The notes beneath the pieces are model-generated. The model had not been told where the DNA came from. It saw nothing but the letters and a program-made list of their open reading frames with translations, and did not search any database. A stretch of 36,025 nt of DNA. Origin: a virus. The first letter of the stretch is position 1. Each line of letters starts with the position of its first letter. The translations under genes and the position numbers were made by a program. Positions 1 to 36,025 of the stretch are shown here, in pieces. The DNA is taken from positions 1 through 36,025 of IMG/VR virus record IMGVR_UViG_3300049812_001538. One strand, 5' to 3'.

Positions 1-77
1 GTTTGACAGTTTACTAGATGAGATTCAATCTCAATAAATATTAATGATAATGCGACTCAGTCTCAATAAAAATTTAA
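1..77. repeat. Terminal redundancy, left copy
   Basis: These 77 bases are identical to the last 77 bases of the window. The simplest reading is a circular assembly, or a circularly permuted or terminally redundant phage genome, cut at an arbitrary point. The match stops exactly at the window edge, as expected for an assembly overlap, so it cannot by itself be taken as the physical direct terminal repeat of the virion DNA. Confidence 0.95.
20..70. promoter_or_regulatory. Tandem palindromic element, candidate packaging or operator site
   Basis: Two related blocks, GATTCAATCTCAATAAA at 22-38 and GACTCAGTCTCAATAAA at 54-70, are spaced 32 bases apart. Each contains a palindrome: GAGATT-C-AATCTC at 20-32 and GACT-C-AGTC at 54-62. 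A third copy sharing 16 bases with the second block lies inside the large terminase gene at 1144-1159. A TTGACA hexamer is present at 3-8, but no convincing -10 follows at normal spacing. The block may be a terminase or repressor binding site. Function is inferred. Confidence 0.5.
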
Positions 78-150
78 AAGGGGGGGTGGGGAGTCAAGAC
101 ACACACACAGTCATATACATATATACATATATCAGCCCTTAAAAAAATTT
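78..150. other. Simple-sequence leader upstream of the packaging genes
   Basis: This non-coding stretch holds a G-run (seven G, one T, four G at 80-91), a CA dinucleotide tract near 98-109 and a TATACATA-type tract near 112-132, then an A/T-rich run directly before the first start codon. I see no ribosome binding site and no clear promoter. The G-run is also a place where sequencing or assembly errors in length are likely. Confidence 0.6.
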
Positions 151-735
151 ATGCCTCAAAAGCCCAAACAATCCACACCAGAAGAAATCGAACTTAAATC
201 GAGCATACAAGAAGCCATCAAGGAGATTGCCGCCGACAAGGAGTTGCAGAAGGTCAAGAGTCTATCCCGTCACAACCCTATGAAAGTCGCGGAGATATTG
301 TATCTTTATAGTATCGGCAAAAGCCAGACTCAAATCGTCAAGAAGTACAATATACAACGCTCTACGGTGATACAAGTGCTAGTAGATTACGCGGACCACT
401 TGGGTCAACTGAGGGACGTAGCTGGCAAAATCGCGGCAAAGAACTATATGCAGTTGAGTTCATTGGAGGAGGATCTAGTAGATAAAGTACGAGATAGGTT
501 AGAGAATGACCCCGAGATGGAGGTATCTTTCCGGGATCTCAAGGAGCTATCTATAGCAAAGGCTAACGCATTCCGGGAAACTATGACCACTAGGGGAGAG
601 GCTACTAGTATATCTGAGGAACGTAAGGTGATTACCCAAGAGGATTACGAGGATACCCTCAAGGCAGCTAGGGAGCGTTTAGAGGCAATGAAACGAGTTG
701 ACGAGGCGGAGATAATAGAAGAGTCAGATGATTGA
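151..735 (+). CDS. Putative terminase small subunit
   Basis: A 194-residue protein placed directly ahead of the large terminase, where small terminase subunits normally lie. Residues about 45-80 form a helix-turn-helix-like segment (AEILYLYSIGKSQTQIVKKY followed by an NIQRSTV recognition-helix candidate). The rest is charged and helical, consistent with oligomerisation. The expected job is to recognise the packaging start site and load the large subunit; the palindromic repeats at 20-70 and 1142-1159 are obvious candidates for its target. The start has no Shine-Dalgarno sequence, only an A-rich leader. The last codons overlap the next gene by 8 bases. Assignment rests on context plus the helix-turn-helix. 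Confidence 0.65.
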   Translation: MPQKPKQSTPEEIELKSSIQEAIKEIAADKELQKVKSLSRHNPMKVAEILYLYSIGKSQTQIVKKYNIQRSTVIQVLVDYADHLGQLRDVAGKIAAKNYMQLSSLEEDLVDKVRDRLENDPEMEVSFRDLKELSIAKANAFRETMTTRGEATSISEERKVITQEDYEDTLKAARERLEAMKRVDEAEIIEESDD

Positions 736-979
736 TGAAGATTACGATGACCTCTTTGACCGCATCCGAGGAAACCTCGGCGAGCACTTTAGTAACTATA
801 TGTTTATAGTTATGGACGATGACGGCGATTTATTCTATGATTATACTAACCATAGGGTAGGACGTATGCTACTTAGCGAAACCAAGGTAGATATGGACGG
901 AGACTTAGATGCTCTAGATATTATATGGGAAGCTGAAGAAGAAGAAGAGGAGGAAGCTGATGGAACTGACATTTTCTAA
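728..979 (+). CDS. Very acidic small protein between terminase genes
   Basis: An 83-residue protein in which 28 residues are Asp or Glu and only five are Lys or Arg, ending in an unbroken Glu run before a short tail. I do not recognise a family. It starts inside the end of the small terminase gene (8-base overlap) and its end overlaps the large terminase by 20 bases, so the three are almost certainly co-translated. The Glu-coding purine run also supplies the GGAGG-like ribosome binding site of the large terminase. The charge would suit a packaging cofactor or a DNA-mimic, but that is speculation. Confidence 0.6.
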   Translation: MIDEDYDDLFDRIRGNLGEHFSNYMFIVMDDDGDLFYDYTNHRVGRMLLSETKVDMDGDLDALDIIWEAEEEEEEEADGTDIF

Positions 980-2618
980 GCATCCGTTCTTACAGCCTCC
1001 GACTGACGAAGAGATTATTCTCTTAGCAGAGAAGGACCCAAAATTACTAGAGGATTTGTACACAGCCCACGAGGGACGTATACAAGCATCTGAGGAGGAT
1101 CCTATCCGTTACGGTTTTGATCTAGACGGCTGGGAAAGAATGAGACTCAGTCTCAATAACTACAATGAGTGCCTAGTACTAGGAGGGAATAGAAGTGGTA
1201 AGACCACTGGCTGCGCTAAAGTAATAATGCAAGCAGTAATGGACAACACTGATGGTCATATTGTATGCTTCAGTCAAAACGCCGATACCTCTGTTAAGGT
1301 ACAGCAGTCCGCTATATGGTCTATGATGCCCCGTGAGTTTCGTAAGAAAACAAAAAGTATCGAAGGTTATATAAATTATTCTATGCAAAATGGTTTCACC
1401 GGTAGTAGTTTTATCTTTCCAGATACTAGAACACGAGTAGATTTCAAAACTTACACGCAGTACAGTAATAATCAAACCATCCTAGAAGGTTTCGAGTTCG
1501 GTTTTAAAAAACCAGAAACCTTAAACGTAGGGGCTTGGTTAGACGAGTACCTTGGGGACGCGGCTCTAGTAAATACATTACGGTTTAGATTAGCTACTAG
1601 AAATGCTAAGATGGTAATTGGATTCACTCCAATCGATGGTTACACTCCTTTCATCAACGATTACTTAAAGGGAGCCGAAACTAAGAAAACTAGAAAGGCT
1701 GAGTTACTAAAGAATAAAGAAGTACCTATAGAGCAGTACAGTCCAGAGAGAGATGCTGGAGTTGTGTATTTGCATTCAGACGAGAACCCATTTGGCGGGT
1801 ACGAACGTATAGCGAAAGACCTCAAGGGCAGACCCGAAGAAGAGATTATGGTACGTGCTTATGGAGTACCGGTAAAATCAATGACAAGTCTGCTACCATT
1901 ATTTAACACAGAAGTAAATGTATTATCCGAAGTACCCAATAAAAACAAAAGAAGATTTCCAGACATCACTGATAAGTCCAACTATAGTTGTTATCAAGTG
2001 GTCGACCCCGCCGGAGCAAGAAACTATGTTGCAATCTGGGCGGGAGTTGATAGAGATAATAACGTCTATATTCGTAAAGAGTTCCCCGACCGTGATACAT
2101 ACGGAGAGTGGGCAATTTTTGGCGATCCAAAGTGGCGTTTTGGTCCAGCCGCGAAAAAGATGGGGTACAATGTAGAGGGCTACGTAGAACTATTTAAAGA
2201 AATAGAAGAAGAGTTAGGAATTGAAGTAATCGAAAGAATCGGGGACTCTAGATATTTCGCACGTGAAAATGAGAACAATGATGATTTGTTCACTGCCTTC
2301 TATGATTACGGTATGAACTTCATTCCTAGTGACGGTAGAACAGAAGAGATGGGGATTACTGCATTGGACGAGTGGTTCAATTACAATCCTAACGTAGAGA
2401 TAGATGAAGCCAATCAACCCAGATGTTATATACACAAAGAGTGCGGGAACTTGATTGATTCCTTAATTAATTACAACTCTAACGGAAAGATGGACGAACC
2501 CCTAAAGGACTTCTTTGACGTAATCAGATATTTACGAATGGCAAATGGCGGCGAAGGTCCCGACCATATAGATGCCAACGATTATAAAACTATAACAAAT
2601 ACAAAAGGAGGGTACTAA
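960..2618 (+). CDS. terL: Terminase large subunit
   Basis: 552 residues, the usual size for this family. It is the packaging motor ATPase and the nuclease that cuts concatemeric DNA. Visible motifs are Walker A GGNRSGKTT at about 75-83, Walker B-like VGAWLDE at about 190-196, and an RNase H-like nuclease half with acidic residues in VVDPAG (D349), RIGDS (D429) and KDFFDVIRY (D520). The start at 960 is preceded by a purine-rich ribosome binding site inside the upstream gene. The codons at 1142-1159 carry a perfect 13-base palindrome that matches the element at the genome start, a possible internal packaging signal. Confidence 0.93.
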   Translation: MELTFSKHPFLQPPTDEEIILLAEKDPKLLEDLYTAHEGRIQASEEDPIRYGFDLDGWERMRLSLNNYNECLVLGGNRSGKTTGCAKVIMQAVMDNTDGHIVCFSQNADTSVKVQQSAIWSMMPREFRKKTKSIEGYINYSMQNGFTGSSFIFPDTRTRVDFKTYTQYSNNQTILEGFEFGFKKPETLNVGAWLDEYLGDAALVNTLRFRLATRNAKMVIGFTPIDGYTPFINDYLKGAETKKTRKAELLKNKEVPIEQYSPERDAGVVYLHSDENPFGGYERIAKDLKGRPEEEIMVRAYGVPVKSMTSLLPLFNTEVNVLSEVPNKNKRRFPDITDKSNYSCYQVVDPAGARNYVAIWAGVDRDNNVYIRKEFPDRDTYGEWAIFGDPKWRFGPAAKKMGYNVEGYVELFKEIEEELGIEVIERIGDSRYFARENENNDDLFTAFYDYGMNFIPSDGRTEEMGITALDEWFNYNPNVEIDEANQPRCYIHKECGNLIDSLINYNSNGKMDEPLKDFFDVIRYLRMANGGEGPDHIDANDYKTITNTKGGY

Positions 2619-2619
2619 T

Positions 2620-2997
2620 ATGCCTAAGAAAAAACTAAAGGAAATAGCAGAAGAATACGGGATACCTTTCGAGGAAGCCCTTGATCTAGTCTTCAAAGAA
2701 CTAGAGGAAGAGATGGTTACCGGAAGGGGTAAAAGTACTTGGATTAATGCAGACGGTCAAAGGATTCTAGATGAGTTCATATCAATGCCGGTTCTTTACA
2801 GAGGACCAGTTCTACAACAAGCTCCTAATCCTATGTACGTTATGGTGTACGTAAAGGAACTGAGTAAAAAAGTCCCAGTTAAAATACCTAGACGTATGCA
2901 AGGTAAAATTACAAAAGGTAAATTAATCTACTTAGAAGCTGACAACAGTACCGATAATCCAAAATACAACTGGGTAAAAACACCTCAAAGAGTATAA
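2620..2997 (+). CDS. Hypothetical protein between terminase and portal
   Basis: 125 residues, with a good ribosome binding site (AAAGGAGGG) overlapping the end of the terminase gene. The N-terminal 40 residues (KKKLKEIAEEYGIPFEEALD) look like a small helical DNA-binding or degenerate helix-turn-helix segment. The rest is beta-rich and basic, with KVPVKIPRRMQGKITKGKL resembling a nucleic-acid-binding surface. I do not recognise a family. Its position suggests a packaging or head role. Confidence 0.7.
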   Translation: MPKKKLKEIAEEYGIPFEEALDLVFKELEEEMVTGRGKSTWINADGQRILDEFISMPVLYRGPVLQQAPNPMYVMVYVKELSKKVPVKIPRRMQGKITKGKLIYLEADNSTDNPKYNWVKTPQRV

Positions 2998-3003
2998 CTT
3001 AGG

Positions 3004-3022
3004 TTGATAGCTGTGATATTAT
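3004..3022 (+). promoter_or_regulatory. TTGATA-N7-TATTAT motif before portal
   Basis: TTGATA at 3004-3009, exactly 7 bases, then TATTAT at 3017-3022, 12 bases before the portal ATG. The same arrangement occurs before the scaffold gene and before the gene at 9882. The spacing is wrong for ordinary sigma-70 (about 17), so this may be a phage-specific late signal or only a lone -10 element. Confidence 0.35.
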
Positions 3023-3034
3023 ATTAAATAAACT

Positions 3035-5119
3035 ATGCAAAGTGACTCAATTTCAGAAAGCCTTACTTACGTAGGGAAAGAGCCAGACATTAATACATTA
3101 CGTTACGCGTACGAGCAGACTACGGTAGAGCTAGAATCATACTTTGATTTGTGCCGTACAAGTTATGACGATAGGCGCAACTGGTGGGCTGGTAAATCCC
3201 GCGATCATCGCAAGCACGGAGCTGATGCTTTCCCTTGGGAAGGAGCTGCTGATATGGAGGCGCATACGATTGACGAAAGAATTACTAGATTAGTATCTTT
3301 GTTTATGTCATCTTTGAATCGTTCAAACGTAAGAGCATTTCCGGTAGAAAGTACAGATATACCCCGAAGTAAAATAGTATCTAGTTTCTTGAAGTGGATG
3401 GTATCAAGTGGTTATATTCCACGTTTTAAAAGAGAGATGGAACTCGGAGCTAATTATTTATTAGAGCGCGGTATATTGATGACTTACGTAGGTTGGCACA
3501 GAGAGGACCGCAGATTTTTACAGCGCTTAGACCTTAATCAAATCGCTGAGATAGCACCAGAGGTAGTAGAACTTATATCCGGTGGAGAAAATGATGATGA
3601 GTTAGTAGCTTTACTAGAAACAACTTTTCCGGGAGTAACTAAAAAAAGAGCTAAGAAAGCTCTCAAGGACTTACGTAAAAATGGAGAAGCAGAACTTCCG
3701 ATAGTTCGCAGACAGATAGATGCTCCAGAAGTAAAAACACTTGCGCCGGATGGAGACTTTTTCTTTCCTCCTTATGTTACGGATCCTCAAAGAGCACCGT
3801 ACTGTTTTTGGAGAACGTACTACACAGCTCAAGAGCTAGAGAATAAAGTACTGACTGACGGATGGGATGAAGACTTTGTTGATTACATTATTCAGCACTA
3901 CAGAGGAGTCAGCATAGATAGTATAGAGCGCGAACAAGAAGGACGTAGAAGTACATCCTTAACTGACAACGCATACGAAGCAAATGAATTAATTGAAATA
4001 GTATACGGTTATCAGCGCTTGATAGATCCAGAAGATGGTTCCGAAGGTATTTATTGTACTGTCTTCCACAAGCAATTCACTGGAAACGAAGAAGCTCCGG
4101 GATATGCTAAGTTCGAGTTATTGAACGGATACGAAGATTATCCAGTAGTAGTTACTAAACTTTCTGAAGATAGTAAGAGGCTCTATGATACTCAAACTAT
4201 TCCAGACATCCTTCGCGGTATTCAGAATCAAGTCAAGGTAGAAAGGGACTCACGTATTGATAGAAACAGTCTAGCTACTCTACCTCCGATTTTGCACCCC
4301 GTTGGTCAAGCACCAACAGATTGGGGTCCCGGAAGGATGATACCTTACCGCCGAAAAGGAGATCTTGATTTTGCTCCGACTCCTCCATCTCCAGTTGGTT
4401 CCATTGAAATAGAAAGAACAATGGAAGCACAAGCGGATAGATTATGTGGACTTGATGAAACATCTCAAATATCTCAAGTACGTAAACAATTTTTAGTGGA
4501 TAAGTTTTTACAACACTCAGCAGAGGTTTTACAGATGTGTTATAAATGCTTCCAGCGGTTTGGACCGGACTCAGTTTTCTTTAGAGTTACCGGATCGCCA
4601 GACCCCGTAGCTTTCAACAAGGGCAACCCAGATGAGAACTACGATATAATGATTTCATATGATGTCCTCAATTCGGATCCAGAAACTCAAGAAAAGAAAC
4701 TTAATCAAATGGTTGCGCTCACGCAACTGGACCGCAGTGGTCGCATTAACATTGATAGCTTGCTTGATGCAGCTGCTAACAGTATTGATCCGGTACTCGC
4801 GGATCGTGTGCTACAACCTACAGAAGCAGCTCAAGAACAAGTTGTAAATCAAGTAACTGATGACCTCGCTAAAATCTTTGCCGGTATTGAAATGCCAGCG
4901 CGTCCTAACGGTGCTCAAATTGCTCTTACTGTTATTCAGCAGTACGCTTCTCAGCCGGACGTTGCACAACGACTACAGTCAGATGAAGCCTTTGCAGCGA
5001 GACTTGAAAAGTACGCTGGGCAGTACACATTCCAAATGCAACAAGCACAGAACGCTCAAATCGGAAGAGTTGGAACAGAACCAGCTCAGATGGGAGATAT
5101 TCAAACACAAGGAATGTAA
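3035..5119 (+). CDS. Portal protein
   Basis: A 694-residue protein directly after the terminase genes. It forms the dodecameric ring through which DNA enters the head and to which the tail is attached. The length and layout match large podovirus portals: an N-terminal wing/clip domain with a WWAGKSRDHRKHGADAFPW region near residue 50, a stem region with PDILRGIQNQVKVERDSRID near 390-410, and a Gln/Ala-rich C-terminal helical barrel (about 600-694). No ribosome binding site is visible; TATTAT lies 12 bases upstream of the ATG. Confidence 0.88.
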   Translation: MQSDSISESLTYVGKEPDINTLRYAYEQTTVELESYFDLCRTSYDDRRNWWAGKSRDHRKHGADAFPWEGAADMEAHTIDERITRLVSLFMSSLNRSNVRAFPVESTDIPRSKIVSSFLKWMVSSGYIPRFKREMELGANYLLERGILMTYVGWHREDRRFLQRLDLNQIAEIAPEVVELISGGENDDELVALLETTFPGVTKKRAKKALKDLRKNGEAELPIVRRQIDAPEVKTLAPDGDFFFPPYVTDPQRAPYCFWRTYYTAQELENKVLTDGWDEDFVDYIIQHYRGVSIDSIEREQEGRRSTSLTDNAYEANELIEIVYGYQRLIDPEDGSEGIYCTVFHKQFTGNEEAPGYAKFELLNGYEDYPVVVTKLSEDSKRLYDTQTIPDILRGIQNQVKVERDSRIDRNSLATLPPILHPVGQAPTDWGPGRMIPYRRKGDLDFAPTPPSPVGSIEIERTMEAQADRLCGLDETSQISQVRKQFLVDKFLQHSAEVLQMCYKCFQRFGPDSVFFRVTGSPDPVAFNKGNPDENYDIMISYDVLNSDPETQEKKLNQMVALTQLDRSGRINIDSLLDAAANSIDPVLADRVLQPTEAAQEQVVNQVTDDLAKIFAGIEMPARPNGAQIALTVIQQYASQPDVAQRLQSDEAFAARLEKYAGQYTFQMQQAQNAQIGRVGTEPAQMGDIQTQGM

Positions 5120-5129
5120 AGGAGCCAAT

Positions 5130-5687
5130 ATGACAGAACTCGAAAGAATAATGCTTGGAGTAGTTACTGAGCCCACTGGTAATGTACCTTTACCTATGTC
5201 TACTCAAGGTCAAATGCTAGGTTCGCAAAAATCAAACAAAGGATCTATGTTTGATGCGTACTTAAGCTCAACTAGAAAATACTTCGGGAATGATCCAGCT
5301 GTATTAGCTGGTCTAAGTGGTAACGCAGCTGTTGAAAGTGCTTACAGTTTTGATCCCGCTCAGAAGCAAATCGGCGGAGGTAAAGGTTATGGAGTTTATC
5401 AATTTGATTTTCACAGACCTTATTATAACACATTCCTTAAAGAAAACAATCTTAAAGATAATGTTGATTCTCAAAACAAATACGTTTACGAAAATATTTA
5501 TGGAGATCTTCAGAATATTGTCGGCGAAGGGAATGCTAAAGCTCTTCGTGAAGCATTTGAAAGTGGAGACCCTCAATTAATAAACGAAACATTTAGAACT
5601 AAATTTTTAAAACCTAAGAAAGAAAAAGCACATACTGATAGAAGAGCTGAAAGAACAAATTTTTATTTTAATCAATTCAATAAATGA
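5130..5687 (+). CDS. Phage tail lysozyme-like peptidoglycan hydrolase
   Basis: I place the start at the ATG at 5130 because AAAGGAG lies just upstream; the reading frame is open further upstream, but only inside the portal gene. The 185-residue product contains LSGNAAVESAYSFDPAQ (about residues 52-68) followed by GKGYGVYQFD, the pattern of the phage tail lysozyme (lysozyme-like) fold in which the Glu of AAVES would be catalytic. Such enzymes are usually virion-borne and open the cell wall during DNA entry. I see no other muramidase in the window, so it may also serve in lysis. Confidence 0.72.
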   Translation: MTELERIMLGVVTEPTGNVPLPMSTQGQMLGSQKSNKGSMFDAYLSSTRKYFGNDPAVLAGLSGNAAVESAYSFDPAQKQIGGGKGYGVYQFDFHRPYYNTFLKENNLKDNVDSQNKYVYENIYGDLQNIVGEGNAKALREAFESGDPQLINETFRTKFLKPKKEKAHTDRRAERTNFYFNQFNK

Positions 5688-5902
5688 GCCTAGAAACGGA
5701 TTTAACTACCTTAAGTAACCACGAGCACTTTGCTCGATTCCTACAAGTAATCTCGGATTTAAGAGAAGAAACAATAGAGGAGTTACACAACGCAAGTAAC
5801 GAACAGATACAACAAATCTCTGGTCGTATTTTAACATATGATCAGATACTACAGATGTGCGACTGGAGAAATTTACAAACTAAATTTTCAGAAAGAATTT
5901 AA
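5684..5902 (+). CDS. Small hypothetical protein
   Basis: 72 residues, with the start overlapping the preceding stop (ATGA), so it is translationally coupled to the lysozyme-like gene. The sequence is predicted helical (LISDLREETIEELHNASNEQ region) with no membrane segment. It lies between the lysozyme-like gene and the scaffold. I do not recognise the family; small proteins at this position are common in marine podoviruses. Confidence 0.65.
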   Translation: MSLETDLTTLSNHEHFARFLQVISDLREETIEELHNASNEQIQQISGRILTYDQILQMCDWRNLQTKFSERI

Positions 5903-5903
5903 C

Positions 5904-5922
5904 TTGATATATAAGTTATAAT
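5904..5922 (+). promoter_or_regulatory. TTGATA-N7-TATAAT motif before scaffold
   Basis: TTGATA at 5904-5909, 7-base spacer, TATAAT at 5917-5922, about 40 bases before the scaffold ATG. It has the same arrangement as the motifs before the portal and the gene at 9882. It would be read as a late promoter if the phage directs an altered host RNA polymerase. A normally spaced -35 is not visible. Confidence 0.4.
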
Positions 5923-5962
5923 ATAACCATCGTGATCGCTCACGTAAAAAAGCGCAAACATT

Positions 5963-7057
5963 ATGTCAAACGAAATCACCGAGGGAGTCGCTGAACCCTC
6001 AACAGAAACAACAGCGTTACAGTCAAATATGTCAGCAGCGGATTTTGTAAACCGCCGCTTGGGACAACTAAATGAGGCAACTCAAGAGGAGACTCCCATT
6101 GTTGAAGCAACAGATGAAGTAACTGAAGAAGCCGCAGTCGAGAGTACTGAAGCAGAAGTCAATGAAGAAATCGTTGCTGAACAAACTGAAGAAACCGAGG
6201 ATTTATCCGAGGAATCAACAGATGTTCTTTCACAGTTAGATCTAGATGAGATGTCCGAAGAAGACCTTCGTGAACTATCCGAAAAGCTAGGAAGTAGAGC
6301 AGTCGCTCGATTTGGGGAGCTTACAGCAAAGCGTAAAGCAGCGGAAGCTAAACTCAAAGAGATGGAAGCTCAACTCCAAAACAAGAATCCATTAGAAACT
6401 CAAGAAGTAGCCAATAATCCATACGCGTCAGTAAACAGCATAGAAGGATTACAAGAAAAGGCGAAGGAAGTAACAGATGTCATAGAATGGGCAGAGGAAA
6501 CATTGTTTAACGCAGATGGATACGGACCCGAAGATGTCGTAACTGAAGTTGAAGGAAAGGAACTAACCAAGTCAGACGTGCGTAAGAGTTTACTCAACGC
6601 TCGTAAAGCTCGGGATAAATTCTTACCGGCTCAACTAAAGTCAGTACAAAGGGTAGCGCAATCAGAGCAGCTCAAAGAAGCCTTTGATGCCCAAGCTAGT
6701 ACTGAACTAAACTGGTTACAAGGAGAAGATAATGACGTACGAAAAAGCTACGAAGCTATGATCGGAGACCCAAGATTCGATTCACTACGTAAGAAAGCAG
6801 ATCCGGAGGTTGCAGCGCAACTTAACTATCTGATGGCTCACGCAGCGAACAGTATCTACGGTAGAAAACTAATCAAAGAAGCTCCGAAAAGCGCAACGTT
6901 GACTCCACCAAAGACAGCCGGTACAGCCGCATCTCAATCAGAAAAAACTGTAGGAAAGTCAGTTAAGGCACTTAAAAATCTTAACCAACAATTTAGACAA
7001 TCTGGCAACAAGAGTGATTTCATTACTCTCAGAACTCTACAATTAAAAAACCGATAA
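5963..7057 (+). CDS. Scaffolding protein
   Basis: 364 residues, immediately before the major capsid protein. The N-terminal third is extremely acidic and low-complexity (Glu/Thr/Val-rich, about 25-90). A charged coiled-coil follows (about 110-145, EKLGSRAVARFGELTAKRKA region), and the C-terminal end is basic. That overall plan, acidic and helical with a basic capsid-binding tail, is typical of podovirus scaffolds, which guide procapsid assembly and leave before DNA enters. No Shine-Dalgarno sequence is visible. Confidence 0.8.
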   Translation: MSNEITEGVAEPSTETTALQSNMSAADFVNRRLGQLNEATQEETPIVEATDEVTEEAAVESTEAEVNEEIVAEQTEETEDLSEESTDVLSQLDLDEMSEEDLRELSEKLGSRAVARFGELTAKRKAAEAKLKEMEAQLQNKNPLETQEVANNPYASVNSIEGLQEKAKEVTDVIEWAEETLFNADGYGPEDVVTEVEGKELTKSDVRKSLLNARKARDKFLPAQLKSVQRVAQSEQLKEAFDAQASTELNWLQGEDNDVRKSYEAMIGDPRFDSLRKKADPEVAAQLNYLMAHAANSIYGRKLIKEAPKSATLTPPKTAGTAASQSEKTVGKSVKALKNLNQQFRQSGNKSDFITLRTLQLKNR

Positions 7058-7064
7058 TCCTAAT

Positions 7065-7070
7065 TATAAT
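7065..7070 (+). promoter_or_regulatory. TATAAT directly before the capsid gene
   Basis: A perfect TATAAT ends 5 bases before the major capsid ATG, and there is no ribosome binding site between them. If it is a -10 element the transcript would start at or next to the ATG, giving a leaderless message. A weak CCGATA lies 8 bases upstream, similar to the motifs before the portal and scaffold. Confidence 0.35.
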
Positions 7071-7075
7071 ATAAA

Positions 7076-8062
7076 ATGTCATTCTCAAATACATTCGATA
7101 CTACAAATCCGGGATCTGGTGTTTCCAACAGAGAAGACTTGACTGATGTTTTGTCAATTCTTGCTCCCGAAGAAACTCCTATCCTTTCTTCTGCTTCAAA
7201 GCAGAAAGCTAGTTCAACATTTGTTGAGTGGACTGTCGACAGCCTAAGTGCACCATCAACTGCTGGTGTTGCTGAAGGAGCTGACGTAACAGCCTTCACT
7301 GACAAATTCTCTGGTCGTGCTCGCCTCGGCAACTACGTTCAAAAATTCCGCCGTGACTATATGGTATCAGACCTCCAAGAGGCTGTTGATTCCGTAGGTC
7401 CAGCTAAGATCGCTCAAGCAGAAGCTAAAGCAATCCGTGAAATCAAACGCGACATTGAAGCTACCCTTGCTGGTACTCAAGACCGCTCTGTTGAAAACGG
7501 TGCTGGTACAGCTTATGGTTTACGTGGTTTAGGTGATTGGATTGATTCAGCTGGTCCAGCTGACGTTCCAGCTGCTTTCCGTACTCCAGCCGCTTCAATT
7601 AACGCAGCCGGTAATGCATTCAACGAAACTAAACTTAACTCAATGATCGCTTCTATCTACCGCGAAACTGGTACAGTTAATGATCTTATGTTAGTTGCTG
7701 ATACAGCACTTCGTACAGACATCTCTGACTTCGCACGTAGCGGAAACGCAAATGACGTACGTACAGTTAACTACAACGGTAACGAAACTGCAATTAAATT
7801 ATCTGTTGATTTATATCAGTCAGATCACGGTATTGTTTCAGTTGTAAACGGTAACCCAGATTGTATGCCAACTTCTGCTAATACAGCAAACAGTTTTGGC
7901 TTCTTAGTTAACCCAGAATACTACGGTGTTCACGAGTTAATTCCATTGGGCTCAACTCGTCTCCCTAATATGGGTGGTGGTGAGCGTGGTTATGTTGATT
8001 GTTCCTTGACACTAGGTGTATACCACCCCGGTGCTCACGGTAAAGTCGCTGACTTAACTTAA
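7076..8062 (+). CDS. Major capsid protein (SU10/DUF5309-type, HK97 fold)
   Basis: 328 residues following the scaffold. The N-terminus (TTNPGSGVSNREDLTDVLSI, then LAPEETPIL) and the segment GRARLGNYVQKFRRDYMVSD with IREIKRDIEATL match the SU10-type major head protein family. This is the shell subunit of the icosahedral head. The gene is richer in G+C and more regular in codon use than its neighbours, as expected for a very highly expressed gene. The start is preceded by TATAAT rather than by a ribosome binding site. Confidence 0.9.
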   Translation: MSFSNTFDTTNPGSGVSNREDLTDVLSILAPEETPILSSASKQKASSTFVEWTVDSLSAPSTAGVAEGADVTAFTDKFSGRARLGNYVQKFRRDYMVSDLQEAVDSVGPAKIAQAEAKAIREIKRDIEATLAGTQDRSVENGAGTAYGLRGLGDWIDSAGPADVPAAFRTPAASINAAGNAFNETKLNSMIASIYRETGTVNDLMLVADTALRTDISDFARSGNANDVRTVNYNGNETAIKLSVDLYQSDHGIVSVVNGNPDCMPTSANTANSFGFLVNPEYYGVHELIPLGSTRLPNMGGGERGYVDCSLTLGVYHPGAHGKVADLT

Positions 8063-8087
8063 TTATTAACCAAGGAGAAATATAACT

Positions 8088-8549
8088 ATGGCACGATTAA
8101 CCGTAAACGAAGCCGGAACTTCCGGATATACTCACGTCATCTCATTATCATTTGATGATTTAGCAAAAATTAAACTAGGCACAGACCCATTCAATGGTGA
8201 AACATTAGGTACAGCTGGTCAACTTCCAATCGCATCTATCCCAGCGGGTGGTGCTGTTGAGTTAGCCGGTGTCTTTGAATCAACTGCACTTGCTGGTGCT
8301 ACTGACATCACTTTAGATGTTGGTACTACAGCTGGTGACCCAGATGAGTTCATTGATGCTCTTGATGTTGATGGAATGTCAGCTCCAGTATTTAACTCTG
8401 GAGATGGATTCACTGGTAACCAATCACAAGCGGTTCCTTACCAAGCAGAAACTACTATTCTTGCTGAAGTTAACGGAACAACTGCTAGCTTAACTGCTGG
8501 TAACATTGTTATCGGATTACGCATCATTGATCTAGGATCATTTGCATAA
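8088..8549 (+). CDS. Probable capsid decoration or head fibre protein
   Basis: 153 residues, with a clear ribosome binding site (AAGGAGA) and placed directly after the capsid gene and before a strong terminator. It is therefore expected to be expressed at a capsid-like level. The sequence is beta-rich, low in Lys and Arg, and full of Ala, Gly and Thr. The end, GNIVIGLRIIDLGSFA, resembles small jelly-roll or beta-sandwich head proteins. Assignment is by position and composition only. Confidence 0.6.
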   Translation: MARLTVNEAGTSGYTHVISLSFDDLAKIKLGTDPFNGETLGTAGQLPIASIPAGGAVELAGVFESTALAGATDITLDVGTTAGDPDEFIDALDVDGMSAPVFNSGDGFTGNQSQAVPYQAETTILAEVNGTTASLTAGNIVIGLRIIDLGSFA

Positions 8550-8558
8550 TACAAATTT

Positions 8559-8590
8559 GGTCGGGGGCGAAAGCCCCCTACCTTTTTTTT
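8559..8590 (+). terminator. Rho-independent terminator after capsid genes
   Basis: A perfect GGGGGC-GAAA-GCCCCC hairpin with a GNRA tetraloop at 8563-8578, extended by GGT/ACC after a one-base mismatch, is followed by eight T at 8583-8590. It separates the strongly expressed head genes from the tail genes. Confidence 0.93.
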
Positions 8591-8613
8591 AATTTAAAAC
8601 TACTTAAATACTT

Positions 8614-8922
8614 ATGGATATTATTACGGACTTACCAAAAAGTTTTACAACTGGTGAAATAGACGCAGCATTTATGAATGAAATCAAAAGTGGTTTCAAA
8701 TTAGAAAAAGAAACTGAGCACTTACGAGTTGCTCAAGCAAAAAAAGAAGCTAATCAATTAAGAGGAAAAACGCACCCAACTTTGGGTAAACCAGTGGCTA
8801 CTATTCCGGCTCGTGACTTCTTTCGACTAACTCAAAAATACGGACACGATCAAGTCCACTCAAAAGAATTCTTAAAGTACTACAATAAAAAGTTCCCAGA
8901 ACTTAGCCCTAATCAGATATAA
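8614..8922 (+). CDS. Hypothetical protein before the adaptor
   Basis: 102 residues, Lys-rich and helical, first gene after the terminator. No signal peptide or membrane segment is visible. The C-terminal part ARDFFRLTQKYGHDQVHSKE looks like a compact helical domain. The stop overlaps the next start (TAATG). Function is unknown; the position suggests a head-tail joining role. Confidence 0.65.
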   Translation: MDIITDLPKSFTTGEIDAAFMNEIKSGFKLEKETEHLRVAQAKKEANQLRGKTHPTLGKPVATIPARDFFRLTQKYGHDQVHSKEFLKYYNKKFPELSPNQI

Positions 8923-9851
8923 TGCAAGACAGAAACTATAGTGGAGTCGGAGGATTAAAAGCTTTAATACAAGCACTAGCTGGAGTCAGTTCTTTTACTA
9001 CAGAAGAAGAAGTTAATATATTAGATTTTGTAAACAGAAGAGCTTCTCAAGCTTACAATATGAGTCCTTCTTGGTCTAGGTATTTAGTATCTTCAGAGGG
9101 TAGAGATATTAATGCTTATACTTTATCCGGGGCAACTGGTACTACAACCGTAAATCAAAATTACAAATTTGTAGGATCCAATGATGGAACAGTAGGTATA
9201 TCCGGAACTAATGTATATCAAGGTGTAACAACAAGTACTATTATAATTTATAAAACAACAAGCGGATGGAGAATAGACTCCGGTGCTTCAGTAGCTGATA
9301 CCAACGGAGATGAAAAATATACTGTAACTGCTGGTGCTCAAGTTTTTATAGAAGCGGATACTAATAAAAAAGATGTAATAGAAAATGTAGTAACTTGGAC
9401 TGGAACTGGTTCTCTTTTAGTAGAGCCTAAGAATCTAATACCTTACGCCGAAACTGGAAAAAATACAATCGGAGAGTTTACTAGAATACATAGGAAACAA
9501 GCATTTTATAATAACTCTGCACTTGAGTACGACTTCTTTGTGGATGCAACCGGTGCTAATGTTCTTAATATAGTTTCCGGAAATGATAGTAAAGCATTTG
9601 TAACTTACAAAAAACAGTTGGCTCTATTTACAGACACTTCAACTGATATTCCGGGAGAGTTCTTTCATTACTTAGCTCACGGTGCTTATTCAGATTTCCT
9701 ACGTATGGATGGTCAACACGGAAAAGCCTTGACCGAAGAACAAGTAGCAGAAGGTTATATTGCTATGCAGTTAGAACAAATAGATATTCGCAATAATAAT
9801 AACTCAATCAACAAGAAATTTTCAACTTACGTCAACCGCCAAAGTCGCTGA
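8922..9851 (+). CDS. Probable head-tail adaptor with inserted beta domain
   Basis: 309 residues. The N-terminal helices (ILDFVNRRASQAYNMSPSW, about 47-65) and the C-terminal segment (GEFFHYLAHGAYSDFLRMDG, about 247-266) are the kind of helical pieces found at the two ends of podovirus connector/adaptor proteins (tail tubular A-like). Between them sits a Thr/Gly-rich beta region of about 130 residues that looks like an insertion. It would bind below the portal and receive the nozzle. The gene is coupled to the upstream one by TAATG. The family call is tentative. Confidence 0.55.
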   Translation: MQDRNYSGVGGLKALIQALAGVSSFTTEEEVNILDFVNRRASQAYNMSPSWSRYLVSSEGRDINAYTLSGATGTTTVNQNYKFVGSNDGTVGISGTNVYQGVTTSTIIIYKTTSGWRIDSGASVADTNGDEKYTVTAGAQVFIEADTNKKDVIENVVTWTGTGSLLVEPKNLIPYAETGKNTIGEFTRIHRKQAFYNNSALEYDFFVDATGANVLNIVSGNDSKAFVTYKKQLALFTDTSTDIPGEFFHYLAHGAYSDFLRMDGQHGKALTEEQVAEGYIAMQLEQIDIRNNNNSINKKFSTYVNRQSR

Positions 9852-9856
9852 TTGCG

Positions 9857-9875
9857 TTGACACTTAATGTAAAAT
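9857..9875 (+). promoter_or_regulatory. TTGACA-N7-TAAAAT motif before 9882 gene
   Basis: TTGACA at 9857-9862, 7-base spacer, TAAAAT at 9870-9875, six bases before the next ATG. It is the third case of the same 7-base spacing in an intergenic gap of the structural arm. Transcription from it would give an almost leaderless message. Confidence 0.35.
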
Positions 9876-9881
9876 ACTCAT

Positions 9882-10199
9882 ATGGCAAACTCATACGTAA
9901 CCAACTTATATCCGAAGCCGACTCCCGGCGTAACTGACCAAACTCTTACAGTTGATGCAACAGCTGGAGGTGTACAGTTCGGAACTGCGTTTAATAGCTT
10001 GACTCGATATATTGTCCTTGATGTTCAAGGTGCAGATGTTCGAGTAACTTATGATGACTCAGCTCCTACTACTACAAACGGTCATATCCTTTTCGCTGGA
10101 CGTTCTTACACTTGGAGTAAACAAGCCGCAGCCGCCGCTAAATTTATCCGAGACGGAGGAACAGACGCTACTATCCACGCTTCAGAATTTACTGATTAA
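9882..10199 (+). CDS. Small structural protein
   Basis: 105 residues, beta-rich, with YIVLDVQGADVRVTYDDSAP near the middle and GHILFAGRSYTWSKQ after it. This resembles the small beta-sandwich proteins found beside connector genes in many phages, but I cannot name a family. It sits between the adaptor and the large fibre gene. No Shine-Dalgarno sequence is visible. Confidence 0.65.
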   Translation: MANSYVTNLYPKPTPGVTDQTLTVDATAGGVQFGTAFNSLTRYIVLDVQGADVRVTYDDSAPTTTNGHILFAGRSYTWSKQAAAAAKFIRDGGTDATIHASEFTD

Positions 10200-10201
10200 T
10201 T

Positions 10202-12826
10202 ATGTCCTCCGAACTTTTAGGTTCCGCCCAAAATGTACTCAAGGGCAACCTTGGTGGTGCTTGGGACATTAACAAGGGCTATGCGGACGCTTACACCGAT
10301 CTAGGAATAGCTCGTAGGTTCGGCGGTGCATCAGCTGCGTACTCATTGCGAGATATTGGTGCAATGAATGGTTCTGTTGTAAGAGTTCGTAGAGAACCTC
10401 ACGATACTTCAGCTGGTATAGATGACGAAATAAACTTCTCAGCTAATCAAGTACAGAGCGGTGCATTAGAAGATTGGGTAAATGGTAAACTAGAAGATAC
10501 ACTCCCAGCAGATGTAGCAACATCCGCAGCTGCTTATAGTCTTCGTAAGGTAAAAGCTAGTTACAGCGGTGATGCAGTTCGTATTCGTAGAAGCTCAGAT
10601 GATGTAGAGGTAGATGTAGCTTTTGATTCAGATGATAAGGTAAGTGCTAGTTCTGCTATTACAAATATAGCTGAACAAGGTGGCGAAATTGGAAGCACAA
10701 CTGCTACTGACCTTAATGGATTTTTAAATGAAACATTATCAAATAGATTTAGTGCAGTAGATTACCCAAGTGGTATTGGTTCTAATTTTAGAAAATGGAG
10801 TGCATTAACAGCAACATCTAACTCATTTGTTGCAACTACTGGAACATTTGCTGATAACTCAGCTAGATACAACTATGTACTACCCGAAACAATAACAGCA
10901 AGCGAAGCTGGTAATACTACATTTAGATTTTCTGGAACTGTAGATTATACAGCTAGTGGAGGAACTGGTATAATTATAAAAGCTGGCACTAATGCTACTG
11001 CTTCTTCTACTGCTACTTTTGCAAACCAAACATCAACTGGTGTAGGCACAATAGCATCTAATGCTTTTAAATTTGTTGATGGAGACTCTGGAGACTTTTT
11101 ATTTGAATTTACTGGTAATGGTTCAAATGCATTTAGGTCTATTGTATTTTCACAAACAATCGTTAGTTCTGGTAGTTCTTCTATATCATTAACTAATCTT
11201 AAATTTGAAATAATTAAACACGGAGCTACTGTCCACACTTGGTACGACCAAGCTGGGTCAAACAATGCAGTTCAAGAGACTGCTGCTAACCAACCAAAGA
11301 TTGCAGAAAGTGGAGCATTGCTTGCTGATGGATTATTATTTGATGGCAGTAATGGTGTATTAGTTAGCACAAGTTTTAGTGCTACTCAACCGATTACTAC
11401 ATCGGCTGTATTTAAATCATCAAACACATCTGATTCACAAACTGTTATAGGAGGTGTGAGTTCTAATTATATTATTCATCGTTCTGGAAGTGCCGCTACA
11501 GCTGGATTAAATGCTGGTACTTTGCTTGCACCATTTAGTTCTATAACATCTAAGCAATTAATGACTACATTAGCTAGTGGAACTTCATCTACAGTTTCAC
11601 AAAATGGAGTCATATCTAGTACTGGAAATGCTGGAACAAATAATCAGACTGATTTAGGAATTGGCTCAAATGGAAATGGGGGTACAGCTGGTTCTGGAAG
11701 TGCTAAATTTGATGGAAGCATAGAAGAAGTAATTGTTTATGATTCAGACCAATCAGCTAATCGCTTTAAGATTGAGTCCAACATCAATAACTATTATGGT
11801 TTGTACAATGATGCGAATGAGTTAGCTGCAGATTTTGCTAAGTCTGGTTTAGCTACTATTTCAAATACTTCAAAAGATGAATTTACTGGAGAGACAACAG
11901 ATGGTAACGATGCTTACTTCGGAGTAGAATTAAATGATAAGGTAGCTAGTGCAGATATAATATATATATCTTTTAACTCTACGAAAGCATTATCTTCTGG
12001 TGTAGGATTAAGAGAAACAATTGCTGGAACTCTATCACAAGCATCTATAACATCAGTTAGTGTTGGCTTTAACTCAATAGCATTAACATCAAATAATAAT
12101 GATGCTAAATTTATATCATTTGTAGATGATACTGATACTTCATTTACAATATCTGATTTCAAAGTATCTCGCATAGCTCGTAATGGTTTCGTACAAACTT
12201 GGTACGACCAAAGTAGTAATGGGATTGATATGGCTCAAACAACAGCTGCTGACCAACCTCATATTGTTGAAAATGGTGGCATCTGTAAAGACCCAAGCGG
12301 AAATAATCCAACTGTTAAATTTGTAAATGTAGGAACTAATTTAGGAAGTACATTTATGACTGCAACACCAATATCTGGAGGTCAAAATCCTTTTACTCAT
12401 TTGCTTGTAGCTAGTTCAACAAATACTGGAGCTAGTGGTCAGACTTTTGTTGGTTGTGCGGATGGTGTTGATTTAAGGTTATCTACATTAGCTATGAGGA
12501 TGCGTTCTGGTAATACAAACAGAACTACAAGTTCTAATACTTTAACATCAAATACTAATTCATTATTAACATATATAAGAGCCTCTGGAAGAGTTCCTAA
12601 AATGGCTTTAAATAATAATGCACTAGAAGTTGAATCTGCTGCACCAGATGCTGGTTCAGATAATTTAAATGAAATACTAGGAGAAAATTCTACAAGTGCA
12701 TCAAGTGATTCCTTTGGATTAGTTGGAACTATTTCAGAATCTATACTTTATACTTCAGATAAAAATTCAGAATCAGAATTAAGTGATTTAAAAACTGATA
12801 TAGATAATCATTACAATATATTTTAA
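10202..12826 (+). CDS. Large tail fibre with duplicated LamG/arabinofuranosidase-like modules
   Basis: 874 residues. Two N-terminal copies of an AYSLR...VR[VI]RR unit (about 40-75 and 115-150) and two TWYDQ-type units (TWYDQAGSNN near 346 and TWYDQSSNG near 666) are each followed by a jelly-roll-like stretch with NQPKI or DQPHI. These motifs are typical of the arabinofuranosidase-B-like/LamG beta-sandwich repeats found in marine phage fibres, which probably bind host glycans. The two TWYDQ copies share a 15-base DNA identity (ACTTGGTACGACCAA), consistent with internal duplication. Location before the lysis-type block and composition (Ser, Thr, Asn, Gly) fit an adhesin. Confidence 0.72.
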   Translation: MSSELLGSAQNVLKGNLGGAWDINKGYADAYTDLGIARRFGGASAAYSLRDIGAMNGSVVRVRREPHDTSAGIDDEINFSANQVQSGALEDWVNGKLEDTLPADVATSAAAYSLRKVKASYSGDAVRIRRSSDDVEVDVAFDSDDKVSASSAITNIAEQGGEIGSTTATDLNGFLNETLSNRFSAVDYPSGIGSNFRKWSALTATSNSFVATTGTFADNSARYNYVLPETITASEAGNTTFRFSGTVDYTASGGTGIIIKAGTNATASSTATFANQTSTGVGTIASNAFKFVDGDSGDFLFEFTGNGSNAFRSIVFSQTIVSSGSSSISLTNLKFEIIKHGATVHTWYDQAGSNNAVQETAANQPKIAESGALLADGLLFDGSNGVLVSTSFSATQPITTSAVFKSSNTSDSQTVIGGVSSNYIIHRSGSAATAGLNAGTLLAPFSSITSKQLMTTLASGTSSTVSQNGVISSTGNAGTNNQTDLGIGSNGNGGTAGSGSAKFDGSIEEVIVYDSDQSANRFKIESNINNYYGLYNDANELAADFAKSGLATISNTSKDEFTGETTDGNDAYFGVELNDKVASADIIYISFNSTKALSSGVGLRETIAGTLSQASITSVSVGFNSIALTSNNNDAKFISFVDDTDTSFTISDFKVSRIARNGFVQTWYDQSSNGIDMAQTTAADQPHIVENGGICKDPSGNNPTVKFVNVGTNLGSTFMTATPISGGQNPFTHLLVASSTNTGASGQTFVGCADGVDLRLSTLAMRMRSGNTNRTTSSNTLTSNTNSLLTYIRASGRVPKMALNNNALEVESAAPDAGSDNLNEILGENSTSASSDSFGLVGTISESILYTSDKNSESELSDLKTDIDNHYNIF

Positions 12827-12828
12827 TT

Positions 12829-13083
12829 ATGAGCGAAGAAGAAATTACAATCAATTACTTAGTATACGAAACACTAGACGATGCTATTGCAAGAGCAGAC
12901 ACAGAGGGTGCTAGACGAGGCTATGCTTACCACAGAGTAGGTAGCGGCACTCGTTATAGAACTTACCCTCTAGAGACTGCTGATGCAAAGTATGCACTAG
13001 TTGTGGACGGATACGAACTAACCGAAGACGAAGAGTCTTCTATTGTTACAAGTGTAACATTCCCAGAACCAGAGGAAGTATAA
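12829..13083 (+). CDS. Small hypothetical protein after fibre
   Basis: 84 residues, acidic. The central segment EGARRGYAYHRVGSGTRYRTYPL followed by KYALVVDGYELTEDE suggests a small alpha/beta fold. It follows the fibre gene after two bases and ends one base before the next start. It may be a fibre-associated assembly factor, but no family is recognised. Confidence 0.65.
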   Translation: MSEEEITINYLVYETLDDAIARADTEGARRGYAYHRVGSGTRYRTYPLETADAKYALVVDGYELTEDEESSIVTSVTFPEPEEV

Positions 13084-13084
13084 T

Positions 13085-13243
13085 ATGGAAGAAACACTAC
13101 AGAGATTATCAGTAGGAGTATTTGGTTGGATTGCAACTGATACACTACAAGACATTGATTTAATGATGGGGATAATGTCCAAGGGTGTTATAATAGCTTT
13201 AACTACTTTATCAATACTTAAACTAATCAAAGAACTAAAATGA
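13085..13243 (+). CDS. Small membrane protein (52 aa), possible holin partner
   Basis: ATG at 13085, 53 codons including the stop. The second half contains an uncharged segment (GVIIALTTLSIL) flanked by Lys, so one membrane span is likely, with an amphipathic start. The stop overlaps the ATG of the holin-like gene (ATGA), indicating coupled translation. Small single-span proteins next to holins are often accessory holins or antiholins. That role is inferred from context. Confidence 0.65.
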   Translation: MEETLQRLSVGVFGWIATDTLQDIDLMMGIMSKGVIIALTTLSILKLIKELK

Positions 13244-13647
13244 CAACAGAATTATTAGCAATGCTTGGAGGAGGATTCTCTGGGTTCGTATTTAAATTAA
13301 TCGGAACTATGGTGCAAAATCAAGCAGCCATTACCGAAGGACTTATAAAGAAACAAGAAGCATCGGACAAAAGTGCAGATGCAGCAGCAGCTAGGGTAGA
13401 TGCCTTTGGTGCTTGGACACGAAGAATTATAGTTTTGACTGTATTGTTTGGAGTAATCATTGCACCCTTCATCTTAGCTCATAGTGACGAAGGTGTAACA
13501 GTTGCCGCAGAATACAGCAAATGGTTTGGTCTAATGAAAGGTACAGCTTACCAAACTCTTCACGGATATATTATCCTCCCCGAAATCAAGACAGCTGTTA
13601 TTAGTATAATCAGTTTCTACTTCGGAAGTGCCGCAGTAAGTAAATAA
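13240..13647 (+). CDS. Probable holin (3TM type)
   Basis: 135 residues. A hydrophobic N-terminal segment (LLAMLGGGFSGFVFKLIGTM) is followed by a charged Ala-rich helix, a basic WTRRIIVLTVLFGVIIAPF span and a final span IISFYFGSAA. The plan, including the conserved-looking TRR before the second span, resembles the 3TM holins found in gene transfer agents and marine phages. It would form inner-membrane lesions that end infection. It is coupled to the small membrane gene before it. Confidence 0.68.
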   Translation: MTTELLAMLGGGFSGFVFKLIGTMVQNQAAITEGLIKKQEASDKSADAAAARVDAFGAWTRRIIVLTVLFGVIIAPFILAHSDEGVTVAAEYSKWFGLMKGTAYQTLHGYIILPEIKTAVISIISFYFGSAAVSK

Positions 13648-13656
13648 CTTTATGAA

Positions 13657-14499
13657 ATGGACAAGAAAACTGCTAGAGATAAACTTAAAGAATTACGTGA
13701 TTCTTTGTCTCAATTACTTGAAGGCAAAGATTACCAAAGTTCTGAAGAAATTAAAGAGCAGTCCGCTGAAGCTATACAGCAAGCTAGAAAAGCTAGTTCT
13801 ACGCTTAAAAAATCTTTTATTGAAAAAATAAAAGATCTTCCGGTTGTACAGAAGGTAAGTGAACTAGGAACTGCTGGTAGTGTCGCTGTAAGTACAGCCG
13901 CAGTTGCTCAGACAACGGTTGCTATAGACCAAACAGAAGTCTTCGTAGCTAGTGTCGCAAACGATGTTATAGAGGAACGTATCGAGGTTCCTATGTTTAT
14001 TGATACCTTTGTTGATTTCCATTATTTAAATGATTGGGGTCAAGTAGTAATGGCGGAGAAGGTAGAAATTGCTCAAGACTTTGTAGAGAAAGCTGAAGCT
14101 ATCGCCGCACCTTCTGCACCCGCTCCTTCACAATATCAAAGTCCCTCCTCTGAGGGTTCCAAACCTTCATCTTCCGAACCTTCACCATCCCAAGAGACCG
14201 GCGGTCAGAACGAGAAGCAGCCATCTGATAACAAATCAGAAGAGCAATCAGAAAAGGAAGCCAAAGCAGAAGAAAAAAGTCCATCAGAAGAAACTAAAAA
14301 CGATTCAGAAAAAGATAAAGGAGATAAGCAAGAACAAGCCCCACAAGAAAAAACTGAAGATAAACAACCGTCTCAAGAAAATAATTCATCCTCTGAACCT
14401 AGCACAGAATCTAGAGGTGTCAATAATCAATTACCTATAATAGAAACTCCTATTGATATGAATGACACATCAATAAGACAAGTATCACCAACAAGCTAA
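13657..14499 (+). CDS. Coiled-coil plus Ser/Glu/Lys-rich disordered protein
   Basis: 280 residues. Residues 1-70 form a charged coiled coil. Residues about 75-105 are Ala/Val/Thr-rich and mildly hydrophobic, and 110-150 look folded (VPMFIDTFVDFHYLNDWGQV). From about 155 to 255 the sequence is a disordered Ser, Pro, Glu, Gln and Lys tract. The plan, a membrane-proximal helix with a long polar linker, could suit a protein spanning the periplasm during lysis or an adsorption protein, but I do not recognise a family. It sits between the holin-like gene and two more membrane genes. Confidence 0.6.
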   Translation: MDKKTARDKLKELRDSLSQLLEGKDYQSSEEIKEQSAEAIQQARKASSTLKKSFIEKIKDLPVVQKVSELGTAGSVAVSTAAVAQTTVAIDQTEVFVASVANDVIEERIEVPMFIDTFVDFHYLNDWGQVVMAEKVEIAQDFVEKAEAIAAPSAPAPSQYQSPSSEGSKPSSSEPSPSQETGGQNEKQPSDNKSEEQSEKEAKAEEKSPSEETKNDSEKDKGDKQEQAPQEKTEDKQPSQENNSSSEPSTESRGVNNQLPIIETPIDMNDTSIRQVSPTS

Positions 14500-14669
14500 T
14501 GGAATTTTTTAAATATATATTCGATAACTACAAGGACAATATGCTCGGTATGGTATTTGCATACATTGGTATAATATCTATAGTAATGATGTTTCTACCT
14601 AAGGATAACTTCATTTCTAAACTCTTCAGAGAGTTCGCTTCAATCTTTACATCCCTATTCAAAAAATGA
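14499..14669 (+). CDS. Single-span membrane protein (56 aa)
   Basis: The ATG at 14499 overlaps the previous stop (TAATG), and the stop overlaps the next start (ATGA). The 56-residue product has one strong membrane span (MVFAYIGIISIVMMFL, about 18-33) with a basic, amphipathic C-terminus ending in Lys-Lys. It belongs to the membrane-protein block from 13085 to 14992. Function is unknown. Confidence 0.7.
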   Translation: MEFFKYIFDNYKDNMLGMVFAYIGIISIVMMFLPKDNFISKLFREFASIFTSLFKK

Positions 14670-14992
14670 GCCACGAACTAGATTATCCCCTATTTCCAAT
14701 AATTGAACCAGAATATCCATTGTTGCCTATAGAGCAACCAATTGAGCAACCTATTGAGATAGAAGAACCTATATCTATAGTTATATCGGATACACCGTTC
14801 TTCTACATTCCAGATATGCCAGAGTTTTTAAGAGAAGATTTTAAAGGACTAGAGTTCGAGGGAGTACAATACAGTTGGAAAGAGTTCGATTACAGACTTT
14901 CAGTGGATTACAATAGTGTTCCGGAACCAGCATTTGTTGGTTTATTTATGGGACTGTGTCTACTAACATTAACCCTAATCAAGAGGAAATAA
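14666..14992 (+). CDS. Membrane protein with PEP-CTERM-like tail
   Basis: 108 residues. The N-terminal half is acidic and Pro/Ile-rich with near-repeats of IEQP. The C-terminus reads VPEP at 85-88, then a 16-residue hydrophobic span (AFVGLFMGLCLLTLTL), then IKRK. That order of VPEP, span and basic end is the known PEP-CTERM sorting signal handled by host exosortases. No N-terminal signal peptide is visible, so the match may be convergent. It lies at the end of the membrane block, translationally coupled to the gene before it. Confidence 0.65.
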   Translation: MSHELDYPLFPIIEPEYPLLPIEQPIEQPIEIEEPISIVISDTPFFYIPDMPEFLREDFKGLEFEGVQYSWKEFDYRLSVDYNSVPEPAFVGLFMGLCLLTLTLIKRK

Positions 14993-14994
14993 CT

Positions 14995-15075
14995 ATGGCA
15001 TACGGATCGTACAAGAAAAAACCTACTAAAATGACAAAAGCTAGAATAGCAAAAATGAAACCCAAAAAGAAGTAA
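14995..15075 (+). CDS. Lys-rich mini-protein (26 aa)
   Basis: ATG at 14995 with an AGAGGA ribosome binding site 7 bases upstream, and 27 codons including the stop. Ten of 26 residues are Lys and one is Arg. The stop forms TAATG with the next start. It is the first of eight very small genes in a row. Such short polybasic peptides could bind DNA or RNA, but I know of no named family. Confidence 0.6.
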   Translation: MAYGSYKKKPTKMTKARIAKMKPKKK

Positions 15076-15212
15076 TGCACGGTCGAATGATGTCAGTTGT
15101 AGTCCTCGGTAAAAAGGACAAGAAAGGTGCGTGTTGCCCAGCTTGTGCTGCTGAGATGGAAGCTGAACAAAGCAGACGTAAGTTACCAAATTATAACAGA
15201 AGGAAAGTATAA
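15075..15212 (+). CDS. Mini-protein with CCPAC motif (45 aa)
   Basis: The ATG at 15075 overlaps the preceding stop, and its own stop overlaps the next start (TAATG at both ends). The 45-residue product has a GACCPACAAEME centre, where a C-P-A-C knuckle could bind one metal half-site, and a basic C-terminus (RRKLPNYNRRKV). Nothing in the sequence indicates export. Confidence 0.58.
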   Translation: MHGRMMSVVVLGKKDKKGACCPACAAEMEAEQSRRKLPNYNRRKV

Positions 15213-15337
15213 TGCCCCCAGAAAAATATAGTGCAAAGCAAAAGAAATTAGCTAGGTTAGCAATACCTAGAGACAAAATAACAGCAGAGGATTTGGAGGT
15301 CCTAAGAGGTGGAAAGAAAAATATTAAGCGTAGCTAG
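15212..15337 (+). CDS. Basic mini-protein (41 aa)
   Basis: Starts at 15212 within a TAATG overlap and ends at TAG 15335-15337. The 41 residues are mostly helical and basic (YSAKQKKLARLAIPRDKI, then LRGGKKNIKRS). The last 29 bases overlap the GTG-initiated gene that follows. No family is recognised. Confidence 0.58.
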   Translation: MPPEKYSAKQKKLARLAIPRDKITAEDLEVLRGGKKNIKRS

Positions 15338-15425
15338 AAAGCTAGAACAAGCTAGTAAGGCACACGCCGGACAAGCTAAATTATTAAAATCATTAGTCAA
15401 AAATGGCACCAAAAAGAAAAGGTAA
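15309..15425 (+). CDS. Basic helical mini-protein, GTG start (38 aa)
   Basis: There is no ATG in this frame. I choose GTG at 15309 because GGAGG lies at 15295-15299, nine bases upstream. The 38-residue product is a basic amphipathic helix (ILSVARKLEQASKAHAGQAK) ending in a Lys/Arg cluster. It overlaps the preceding gene by 29 bases and the following one by 23 bases. This is the least certain member of the cluster. Confidence 0.45.
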   Translation: MERKILSVARKLEQASKAHAGQAKLLKSLVKNGTKKKR

Positions 15426-15564
15426 TAAAATCTGCCCAGCTGGTATAGCTTGGGCTCGTAGAACTTTTGACAAGTATCCTAGCGCTTACGCTAATATGGC
15501 TGCTTCTAAGTATTGTAAAGATCCTAATTATGCAAAGGGAGCTAAACGTAAAAAGAAAAAGTAA
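15403..15564 (+). CDS. Basic mini-protein with paired Cys (53 aa)
   Basis: ATG at 15403, 53 residues. The core ICPAGIAWARRTFDKYPSAY and NMAASKYCKDPNYAKG looks like a compact conserved module seen in marine phage genomes, with one Cys at each end, and it finishes in a poly-Lys tail. The stop overlaps the next start (TAATG). Function is unknown; a nucleic-acid or virion role is plausible from charge only. Confidence 0.62.
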   Translation: MAPKRKGNKICPAGIAWARRTFDKYPSAYANMAASKYCKDPNYAKGAKRKKKK

Positions 15565-15716
15565 TGGCTGAATTAACAAAAAGGCAAAAGAAAGCTATGA
15601 AAGAACATTCGGTTCATCACAGTGCAAAGCATATGAACTTTATGCGTAAACTTATTAAAGAGGGTTCTACGTTTACACAAGCTCATACTAAAGCAATGAA
15701 GAAGGTAGGAAAGTAA
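15564..15716 (+). CDS. Basic His-rich mini-protein (50 aa)
   Basis: 50 residues from ATG 15564 with TAATG overlaps at both ends. The sequence is Lys-rich and contains a HSVHHSAKH stretch, so metal binding is possible. The segment FMRKLIKEGSTFTQAHTKAMKKVGK resembles short helical DNA- or RNA-binding phage peptides. No named family. Confidence 0.6.
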   Translation: MAELTKRQKKAMKEHSVHHSAKHMNFMRKLIKEGSTFTQAHTKAMKKVGK

Positions 15717-15961
15717 TGGGTGAGCTCAAAAAATGGAGAGAACAAAACTGGGTACGAATCGGAATTGATGGATCAATCCAAGGACCTTGTGGAACCTCAA
15801 AAGATAAGAAAAGACCAGACCGCTGTCTTCCAATGGCTAAAGCAAAGAGTCTCACTAAGTCTGAAAGAGCGGCTACAGCTCGCAAGAAAAAAGCTGGCGG
15901 AGCAAAAGGAAAACAATTTGTAAGCAACACCCCAAAAGCAAAAGTAAGAACCAAAAAATGA
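15716..15961 (+). CDS. Basic phage protein with KKWREQNWVRI and PCG/RCLP motifs
   Basis: 81 residues. The order LKKWREQNWVRIGIDGSIQG, PCGTSKDKKRPDRCLP and SLTKSERAATARKKKA is a pattern I associate with a widespread but uncharacterised phage protein family, in which the two conserved Cys lie in PCG and RCLP. The C-terminal third is highly basic. It is coupled to its neighbours by TAATG upstream and ATGA downstream. The role is unknown; association with virions or nucleic acid is plausible. Confidence 0.68.
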   Translation: MGELKKWREQNWVRIGIDGSIQGPCGTSKDKKRPDRCLPMAKAKSLTKSERAATARKKKAGGAKGKQFVSNTPKAKVRTKK

Positions 15962-16206
15962 GTTTAAATAAAAAAAAGATGAAGTGCAACGTACCTCGCC
16001 GAGATGTTCAAGGCGGTAAGAAGTTCGTAGTAAAAGCTTGTGAAGGTGGTAAAGAAAAGATTATTCGTTTCGGAGATGCGAATATGAAAATCAAAAAAAA
16101 TATACCAGCTCGTAAGAAAAGCTACTGTGCTCGTAGTGCTGGCATCAAGGGCGGCAAAGGAAAGATGTCCGCTAACTATTGGTCAAGGAGAGCTTGGGGT
16201 TGCTAA
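15958..16206 (+). CDS. Basic phage protein with IRFGDANM motif
   Basis: 82 residues. It carries KFVVKACEGGKEKIIRFGD, then ANMKIKKNIPARKKSYCARS and a C-terminal YWSRRAWGC. This [IV]RFGD-NM ... RK-S-CAR ... YW-RR-W-C layout is typical of an uncharacterised family found in many large and marine phages, usually next to structural genes. Four Cys residues could bind metal. It overlaps the preceding gene by ATGA and is directly followed by the nozzle gene. Confidence 0.7.
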   Translation: MSLNKKKMKCNVPRRDVQGGKKFVVKACEGGKEKIIRFGDANMKIKKNIPARKKSYCARSAGIKGGKGKMSANYWSRRAWGC

Positions 16207-18720
16207 ATGTCTAGATACGATACATATAAAGCCGGTGACGATAGAAAGCTAGAAGAACAAGAACTAGGATTCAAAGGCTTCAATGATAGATTACGACCGG
16301 ATCAAATCCAAAGTGGTCTTCTACAAAAGAGTGAAAACGCTAGACTAGATTTAAATGGTCAGTGGCAGTCTCGTAAAGGTGTCCAGAATAGATTATCTCC
16401 TTTTGCGGTTAGTGGTACAGCTCTAAGATTGCCTACAGAAGATGAGGTTACAGCTGGTACAATTATGTTGTTGCCTCATACTATAACAGCTGCAACTGCT
16501 TCTAGTGGAACAATAACGCTAACTACCGCTCAAGCACATAATTTATCAGTCGGAGATACTATAGAAGTAAATGATATTGTTTCTAATGGTGACGATGTAA
16601 ATGGTAGTCAAACTTTAATTGCTGGTACAACCGGAAGTACACTTAAATACACAGTTGGTAGTAGTAGTCCAACTCTTACAGTTACCGAAGGTGCTAACCT
16701 AGGAATTACTACTAGTACTGGACCACAGTTTTCTCCCTTAGATCTTACTACTGGTACGCCTCCAAAGTTTTTACCTTGTGCTGGTGCAGTTATATTAAAT
16801 GACTCCGCGGTATCGGAAGTAACTTGCGGATGTAAGTTCAGTGACCCAAATGAAACAACAGATGAAGAATTTATTTTATTAGCCTCCAATGCAAAAGTTG
16901 TAGCATTTAACACGAGTACACTAGAGTCCTTCGATATGCCACTAAAATCTGGAGAAACAATACCAGAGGATTCATCTATTCTACAAGTATTTAATAAAGT
17001 AATTATATTTAGAGGTGGTCAAATATCCTTAGAGAATGATAAGTTCTTTTCTCCTTTTACAATTAGTGCCGCTAGTAGCAGTGGTACAACTAGAACAATT
17101 ACCACCTTTGGTAATCACGGATTGCAGACTGGGGACTCAGTAGACATCAGTGGAGTCACTGCTACGGAAACTTATATAGGTCAGTACCAAATAACTAGAA
17201 CTGGAGCCACAACTTTCACTTACACCGCAACTGGTAGTGGATCATCTGCGACAACACTATCAGATGCTAAAGTAAGTCCAACTTTTTTATTAGTACCTAA
17301 CGGTGATTTTACGCAACCGGTTAAACTTGCTGCTACTGGATTTGTTATAACTAACGGAGTAGCAACAGCTACAGTATCTAATACATTATCTAAAGGAGAC
17401 ACAGTAGTGCTTACAGTAGCCGGAAGTAGTACATTGACTGCATTTACTGAGTTTACGGTTTCGGAAGCAACAACTTCATTATTTAAATTTTTTGTGAACT
17501 CAAGTGACGTAACTAATCAAACCGATGTAATATTTACACAAAAGGTTTCAGAAGGTCTAGGGTTTACGCACTCTCCGGCTCCTAACTTTGGTGCTTACCA
17601 CAACAAAAGATTAGTAGTACCTTATAATTTTGAGATTACTGGATCATCCGGTAGTGCAACAATTACAGATCGAAATATTAAAGACGAAGTGCTAATATCT
17701 GATATATTAGATTCGGATACATTCGATCAAATATTTTCTCAGTTTCGTTTTAATGCTGGTGGTGCGGACTTCATTGTAGGGTTTCAGTCCTTTGCCAATG
17801 ACCAACTAATTATATTTAATAGAAATAGTATACACACTGTAAATAACACTGTTAATCTAGTATCTTCTACTGTAAAACAAGTTACAGACGAAGTAGGATG
17901 TATAGCTCGCGGAAGTATAGAACAGATAGGATCCGAGATTTTATTTTTATCTGACAATGGTGTTTACGGTATATCCTTCGTAGATGAGTACAACCTTAGA
18001 GGTACTGCTTTACCACTGAGTGAAAGTATAAACAAAACAATACAACGCATAAACAAAGCTCACGCGGACAAAGCCGTTTCGGCGTACTTTGATAATCGTT
18101 ACTATTTAGCGGTTGCATTAGACGATTCTACAGAAAACAATGCTGTTATTATATATAACTTCTTAAATAAACAATGGGAATCTATTGATACTTACGGAAA
18201 TGGAACTACAACTTTTGATATATTGGATTTGATTGTAGCCGGTAAAGGAACAAACAGAGCAGTGTACGCTATAAATAAACAAGGAGGTATACACCAGCTA
18301 GATGTAAATGAAAGCGGACAAGATGCTATTATTTCTACATTAGGTCAAGAGACAGCTACAGCAATAGAAGTTGCTGCCAAGGCTAGAACACGTCAATTTA
18401 CAATAGGAAGCATAGATAGAAAAAAATGGAATGACTTCGAGATACACGCTGAATCCGGTGTGACTTATCCAACTGATTTTTCTATAGTAGCAAATACAGA
18501 AAATATTGATGAAGAAAATATTAGCTTAAATAGTTTAAAATCTTTGAACGGAGGCTCTAACTTAGCGGCTGAAGAAGATGTTGCCATTCGTGGTAGAATA
18601 GGTAACAAGAGAGCATATGGACTCGATATAGAAATAACAAGAGTCACTGGTAGACCTAAACTGAGGGCAGTGAAGGTTTCTGGTGTCGAAACATTTAGAT
18701 CAACAAATAAAGCAATATAA
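16207..18720 (+). CDS. Tail nozzle / tail tubular B-like protein
   Basis: 837 residues. The C-terminal part (about 530-660) contains LIIFNRNSIHTVNNT, VTDEVGCIARGSIEQIGSEI, LFLSDNGVYGIS and VSAYFDNRYYLAVALDDS followed by NNAVIIYNFLNKQWESID. These are features of the beta-propeller-like podovirus nozzle that prolongs the portal channel. The first half contains two copies of a small domain with [HN]NLSVGDT or HGLQTGDSVDISG followed by a FTYT-type strand (about 90-145 and 285-350), probable inserted surface domains. Stop and next ATG overlap by one base. Confidence 0.75.
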   Translation: MSRYDTYKAGDDRKLEEQELGFKGFNDRLRPDQIQSGLLQKSENARLDLNGQWQSRKGVQNRLSPFAVSGTALRLPTEDEVTAGTIMLLPHTITAATASSGTITLTTAQAHNLSVGDTIEVNDIVSNGDDVNGSQTLIAGTTGSTLKYTVGSSSPTLTVTEGANLGITTSTGPQFSPLDLTTGTPPKFLPCAGAVILNDSAVSEVTCGCKFSDPNETTDEEFILLASNAKVVAFNTSTLESFDMPLKSGETIPEDSSILQVFNKVIIFRGGQISLENDKFFSPFTISAASSSGTTRTITTFGNHGLQTGDSVDISGVTATETYIGQYQITRTGATTFTYTATGSGSSATTLSDAKVSPTFLLVPNGDFTQPVKLAATGFVITNGVATATVSNTLSKGDTVVLTVAGSSTLTAFTEFTVSEATTSLFKFFVNSSDVTNQTDVIFTQKVSEGLGFTHSPAPNFGAYHNKRLVVPYNFEITGSSGSATITDRNIKDEVLISDILDSDTFDQIFSQFRFNAGGADFIVGFQSFANDQLIIFNRNSIHTVNNTVNLVSSTVKQVTDEVGCIARGSIEQIGSEILFLSDNGVYGISFVDEYNLRGTALPLSESINKTIQRINKAHADKAVSAYFDNRYYLAVALDDSTENNAVIIYNFLNKQWESIDTYGNGTTTFDILDLIVAGKGTNRAVYAINKQGGIHQLDVNESGQDAIISTLGQETATAIEVAAKARTRQFTIGSIDRKKWNDFEIHAESGVTYPTDFSIVANTENIDEENISLNSLKSLNGGSNLAAEEDVAIRGRIGNKRAYGLDIEITRVTGRPKLRAVKVSGVETFRSTNKAI

Positions 18721-19469
18721 TGGCAACAGTAGCATCTGGCTTAAATAGCGGTAGTGGATTTGGAAGTAGTGATACAATCACTTCTACAACTCTAAATAAC
18801 CACGTAAATAATGCAACAGTAACTAGTATACTTACTGCTGATATATCAGACAGTAGTAGTAAAACAACTGGTGTTACTTTTGCTAAAATGCAGCACATAA
18901 GTACAGCCAAAGTTCTTGGTAATGTTTCTGGAAGCGAAGGAGATGTTTCAGAAGTAAGTCTTCTAGATGAAGACAATATGTCATCTGATAGTGCTACTTC
19001 TGTAGCTACACAGCAAAGTATTAAAGCTTATGTGGACAATGAGATTGCGGCTAAAAAAGTAAATTGCTTGTTAACTAATACTTCAAGTTCTGTTACCGTA
19101 AGTAGTGTTCCTTTTACTGTTCCATTTGATTCTGAAATATCAGACGCGAGTAATTTGCACGATAACTCAACTAATAACTCAAGGATTACTATAGGCACTG
19201 CCGGTGTATATATTATTAATTCTATTATTGCTACTTTAGAAACTGATAATGGAGACTTTGGTATAGCTATTTTTAAAAATGGCAGTGAGATTGCTAGAGT
19301 CCACGGTGATTATAATTCTATAAACACAAGCACAGTTCATATTAACATATGTCATACTGCATTATTATCTGCTAGTGATTATTTAGAAGTAAAATTGATG
19401 GATATAGCTGGTAATTCTACAGTAATTAACGGAACAAGAACATATTTCAATGTATCCCTAGTATCTTAA
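18720..19469 (+). CDS. Tail fibre / tip protein with C1q-like C-terminus
   Basis: 249 residues. The N-terminal half is Ser/Thr/Asn-rich, with the repeated-looking segment KAYVDNEIAAKK common in trimeric fibre proteins. The C-terminal 140 residues are beta-rich (VSSVPFTVPFDSEISDAS, GTAGVYIINSII, GIAIFKNGSEIARVHGDYN) and look like a C1q/TNF-type jelly roll. It probably forms part of the receptor-binding tip. Located between the nozzle and a second fibre gene. Confidence 0.62.
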   Translation: MATVASGLNSGSGFGSSDTITSTTLNNHVNNATVTSILTADISDSSSKTTGVTFAKMQHISTAKVLGNVSGSEGDVSEVSLLDEDNMSSDSATSVATQQSIKAYVDNEIAAKKVNCLLTNTSSSVTVSSVPFTVPFDSEISDASNLHDNSTNNSRITIGTAGVYIINSIIATLETDNGDFGIAIFKNGSEIARVHGDYNSINTSTVHINICHTALLSASDYLEVKLMDIAGNSTVINGTRTYFNVSLVS

Positions 19470-19472
19470 ATT

Positions 19473-20048
19473 ATGTCAGTAATAACAAAAGGAAAAACTT
19501 TCGCAAACGGTGAACAACTTACAGCTGGTAAGTTGAATCAAATGCTTGATGCTGCTGTATTTAGTTCAGCTGCTGTAGACAACACTAAGACTACTTTATC
19601 TGGCGGTGCTATTACAATCGCTCCTAATGCTATTACTACAACCGAGATTGCACAATCATTTCTAGATACTATCTATCCGATTGGTTCTATTTATACAAAT
19701 GCTACGGACGGAACAAATCCCGGAACATTATTAGGTTTTGGTACTTGGACGGCTTTTGGTGCTGGTAGAGTACTAGTAGGTATTGATTCTAGTGATCCAG
19801 ACTTTGATGCAGCAGAAGAAACTGGTGGTGTAAAAGAAGTCACTCTTACTGCGGCACAATCTGGATTACCTTCTCATAGTCATACTTTACTTGGTGGTAG
19901 TTTTGATGGTAGTAGTGGTGCAGAACCCGGAAATAGTAGAGCTAGTGATTTAGGTCAAACTGGCACAACTGGTGGGACAAACGCATCATCAGCTCATACA
20001 AATTTACAACCGTACATAGTAGTATATATGTGGAAAAGAACAGCTTAA
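19473..20048 (+). CDS. Tail collar/tip protein with HSH motif
   Basis: 191 residues. From about 65 on it reads FLDTIYPIGSIYTNATDGTN, GFGTWTAFGAGRVLVGID, LPSHSHTLLGG and finally HTNLQPYIVVYMWKR. This is the well-known collar-like tip domain seen in T4 short-fibre and long-fibre tips and in microcystin-dependent proteins; HSH and the later His may bind metal in the trimer. It would be a fibre tip that touches the host surface. Confidence 0.78.
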   Translation: MSVITKGKTFANGEQLTAGKLNQMLDAAVFSSAAVDNTKTTLSGGAITIAPNAITTTEIAQSFLDTIYPIGSIYTNATDGTNPGTLLGFGTWTAFGAGRVLVGIDSSDPDFDAAEETGGVKEVTLTAAQSGLPSHSHTLLGGSFDGSSGAEPGNSRASDLGQTGTTGGTNASSAHTNLQPYIVVYMWKRTA

Positions 20049-20049
20049 T

Positions 20050-21153
20050 ATGAAAAACTTTTTAATAGAATTTTTTAGACCTTTAGATAATCTTATCTTT
20101 AATTACTTCGTAAAGATAGGAGCTGTTAAGTGCATAGACCCCGGAACAGCAATAGCAATAGGAAGTAATATTTTAGGTGGTATCTTCGGAAGTAGAAAGG
20201 CTAAAAAAGCAGCTCGTCAAAGAGCGGCTGCAATTAAATCCGCTTACGGACAATTTAGAGATCCTTCTGAGATATTTACACAGCAGTACGGAGACACTGG
20301 TATTTACGGAGATCCGGCAATGTCTACTATTTTAAGTAGAGAAGCGGAACTTATTCCTCAGTTTCAAGAGTTAGCCGAACAAAGAGCACGAGGAGTGCGT
20401 GACATCCAAGAAGAATCTAAGCTACGTCAGTTAGGTTTATTAGGTCAATACGGTGCAGACATTAGGTCAACCTTAGAGGATCCAAGAATGGCACAGTTAG
20501 CCGGTTTAGATTTAGCCGAAGCTGAAAGATTAACACAAGAAGCTGCGGCTCCATTGTCTGGTGAAAGAGCAAGGACAGCTGAACAAGATGCTTTGAGTCT
20601 AGCAGTACGCCAAGGTCGAGGAAGAGGTCAAGGAGCTATCGCACAAGCTGTTCTAGGAAGAACTGCCGCTAAGACAGCATTTGAAGAACAAGCTGGTAGA
20701 GCACGTCAAAGAGCTTTACAATCAGCTAGTCAAGCCGCTGTTGATCCATTTAAATTTATGTTTGGTGCACCTTCTATAGAAGAACGTCAGTTCTTAGAAG
20801 CTGGACTTGGACCACAAGTAACAGACCCCGGACAAGCTTACAACATAGGTTCCGCCGAGGACTTGAGAAAAGCACAAGCTATCTTAGGAGAAGGACTAGC
20901 AAAAGCTCAAGGAACTGCGGCAAGTGGACAGATACTAGGCAATATGTTTGGTTCAATCGGAAGTACTTTAGGTAATATGAACTTCGGACAACCTACATCT
21001 ATGATTTCTGGAGCTCAAATTGGCTCTTATGGTCAAAACTTATTAAATCAAGCCGGACAAATACAAGGTCAATTAGATTCATTTAGTAACATCAGTCCTT
21101 TTGGAGGTCAAATTCCACAAAAATTACCATTCGGAGGATATACATTTCCATAA
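20050..21153 (+). CDS. Internal virion (ejection) protein, smaller
   Basis: 367 residues. A mildly hydrophobic, Gly-rich N-terminal segment (PGTAIAIGSNILGGIFGSRKA, about 31-51) is followed by a long Arg/Ala/Gln-rich helical region (about 50-240). The C-terminus is Gly/Gln-rich and low-complexity (SGQILGNMFGSIGSTLGNM). The plan matches the first of the internal core proteins that podoviruses eject ahead of their DNA. The residues before about 30 may be unused if a later start is chosen; no ribosome binding site settles this. Confidence 0.62.
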   Translation: MKNFLIEFFRPLDNLIFNYFVKIGAVKCIDPGTAIAIGSNILGGIFGSRKAKKAARQRAAAIKSAYGQFRDPSEIFTQQYGDTGIYGDPAMSTILSREAELIPQFQELAEQRARGVRDIQEESKLRQLGLLGQYGADIRSTLEDPRMAQLAGLDLAEAERLTQEAAAPLSGERARTAEQDALSLAVRQGRGRGQGAIAQAVLGRTAAKTAFEEQAGRARQRALQSASQAAVDPFKFMFGAPSIEERQFLEAGLGPQVTDPGQAYNIGSAEDLRKAQAILGEGLAKAQGTAASGQILGNMFGSIGSTLGNMNFGQPTSMISGAQIGSYGQNLLNQAGQIQGQLDSFSNISPFGGQIPQKLPFGGYTFP

Positions 21154-21155
21154 TT

Positions 21156-22055
21156 ATGCTTAGAGGATCATCACCAATTAGACTATCTCAACTTGATATA
21201 AGCCCCGCGATTCAAGCTGGGGCTTTGGAGCAACAAGCTGCTGTAAACTTAGCTGGTAGCATTAATGAAGCTGTCAAGGATTTTACCGATAAGCAAGAAG
21301 AAAAGAAGCAGAAGAAAATGACTATCGCTGCTTTAGAAGAGCTTGTTCCCGGAATGAGCAAAGAGTTTTATACAGCCGCAGCTGGAAACAAAGATTTACA
21401 AAGCAGTCTAATTGATGCACAAGTTGCTAGAAAAAAAGCTGAAGATCAAAGAATAGCTCAAGGTGCTTACTATTTATCTCAGTTCCCACAAGAACAAAGA
21501 AAAGATATAGCTGAAGAGTTAGGTTTACCTCTTCCTCCAGAGCCAGAAGTTTTGCCATTTGATATAGAGGGATTTGAAACTAGAATTACTGGAGCTGGAA
21601 ACAAAAAATTAGCAGAACAATTAGAAGCAATCAAACAGAATCCAGATAATCCTCAAAATGCAACAGCATTAGAGTTATTAGGAATGCCAGCAGATGCTAT
21701 ACCTTCTTACTTGGAATCACTTAAAGCCGCACGAACTGAAGAGTTGGTTACACCTACTCCTACACCTACGGAACAAGTGGTATCAGAGGTTCCAACAGAG
21801 CAAACAGTTGGAGATGTAGTAACTCAAGAGGTATCTGAATTACCAAGTAATGTAGCTGGTCTTCCAGTTGATACAATAGCATTCTTATTAAATTTATTAA
21901 ATAGACCAGAAAGCACACAATTTAAAACACAATTTTCACCGGACGCACCAATTGAACCAACTTTAGGAAGTGAACAACTTAGAAAATTAGGTCCAAGTAT
22001 TCAAGAAAATATACTTGTACCAACTTTAAAAGCACTTGGTTTTATTGAAAGGTAG
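21156..22055 (+). CDS. Internal virion protein, middle
   Basis: 299 residues. The N-terminal helical half (AVNLAGSINEAVKDFTDKQE, then KKQKKMTIAALEELVPGMSKEF) is followed by a linker rich in Thr, Pro, Glu and Val (TPTPTPTEQVVSEVPTEQ, about 200-217) and a folded C-terminus. It lies between the smaller and the very large internal virion proteins, and three such genes in a row are normal for the podovirus ejectosome. The start is five bases after a TAATT junction. No catalytic motif is seen. Confidence 0.58.
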   Translation: MLRGSSPIRLSQLDISPAIQAGALEQQAAVNLAGSINEAVKDFTDKQEEKKQKKMTIAALEELVPGMSKEFYTAAAGNKDLQSSLIDAQVARKKAEDQRIAQGAYYLSQFPQEQRKDIAEELGLPLPPEPEVLPFDIEGFETRITGAGNKKLAEQLEAIKQNPDNPQNATALELLGMPADAIPSYLESLKAARTEELVTPTPTPTEQVVSEVPTEQTVGDVVTQEVSELPSNVAGLPVDTIAFLLNLLNRPESTQFKTQFSPDAPIEPTLGSEQLRKLGPSIQENILVPTLKALGFIER

Positions 22056-22057
22056 CA

Positions 22058-25000
22058 ATGGCATTAGATTTAGAATATTTAAGGCAATATAAGAGTCAAA
22101 CAAGTCAGCCTACTGGAGGTCCGACTTTAGACTTAGATTACTTGAGAAAAAAAAGAGAAGAGGAAGAACCTTCTTTGGCTAAAATAGGTGCTGGATTTGT
22201 TACAGATATTGCTATATCAGAAACAGCTAGACTAGGTGGTGCAGCTACTGGAGCAGCTATAGGTACAGCTTTTGCCCCCGGAGTAGGTACAGCTATCGGA
22301 GCTGGCATTGGATACGTTGTAGGTGCATTAGGTGGTGGTGCTATGGGTTCTAGGATACGCCAAAATATAATAGATCCAAATGCTGAGTTAGACCAAGGTC
22401 AAATGGTAGCAGATGCTTTGATAAATCTTATACCGGGAGTCGGAGTTGGTAAATCCGTAGTAAAAGGTATAGCTTCTCAAGCAGCAATCGGTGCTGGTAT
22501 CTCTGGTGGAGCTCAAGTAGTAGAAGCTATTGTAAATAAAGAAGAACTTCCTACTTTAGAAGATTTAACAAAAGCTGGTATAACCGGAGCTGTTCTCGGT
22601 GGAGGATTAGGACTCACTGGAAAAGCATTTGAAAAAGCGTATACTAAGTTTGCCGGTATGCCCACTCGTAATCTGACTGAAGCATTTCGCCGAGGTGATC
22701 CAGATGCTAAGATAATTGTAGATGGAGTAGAGAAAACATCAAAAGAGTTCTCTGATGAAGTAGCTAAAAGATACCAAGATATTGGAATCAATATCAGAGA
22801 GAAGTACGATGATGAATTTATTAGAGCTAAGTTATTGCAAGATATATCTGCTGGTGGTCAGCTAAAAACTAAAGGTGGTAAACTGAAGGTTACTTCAGAT
22901 GAAATGGATTACTACCTACAAAGAAGATTAGCTGAAGGAAAGATTGATTCAAAACTTCAAAGAGTAGAAGACGAAATAAATTTAGATGCTGCATTTTTAT
23001 TAAACAAATCAGATGAAATAGGGAAAACTACATCTGAGTTATCAAAAGGCATCAATGATTATTTGTACGCTAAACACGCAGTTGCTTACAATAAGGCTAA
23101 CCGTTTGAAGTTCGGCGGAGATGGAGCCGCTGGCATATCTACTAAAGAAGCTAAATCTATCATTAGTAAATTTGAAGATAGTGGATTAGATAAAACACTA
23201 AAGAACTCTATTGATAACAGAAAGAAACTTTCTAGGGAAATATTAGATACTCTTGAAGAAGGTGGATTAATATCAAAGAAAGAAGCGGATAGATTGCGTA
23301 AAGAGTTTCCGGACTACGTGCCATTGAATCGCATAATGGATACTGATGATGTAGCCAATACTCAAAAGATTTTAACCTCTAGTTCTACTAGATACGAAAC
23401 ACTACAAAGCGGTGTACGTAGAGCATTTGGTTCAGAGAGAGAAGTATCAGATATAGCACAGAATATCGTAGATAATCTAGGTGGTGCAGTTCGCCGAGCT
23501 GAAGTTAATAAAGCTAATCTAGCTTTTGTTAAGTTACTTAGATCCAATACAGATACTGCTAAAAACTTAGGAATAAAAGTACGAGAGCCTAAGATTGTAG
23601 GAACTCAAGTAATAAAAGATATGTCCGAAGAAGCTCAGTTAGCTAGATCATTAGGAAAGAAACCTAAATCACAAAAGGTTCCTATCTACGAAAGAGCTGA
23701 CAGAAATGTACTTACAGTTTTTGAAGACGGCAAAAGATTATTTGTTGAGTTCGATGATCCTACATTAGCTAGAACATTCAAGGGTTCAGATAAGAGAGAG
23801 TTGAACTCAATTCTTAAAGGTTTGTACGGAATGAATAGATTCCTTGGCGGTATGTACACTAGATTATCGCCGGAGTTCGTTATACCTAATTTGTTCCGTG
23901 ACCGTTCTGAAGCTCTTGTAAATAATCTAGCTAAGATGAAGGGACTACAAGCACTCAAGACTCTTAATCCCATTGAAGATATGAGAGTTATCCGCCGAAA
24001 TCTATTCGGAGGAAAGGCTGATAGTCCAAGACAACAGCAGTTGGATTCTTTGTACAAGCAATTTAAACAAGACGGAGGTAGTACTGGTGGACTAGGATTG
24101 GACACAGTTAAAGACATTGAGAAAAGAATGGATGAATTATCTAAGAAGCTCAATGCACCCACTAAGACTAAAGTAAAAGCTTTGAATGATTTGATTAATA
24201 ACATCAATGAAATTGTTGAGGATTCTACTCGATTTGCTACGTATAGAAATGGATTAGCTTCTGGTATGACTAGAGATCAAGCTGCATTTGCTGCTCGTAA
24301 CAGTTCTTTCGATCCTAAATTAAAGGGTAGAGAAGGAGATGCACTAAAAGCAATATACTTATTCTCTAATCCAGCTATTCAAGGTGCCAAAAACTTCTTG
24401 AGAAGTATGAAGAATCCAAAGGTTGCGGCTACTGTCGGTGGTGGATTGATAGCTGTTACTACAGCTTTAGATAAGTATAACTCAATGATAGATGAGGACT
24501 ATCGTCAAAAGATTCCAAAGTGGAAACTTGATAAGCACTTAACTATCGTAAGAGGAAAGAATGAAGATGGTTCATTAGATTATCTTTCTATTCCTATTGG
24601 TTACTCTATGGTTCCATTTAAGATGGCTGCGGATTTAACTCAACGTATTGCTAGGCAAGATGGAGAACTTGATAACGTTAAAGAGGTTGCTGCTAGTTTT
24701 GGTCAAGCGATGATAGATTCGTATAATCCTATGGGAGGCTCTCCAGTTCCGACTATCCTAAGACCTATGACTGAGTTAGCTCAGAATAAAGATGGATTAG
24801 GTAGAGACATCAGACCTACTTGGTTGGAAACCAAAAACATTAGTGCAACTGAACAGATATTTCCTTGGACTGCCGATACTCAAGGCGGCGAGTTAGCTAT
24901 GTCAATGGCTGATCAATTAAAAGATATGGGATACGAAGTATCTCCAGAGAATCTATTGTACTTATATCAGACTTATACTGGAGGTCCCGGTCAAACAGTA

Positions 25001-25528
25001 AAAAGATTGTTGGATCTAACTTCTAAAATGTACAAAAACGAAAAAATAAATCGAGGAGATGTACCAATCCTTAGAAGATTTTACGGTAGAACTTTCACTG
25101 ATGTATTCGAGAAAAGAACTGGTGACAGATCCATTATAGAGAACTTAGAGAAACAAGAAAATACAGAATCAGCTAAAGCAAGTAGAATAGCTTCTCAAAT
25201 ACTAAGAAGATATAATGAAGCATCTCAATTTGATAAGCAGTTTGTTCTTATAGAGCAACTATCTAGACCAGATGTAAATGATGCGGTTCGACGAAGAGTA
25301 CAAACTAAGTTAGATGAAAAAGCAAAAGGATTAACTTCTATAGATAGACAAGCAAAGAATTTAACAGTAGCTAAGAGAGCCGAGTACTTTAAGGAAAAAA
25401 TAAATACCTTACCTTCGTCTCAAGTACAGCTATATATACAAGACCAAATTGAAAAAGGTGTAATGACACCGAGAGTTCTTGAGGTGATGAGAGACACAGA
25501 GTCATTCAAACAATTCTTTGGCAGATAA
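22058..25528 (+). CDS. Very large internal virion protein with glycine-zipper and LPD38-like region
   Basis: 1156 residues, the largest gene. The start has two LDL[ED]YLR repeats (about 3-9 and 24-30). A glycine-zipper membrane segment follows at about 60-98 (GGAATGAAIGTAFAPGVGTA then IGAGIGYVVGALGGG), of the kind that inserts into membranes during DNA ejection. The C-terminal half contains FAARNSSFDPKLKG, ALKAIYLFSNPAIQGAKNFL, LSIPIGYSMVPFKMA and a PVPTILRPMTEL region, a layout that I associate with the large polyvalent-protein LPD38 region. It probably forms the trans-envelope channel for genome entry. It ends just before the convergent terminator. Confidence 0.72.
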   Translation: MALDLEYLRQYKSQTSQPTGGPTLDLDYLRKKREEEEPSLAKIGAGFVTDIAISETARLGGAATGAAIGTAFAPGVGTAIGAGIGYVVGALGGGAMGSRIRQNIIDPNAELDQGQMVADALINLIPGVGVGKSVVKGIASQAAIGAGISGGAQVVEAIVNKEELPTLEDLTKAGITGAVLGGGLGLTGKAFEKAYTKFAGMPTRNLTEAFRRGDPDAKIIVDGVEKTSKEFSDEVAKRYQDIGINIREKYDDEFIRAKLLQDISAGGQLKTKGGKLKVTSDEMDYYLQRRLAEGKIDSKLQRVEDEINLDAAFLLNKSDEIGKTTSELSKGINDYLYAKHAVAYNKANRLKFGGDGAAGISTKEAKSIISKFEDSGLDKTLKNSIDNRKKLSREILDTLEEGGLISKKEADRLRKEFPDYVPLNRIMDTDDVANTQKILTSSSTRYETLQSGVRRAFGSEREVSDIAQNIVDNLGGAVRRAEVNKANLAFVKLLRSNTDTAKNLGIKVREPKIVGTQVIKDMSEEAQLARSLGKKPKSQKVPIYERADRNVLTVFEDGKRLFVEFDDPTLARTFKGSDKRELNSILKGLYGMNRFLGGMYTRLSPEFVIPNLFRDRSEALVNNLAKMKGLQALKTLNPIEDMRVIRRNLFGGKADSPRQQQLDSLYKQFKQDGGSTGGLGLDTVKDIEKRMDELSKKLNAPTKTKVKALNDLINNINEIVEDSTRFATYRNGLASGMTRDQAAFAARNSSFDPKLKGREGDALKAIYLFSNPAIQGAKNFLRSMKNPKVAATVGGGLIAVTTALDKYNSMIDEDYRQKIPKWKLDKHLTIVRGKNEDGSLDYLSIPIGYSMVPFKMAADLTQRIARQDGELDNVKEVAASFGQAMIDSYNPMGGSPVPTILRPMTELAQNKDGLGRDIRPTWLETKNISATEQIFPWTADTQGGELAMSMADQLKDMGYEVSPENLLYLYQTYTGGPGQTVKRLLDLTSKMYKNEKINRGDVPILRRFYGRTFTDVFEKRTGDRSIIENLEKQENTESAKASRIASQILRRYNEASQFDKQFVLIEQLSRPDVNDAVRRRVQTKLDEKAKGLTSIDRQAKNLTVAKRAEYFKEKINTLPSSQVQLYIQDQIEKGVMTPRVLEVMRDTESFKQFFGR

Positions 25529-25567
25529 AAAAGCCCCCACCGGAAAACAAATAAAACGGTGAGGGCT
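25527..25567 (-). terminator. Leftward terminator between convergent arms
   Basis: AGCCCCCACCG at 25532-25542 pairs with CGGTGAGGGCT at 25557-25567 with one mismatch, with a 14-base A-rich loop. On the - strand the stem is followed by six T (A-run 25527-25532). On the + strand no T-run follows, so it serves the leftward operon. No separate rightward terminator is visible here. Confidence 0.85.
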
Positions 25568-25603
25568 AGTAGATAACAGTTAACTTATAAACCTAATACA
25601 GAA

Positions 25604-25759
25604 CTAAGACATATTAGAAAGTAATTCTTTGAGGTGCTTCTTCTGATCTTGTAACTCCTTTCGGCGTTCTTCAAGAGCTTCTATGCGGTAAGATATTTGA
25701 CGTGACTCCATACGGATCATATCAATTCTGGTTTGTAGTCTTTCTGTATTTTCACTCAT
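25604..25759 (-). CDS. Coiled-coil mini-protein (51 aa)
   Basis: ATG at 25759 in a TAATG overlap with the stop of the gene before it. The 51 residues form a single charged helix with heptad-like spacing (RLQTRIDMIRMESRQISYRI, then EALEERRKELQDQKKHLKEL), so a dimeric coiled coil is likely. It is the last gene of the leftward operon before the terminator. No family can be named. Confidence 0.65.
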   Translation of the reverse strand: MSENTERLQTRIDMIRMESRQISYRIEALEERRKELQDQKKHLKELLSNMS

Positions 25760-25905
25760 TATCTTTTAGTTATTTGTAGGCTTAGTGTAAAGTTCAAGAA
25801 CCCTACTGATAGCCAAATTATTCTGTCCCCTTTGAGTCCGTCCACTTCTACGAAGATAGAAGGAATGATATAGATTTCGGGCACCTTGAATATATGTAAT
25901 CTCAT
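25759..25905 (-). CDS. Small hydrophobic protein (48 aa)
   Basis: A longer frame is open up to 26010, but I choose the ATG at 25905 because it overlaps the stop of the upstream nuclease-like gene (ATGA), the coupling pattern used throughout this operon. The 48-residue product has a hydrophobic C-terminal half (IIWLSVGFLNFTLSLQI) that could be a membrane span. Function is unknown. Confidence 0.55.
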   Translation of the reverse strand: MRLHIFKVPEIYIIPSIFVEVDGLKGDRIIWLSVGFLNFTLSLQITKR

Positions 25906-26309
25906 AAATGTAAAATAGTTGCGTCCTTTGCCGAGAGGTACCCTATTGGTTTCTCCGACTTCCCTTGTTTGGTGAACTCTGTGGAGTTCGGTAATAGTTT
26001 CGTAGTCCATTTAAAATCATAATCCTTTCTAGTTAATTTGCTGATGTTGTAAAGATAAACAGTTTTGTTTACTTCCGTCAAGAAAATAAAATCCTTTTTG
26101 AGATTTTTTGCTATCTCCATATTGGAGTTGTATTTAATAGCTTCTATGAACCACGGATCCCAAGCTTGAGATCTGCACTTCACTTCGATAATGTATTTGT
26201 CGCACTCAAAATCGAATGGACTGAACTGGTCTTCCGGTTCTTGCAGAGTACCTAGTTCGGGGTAGAGTTTTTCGAGTCCTCTTGCGACTGCTCTTTCTTT
26301 ATTCTTCAT
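25902..26309 (-). CDS. Putative PD-(D/E)XK nuclease
   Basis: 135 residues. The segment PFDFECDKYIIEVKCRSQAW (about 31-50) has the Asp, then hydrophobic strand, then E-V-K order of the PD-(D/E)XK nuclease core (D33, E42, K44), preceded by a helix (ERAVARGLEKLYPELG) as in restriction-endonuclease-like proteins. Such an enzyme could be a resolvase or degrade host DNA. It lies downstream of the helicase after a structured gap. The match is by motif only. Confidence 0.6.
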   Translation of the reverse strand: MKNKERAVARGLEKLYPELGTLQEPEDQFSPFDFECDKYIIEVKCRSQAWDPWFIEAIKYNSNMEIAKNLKKDFIFLTEVNKTVYLYNISKLTRKDYDFKWTTKLLPNSTEFTKQGKSEKPIGYLSAKDATILHL

Positions 26310-26317
26310 AAATTAAA

Positions 26318-26382
26318 GATGTAGGCGGCGAAAGGGAATATGATTAACCCACCGCCGTCTTAATAGGCGGACTACCTACATC
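26318..26382 (-). promoter_or_regulatory. Structured RNA element with alternative hairpins
   Basis: GATGTAGG at 26318-26325 pairs perfectly with CCTACATC at 26375-26382. Inside, CCGCC at 26352-26356 can pair with either GGCGG at 26324-26328 (with GGG/CCC stacked further in) or GGCGG at 26366-26370. It fills the gap between the helicase stop and the nuclease-like gene, so it lies in the leftward transcript. There is no T-run, so it is not a simple terminator. It may control RNA processing or translation of the downstream genes. Confidence 0.5.
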
Positions 26383-26388
26383 AAAGTA

Positions 26389-27723
26389 TTATATAAACAG
26401 ACCTTTATTAGTGTAGAACTTGAACTTACCTTTCACGTCTCTCTCTCCTTCTCTGTTCTTCGCTACGTTGTACTTCATACTGATATATGATCCTAATCCG
26501 TCAAGTCTTTTCGATGCTTCTACGTCATCATTTTCTGCCCACATAAGAATGATTACATCCGCATCGTTTTCAATATCACCAGAATCCTTAAGGTCGTAGA
26601 TAGCTAGACCACCTTCTCGGCGAGCTCCCTCTCTATTTACTTGAGAAAGGAGTAGAACTCCTACCTCTAACTCAAGAGCTAGTTGCTTGATAGTATGAGA
26701 GATGTTAGCTATAGCATCGTTCTTACTTTGATTACTTGTGCTGAAAGGAATAAGTTGTAGATAATCAATCACTAAAAGTTTTACGCCGTATCTGCGTACC
26801 ATAGTTCTAGCGTGCGAGCAAAGCTCTCCAATGTTCTTTATGCTGTGCACTGTATAGATGGGCATATCCTTTAGGCTATCGCATCCTTCCCTAATCTTTT
26901 TCATCTTGTCATCAGCAATTACTTTGTCCTTAATTTGCCGTAGGTTCGCCCCGGATTTACAAGTGAGGATACGTTTAAGAACTTGCTTCCTAGGCATCTC
27001 TAGGCTAAATACGCCGCATCCTATGCCATCTTTATAGGCTGATCTAGCTACAATATTTATAGCTAACTGGGATTTACCGCAAGAAGTAGGAGCAGAGATA
27101 ACCACAACCTCTCCAGCTCCAATCCCTCCGTTCCCTAACTTGTCGTCAAGGTGCGGAAGGTGAGTCTTGATTACGTCCTCTTTCCATTCGCCGGATAACT
27201 GCTGCTCGAACTCCATCTGAAGTTCGTCAATAGCAGAATTGATAGTCATATCAAAACCAGTACTAGTCTCTAAGTCCAGAAGGTTGCCCTCTACATCTGC
27301 ACGAATACTATCAGTACTATCTGATTCGTCCTCGGCTTTCTCAAGAGCAACCTTAAAAGTTCTTATCATCTTCCGAAGGTTTGATTTCTCCTTTACTACA
27401 TTGGCACAGTTCTGAGCATCTAAAGTAGTGGTGTGCTTGTTCAATAAAGTTTCAATCATTGTCATCCCGTCAACGTCCTCAAAGGTAGAGGAACGTTTAA
27501 GCTCCTCTACTAATGAGATTTCGTTTAAGGGTTCGCCTTTCTTGGCGAGTGAACTGACACTTTGAAAAACTAAGTTATGTCTGTAAAGATAAAAGTCATC
27601 TGCATTTATCTTGTGTGCGATGCTATCGAAGAAGTCAGAAGTGTCATCCGCTAGGCACTTCGCAAGGACTCTCTCCTCGGCATCCACATTCTTCGGTATC
27701 TTTAATTCGTTTTCTTCCATCAT
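26389..27723 (-). CDS. dnaB: Replicative DNA helicase, DnaB-like
   Basis: 444 residues, close to the normal DnaB length. The N-terminal domain reads IPKNVDAEERVLAKCLADD (about 9-27) and DDFYLYRHNLVFQ. The ATPase domain has Walker A APTSCGKS (211-218), Walker B LLVIDYLQL (316-324), SQVNREG (360-366) and DLKDSGDIENDADVIILMW (377-395). It unwinds DNA ahead of a polymerase, here presumably the host one since none is encoded. Two Met codons open the frame; I keep the first. It overlaps the preceding small gene by 80 bases. Confidence 0.93.
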   Translation of the reverse strand: MMEENELKIPKNVDAEERVLAKCLADDTSDFFDSIAHKINADDFYLYRHNLVFQSVSSLAKKGEPLNEISLVEELKRSSTFEDVDGMTMIETLLNKHTTTLDAQNCANVVKEKSNLRKMIRTFKVALEKAEDESDSTDSIRADVEGNLLDLETSTGFDMTINSAIDELQMEFEQQLSGEWKEDVIKTHLPHLDDKLGNGGIGAGEVVVISAPTSCGKSQLAINIVARSAYKDGIGCGVFSLEMPRKQVLKRILTCKSGANLRQIKDKVIADDKMKKIREGCDSLKDMPIYTVHSIKNIGELCSHARTMVRRYGVKLLVIDYLQLIPFSTSNQSKNDAIANISHTIKQLALELEVGVLLLSQVNREGARREGGLAIYDLKDSGDIENDADVIILMWAENDDVEASKRLDGLGSYISMKYNVAKNREGERDVKGKFKFYTNKGLFI

Positions 27724-27874
27724 CTATTTGTTCTTTCATTATGCTCAGACACTGTCCTAAATATCTGAGGTGATTCTTTTTTTCGATTTCGATTTTGTTT
27801 TCAGTTGCCTCTCTTTGTAGGTGCAAAGCTAGGTCAACTCCGTCATATAGATTGTTGAGAAGTTTATTAGTCAT
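27644..27874 (-). CDS. Small helical protein overlapping helicase start
   Basis: 76 residues. The first 50 (LLNNLYDGVDLALHLQREAT, then KKNHLRYLGQCLSIMKEQID) form a plausible helical protein. The last 27 lie in the helicase-coding region in another frame and may be partly unconstrained. The start has no ribosome binding site. A helicase-loading or accessory role is possible from position, but I recognise no family, and the overlap lowers confidence. Confidence 0.5.
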   Translation of the reverse strand: MTNKLLNNLYDGVDLALHLQREATENKIEIEKKNHLRYLGQCLSIMKEQIDDGRKRIKDTEECGCRGESPCEVPSG

Positions 27875-27904
27875 AGAGTACTATCATATCATTAAAGTCC
27901 ATTT

Positions 27905-28258
27905 TTAGTTTTGTATATCATTTAATTCTGGTGGTAACTTGTTGTCCTCGATGGCTTTAAGTGTCCATAGCCAACAAGACATATTCCAAAGCACTGCTCC
28001 GAAGTGATCTTCAGTAGTATCATTGTCTCTGCATTGCATAAGATGTCTGTACGCCGCATCGCAGTATCTTGAGGTAGGAATACCCTTCCTCCAATTATCA
28101 GCTCCGTACTTAGTAGCTCCGTCCTCGAAGCGTTTAGCCATAGCCATAATTGCACAAGTGGGTATCATACTAGGCATACCTTTGCCCTTCATAGAGTCTC
28201 GAACCGCCCCCGTATCGAAGGCGGTCCTAGCTCCAGAATCCGGTAAAGTATCAGACAT
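27905..28258 (-). CDS. DUF5664-type nucleotide pyrophosphohydrolase
   Basis: 117 residues. The sequence FDTGAVRDSMKGKGMPSMIP, then MAKRFEDGATKYGADNW, RKGIPTSRYCDAAYRHLMQC and EDHFGAVLWNMSCW is the conserved order of the phage DUF5664 family, an all-helical MazG-like fold. The family has been linked to dATP/dGTP diphosphohydrolases, including enzymes of diaminopurine (Z-genome) phages. It probably trims specific nucleotides from the pool. No PurZ-like gene is present, so a Z genome is not supported. Start and upstream stop overlap (TAATG). Confidence 0.75.
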   Translation of the reverse strand: MSDTLPDSGARTAFDTGAVRDSMKGKGMPSMIPTCAIMAMAKRFEDGATKYGADNWRKGIPTSRYCDAAYRHLMQCRDNDTTEDHFGAVLWNMSCWLWTLKAIEDNKLPPELNDIQN

Positions 28259-28485
28259 TAGAAGGGATCTTCTTCAGCTGCTACTGCTTCTTTCTTAGTC
28301 TGCTTTTGGGCTTCAGATACAGATAAGGAGAAGTATTTACCTACTTTATCGCTTGTCTTTACCCAAGCGGCTAATTGATAGTCAGTGCCATCAACGTTTA
28401 CAGTGCCACGAAAGTCTGGTTGACGTTCGTTTTCTTTATCATTTTTGAATAATGCACCCTTGTTCGTATTATCGTATTTACTCAT
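28258..28485 (-). CDS. DUF736-like small protein with SSB-type acidic tail
   Basis: 75 residues. The core GALFKNDKENERQPDFRGTV, then DYQLAAWVKTSDKVGKYFSL resembles the DUF736 family, small beta-barrel-like proteins. The C-terminus ends in EAVAAEEDPF, which closely resembles the acidic tail ending in PF that bacterial SSB uses to recruit partner enzymes. Encoded beside an ERF annealing protein, it probably acts as the phage single-strand DNA-binding or recombination helper. This is inference from tail and context. Confidence 0.6.
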   Translation of the reverse strand: MSKYDNTNKGALFKNDKENERQPDFRGTVNVDGTDYQLAAWVKTSDKVGKYFSLSVSEAQKQTKKEAVAAEEDPF

Positions 28486-28502
28486 AATTATATATTATAA
28501 AA

Positions 28503-28988
28503 TTACATTAGTCCATCAAAGGCATCTGTCTTTTGAACTGCCTTTGTTGGTGTCTTAGATTTAGCAACGGCTTTCGGTTGGGATTTGCCGTGATCATTAG
28601 TAGCGTCCGGATCTTTTGTATCATCGATACATAGTAATCCATTGAGAGCGTACTTACGAGCGTAAGAACTAGCGGAGCCAGTAATCTGTGCATCGTCCAT
28701 ACCTTTCTTTACTTCTGCTTCACGAGCAAAAGCGGTAGTCTCAACTGAGTTATCGTGTTCAGTATCAGAGATGCGAGCCGTAGCTTTTACGTATACACGT
28801 CCGCCGATCTCAACAACTTCATCTTGGACTGTCAAAACGCACTGCCATTCGGCGAGTAATGGTTTGACTGCTTCTAGTATATCTTCGGCTGATCTGTATT
28901 TATATCCGCCGAACTTATTAGTTTGCCCCTTAGGAGCCTTAAGGGATGATTGAATCCCTTGGAGTTTTTGTCTGATATTTTTAGTCAT
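28503..28988 (-). CDS. erf: ERF-family single-strand annealing protein
   Basis: 161 residues. GGYKYRSAEDILEAVKPLL (27-45) and ITGSASSYARKYALNGLLCI (about 101-120) followed by DDTKDPDA are hallmarks of ERF recombinases, which anneal complementary single strands during phage recombination and genome circularisation. The C-terminal 40 residues are a basic, Lys/Pro/Thr linker ending in a short hydrophobic tag (DAFDGLM). It works with the exonuclease encoded upstream in the same operon. It overlaps the end of the resolvase gene by eight bases. Confidence 0.88.
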   Translation of the reverse strand: MTKNIRQKLQGIQSSLKAPKGQTNKFGGYKYRSAEDILEAVKPLLAEWQCVLTVQDEVVEIGGRVYVKATARISDTEHDNSVETTAFAREAEVKKGMDDAQITGSASSYARKYALNGLLCIDDTKDPDATNDHGKSQPKAVAKSKTPTKAVQKTDAFDGLM

Positions 28989-29427
28989 ATTTTCCTTTCA
29001 GTATTTTTTTGTATAAATCTGTTCTCTCTTTTGCGTTGGAACATTTCGAGATGTCGTCTCTGTTTGTGCCAAATTTTAAGAGGATGTCAAGCTGTAAATC
29101 CTTACTGAGTGAATAAAATCTTTTGTACAGTTGGCGGAAACCCTCTGGGTGAATGATGTGAGTGTCCTCTTGTTCAAGGTACGAAGCCATATTACGTAGG
29201 ATAGTGGGCAGAGAAGCCTTCTTAGCGTCACGAGAAAGCCTCTTAAAGGCGTTTTCTATTCTTCCTAGTAGTACGTTACCTTCTGAGGATACAACGCCCC
29301 TTACAAAGCCACTGGTGTGATTGTGATCTACCACCCAATTTGAGGTTTTGTACTCAACAAGTGGGCACTTTTTTGGTTTGTTCTTTTCCCTCCAATCTCC
29401 GAGCTTATTCTGAGGTAGGTATTTCAT
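28981..29427 (-). CDS. Endonuclease VII-like resolvase, zinc Cys lost
   Basis: 148 residues. WVVDHNHTSGFVRGVVSSEG (31-50) followed by NVLLGRIENA is the catalytic core of endonuclease VII-type HNH enzymes, with Asp34-His35 and Asn51 as likely active residues. These enzymes cut Holliday and other branched junctions before packaging. In most relatives two CxxC pairs bind zinc; here only one Cys (CPL at 21-23) remains and the second pair reads SSEG, so the zinc site seems absent. Recombination genes flank it on both sides. Confidence 0.78.
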   Translation of the reverse strand: MKYLPQNKLGDWREKNKPKKCPLVEYKTSNWVVDHNHTSGFVRGVVSSEGNVLLGRIENAFKRLSRDAKKASLPTILRNMASYLEQEDTHIIHPEGFRQLYKRFYSLSKDLQLDILLKFGTNRDDISKCSNAKERTDLYKKILKGKYD

Positions 29428-29605
29428 TTACTTCTAGTATTTGAATTTTAGCTCCCTTCTTGGTTGTGCCGTATCCATCTTTACTTGGTTTAGTAGGACA
29501 AATGTATTTGATTGCTTGAGCTTTATCATTTGCCCACTTCACTTGGTATCCTCGATAGTCTGGGTGCATATCAAAATGCTTGTAGATAATCTCGTATTTA
29601 TTCAT
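29405..29605 (-). CDS. Small hypothetical protein
   Basis: 66 residues. The ATG at 29605 overlaps the methyltransferase stop (ATGA), with AAGGG a few bases upstream, and the end overlaps the resolvase by 23 bases. The sequence MNKYEIIYKHFDMHPDYRGY followed by QVKWANDKAQAIKYICP looks like a small alpha/beta protein with several aromatic residues. No family is recognised. Tight coupling suggests a role with the methyltransferase or resolvase. Confidence 0.62.
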   Translation of the reverse strand: MNKYEIIYKHFDMHPDYRGYQVKWANDKAQAIKYICPTKPSKDGYGTTKKGAKIQILEVNEIPTSE

Positions 29606-30819
29606 AGTACCCTTTTGATAAGTGTTTCAAATGCTTTAGCAGCAGTCTGTGGTACTACTCCATTTCCGAGAAGTCGAAGTCTGTCCACCCTATTGGAAGA
29701 CCCATTAGTTGCTCCACCCAATCGGGGTTTAGCTTCAACGACACGAGGGGCTTCCCATTCGTATTGTTCTTCATTAGGTCTCGCTGGGTATTTTCCCCAA
29801 CTGCATCCGGAAGAAGATTCCTCGGTTTGTTCTCTTGGCTTTCCTTTGAATACGCTCCCTTCCAATCTCTCGATGTCGGTGTCGGATAATTCTGATTGTG
29901 CATTCCGTGAACTTGTTCCCCCAAGTTGTGCTTGCCCCGATCTGTCATCGCTGCTCGACTGTCTTGTTCCTTTGGAGTACCCCAATTCTTCGCATCCTTG
30001 TATGCCTTCACACAAGTTGGGTCCACTTGTTCTCTTAGATTCGCCGGATTGTTCCTCCCCTTTCGTGCAGTCATTGCTTGCTTCTGAGTTGCTTCGTAGC
30101 TCCTCGGCGGAAGAACATCCATTGTATTCGGAGTTGCCCAAGATGCTTGATGTATTACCGCATCCCTCAGTTTCGCTCCGTACTTCGTTCCGTTCTCCCT
30201 CGTTGCTGAGAATCCCTTCTCGTTCATCTCTACATTCTTCGCTACTCCGCCCTCTACGCAGCCCGCTACTGATGGTGTCGGATACGCCAAGGATAAAGAC
30301 TCTTTTTCTCTGATGTGGGAAGCCGACTTCACTCGCTGAGAATATTCCAGCCGTTGCTTTGTAACCCAATCCTTCCAATGTTCTGAGGACATATCTGAGA
30401 ACTGATTCTCCATCTGTGGTTTTTGCTGAGATGATTCCTTCGACATTTTCGAGGAAAACAATTCTAGGTTGGCACTCTCTGATTCCTTCTGCGATGTAAG
30501 GGAAGAGGTGTCTTGGGTCCTCTGTAGCTTTTCTAGCTCCAGCTTGAGAGAATGGTTGGCAAGGGAATCCTCCAGATAGTATGTCCACTTCTCCACGAAA
30601 TTTTCCGTATGGGAAGGTCTTAAGGTTTGTATAGATAGGTGCTGCATCCAATTGTTGCGTTTCCATCTTGTTAACCAAGTTCGCAATTGCGAAGGCTTCG
30701 ATCTCCACATAAGCGATTTCTCGGACATTTGGCAGAACTCTTCTAAGTCCTTTTCCGATTCCTTCGTATCCAGTACAGAGACTGAGGTGAGTGATTGTAT
30801 TTCTTTTGGTAGTATCCAC
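29602..30819 (-). CDS. dcm: DNA (cytosine-5) methyltransferase
   Basis: 405 residues from a GTG codon at 30819. Motif I is LSLCTGYEGIGKG (12-24), motif IV is GGFPCQPFS with catalytic Cys87, motif VI is LENVEG (123-128), motif VIII is QRKRVFILG (170-178) and motif X is VDRLRLLGNGVVPQ (378-391). The target-recognition region (about 180-360) is unusually rich in Ser, Glu, Gly and Asn. It methylates cytosine in duplex DNA, probably to evade host restriction; no cognate nuclease is obvious. Nearly the whole gene is also open in a second frame that carries conserved-looking motifs. Confidence 0.88.
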   Translation of the reverse strand: MDTTKRNTITHLSLCTGYEGIGKGLRRVLPNVREIAYVEIEAFAIANLVNKMETQQLDAAPIYTNLKTFPYGKFRGEVDILSGGFPCQPFSQAGARKATEDPRHLFPYIAEGIRECQPRIVFLENVEGIISAKTTDGESVLRYVLRTLEGLGYKATAGIFSASEVGFPHQRKRVFILGVSDTISSGLRRGRSSEECRDEREGILSNEGERNEVRSETEGCGNTSSILGNSEYNGCSSAEELRSNSEASNDCTKGEEQSGESKRTSGPNLCEGIQGCEELGYSKGTRQSSSDDRSGQAQLGGTSSRNAQSELSDTDIERLEGSVFKGKPREQTEESSSGCSWGKYPARPNEEQYEWEAPRVVEAKPRLGGATNGSSNRVDRLRLLGNGVVPQTAAKAFETLIKRVL

Positions 30820-30821
30820 AT
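29655..30821 (-). CDS. Overlapping second-frame ORF with [YW]xTP repeats
   Basis: 388 codons without a stop, in another frame of the methyltransferase gene. It starts at ATG 30821, which forms the TAATG junction with the exonuclease stop; the methyltransferase GTG is two bases further on. Four [YW]-x-T-P units occur at 180 (YPTPSV), 228 (WATPNTMD), 280 (WGTPKEQD) and 312 (YPTPTSRDWKG). The end reads LNPDWVEQLMGLPIGWTDF at 364-382. I recall these motifs, and KDWVTKQRLEYSQRVKSAS at about 150-168, from phage methyltransferase-associated proteins. It may be a separate protein, a frameshift partner or an alternative recognition region. Confidence 0.5.
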   Translation of the reverse strand: MWILPKEIQSLTSVSVLDTKESEKDLEEFCQMSEKSLMWRSKPSQLRTWLTRWKRNNWMQHLSIQTLRPSHTENFVEKWTYYLEDSLANHSLKLELEKLQRTQDTSSLTSQKESESANLELFSSKMSKESSQQKPQMENQFSDMSSEHWKDWVTKQRLEYSQRVKSASHIREKESLSLAYPTPSVAGCVEGGVAKNVEMNEKGFSATRENGTKYGAKLRDAVIHQASWATPNTMDVLPPRSYEATQKQAMTARKGRNNPANLREQVDPTCVKAYKDAKNWGTPKEQDSRAAMTDRGKHNLGEQVHGMHNQNYPTPTSRDWKGAYSKESQENKPRNLLPDAVGENTQRDLMKNNTNGKPLVSLKLNPDWVEQLMGLPIGWTDFDFSEME

Positions 30822-31588
30822 TATTTCTTTCTATTTTTTTTAGGTTTAGGTGTCATTCTCTCCGTCCAATATATTTTGGCGGCGAGCTTTGCACATTCAA
30901 AGTAGTGATTGAACTCATCGTCCGACCATTCGTAGTGGTAGTGTTCAGCTGTGTTGGTATCGATACATACTGATCGTACCTTTGGAAAGTAATCGAGCTT
31001 CAGTTTTTTAGCGAGCATTACGCTCTCGATTGCTAACTGCTTGCAGTCCTTTGGATAGAACTTACCCTTGCCGTCATTGCAACTTCGGCATTTGTAATCG
31101 GCGAGAAAGACTTTCTCATCTTTATCTAGCCCAATAAAATCAATGCTACCAGCTATCTTGAACCTACTATCTGAGATAATGTACTCGCAGTCAACGACTT
31201 GCACACCCTCTTCATTTACCCAATCTATAAAAGGTTTCGCCCAATCATCGTAAGCACTGGCTTCGCCCTCTCCGTCCATTAACCAATCCTCGATTCGTTT
31301 ATGAACGGCAGTCCCGAACTCAGAGCTTGAGATCATCTCTCCGGTAAATGGATGCTCTCGAAATCCGTAGCACCATTCCTTGAGTACAGAATAATGTTGG
31401 GTAGGATGTTCTCTTGCTAGGTCAACTAACTTTCGGGGCATATAAATACTATCGAGGAAATCGTCTTTAACTATTCCGAGTACAGTTGTAACAGATGGGT
31501 ACGCTCTTCCTTTCTTGAGGGCTTGGTGCGGCGTAGTGACATCTTCTAGAAACTGTGGAGTTTTTGAGCTTGAGTAGAAATGTGACAT
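30821..31588 (-). CDS. RecB/exonuclease VIII-like PD-(D/E)XK exonuclease
   Basis: 255 residues. SSEFGTAVHKRIEDWL (88-103), IAGSIDFIG with Asp150, FLADYKCRS with Asp164 and Lys166, and KQLAIESVML with Gln184 make up the RecB-type nuclease core. It is expected to resect duplex ends so that the ERF protein can anneal the exposed strands. The ATG at 31588 directly follows a T-run; its only ribosome binding site is GAGG inside the 3' arm of the upstream hairpin, so translation may be controlled by that structure. Confidence 0.82.
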   Translation of the reverse strand: MSHFYSSSKTPQFLEDVTTPHQALKKGRAYPSVTTVLGIVKDDFLDSIYMPRKLVDLAREHPTQHYSVLKEWCYGFREHPFTGEMISSSEFGTAVHKRIEDWLMDGEGEASAYDDWAKPFIDWVNEEGVQVVDCEYIISDSRFKIAGSIDFIGLDKDEKVFLADYKCRSCNDGKGKFYPKDCKQLAIESVMLAKKLKLDYFPKVRSVCIDTNTAEHYHYEWSDDEFNHYFECAKLAAKIYWTERMTPKPKKNRKK

Positions 31589-31618
31589 AAAAAAGTCCTC
31601 CCACGAATGAGAGGACTT
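31589..31618 (-). terminator. Terminator/attenuator hairpin covering exonuclease ribosome binding site
   Basis: On the - strand an AAGTCCTC/GAGGACTT stem (arms at 31611-31618 and 31593-31600) with a 10-base loop is followed by T-run 31594-31589, then immediately by the exonuclease ATG. The GAGG of the 3' arm is the only Shine-Dalgarno candidate for that gene. Confidence 0.75.
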
Positions 31619-31651
31619 GTCAAGCTCTGAGTGTCAGTCAGTTTACTTTTG

Positions 31652-31912
31652 TTACTTCAACTTATAGTTATTGATTGTATCTTTTGTTACGAACTCTCCA
31701 TTGTCGTGTTCGAGTATTCGTTTGACTCGTTCCTCGTGAGTCATTTGCGTCCAATCACTTGGGTGTATTCCCCAATACATTATTTCTACTATGTTGTGAT
31801 AAACGGCGAGCTGGGTAGCTGACGCTGACTTGCCCTCGTTGATGTGGTTGTCGATGATTGTGTCAATCATCCATTTGTTTGCTAGGTATTCCATAATTTT
31901 TTCTTTGTACAT
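31652..31912 (-). CDS. Hypothetical early protein behind a strong promoter
   Basis: 86 residues, the first gene after the TTGACA/TATTAT promoter. Helical, with MYKEKIMEYLANKWMIDTII and a central YWGIHPSDWTQMTHEERVKR segment. No membrane span or catalytic motif is seen. Its start codon lies inside a perfect 8-bp inverted repeat (31910-31933), which suggests control at the RNA or operator level. The first gene of a phage operon is often regulatory, but nothing here proves it. Confidence 0.7.
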   Translation of the reverse strand: MYKEKIMEYLANKWMIDTIIDNHINEGKSASATQLAVYHNIVEIMYWGIHPSDWTQMTHEERVKRILEHDNGEFVTKDTINNYKLK

Positions 31913-31943
31913 AATCTCATTATTAAGATTATGAAATCATAAT
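31910..31943. promoter_or_regulatory. Overlapping inverted repeats at promoter/start, candidate operator
   Basis: CATAATCT (31910-31917) and AGATTATG (31926-31933) form an 8-bp inverted repeat that includes the start codon of the 86-residue gene. ATTATGA (31928-31934) and TCATAAT (31937-31943) form a second repeat overlapping the -10. The two share bases, so both could be one repressor's binding sites. Confidence 0.55.
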
Positions 31944-31967
31944 AACAGACACCGAACTCGATGTCAA
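31939..31967 (-). promoter_or_regulatory. Leftward sigma-70 promoter
   Basis: On the - strand TTGACA (31967-31962), 17-base spacer, TATTAT (31944-31939). One mismatch from consensus in the -10 and none in the -35. It lies just after a terminator and would start transcription about 20 bases before the 86-residue gene, driving the exonuclease-to-nuclease operon. Confidence 0.85.
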
Positions 31968-31968
31968 T

Positions 31969-31996
31969 AAAAAAATAAAACCCCTATTTCTAGGGG
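31969..31996 (-). terminator. Leftward terminator before the promoter
   Basis: On the - strand CCCCTA-GAAA-TAGGGG (31996-31981) followed by TTTTATTTTTTT (31980-31969). The stem is perfect. It ends transcripts from the small early genes to its right and isolates them from the promoter at 31939-31967. Confidence 0.88.
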
Positions 31997-32010
31997 CTTG
32001 AGAGAGATAG

Positions 32011-32026
32011 GTGAACAGATGTTCAC
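32011..32026. promoter_or_regulatory. GTGAAC-N4-GTTCAC inverted repeat
   Basis: A perfect 6-bp inverted repeat with AGAT between the arms, lying between the stop of the 65-residue gene and the terminator, about 44 bases upstream of the leftward -35. The core GAAC-N4-GTTC is the form of the LexA box in Bacillus-type bacteria. Whether it is bound by anything is unknown. Confidence 0.35.
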
Positions 32027-32028
32027 TA

Positions 32029-32226
32029 CTACGGAATCTTGTCAACTCGGCGAATGTTGTATCCTTCGGTTGCAAGTAAACCCAAAGATTTATATATCTC
32101 TACGGCTTCGGCACCTTCTCTCATTATCTTACGATTGCGCTCGATCTTTTCTATATTGTTCTCCCACTTGTCCACAAATTTGGACTGGTCTTCTTTTGAA
32201 TAACTTGATGAGTCTTGTTCAATCAT
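32029..32226 (-). CDS. Small helical early protein (65 aa)
   Basis: 65 residues, very charged (KEDQSKFVDKWENNIEKIER, then NRKIMREGAEAVEIYKSLGL), predicted to be mostly helix. The ATG overlaps the stop of the preceding gene (ATGA). It is the last gene before the terminator at 31969-31996. No family is recognised. Confidence 0.65.
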   Translation of the reverse strand: MIEQDSSSYSKEDQSKFVDKWENNIEKIERNRKIMREGAEAVEIYKSLGLLATEGYNIRRVDKIP

Positions 32227-32600
32227 AGTTCCTCCATATCCATAATAGGTTCAACGGCTTCTCTGATGCAGTTCTCAGAGTAGTTTGTCATAGATATAGG
32301 TTCGTTATCTTGATATAGCTCTATTGCTTTACACCTTTCATAACCGTATTCATCTTCTTCAGAAAATAAATACTTAAAGGTAAGACAATTATCCGCTATG
32401 TATTTAAGAATATCTTCGGCGTTTCTAGGTGGCAAAGGTTTTGGTATACGTTTGCAGTAGTAGTCTCCTTCAACTAAATCCGAGACGAACTTAGTGTCGA
32501 GCGATCCTAGCTTGTTACGGACTAGGACGAAATCATCTTGACCTAAGGAATCAGCGATCCCAAGAGGGTAGATGTAGAATTGTATTGTATCTTGTTTCAT
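32223..32600 (-). CDS. Hypothetical early protein (125 aa)
   Basis: 125 residues, acidic, with IQFYIYPLGIADSLGQDDFV at the start and a central KPLPPRNAEDILKYIADNCL. No membrane segment or known catalytic motif is visible. It is followed by a coupled small gene. The start context is A/T-rich without a Shine-Dalgarno sequence. Function is unknown. Confidence 0.68.
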   Translation of the reverse strand: MKQDTIQFYIYPLGIADSLGQDDFVLVRNKLGSLDTKFVSDLVEGDYYCKRIPKPLPPRNAEDILKYIADNCLTFKYLFSEEDEYGYERCKAIELYQDNEPISMTNYSENCIREAVEPIMDMEEL

Positions 32601-32602
32601 AT

Positions 32603-32776
32603 TTAAAAATTTACTTCTATGTTTACATTATGGTTGTTGATTCCGTACTTGAAATCATTATCTGCTACCATTTGGTAGGCTTCTTCACGAGTTCTAGCTT
32701 TGATGTAGTAGCTCTCGGTTACAACGAACTCAGTTAAACTGGGTTCGATTTCGGCGGTTGTGGTATTTTTATTCAT
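32603..32776 (-). CDS. Small hypothetical protein (57 aa)
   Basis: ATG at 32776, 58 codons including the stop. The segment EFVVTESYYIKARTREEAYQ followed by MVADNDFKYGINNHNVNIEV has the beta-alpha-beta look of short phage proteins that resemble half of a dsRNA- or ligand-binding fold. The KARTREEAYQM pattern is common in small uncharacterised phage proteins. The stop is two bases from the next ATG. Confidence 0.62.
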   Translation of the reverse strand: MNKNTTTAEIEPSLTEFVVTESYYIKARTREEAYQMVADNDFKYGINNHNVNIEVNF

Positions 32777-32816
32777 TTGATTATTAATGGTTTAGGTAAG
32801 TGCCAATACTTTGTGC

Positions 32817-32844
32817 TTGACACGTATTTTATATTGAGTATAAT
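32817..32844 (+). promoter_or_regulatory. Consensus promoter on + strand inside the leftward region
   Basis: TTGACA at 32817-32822, 16-base spacer, TATAAT at 32839-32844. Both hexamers match the sigma-70 consensus exactly. It points rightward, against all neighbouring genes, with no protein gene of plausible length after it, so it most likely drives the small RNA at 32851-33000. Confidence 0.85.
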
Positions 32845-32850
32845 TAGGTA

Positions 32851-33000
32851 AGAGCGATACCGGTAAGACATCGAATTTACCAAAGGTAGCGTAGCGAAAG
32901 TCGCAACGAAAAGCCACAACATCTCGATAAGATGCGTGCGTTGTATGTGATGTGGATCAACTGCGTTTCGAATGAGTTGCATATGTGGCTTGTGGTTTTT
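32851..33000 (+). ncRNA. Putative structured small RNA
   Basis: The region downstream of the consensus promoter contains several hairpins: GGTAA/TTACC (32862-32881), GCGA-AAG-TCGC (32894-32904), CATCT-CGATA-AGATG (32920-32934) and CAACT/AGTTG (32958-32979). The last two sit inside a closing stem AAGCCACA/TGTGGCTT (32911-32918 with 32984-32991), which is followed by GTGG and five T at 32996-33000. The transcript would be about 150 nt. It is not a tRNA. The end fits intrinsic termination after a multi-branched structure. Length and function are inferred; a role in modulating host or early phage functions is possible. Confidence 0.6.
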
Positions 33001-33017
33001 AAGGATAGGTGTGTCTA

Positions 33018-33122
33018 CTAGATTAGACTTATCAAAAGCATTACTAAGAAGATTGCGAAACCAGAAGTCAATCCAATTAGCAATCCCTCTAAGAGAGCGA
33101 GATTTTCTTTTGTTTTCTTCAT
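33018..33122 (-). CDS. Micro membrane protein (34 aa)
   Basis: The ATG at 33122 overlaps the stop of the 109-residue gene (ATGA), which strongly supports it. The 34-residue product has a charged start (MKKTKENLALLEG) and one long membrane span (LLIGLTSGFAIFLVMLLISL). Tiny single-span proteins in early regions often modify the host membrane or exclude other phages, but no specific role can be given. Its 3' end lies 18 bases from the oppositely directed small RNA. Confidence 0.65.
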   Translation of the reverse strand: MKKTKENLALLEGLLIGLTSGFAIFLVMLLISLI

Positions 33123-33448
33123 AGTAATATACTGCTATCTATTGAACTTTCGGCGGTTCTAATAATCTTCTGTTTAGTTTCGTAATCTAATCCATCTGAG
33201 CCGCTATAGAAATTCATATGTTCTGGGATCCATTGTTCCATTTCTTGATCGCAATCGAACTCACGATACCAACATAGAATATCGACATCTTCGACTTCTA
33301 TTTCACTATAATACTGGGTAGCAACTCCATCTCCGTAAGGATGGGTTTCGGCGTTTTCTATTTCACTATAAGTAATCTCGCATTCAGCAAAGATACTGTA
33401 GTGATCATTTTGTAGTACTTCGACTGTAGTAATGTATGTTTCGCTCAT
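33119..33448 (-). CDS. Acidic hypothetical protein (109 aa)
   Basis: 109 residues, strongly acidic, beta-rich, with a repeated YSEIE element (two copies around residues 27 and 47; the DNA repeat is TCTATTTCACTATAA). It has CWYREFDCDQEMEQWIPEHM in the middle. No known domain. The strong negative charge is compatible with a DNA-mimic or inhibitor role, which remains a guess. It is followed by the coupled micro membrane gene. Confidence 0.65.
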   Translation of the reverse strand: MSETYITTVEVLQNDHYSIFAECEITYSEIENAETHPYGDGVATQYYSEIEVEDVDILCWYREFDCDQEMEQWIPEHMNFYSGSDGLDYETKQKIIRTAESSIDSSILL

Positions 33449-33456
33449 ATTATTTA

Positions 33457-33600
33457 TTATTTAATTGTTTCAAGTTGAACATCATCATAGCCTTTAGATT
33501 TCCATTCTCTTAGGGCTGATTCTGCATCTAATAAGTTTGTGTAGTGATCATCAATACCACCTACCCAAACAATGTATTTTGTTTCGTTATTGGCTTTCAT
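33457..33600 (-). CDS. Small hypothetical protein (47 aa)
   Basis: ATG at 33600 with GGAAAG eight bases upstream; 48 codons including the stop. The sequence KYIVWVGGIDDHYTNLLDAE followed by SALREWKSKGYDDVQLE has a beta-helix-beta plan common in very small phage early proteins that resemble half-domains. The stop lies eight bases from the next ATG. Family unknown. Confidence 0.68.
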   Translation of the reverse strand: MKANNETKYIVWVGGIDDHYTNLLDAESALREWKSKGYDDVQLETIK

Positions 33601-33601
33601 T

Positions 33602-33844
33602 TTATTCTTTCCAGTTAGGATTATTACTTACATAGATTCTACCCTCTGAGATAGTTTGATTCTCATAATGGCGTGCCATTGCGTCTATAACTTCTTCAGT
33701 AAGATTTTGGCGGTCTAGGTCTCGATACCATTCTTCGAGTCCTTGAACACGTCTTACTGCGTCAATATAATTAGGTCTAGTCTCGTAGCTCTTAGCGAAC
33801 TCGGTTAGGTCCTTTCGGAACTTTTCTTTCTGTGATTGTTTCAT
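33602..33844 (-). CDS. Small helical hypothetical protein (80 aa)
   Basis: 80 residues, charged and helical (EKFRKDLTEFAKSYETRPNY, then VRRVQGLEEWYRDLDRQNLT). The start context is TATAAATATATG, shared by several genes in this region, without a Shine-Dalgarno sequence. The end is one base before the following ATG. No recognised family. Confidence 0.65.
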   Translation of the reverse strand: MKQSQKEKFRKDLTEFAKSYETRPNYIDAVRRVQGLEEWYRDLDRQNLTEEVIDAMARHYENQTISEGRIYVSNNPNWKE

Positions 33845-33848
33845 ATAT

Positions 33849-34181
33849 TTATATTAATTTGTTTAAGCAGCTAGCCATATCAGCTAACTCTATCGTTAAA
33901 ATAGCATTCTTTGCGGTTTCTATGCAAGGGAAATGTTTTTCGCCCCAGTCTAACTGAACATCGCCTAAGACTTTTGTAATTGTTACAATCGCTTTTGATG
34001 TTTCAAATGATCCGGTTTTTTCATTCCAATACGTACCATCTTTGCATTCTGATGCTGGTTCGTACGCAACGAAACGTATATAATCCGTATAAGCATTTAT
34101 ATAAATTTCGCTTATATATACATCGCTGAATTCAGCAATGAATAAATCTTTTAATATTTCTTTATCGGTTGTGATGTTCAT
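33849..34181 (-). CDS. Hypothetical protein (110 aa)
   Basis: 110 residues. The N-terminal part (EILKDLFIAEFSDVYISEIY) is helical, followed by a beta-rich segment with YDAF-like aromatic content (YIRFVAYEPASECKDGTYWN). The C-terminal CIETAKNAILTIELADMASC is helical and has two Cys. It starts at the TATAAATATATG context. Function unknown. Confidence 0.65.
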   Translation of the reverse strand: MNITTDKEILKDLFIAEFSDVYISEIYINAYTDYIRFVAYEPASECKDGTYWNEKTGSFETSKAIVTITKVLGDVQLDWGEKHFPCIETAKNAILTIELADMASCLNKLI

Positions 34182-34202
34182 ATATTTATAGGTTTTATTA
34201 AA

Positions 34203-34478
34203 TTAATTTCGTCTAAAAAATGAATCACCGCTATCCATAGGAAACTCAAAATTATTATTAGCTCTTTCATTTATTATCTCAATCGCTTTTGTGGTTTCCA
34301 CGAATTTAACACGCGGCAATAAATCTACATCGGATTTAATTAATTCTAAACAATCTTGCATTGCTTCGCTTTCGCTTTCATAAAAAGCAATACCAGCTGA
34401 TTTGTTATCAGTACCAAAAAATTCAAAATACATTTTGTTGTTTGGTAGGTTTAATTTATTTTCTATTACATTTTTCAT
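34203..34478 (-). CDS. Hypothetical protein (91 aa)
   Basis: 91 residues with a segment KMYFEFFGTDNKSAGIAFYE followed by SESEAMQDCLELIKSDVDLL, an alpha/beta plan seen in many short phage proteins. The codon use is very A/T-rich. The upstream leader is purine-rich (AAGAAAGAAAAC) and might serve for initiation. Function unknown. Confidence 0.62.
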   Translation of the reverse strand: MKNVIENKLNLPNNKMYFEFFGTDNKSAGIAFYESESEAMQDCLELIKSDVDLLPRVKFVETTKAIEIINERANNNFEFPMDSGDSFFRRN

Positions 34479-34504
34479 TTTGTTTTCTTTCTTTTATTGG
34501 TTTG

Positions 34505-34630
34505 TTATTTGATTATTAAAATTGCTATTAATGCAATGATTGCTCCAATGCTGGATAATGAGACAAAAACGGCGTTTAAAAGCGTTTGCTCGCCGCCGCG
34601 TACTAATTGGTTGAGATTTGTTTTATTCAT
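34505..34630 (-). CDS. Small membrane protein (41 aa)
   Basis: ATG at 34630 in the recurring ATAAATATATG context; 42 codons including the stop. A polar start with RGGEQTLLNA is followed by one membrane span made of Ile, Ala and Leu (SIGAIIALIAILII). It is the second tiny single-span membrane protein of this region, besides the one at 33018-33122. Function unknown. Confidence 0.62.
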   Translation of the reverse strand: MNKTNLNQLVRGGEQTLLNAVFVSLSSIGAIIALIAILIIK

Positions 34631-34661
34631 ATATTTATTGGTTATTGATAAAAATTTAATT

Positions 34662-34694
34662 GAAGCTTTATCTATTGCAAGGAAATAAAGCTTC
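34662..34694. repeat. 10-bp inverted repeat GAAGCTTTAT/ATAAAGCTTC
   Basis: A perfect inverted repeat with a 13-base loop, located between the 134-residue gene and the 41-residue gene. It could act as a weak leftward terminator (a T-rich stretch follows on the - strand after nine bases) or an RNA-processing hairpin. AAGCTT is locally frequent (about seven copies within 370 bases). Confidence 0.55.
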
Positions 34695-34703
34695 TATAAA
34701 TCT

Positions 34704-35108
34704 TTATGCAATTTGCATTAATTTTTGTTGCTCGTATTTATAAAGCTTTTCTGTTAAAGCTTCTCTAAATAAAGCTTCTATAATAAAATAAGCTATCCAG
34801 CCAATCTCTTCATCGTGATTTGTTGGATCGCAAACATTATCGCAAGCATCATAATAATAGGAATCGTGATTGTTAAAGCTAAATTTAAAAGCGTAAACAA
34901 TTTCCCATTGATCTTGCGTATAATTAATGCAATCGCTTGCGTAATTAGAACAAGCTTCATCAATAGAATCTTGTAAATATTCCCATATATTGGAATCTTC
35001 ATTGTGCTTAGTAGCTTCATAAGCTTCTTTAATAGAAGCGATATTATTTAAAACAAATGAATCAACTTCTTCATTTGCTTGATCGATTATTTCATATACT
35101 GTTTTCAT
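34704..35108 (-). CDS. Acidic Tyr-rich hypothetical protein (134 aa)
   Basis: 134 residues, acidic, with many Tyr, Asn and Asp residues and five Cys. Segments are WEYLQDSIDEACSNYASDCI, NNHDSYYYDACDNVCDPTNH and EALFREALTEKLYKYEQQK. Four Cys in the middle (DEAC, SDC, DAC, NVC) could bind metal or form a compact core. The start context is A/T-rich. Function unknown. Confidence 0.65.
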   Translation of the reverse strand: MKTVYEIIDQANEEVDSFVLNNIASIKEAYEATKHNEDSNIWEYLQDSIDEACSNYASDCINYTQDQWEIVYAFKFSFNNHDSYYYDACDNVCDPTNHDEEIGWIAYFIIEALFREALTEKLYKYEQQKLMQIA

Positions 35109-35151
35109 AATTTATTTTTTATTGGTTATTAGGTTAATAAAAATTAAATGC

Positions 35152-35175
35152 GGACATCGCCGCGAAGCGATATCC
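35152..35175. repeat. Imperfect 9-bp hairpin in intergenic gap
   Basis: GGACATCGC and GCGATATCC pair in eight of nine positions around a six-base CGCGAA loop, between the 179-residue and 134-residue genes. On the - strand the stem is followed by a T-rich region (TTTAATTTTTATT), so a weak leftward terminator or attenuator is possible. Confidence 0.5.
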
Positions 35176-35185
35176 TTATTAATCT

Positions 35186-35725
35186 TTAGTTATCAAATCC
35201 GCCTAATTTATTCATTCTTTCATATAAACTTGCGATTAACTGAATGTAATCAATTGGATCTTCAAATCCATCGGTATCCTCTTCAGCTACTTTTATCCAA
35301 TGTCTTCTATCTAAAGCGTCACTAGATGGCTCATCTAAAGCTGATGAAAGCAATTTAATAAATTTATCCTTTTCTAATAACTGAAATAATAAATGGACCA
35401 CAATATGATAACAAGTAAATGGCAAATCTTTTTCCTCGTTATCAATTCCTAAATGATCCCATATTTCATTTTCATTTAGATTATTTTCATTAATGAAATG
35501 AGATGCTAACAAGCAATAATCTTGAAAAGTAAAATCAGTTAAAACTGAATCAGCAAGATTATGAATTGCAACTGATAATTTTTCGTGATCTGTCGCGGCG
35601 TCAATGCATTTTGTTTCAATTAGCTGATCAATAGATTCTTCTAATGAATCTATGAATTTTGTCATAATGTTTTCTGATATATCAGAATAGCATTTTTGTG
35701 TGAATTGTGATATTGTGTTTTTCAT
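35186..35725 (-). CDS. Acidic hypothetical protein, first leftward gene (179 aa)
   Basis: 179 residues, mostly helical and acidic. Segments are TKFIDSLEESIDQLIETKCI, NNLNENEIWDHLGIDNEEKD, LPFTCYHIVVHLLFQLLEKD and a C-terminal DPIDYIQLIASLYERMNKLG. No known domain. It is the first gene read from the promoter at 35759-35787 and therefore probably expressed immediately after infection. The start context is TATAAATATATG without a Shine-Dalgarno sequence. Confidence 0.7.
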   Translation of the reverse strand: MKNTISQFTQKCYSDISENIMTKFIDSLEESIDQLIETKCIDAATDHEKLSVAIHNLADSVLTDFTFQDYCLLASHFINENNLNENEIWDHLGIDNEEKDLPFTCYHIVVHLLFQLLEKDKFIKLLSSALDEPSSDALDRRHWIKVAEEDTDGFEDPIDYIQLIASLYERMNKLGGFDN

Positions 35726-35758
35726 ATATTTATAATTTATTGTTAAAAGATAATTAAA

Positions 35759-35787
35759 TTTATATTGGCTATAAAAACAGATTGCAA
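35759..35787 (-). promoter_or_regulatory. Leftward promoter of the early region
   Basis: On the - strand TTGCAA (35787-35782), 17-base spacer, TATAAA (35764-35759), 33 bases before the first leftward ATG. An A/T-rich run at 35790-35816 lies directly upstream and could act as an UP element. Confidence 0.6.
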
Positions 35788-35948
35788 GCTTTTTTTTAAA
35801 TTATTTTTAACGGGTAAAATTAATGACTCGCGGCGACAAGTAACTCTAAAGAAATACTTTAAATAATGGACCATCAAATCCGGATAGCTGGGTATTAATA
35901 TATCCTTTTTCGAAAAAAGAAAAAAACATCTCATATCTAGCAAAAAAC
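35788..35948. other. Divergent non-coding control region
   Basis: Together with the terminal repeat and bases 78-150 this makes about 400 bases without a convincing gene between the leftward and rightward arms on the circle. It contains A/T tracts, a TTTTTCGAAAAA palindrome near 35907 and several A-runs just before the junction. A 66-codon open frame on the - strand does not look like a protein. A replication or packaging control role is plausible from position. Confidence 0.5.
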
Positions 35949-36025
35949 GTTTGACAGTTTACTAGATGAGATTCAATCTCAATAAATATTAATGATAATG
36001 CGACTCAGTCTCAATAAAAATTTAA
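35949..36025. repeat. Terminal redundancy, right copy
   Basis: Exact repeat of bases 1-77. It contains the same paired palindromic element (GAGATT-C-AATCTC and GACT-C-AGTC). Its end coincides with the window edge, as in an overlap left by circular assembly. Confidence 0.95.

Follow-up and report, generated by a model that had tools for sequence, protein, structure and literature searches.

Coupled, basic mini-genes in a marine podovirus: candidate head-internal proteins resembling the internal proteins of phage T4

The closest known kind of protein to those considered here is the internal protein of phage T4. As described in the accessible part of PMC3012670, the T4 head contains about 1000 internal proteins, and in the packaged head only the lysines of these proteins contact the DNA phosphates; a role in speeding up packaging has been proposed for them (in the portions available of PMC3012670 and PMC7697877). 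The T4 prohead protease, gp21, is described as cleaving after the Glu of an L/I-X-E motif (PMC9026906, accessible part). According to the available text of PMC3281028, evidence for a large contribution of basic proteins to the neutralisation of phage DNA is lacking.

Here we analyse a 36,025-bp IMG/VR record from a marine virus of bacteria, a podovirus; this whole stretch of DNA is called the window below. It contains a cassette of eight very small genes, m1 to m8, which, judging from sequence comparisons, we think probably encode head-internal, DNA-associated proteins of a T4-internal-protein-like kind, made ready-trimmed from coupled mini-genes in a genome in which no prohead protease was found.

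Layout and charge of the cassette

The cassette had been picked out in an original prediction as eight tiny, mostly polybasic genes whose starts and stops interlock, and both the positions and the junctions proved to be as described: eight open reading frames of 26 to 82 codons, 416 residues in total, at 14995-16206 (Table 1). The junctions m1/m2, m2/m3, m5/m6 and m6/m7 are of the TAATG type with a 1-nt overlap, m7/m8 is an ATGA junction (4 nt), and longer overlaps link m3 to m4 (29 nt) and m4 to m5 (23 nt), while the ATG of the nozzle gene lies directly 3' of the m8 TAA. Late expression, which had been proposed from this placement, fits the gene neighbourhoods. The expectation that automatic gene finding would miss most of these genes holds for SIO1, in which m8 is unannotated, but not for C75C1, in which ORFs of 30 aa are annotated.

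Table 1. Features of the window. Locus counts refer to the 177 loci fetched (iterated HMM) and are not natural frequencies, because the loci were fetched using m5 and m8.
Feature	Position	Strand	Loci with homologs	Description
SU10-type major capsid protein	7076..8062	+		PF17236, 9e-50
Two small putative membrane ORFs	14499..14992	+	5 and 7	upstream of cassette; only in close relatives
m1	14995..15075	+	0	26 aa, net +11; no sequence homolog found
m2	15075..15212	+	5	45 aa, net +7; CCPAC motif
m3	15212..15337	+	14	41 aa, net +7; homologs include Pelagibacter phage HTVC106P
m4	15309..15425	+	28	38 aa, GTG start, net +10
m5	15403..15564	+	104	53 aa, net +14; phrog_27331 (3.2e-25); T4-like homologs preceded by [LI]xE/K (slash, putative cut)
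m6	15564..15716	+	5	50 aa, net +10; His cluster; phrog_31838 (6.8e-8); homologs in Prochlorococcus and Pelagibacter phages
m7	15716..15961	+	132	81 aa, net +18; phrog_23735 (3.3e-27); T4-like homologs with E/DLRKW junction
m8	15958..16206	+	120	82 aa, net +20; phrog_7595 (1.8e-15); T4-like homologs with [LI]xE/[AS]EYQGK junction
Nozzle/tail-type structural protein	16207..18720	+		homolog in phage C75C1 annotated 'head closure Hc3'

All eight proteins are basic, as had been claimed, with net charges of +7 to +20 that give the cassette +97 over its 416 residues; charge per residue ranges from +0.16 to +0.42. By comparison, the 40 other listed genes have a mean of -0.05 per residue, with an SD of 0.065 and a maximum of +0.07, some ORFs such as a methyltransferase lying outside that list, and the most basic 416-aa window among the other 10,042 residues carries +23. 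Because the other genes are acidic on average and no other stretch of this length exceeds that value, the basic character is local and is not a matter of base composition. A lysine-rich, basic mature protein is a hallmark of T4-type internal head proteins, and all eight have it.

Relatives and mobility of the mini-genes

The m5, m6, m7 and m8 proteins are direct HMM members of four PHROG families (Table 1), all of unknown function, and for these families a function is proposed here. The 81- and 82-residue proteins, m7 and m8, thereby belong to uncharacterised phage families as the original prediction had it. The open-access literature searched yielded no functional assignment for the four families, and that on pelagiphages, S-EIV1, HTVC008M and immuto phages no virion proteomics dataset naming the mini-proteins.

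Relatives also match or carry the Pfam families DUF5872 and DUF6321, whereas m5, m7 and m8 of the window do not reach these models. No window protein exceeds the curated cut-off for either family; that for DUF5872 is exceeded only by the m7 homolog of P-SCSP2, which matches positions 55-112, the C-terminal half (5e-14). A T4-like m5 matches positions 1-39 of the same model (8e-4, below cut-off). Because the m7 homolog thus covers the C-terminal part and the m5 relative the N-terminal part, DUF5872 resembles a fusion of m5 with m7, which would explain why the two genes are constantly adjacent. P-SCSP2, HTVC027P and C75C1 have DUF6321 proteins among their cassette products; the apparent m8 of P-SCSP2 (3e-3) is one of them and not an m8, and is still included among the 120 m8 loci. 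Several other candidate identities were rejected because their matches lie below the Pfam cut-offs: m2 as a Rad50 zinc hook or HypF finger, m6 as TraF and m8 as DUF5754.

Metal binding, which had been suggested on the strength of paired Cys or His clusters, was dropped as a common theme, being unsupported for m5 and m8. The aligned m8 homologs have no invariant Cys, and Cys is absent from the T4-like m5 domains examined; two Cys of m7 are invariant in 36 sequences. The conserved Cys/His sets that mark small zinc-binding proteins were thus not found in m8, in the T4-like m5 domains or, beyond those two Cys, in m7, while the CCPAC motif of m2 and the His cluster of m6 have few homologs by which to judge them.

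The reading frames of m2-m8 are under purifying selection. When m3-m8 are compared pairwise with their relatives, pN is below pS every time (158 of 158), as it is for all seven genes m2-m8 against locus L085; because pS exceeds 1 from crude counting, only the direction of the difference is used. Poor frame conservation, which would have spoken against the cassette, is therefore not what is seen for m2-m8. For m1 the iterated HMM search of the 177 loci gave no sequence match, and its slot holds a Lys/Gly-rich ORF of 24-29 aa in L085, L087, L088 and L015. An additional small ORF separates m5 from m6 in L085, and no match to m3, m4 or m6 was obtained in L087 and L088, so that genes seem to be gained and lost at the coupled junctions.

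On sequence evidence, m5, m7 and m8 form a portable module, whose neighbours in unrelated phages vary among head, packaging and lysis genes. Wherever m5 and m7 are both present (102 of 102 loci), m7 follows m5 on the same strand no more than 2 kb downstream, and within 100 nt in 64 cases; m5 occurs, at a median identity of 85%, in 77 loci without a match to seven other window genes (capsid, nozzle and five other structural or neighbouring genes). Where the nozzle is present too, similarity exceeds that of the nozzle in 68/68 loci for m8, 22/22 for m5 and 28/33 for m7, in a set of loci that had been selected by m5/m8 identity. A search for the same gene order, proposed as a check in the original prediction, bears out the m5-m7 order; the flanking genes vary among phages. 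Scaffold and capsid genes flank the mini-genes in P-SCSP2 and HTVC041P; the mini-genes are located between head morphogenesis and capsid genes in MED4-184, between a portal-type gene and the capsid in HTVC027P and 023Pt_psg01, upstream of the terminase in CRP-2 and CRP-3, beside a lysis-type peptidase in HTVC106P, and before the nozzle in the window and C75C1. The placements next to capsid genes, in P-SCSP2, HTVC041P, MED4-184, HTVC027P and 023Pt_psg01, count in favour of a role in the head. A CRP-901 protein labelled 'HVA1 family' is an m8 homolog by sequence.

In some phages the genes adjoin lysozyme, tail-spike or reductase genes, outside the head operons. Such positions speak against a role in the head and would suit nucleic-acid or ribosome binders that act inside the cell and are never packaged, for example RNA chaperones or host-takeover factors, and the size, charge and conservation of the proteins fit as well. 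Nor does any fold match decide the matter: a sequence search of solved structures returned nothing meaningful for m5, m7 or m8, the AlphaFold2 model of m8 (pLDDT 79.7) has a best Foldseek E of 2.3 against the PDB, and the m7 model (pLDDT 75.7) has no Foldseek match there. A purely intracellular role would, however, leave unexplained the prohead-protease motifs at three domain starts, the capsid-targeting-like leaders, the co-occurrence with the S77 protease and the fusion to a protease, all described below, and we regard it as very unlikely.

Junctions, leaders and proteases in T4-like homologs

The best evidence for a location in the head comes from T4-like phages. Homologs of m8 are found in HTVC008M, C48C1, Melnitz, immuto and many metagenomic contigs, and all 84 T4-like loci examined (80 fetched and 4 named phages) hold the domain, which sits behind a variable acidic leader of ~15-45 residues or within long proteins. 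At one fixed offset before m8, 44 of the 55 unique upstream sequences have L/I-x-E (shuffle mean 2.2, maximum 9); the 55 were taken from the 71 loci with a YxGK start motif, 13 loci that lack the motif being left out. With a looser pattern, [LI]xE[AGS] at any of three offsets, the count is 48/55 (shuffle mean 0.76, maximum 5), as compared with 23/1740 at other leader positions. For m5 the L/I-x-E motif precedes the domain in 72/77 unique upstream sequences (shuffle mean 1.3, maximum 5). Among copies of m7 embedded in longer ORFs, the strict motif is found in 20/42 (shuffle mean 0.3, maximum 3) and the relaxed [LIVM]xE in 36/42, and Glu occupies P1 of m7 in 65/65.

Because the patterns used to fetch the T4-like loci (EAEYQGKK, KDEETLDE and MTYDEFRE) reach partly into the junction, the fairer figure is the frequency of L/I at P3 given Glu at P1, which is 44/46 for m8 and 72/75 for m5. 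The overlap of the patterns biases Glu at P1, but for m8 it does not bias L/I at P3. The residue that would follow the cut differs between the families, being A/S for m8, K for m5 and D for m7, which indicates that it is the motif that they share and not the domains; K and D are unlike the capsid sites seen. The m4 sequence, too, occurs as a segment of long T4-like proteins.

Capsid-targeting-like leaders begin 38 of 53 of these proteins, as against 42 of 573 other ORFs. Loci L208 and L235 start with MKTFREF and MKTFKEF, to be compared with MKTFKEF in T4 ipI and MKTYQEF in ipII and ipIII, and in some stand-alone copies the leader is joined directly to the domain, as in L296 (MKNFKEFITE followed at the putative cut by KSVPNNPKLW). 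The leaders have a mean charge of -5.8 and the domains of +12.1 (n=64). In T4 itself, used as a positive control with 66 CDS from one fetched genome stretch, a site within 70 aa is present in 8/9 gp21 substrates and in 8/57 other CDS. The mature N-terminus predicted for m8 falls at the point where the stand-alone proteins begin, and those predicted for m5 and m7 fall near it. Homologs of m8 that belong to the YxGK type and lack a leader (e.g. Kolga, HTVC026P) can begin with Met at the predicted T4-like cut point.

The capsid proteins of the T4-like phages point the same way, with an L-x-E ending at residues 52-57 in 6/6 genomes from which the capsid ORF was recovered, out of 7 looked at (LTE, LSE, LSE, LSE, LNE and LGE). 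An S77 protease (PF03420) is present in 17/21 T4-like records with leader-bearing domains, as opposed to 0/9 mini-gene records. Of the four T4-like records in which S77 is absent, two are fragments of 35-54 kb and the others are contigs of 118 and 160 kb; the window is one of the nine mini-gene records. The window has no match to S77, PF14550 or PF04586, and inspection by eye finds no obvious propeptide in its capsid protein. Direct reading of the window proteins likewise reveals neither a capsid-targeting leader nor an L/I-x-E site, and for this reason their location in the head has to be argued from homology.

Several of the domains fused to the T4-like copies belong to enzymes, a cytidylyltransferase for one, which raises the question of whether the mini-proteins are packaged effectors that act in the next host, for instance against restriction or host transcription, after the manner of T4 IPI or Alt. 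IPI is itself packaged and trimmed and blocks a restriction enzyme (PMC3012670, accessible part). The same part of that source, however, describes the T-even internal proteins as highly diverse, as opposed to the 85% median identity of m5 over 77 loci selected by m5/m8 identity, a degree of conservation that points to a universal target, for example nucleic acid. We consider injected effectors quite unlikely.

A further line of evidence comes from the Vibrio phage ICP1. At E<=0.001, 16 predicted viral proteins resemble the AlphaFold2 model of m8 in fold, and one of them is ICP1 ORF125, which lies between the portal and capsid genes in the head operon. Residues 35-159 of ORF125 match Peptidase_S78_2/XkdF (PF14550, 6.6e-10) and an m8 domain occupies residues 184-261 (hhalign E 5e-11; phrog_7595 5.8e-11); in the available text of PMC7567579 and PMC9040626 the protein is a predicted maturation protease. 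By eye the ICP1 domain looks weakly basic, so that charge would not be essential to the m8 fold and is probably not the whole of its function. In ICP1 the domain is thus weakly basic and tethered to a protease, whereas in the window m8 consists of the domain alone. A weaker fold match to m8 was obtained in the giant virus Tunisvirus (E 0.04).

That a weakly basic m8 domain should be fused to a head-maturation protease could mean that the domains are assembly factors, which bind the scaffold or inner capsid, aid assembly or cargo entry, and then leave or stay at low copy, any contact with DNA being incidental. The 'minor head protein and DNA pilot' family phrog_220 also matches the m8 domain, and leaders of the T4 capsid-targeting type act via the scaffolding core (PMC3012670, accessible part). 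In the T4-like phages, however, it is the leader and not the domain that looks like the targeting part, the cleavage motif separates the acidic leader from the basic domain, and nothing would account for how strongly charged all eight proteins are. An assembly role of this kind therefore seems unlikely to us.

Proposed role and comparison with known systems

The features that can be read directly are homology, the junction motifs, protease co-occurrence, the head-protease fusion and selection. Because the relatives of three mini-genes in larger viruses look packaged and trimmed in the head, the cassette probably makes proteins that accompany the genome. The virion location of the window proteins is argued from their homologs, and cleavage is predicted; DNA contact and ejection are proposed by analogy with T4, and m1-m4 and m6 would be included through linkage and charge.

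In the T4-like phages, the m5, m7 and m8 domains would be made behind a capsid-targeting-like leader, singly or in longer proteins, and the prohead protease would probably free them after L/I-x-E. In the window each domain has its own coupled mini-gene and no prohead protease was found, which suggests that each is made ready-trimmed. Here the mini-proteins would be translated late from the coupled message, enter the prohead without a leader and then stay in the head with the DNA, where Lys/Arg side chains probably contact the DNA phosphates and so aid packaging or condensation; they may be ejected along with the genome. The cryo-EM structure of P-SCSP1u shows, in the accessible part of PMC10575957, a capsid built of capsid protein alone, with which disordered internal proteins are still compatible.

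Of the roles put forward originally, action inside the head has fared best, the head interior being the best-supported location in view of the T4-like junctions, the leaders and the ICP1 protease fusion, and DNA condensation there is plausible by analogy; for attack on a host polyanion no evidence was found. If head-internal, DNA-associated proteins are indeed what the cassette encodes, four marine phage families that are abundant but have no known function would gain a testable location and role, and dedicated, conserved basic internal proteins would be widespread in tailed phages, despite the statement quoted above from the available text of PMC3281028. The cassette also draws attention to the kind of small gene that is often passed over in annotation.

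A broader proposal, which we put forward tentatively and judge less probable than not, is that marine tailed phages have in common a kit of head-core modules that can be exchanged between them and form an analogue of viral chromatin proteins. The kit would be deployed as coupled mini-genes where no prohead protease is present, as leader-bearing proteins or polyproteins that are cut where a protease is present, and in one copy tethered to the head protease in ICP1-like phages, with related modules (DUF5872 and the m8-like fold of Tunisvirus) in giant algal or amoebal viruses. In PBCV-1, A278L, A282L and others are basic DNA-binding virion proteins packaged with the dsDNA genome (as described in the accessible part of PMC3281028), to which we liken the mini-proteins by description.

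The comparison with T4 remains the closest. IPI, IPII, IPIII and Alt are small or basic head proteins, and the T4-like homologs of m5, m7 and m8 have a similar N-terminal leader and an L/I-x-E junction. The window proteins differ in having neither leader nor site, in a genome where no prohead protease was found; no homology to the T4 proteins is known, and the window domains are much more conserved and are encoded by coupled mini-genes. Since two defining features of T4 internal proteins were looked for and are absent, we describe the window proteins as like that group and not as members of it. What results is a natural comparison, in which the same set of proteins would be obtained from protease-cut precursors in one type of phage and from separate mini-genes in another.

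Large ORFs of the window outside the cassette

The large protein carrying LPD38 (large polyvalent protein associated domain 38) also features glycine-zipper-like stretches, and is probably a large ejected protein. On the minus strand, residues 1–247 of the 405-aa ORF constitute a C5 cytosine methyltransferase (PF00145, 8e-36, Pfam). The 388-aa ORF overlapping it has no match in Pfam, although its C-terminal end looks similar to a phage methyltransferase C-terminus; either a frameshift or a genuine overlap could account for the pair.

Features of the window and of related phages
Feature	Location	Strand	Length	Basis or remark
LPD38 protein	window 22058-25528		1156 aa	LPD38, 3.8e-22
Two overlapping long ORFs	window 29602-30821	-	405 aa + 388 aa	different frames
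Extra small ORF, closest relative	L085:4440-4610			between m5 and m6
m8 homolog, Roseobacter phage SIO1	L168:4001-4222
ORF125, Vibrio phage ICP1	L279:7709-8545			predicted head-maturation protease + m8 domain
DUF5824-like protein, phage C48C1	L184:24855-25127		90 aa	sequence likeness

The mini-gene cassette in relatives

In the closest relative, the extra ORF is coupled to its neighbors, the small basic genes m5 and m6, by start-stop junctions like those of the cassette. The RefSeq record of SIO1, a classic phage, carries no annotation for its homolog of m8, the last cassette gene. Several phages, marine as well as freshwater (L174, L178, L167, L172), have GroES or GroEL genes near their mini-gene cluster or m8 homolog.

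Cassette domains within larger proteins

In ICP1, the m8 domain forms the C-terminal part of the predicted protease, a part also matched by phrog_220, “minor head protein and DNA pilot.” T4-like proteins of 500–1100 aa, seen in long ORFs of L244, L207, L202, L192, L195, and L180 (Melnitz), link in series small, basic modules of the m5, m7, m8, and DUF5824 types and domains that resemble enzymes. L/I-x-E sites, the motif after which the T4 prohead protease gp21 cleaves, separate the modules, a layout that, judged from sequence, looks like that of polyproteins for the prohead protease. The C48C1 protein, similar in sequence to the DUF5824 module that HTVC008M and Melnitz carry, is preceded by an acidic leader and then an LEE|G site (bar, predicted cut); acidic leader, putative site, and domain follow a layout identical to that of the m8 homolog.

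Follow-up and report, generated by a model that had tools for sequence, protein, structure and literature searches.

The methyltransferase locus of the window, by which we mean the whole 36,025-nucleotide stretch of viral DNA analysed here (IMG/VR record IMGVR_UViG_3300049812_001538), very probably specifies one C5-cytosine methyltransferase composed of two polypeptides read from overlapping frames, in the manner of M.EcoHK31I; translation of the second frame and assembly of the two chains are inferred. The frames run as the initial annotation had drawn them, from a GTG at 30819 to a stop at 29602 (frame 1) and from an ATG at 30821 to a stop at 29655 (frame 2, 388 aa), with frame 2 lying at +1 relative to frame 1 and the overlap being almost complete. 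Frame 1 was matched by PF00145 over residues 10-247 (E=8e-36), and a profile match covers M.HhaI 72-173. It qualifies as a PF00145-type catalytic domain through segments that, from established knowledge of C5-methyltransferases, we take to be motifs I (CTGYEGIG), IV (GFPCQPFS), VI (ENVEG), VIII (HQRKRVFIL) and X (LLGNGVVP). Frame 2 returned no Pfam or NCBIfam match and no sequence match in the PDB, and no known homologue of its N-terminal region was found outside these overlaps; it does match PHROG 1008 (annotated as DNA methyltransferase) at 5e-16. The four [YW]-x-T-P units that had been reported in frame 2 are confirmed, and they are followed by motif IX (LNPDWVEQLMGLPIGW). The coordinates of all features are collected in Table 1.

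Table 1. Features of the two overlapping methyltransferase frames in the window
Feature	Position	Strand	Remarks
Frame 1: C5-cytosine methyltransferase catalytic polypeptide (alpha)	29602-30819	-	GTG start, 405 aa, motifs I-VIII and X
Frame-1 catalytic core	30286-30786	-	Frame-1 coding pattern, third-position rate lowered
Frame-1 motif I	30754-30786	-	
Frame-1 motif VIII	30286-30324	-	
Frame-1 low-complexity linker opposite the cassettes	29791-30282	-	164 aa; S 20%, E 15%, G 13%; omega of frame 1 about 0.8
Frame-1 motif X (LRLLGNGVVPQTAAKAF, LLGNGVVP)	29629-29679	-	Frame-1 coding pattern back past the frame-2 stop
Frame 2: putative specificity polypeptide (beta)	29655-30821	-	ATG start, 388 aa, TRD cassettes and motif IX
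Frame-2 predicted helix (MSSEHWKDWVTKQRLEYSQRVKSASHI), just ahead of the cassettes	30312-30392	-	Conserved; pLDDT 93-96 in the L144 model
Frame-2 cassette 1 (YPTPSVAG...)	30141-30284	-	
Frame-2 cassette 2 (WATPNTMD...)	29985-30140	-	Missing as a unit in relatives L004 and L006
Frame-2 cassette 3 (WGTPKEQD...)	29889-29984	-	
Frame-2 cassette 4 (YPTPTSRD...)	29733-29888	-	
Frame-2 motif IX (LNPDWVEQLMGLPIGWTD)	29679-29732	-	Same bases in frame 1 read KPRLGGATNGSSNRVDR
Overlapping twin starts, ATGTG	30817-30821	-	Frame-2 ATG 30821-30819, frame-1 GTG 30819-30817

On sequence grounds, the LNPDWVEQLMGLPIGWTD stretch of frame 2 is assigned as motif IX. The initial annotation had described the methyltransferase as complete with motifs I to X, but frame 1 lacks motif IX in every locus scanned, the motif being found in frame 2, and frame 1 does not meet the expectation that a PF00145 enzyme carries motif IX in the same chain. 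Nor are bases shared between motif X and the frame-2 motif, as had been proposed: the bases of motif IX read as KPRLGGATNGSSNRVDR in frame 1 (Table 1), and motif X lies just downstream. Among 147 distinct loci, named phages included, the motif-IX pattern occurs in the +1 frame in 123, and neither frame 1 nor the third frame contains it in any; many of the loci without the pattern are truncated at contig ends or do not conform to it. All 11 genes of the N15/E. coli-prophage type carry motif IX in the +1 frame. An hhalign comparison between the frame-2 motif block and that of single-chain actinophage enzymes gave P=1.7e-10, and the same columns read in frame 1 gave nothing against the actinophage block. 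The frame-2 profile also aligns LNPDWVEQLMGLPIGWTD to RRLTPRECARLMGFE of E. coli Dcm, a segment that stands before Dcm motif X (P=0.007; score 16.9 versus a shuffle maximum of 13.2, n=60), although, taken alone, this resemblance to motif IX of a canonical cellular enzyme is weak.

The two frames can be told apart by where substitutions fall. In a +1 overlap the third position of a frame-1 codon is the second position of a frame-2 codon, and the first position of frame 1 is the third of frame 2. Codon-position rates (1/2/3) in 161 flanking control genes were 0.106/0.068/0.268. For 65 disjoint gene pairs, the catalytic region showed rates at frame-1 positions 1/2/3 of 0.124/0.075/0.193, and the recognition region 0.210/0.100/0.110. 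For motif IX the values were 0.261/0.081/0.008 substitutions per site. Beyond the frame-2 stop the rates are back to about 0.09/0.06/0.26, that is, to the frame-1 pattern, and in part of the N-domain the frame-1 third-position rate is 0.13-0.16 versus 0.27 in controls. The window gene differs from its nearest distinct relative (L004) by 9/0/1 changes at positions 1/2/3 over 128 recognition codons. A separate set of 11 N15-type genes likewise shows the frame-2 phase in the recognition region (0.382/0.243/0.220; all pairs were used, and the comparisons are not independent).

Omega was estimated for each frame with an OLGenie-like four-class count over 58 pairs, with bootstrapping over pairs. In the recognition region (TRD) it was 0.27 (0.21-0.33) for frame 2 and 0.80 (0.72-0.87) for frame 1, and at motif IX 0.11 (0.08-0.15) and 1.34, respectively; in the catalytic region the values were 0.54 for frame 2 and 0.25 for frame 1. 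Frame 2 is therefore a selected protein opposite the linker, and frame 1 is selected in the catalytic core. Frame 2 is also constrained opposite the catalytic core, but more weakly, and the moderate constraint on the N-terminal half of beta (omega 0.54) could in part be a shadow of the catalytic domain. Dual coding is strongly supported by these selection data, and frame 2 is not a shadow open reading frame (ORF). The suspicion that the low-complexity recognition region of frame 1 has its sequence set by the other frame is borne out by both the substitution patterns and the omega values. A conserved RNA or DNA element was considered as well and rejected, because the conservation shows triplet phase in frame 2.

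To assess how open frame 2 would be by chance, frame-1 codons were permuted among synonymous positions and the longest frame-2 ORF was scored. For the window gene, 387 codons were observed versus a mean of 131 and a maximum of 311 in 1000 permutations, and the third frame showed no openness excess. Frame 2 was open beyond the permutation in all 38 diverse genes (each p <=0.045, combined p ~2e-69), with no third-frame excess across the permutation-tested genes (p=0.997). The caution that composition alone may keep stops rare is thus not upheld. Of 109 genes in the close clade, 108 have frame 2 open from the gene start through motif IX. A separate observation concerns L011 (1233-2057), which has an in-frame frame-2 stop near 1626, opposite the catalytic core, with the cassette and motif-IX part remaining open; a sequencing error may explain this, as may the weaker selection acting on the N-terminal half. 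The antisense ORF opposite the recognition region (window 29441-30313, plus strand) is present with its 290 codons as described, and is incidental because its length varies and relatives interrupt it; an antisense gene was rejected on the same grounds, the ORF length not being conserved among relatives.

Breaks in the catalytic frame occur naturally. In three loci (L148, L150 and L155) frame 1 stops after motif VIII, at 189-199 aa and inside the recognition region, and motif X is found in a separate frame-1 ORF of 110-115 aa with its own ATG; frame 2 is unbroken over 391-524 codons. The ATG of the motif-X ORF is preceded in L148 and L155 by AAAGGAGAAAAATC, which is Shine-Dalgarno (SD)-like. 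Frame 1 can therefore be cut exactly where frame 2 is selected, indicating that it holds a linker there and not a recognition domain. These loci (about 1870-4126) apparently encode a three-piece enzyme.

Between the conserved helix and motif IX, frame 2 is built of units of ~47 aa (10-90% range 31-63) that start with [W/Y]-x-TP. Parsing of 102 frame-2 proteins yielded 329 cassettes in 32 recurring families plus 49 singletons; most proteins have between one and seven, with four in the window gene. The families recur at different ordinal positions, and this shuffling was judged at the protein level and not at the DNA level, where only four blocks of cassette exchange between divergent genes were seen. 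Multispecific C5-methyltransferases of the Bacillus phages SPbeta, phi3T, rho11 and H2 carry several interchangeable recognition modules between motifs VIII and IX. The cassettes are similar to these modules in size and, like them, stand in tandem between motifs VIII and IX, but the Bacillus phage enzymes are single chains in one frame, whereas the modules described here lie in the +1 frame, outside the chain of the catalytic domain, and have a W/Y-x-TP signature. One target per cassette is the natural inference because of the resemblance to the multispecific enzymes; it remains an inference by analogy, without methylome data. Trautner et al. 1996 is cited for the multispecific Bacillus phage enzymes in PMC12707154.

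Single-frame homologues also exist. In the enzyme of mycobacteriophage Yorick (gp69) and its actinophage relatives, the catalytic core, LLPTP cassettes, motif IX (LAAAFPEWMMGWP) and motif X all lie in one frame, and PF00145 covers one such chain over profile positions 1-317 of 324. The cassettes and motif IX resemble those of frame 2; unlike at the window locus, a single frame serves for everything and the +1 frame is closed. One further locus, L210 (IMGVR_UViG_2936082405_000001), appears to be a hybrid with motif IX in the main frame, like the single-chain enzymes, and TP cassettes in the +1 frame, although this locus is rich in G and C and the openness of its +1 frame may be due to chance.

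The simplest objection to dual coding is that the methyltransferase frame is the sole gene and that frame 2 stays open merely as a shadow of its sequence and codon usage. In this clade frame 2 does always accompany a methyltransferase, and openness alone is weak evidence in high-GC members (p 0.01-0.05 for L019, L021, L026 and L027). The phase of substitution, the omega values, the codon permutation and the frozen frame-1 third positions at motif IX nevertheless speak against a shadow, as do the intact frame 2 where frame 1 is broken and the existence of single-frame homologues. We regard this explanation as scarcely credible: the data already rule it out over the recognition region and at motif IX, leaving the N-terminal half of frame 2 as the one part where it could survive. 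The initial annotation had itself proposed that frame 2 be dismissed if its codons showed no purifying selection or if it had no homologues outside the overlapping genes. Neither condition holds: purifying selection acts on frame 2, and actinophage enzymes with a closed +1 frame have the same cassettes and motif IX in one frame with the catalytic domain.

Of the three options raised at the outset, dual coding of a partner protein is favoured. Programmed frameshifting, in which ribosomes leave frame 1 for frame 2 once motif VIII has been read and return ahead of motif X, would yield an actinophage-like single chain, and the actinophage enzymes prove that the order core, cassettes, motif IX and motif X is workable in one chain. 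Two opposite shifts would be required, however, and frame 2 retains its own ATG and shows constraint ahead of the point where a shift would have to lie; the motif-X ORF of L148 and L155, with its own ATG and SD-like sequence, and the breaks in frame 1 opposite an intact frame 2 make this route unlikely. Two functionally separate overlapping proteins could also be envisaged, with frame 2 acting, for example, as an anti-restriction or regulatory factor and not as an enzyme subunit, and the lack of a known homologue of its N-terminal region outside the overlaps leaves room for an added function. We consider such a separation very unlikely, as frame 2 carries exactly the motif missing from frame 1 and its cassettes form the recognition domain in the single-chain relatives.

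The proposed two-subunit enzyme is accompanied by a conserved start arrangement. A start is kept in both frames in all 91 distinct start contexts analysed, from which 24 further loci without a frame-2 start of the expected form were excluded. The sequence ATGTG, in which the frame-1 GTG follows the frame-2 ATG by two bases, is present in 84 of them, and the seven contexts without the GTG all have a frame-1 ATG 7-16 nt upstream. An SD-like stretch precedes many of the starts (e.g. AGGAGGTAAAATG), with none detected by the pattern used in 24 of the 91 and only AGAAAG in the window. One ribosome-binding region would then serve both the ATG of frame 2 and the GTG two bases on, allowing one mRNA to supply both subunits.

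M.EcoHK31I and M.EaeI are two-polypeptide C5-methyltransferases for YGGCCR. Lee, Kam and Shaw reportedly showed in 1995 that the small subunit of M.EcoHK31I is encoded in another frame inside the large-subunit gene; an overlapping alternative frame would then be a shared trait, frame 2 being +1 and selected. In M.EcoHK31I, motifs I-VIII and X reside in the large subunit and motif IX in the small one (PMC3404938), the same split as at the window locus. Because the division of motifs is equal, we infer that frame 1 supplies the catalytic subunit, its linker bridging to motif X, and that frame 2 supplies the specificity subunit. The correspondence is incomplete: the TRD of M.EcoHK31I is assigned to the large subunit (PMC3404938), whereas the recognition region here evolves as frame 2. 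Frame 2 in the window also spans nearly the whole catalytic gene, starts two bases earlier and belongs to a type with variable cassette numbers, in contrast to M.EcoHK31I, and the window-type genes are phage genes, M.EcoHK31I being part of a restriction-modification pair. By analogy, the locus may be said to work like M.EcoHK31I without strict membership of its class. Beyond citations of EcoHK31I, phage annotations and a paper on the HNH element of phage ShiLan, no published account of this overlap was found in the literature searched. M.EcoHK31I is a precedent, and the phage arrangement is a new and widespread version.

In the proposed mechanism, alpha would provide the catalytic large domain with motifs I-VIII, a flexible linker and then motif X, and beta would provide its N-terminal region, the four exchangeable target-recognition cassettes and the motif IX that alpha lacks. 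Beta would dock on alpha and rebuild the enzyme, and would decide which sequence or sequences are methylated, such that gain, loss and shuffling of cassettes could change specificity. Activity, and the need for both subunits, are likewise inferred. AlphaFold models of frame 2 alone (n=2) had mean pLDDT of 42.6 and 60.2 and pTM of 0.17 and 0.27; they are poor outside one helix (residues ~141-172 of the L144 protein, pLDDT 93-96) and a short motif-IX helix. A fold search with the better beta model returned no fold match, only meaningless ones. Such poor solo models might be expected if the subunit folds on its partner. The gene lies between an exonuclease gene (30821-31588) on one side and genes for endonuclease VII, an Erf-type annealing protein and a DnaB-like helicase on the other, within a cluster for replication and recombination. 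None of the genes examined was recognised as a restriction gene, and for this reason the window methyltransferase is likely an orphan, protective enzyme. Its purpose would probably be to shield phage DNA from host restriction, a role that is inferred.

A total of 160 loci came out of two IMG/VR profile scans, and as judged from sequence the dual-frame arrangement appears to recur in well over a hundred phages, the laboratory phage N15 included. To our knowledge, DNA phages rarely have same-strand overlaps of nearly full length between two proteins under selection. The overlap described here is common, being found in hundreds of viral contigs from the environment and also in Phage C75C1, the Paenibacillus phages Shelly and Lily, Lactobacillus Lc-Nu, N15 (gp58), Salmonella SEN5 and a P22-like phage, Pseudomonas PMG1, Xanthomonas PhiXhv-18, Bacteroides BS-TP4, a cyanophage, Synechococcus and Acidovorax phages and E. 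coli prophages. The 'internal gene' of Shelly (gp56) and Lily (gp63) is like that of the window, with a +1 frame, TP units and a motif-IX-like end within a cytosine methyltransferase; it exists as an annotation only, and no functional reading of it was found in the literature searched. We lean, with some reservation, towards a large family in which a recognition subunit of shuffled cassettes is overwritten on the catalytic gene, ATGTG sets the subunit ratio and the product is a multispecific two-subunit (in some cases three-piece) methyltransferase, of which databases list only the catalytic half or a pseudogene. The presumed specificity half is usually unannotated, and target predictions for such phage enzymes thus rest on a low-complexity linker. 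The availability of single-frame relatives and of versions with a broken catalytic frame for comparison makes the family a natural test bed for the evolution of dual coding. In E. coli EC20 (L232; NZ_CP084900.1 1938539-1941026), RefSeq gives two partial pseudogenes for this dual-frame methyltransferase despite open frames of 404 and 343 codons.

A different kind of out-of-frame ORF is known from the methylase of the actinophage ShiLan, in which a hidden HNH element represents a homing endonuclease insertion (PMC11855218). Frame 2 is similar in being out of frame within a phage methylase, but it is without such a family match and would be part of the enzyme itself. A hidden homing endonuclease was rejected as the identity of frame 2, which has no Pfam match; such an element was seen only as an extra ORF in L161. 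There, an HNH-like ORF (L161:3606-4202; CSHC...CHQC...HHEDRN) lies out of frame within a 573-aa frame-1 methyltransferase, past the frame-2 stop, and resembles the ShiLan element (PMC11855218).

Follow-up and report, generated by a model that had tools for sequence, protein, structure and literature searches.

The window, i.e., the whole analysed stretch of 36,025 nucleotides of viral DNA, carries a perfect sigma-70 type promoter, and behind it a noncoding stretch of about 180 nt which is conserved together with the promoter in relatives. This stretch ends in a module with a covarying hairpin, which has a constant orientation, occurs in single copy and is nearly absent from bacteria. We give about even chances to the reading that a phage-specific noncoding transcription unit is present here, its putative product being a trans-acting RNA whose body varies while its 3' handle is conserved. 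It probably represents a widespread, undescribed RNA of marine phages.

The promoter and its surroundings

A 77-base direct repeat is found at the ends of the 36 kb window, which is therefore probably a whole circular-assembled genome. Late genes run on the + strand from position 151, and the early genes are read leftward, starting at about 35.9 kb. DnaB and ERF proteins are encoded in the window, and no phage RNA polymerase was found in it. Among named phages the nearest is C75C1 (67% for the major capsid, 44% for the exonuclease), which has a copy of the 57-aa gene named below without the unit behind it. The features of the locus are as follows.

30821-31588, - strand: exonuclease-type gene (exo), the syntenic anchor; its C75C1 homologue is annotated as exonuclease
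32603-32776, - strand: 57-aa ORF, left neighbour of the unit in the window's clade
32817-32844, + strand: sigma-70 type promoter TTGACA-N16-TATAAT, the single 12/12 site, conserved in syntenic loci
32851-32997, + strand: noncoding RNA body, with a start inferred about 7 nt behind the -10 hexamer; conserved within the clade only
32911-32918 with 32984-32991, + strand: 8-bp stem AAGCCACA/TGTGGCTT of the original prediction, enclosing a 65-nt multiloop
32998-33012, + strand: single-stranded part of the 3' module, TTTAAGGATAGGTGT, found once each in 13 of 18 records when up to 3 mismatches are allowed
33013-33028, + strand: hairpin of the 3' module, GTCTA-CTAGAT-TAGAC, with compensatory changes; its covariation score is reached by 0 of 500 shuffles
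33119-33448, - strand: 109-aa ORF, right neighbour of the unit

The whole window was scanned for sigma-70 pairs, and the site with TTGACA at 32817-32822, a 16-base spacer and TATAAT at 32839-32844 on the + strand was the only one to match in 12 of 12 bases, while the runner-up matched in 11. No perfect pair occurred in 40 Markov-simulated windows. The original prediction had named this site as the best sigma-70 promoter of the window, which was borne out. It was also right about the orientation, with the promoter facing a gap among leftward genes, but not about the size of the gap, given as 240 bases: the flanking leftward ORFs (57 aa, starting at 32776, and 109 aa, ending at 33119) are separated by about 342 bases, and a 69-aa ORF without conservation overlaps this interval. 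A promoter directed into a gap in this manner exceeds chance. Searches in PHROGs and Pfam gave no informative match for 10 neighbouring small proteins. Two further observations were made on the - strand of this region. At 31939-31999 a terminator-like hairpin (31999-31978) comes immediately before a TTGACA-N17-TATTAT site whose spacer contains another hairpin (31965-31948). Among the genes at 32603-35725, many of the small early ones have no Shine-Dalgarno sequence ahead of the start codon, where AT-rich runs such as ATAAATATATG are found.

Exonuclease alignment gave 168 relatives, 80 of which were kept, and the region upstream of exo was inspected in 19. Where exo was 69-82% identical (ten loci), the promoter on the same strand was perfect in nine, while the tenth, L077, had one mismatch; where it was 51-56% identical, no comparable promoter was seen near exo in any of the nine loci inspected. 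Perfect hexamers with a spacer of 16 or 17 bases were present in 21 of 22 syntenic loci, comprising the window's clade, the exo-anchored relatives and two contigs from a pattern search for the L074-type RNA described below. On sequence evidence the unit has a putative dedicated promoter, as a trans-acting sRNA should; it is also encoded opposite to the neighbouring genes, as an antisense RNA of its own operon should be.

Conservation and folding of the putative RNA body

Ten distinct versions of the window's clade, the window included, were obtained by searching with the 125-aa and 57-aa neighbour proteins and with a pattern of the body. The nine others are 82-93% identical to the window in the RNA region, which is kept about as well as the neighbouring coding DNA, and both promoter hexamers are invariant in all ten, again with a spacer of 16 or 17. 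The predicted RNA unit behind the promoter was supported in so far as a noncoding stretch of about 180 nt is conserved together with the promoter in relatives; its extent had to be corrected, as the unit reaches about 33028, past the predicted end at 33000, and its most widely conserved part is found there. Between the clades of the window's lineage the body is not alignable, while the module persists between most of them. In L066-L071 the last approximately 30 nt are of the window's kind, TTTAAGGATAnnTGTrTyT followed by a hairpin. A combined alignment of four clades, made with plain MAFFT, gave no common fold. The loci L074-L077, belonging to the same lineage and having the same promoter, carry no module behind it (for L074 the whole record was searched) and have a different RNA there; a pattern for this RNA matched five contigs. 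A second, unrelated RNA class was in this way observed behind the same kind of promoter in L074, L075, L076, L077, L130 and L134. It contains AAAAAGGCTACGRCAGGTTTGTAATAGTGTGCAGTTAAA and apparent nested stems (ATAGTGT..ACACTAT), clearest in L075-L077 and diverged in L074, and gave no Rfam match in the loci scanned.

Several hairpins had been predicted downstream of the promoter. By energy this did not hold, since the + strand of the window folds no better than its shuffles (z -0.52; 55 of 200 shuffles fold as well); the - strand gave z -1.30, and within the body only a 24-nt hairpin at 32888-32911 attains z -2.1. In the window's lineage the mean z was -0.30 on the + and -1.39 on the - strand (n=7, from 14 lineage sequences), and for the T7-like RNAs treated below, among the matches listed, it was -1.23 for the RNA strand and -0.74 for the opposite one (n=52, thinned from 93 by k-mer similarity). 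RNAalifold of the ten clade versions gave -28.4 kcal/mol for the + and -18.8 kcal/mol for the - strand. No + strand pair was changed on both sides in these ten, because the bodies within the clade are too alike for such testing. The 8-bp stem and the T-run just behind it both exist as predicted, but the stem encloses the 65-nt multiloop, and the few changes it has in the clade, none of them compensatory, speak neither for nor against it. A terminator at the T-run was not supported by the terminator scan, which found no terminator-like site on the + strand anywhere in 32845-33119. Compensatory changes among relatives, expected by the original prediction, support one helix only in the window's unit, i.e., the 3' hairpin at 33013-33028, and none in the + strand body of the clade.

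The 3' module and its distribution

The module comprises 31 nt (32998-33028), TTTAAGGATAGGTGT and the hairpin. The 3' arm of the hairpin was outside the search pattern, and the hairpin was thus open to testing. Among 97 distinct modules with all loop lengths, 77% reached the hairpin score, compared with 20% of the shuffles. Twenty-four modules with the same arm positions (an alignment out of 73 distinct modules, with arms at columns 26-31/36-41, plus L019, which is unpaired there) showed two-sided changes in 23 cells and one-sided changes in none, and the percentage paired in this alignment holds for that arm-position class. Their covariation score was 0.405, against 0.161 for shuffles (0 of 500 reached it) and at most 0.084 when the arms were slid. 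The 13 modules of the window's lineage which were found without the pattern had nine two-sided cells and a score of 0.316, against 0.138 for shuffles (again 0 of 500). No G-U pair occurs in the hairpin, which could for this reason equally be an inverted repeat in DNA. The pattern fixes the first 10 bases and TGT, and invariance at these positions in the at least 111 loci found with it is by construction; unbiased support for the fixed bases comes only from the 13 sequences of the lineage found by neighbours or by exo. Three motifs offer possible leads, namely AAGGAU as a candidate CsrA-like site, TAAGG-AU-AGGTG as a candidate bulged anti-Shine-Dalgarno match and GGTGTGT as a candidate boxC-like stretch.

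A pattern of the first 19 bases of the module matched at least 119 stretches in IMG/VR, at least 111 of these in further loci (L135-L245), a few of which are further views of contigs already met, e.g., L187 and L193. Among the 111 loci listed, 95 have a T7-like terminase (TerL) gene downstream on the opposite strand, within 400 nt in 93 cases, and five have the window-lineage exonuclease on the opposite strand. The 11 with neither gene are two of the window's lineage, three ending close by and six probable chance matches (L157, L159, L164, L167, L194 and L224 among the matches listed). Neither terminase nor exo was found on the module's own strand in any of the 111. The T7-like counts omit the six chance matches and seven window-lineage loci, and at least 200 bases upstream were required, which removed some others. 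T7-like RNA polymerase and terminase were both found in the contigs tested, which places the carriers among the autographiviruses; for the L150 terminase the closest match is Ayaqvirus S45C18 (64.5%). Eighteen records were searched over their whole length, and the module was found exactly once in 13 and was absent from five, which remained unchanged at 3 mismatches, while a reversed control pattern had no match in the 18.

Outside these contigs the module is close to absent. In 84,980 bacterial and archaeal genomes the 20-nt module had one match, in Flavobacterium hydatis, about what we estimate for chance, and a 23-nt pattern of the body had none. The unit and two T7-like versions gave no blastn match to 50,697 named phage records. 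A 36-nt module query found 19 of 20 nt in MH319720 (E 5), which has no promoter upstream and was taken as chance. In S45-C18, HTVC011P and CRP-171, three named relatives of the T7-like carriers, the surroundings of the terminase contain no module; HTVC011P and CRP-171 have only sites with 5 mismatches in 18, without a promoter ahead.

Most T7-like carriers, among the matches listed, have a -35/-10 pair ahead of the module. Of the T7-like promoter regions listed, 62 are distinct, and in 39 of these TTTACA or TTGACA, CCTTCGG, and TATAAT or a near match follow one another, the hexamers mostly 23 bases apart. Most of the other regions listed have TTTACA or TTGACA with TATAAT at a distance of about 15-17, which would fit a sigma-70 promoter loosely; the CCTTCGG type with its spacing of about 23 bases does not look like a canonical one. 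Examples with CCTTCGG at this near-constant distance are L145, L150 and L155. Some 46-75 nt ahead of the module the T7-like RNAs have a second hairpin, with the near-constant loop TCATAC..CGTTCTTTC and variants of it. The loop occurs in 66 of 93 T7-like RNAs among the matches listed (21 distinct), and the stem bases vary at every pair; the stem was found by extending Watson-Crick pairs, and non-pairing cells are uncounted. In L163 (8294-8713), compared with L136 and L142, the loop motif TACTTCGTTCTTC is reverse complemented, as if the hairpin had been inverted. A tRNA gene lies near the unit in the T7-like contig L140 (3166-3238).

Readings of the unit and known systems

We infer that the unit is transcribed and that + is its functional strand. 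The host sigma-70 RNA polymerase would start near 32851 upon entry of the DNA and produce an RNA of at least about 180 nt, ending at or just past the 3' module (32998-33028), and this RNA would act in trans. The module (UUUAAGGAUAGGUGU and the hairpin) may be a handle for some factor that the hosts of the two phage lineages have in common, candidates being a host RNA-binding protein, a ribonuclease or a part of the ribosome, whereas the fast-changing body could be an effector or a decoy. A constant promoter and handle with a changing body fit a trans-acting RNA better than transcriptional collision or a late-gene leader. More tentatively, these RNAs could form a widespread, undescribed class which marine phages make from host promoters when infection begins, with a near-invariant handle and interchangeable, fast-diverging bodies; in relatives such as L074-L077 a quite different RNA would have taken over entirely behind the same promoter. 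Such RNAs could serve to decoy or inhibit a host machine for defence or RNA processing. An arms race would be expected to produce such turnover of the body while promoter and handle stay constant, and phages with unrelated replication genes would have the RNA in common through their encounters with the same hosts. The known RNAs of virulent phages are few, and those common to several phage lineages fewer still; here a 31-nt module is found in at least about a hundred marine viral contigs, in each case opposed to the genes and once per genome where checked. Module, promoter and hairpin provide a concrete probe with which to search metatranscriptomes and to carry out pull-downs in cultured marine hosts; the module could point to a host factor which many ocean phages target on entry. 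Counting against a trans-acting RNA are the fold energies of the window's lineage, which favour the - strand, as well as the finding that no + strand pair is changed on both sides within the clade, the fact that the module hairpin has no G-U pairs, the lack of any terminator in the scan, the 23-nt spacing of the CCTTCGG regions, and the absence of the module from L074-L077.

Two other readings are unlikely in our judgement. Firstly, transcription from the promoter could act in cis as antisense, against the early operon or, in T7-like phages, against the 3' end of the terminase gene, lowering expression by polymerase collision or mRNA pairing so that the RNA sequence would hardly matter. The orientation is indeed opposite to the anchor gene in 100 of the 100 scorable loci among the 111 listed, no terminator follows the module, and early antisense RNAs against structural genes are described for Pseudomonas phage PAK_P3 (PMC4933390). 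However, collision requires neither an intergenic RNA of conserved sequence nor a near-invariant module with compensatory changes, and the partner differs by lineage, small early genes in one and terminase in the other. Secondly, and of similarly low probability, the unit could be a site in DNA, i.e., a transcript-primed (R-loop) replication start or a genome-end or packaging signal, with the inverted repeat read as DNA; this is the most serious structural rival. The strict Watson-Crick pairing of the module hairpin agrees with it, as do the strand energies, which do not favour + in the window's lineage, and the place of the T7-like unit, which has the terminase gene on one side and the genes towards the RNA polymerase on the other, a region in which T7-like genomes end, as T7 does. 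Yet the element is common to phages whose replication genes differ (a DnaB/ERF type lacking a phage RNA polymerase as opposed to a T7-like type having one), it is situated about 4 kb from terminase in the window, and a conserved promoter with a long variable body would be left unexplained.

It is very unlikely that the unit is the leader of a long rightward transcript reading through into late genes, in the manner of the lambda pR'/6S RNA or HK022 put. On the circular window the + strand does meet terminase and structural genes after about 3.2 kb, but the neighbouring genes of the T7-like carriers are on the opposite strand, leaving no late genes for the transcript to serve, which makes a leader unlikely for the family as a whole. 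A short protein gene is still less probable: open frames of 18-41 aa exist on the + strand in most members, but they are cut short by stops in L015 and L006, have an altered end in L014 and differ between clades, and those on the - strand vary from 0 to 35 aa, so that the frames, truncated or differing between members on both strands, speak against a protein gene. Least credible of all, the conserved 20-mer read leftward as a promoter of the phage's own RNA polymerase, which the T7-like carriers tested do encode, is contradicted by its single copy in each of 13 of 18 records even at 3 mismatches and by its presence in the window and the L071 record (possibly a fragment) without such a polymerase, and counts as refuted in the window's lineage, provided that the record is complete.

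In comparison with known systems, the unit has no counterpart among the Rfam families. Rfam 15 covariance models gave no match in the window at the gathering cut-off and none to the unit alone at E up to 10, and in 28 relative loci the only match was the tRNA of L140, outside the unit, in agreement with the prediction of an undescribed RNA. T7 has a leftward promoter, A0, used by the host polymerase near the early end and pointing against the genes. The promoter of the T7-like carriers is likewise a putative host-polymerase promoter near the early end and against the genes; the likeness is one of position. We know of no T7 RNA of this kind and no such 3' module in T7, our literature search on A0 yielded nothing, and the open-licence papers on pelagiphage and marine phage RNAs gave no description of such an RNA or module sequence. 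The suggested mimicry of promoters in the manner of 6S RNA was not supported. The unit is similar to 6S RNA in size range, in being noncoding and in having the host polymerase in play, but the 6S covariance model had no match in the window or the unit at either threshold, the unit is without any Rfam match, and no single long bulged hairpin with covariation was found. Pairing with transcripts, also suggested, was not supported either: the best duplex in a trans scan of the window had -49.5 kcal/mol, against -45.5 to -52.2 in four shuffled RNAs, and no target exceeded these controls. The unit sits in a gap, and complementarity arising from any read-through would be trivial. The antisense RNAs c4, sas and STnc6030, which have roles in immunity or exclusion (PMC12197685), are phage-encoded and antisense like the present unit, but they pair with a named phage mRNA, whereas the duplexes of the unit are no better than shuffles. 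The early antisense and small RNAs of PAK_P3, seen by RNA-seq and with all but one of the antisense RNAs located inside genes (PMC4933390), are the closest documented case met with, coming likewise from a virulent phage, without protein and in antisense orientation; an early time is suggested for the present unit as well. It differs from them in lying between genes, in being kept in two phage lineages and in being predicted from sequence.
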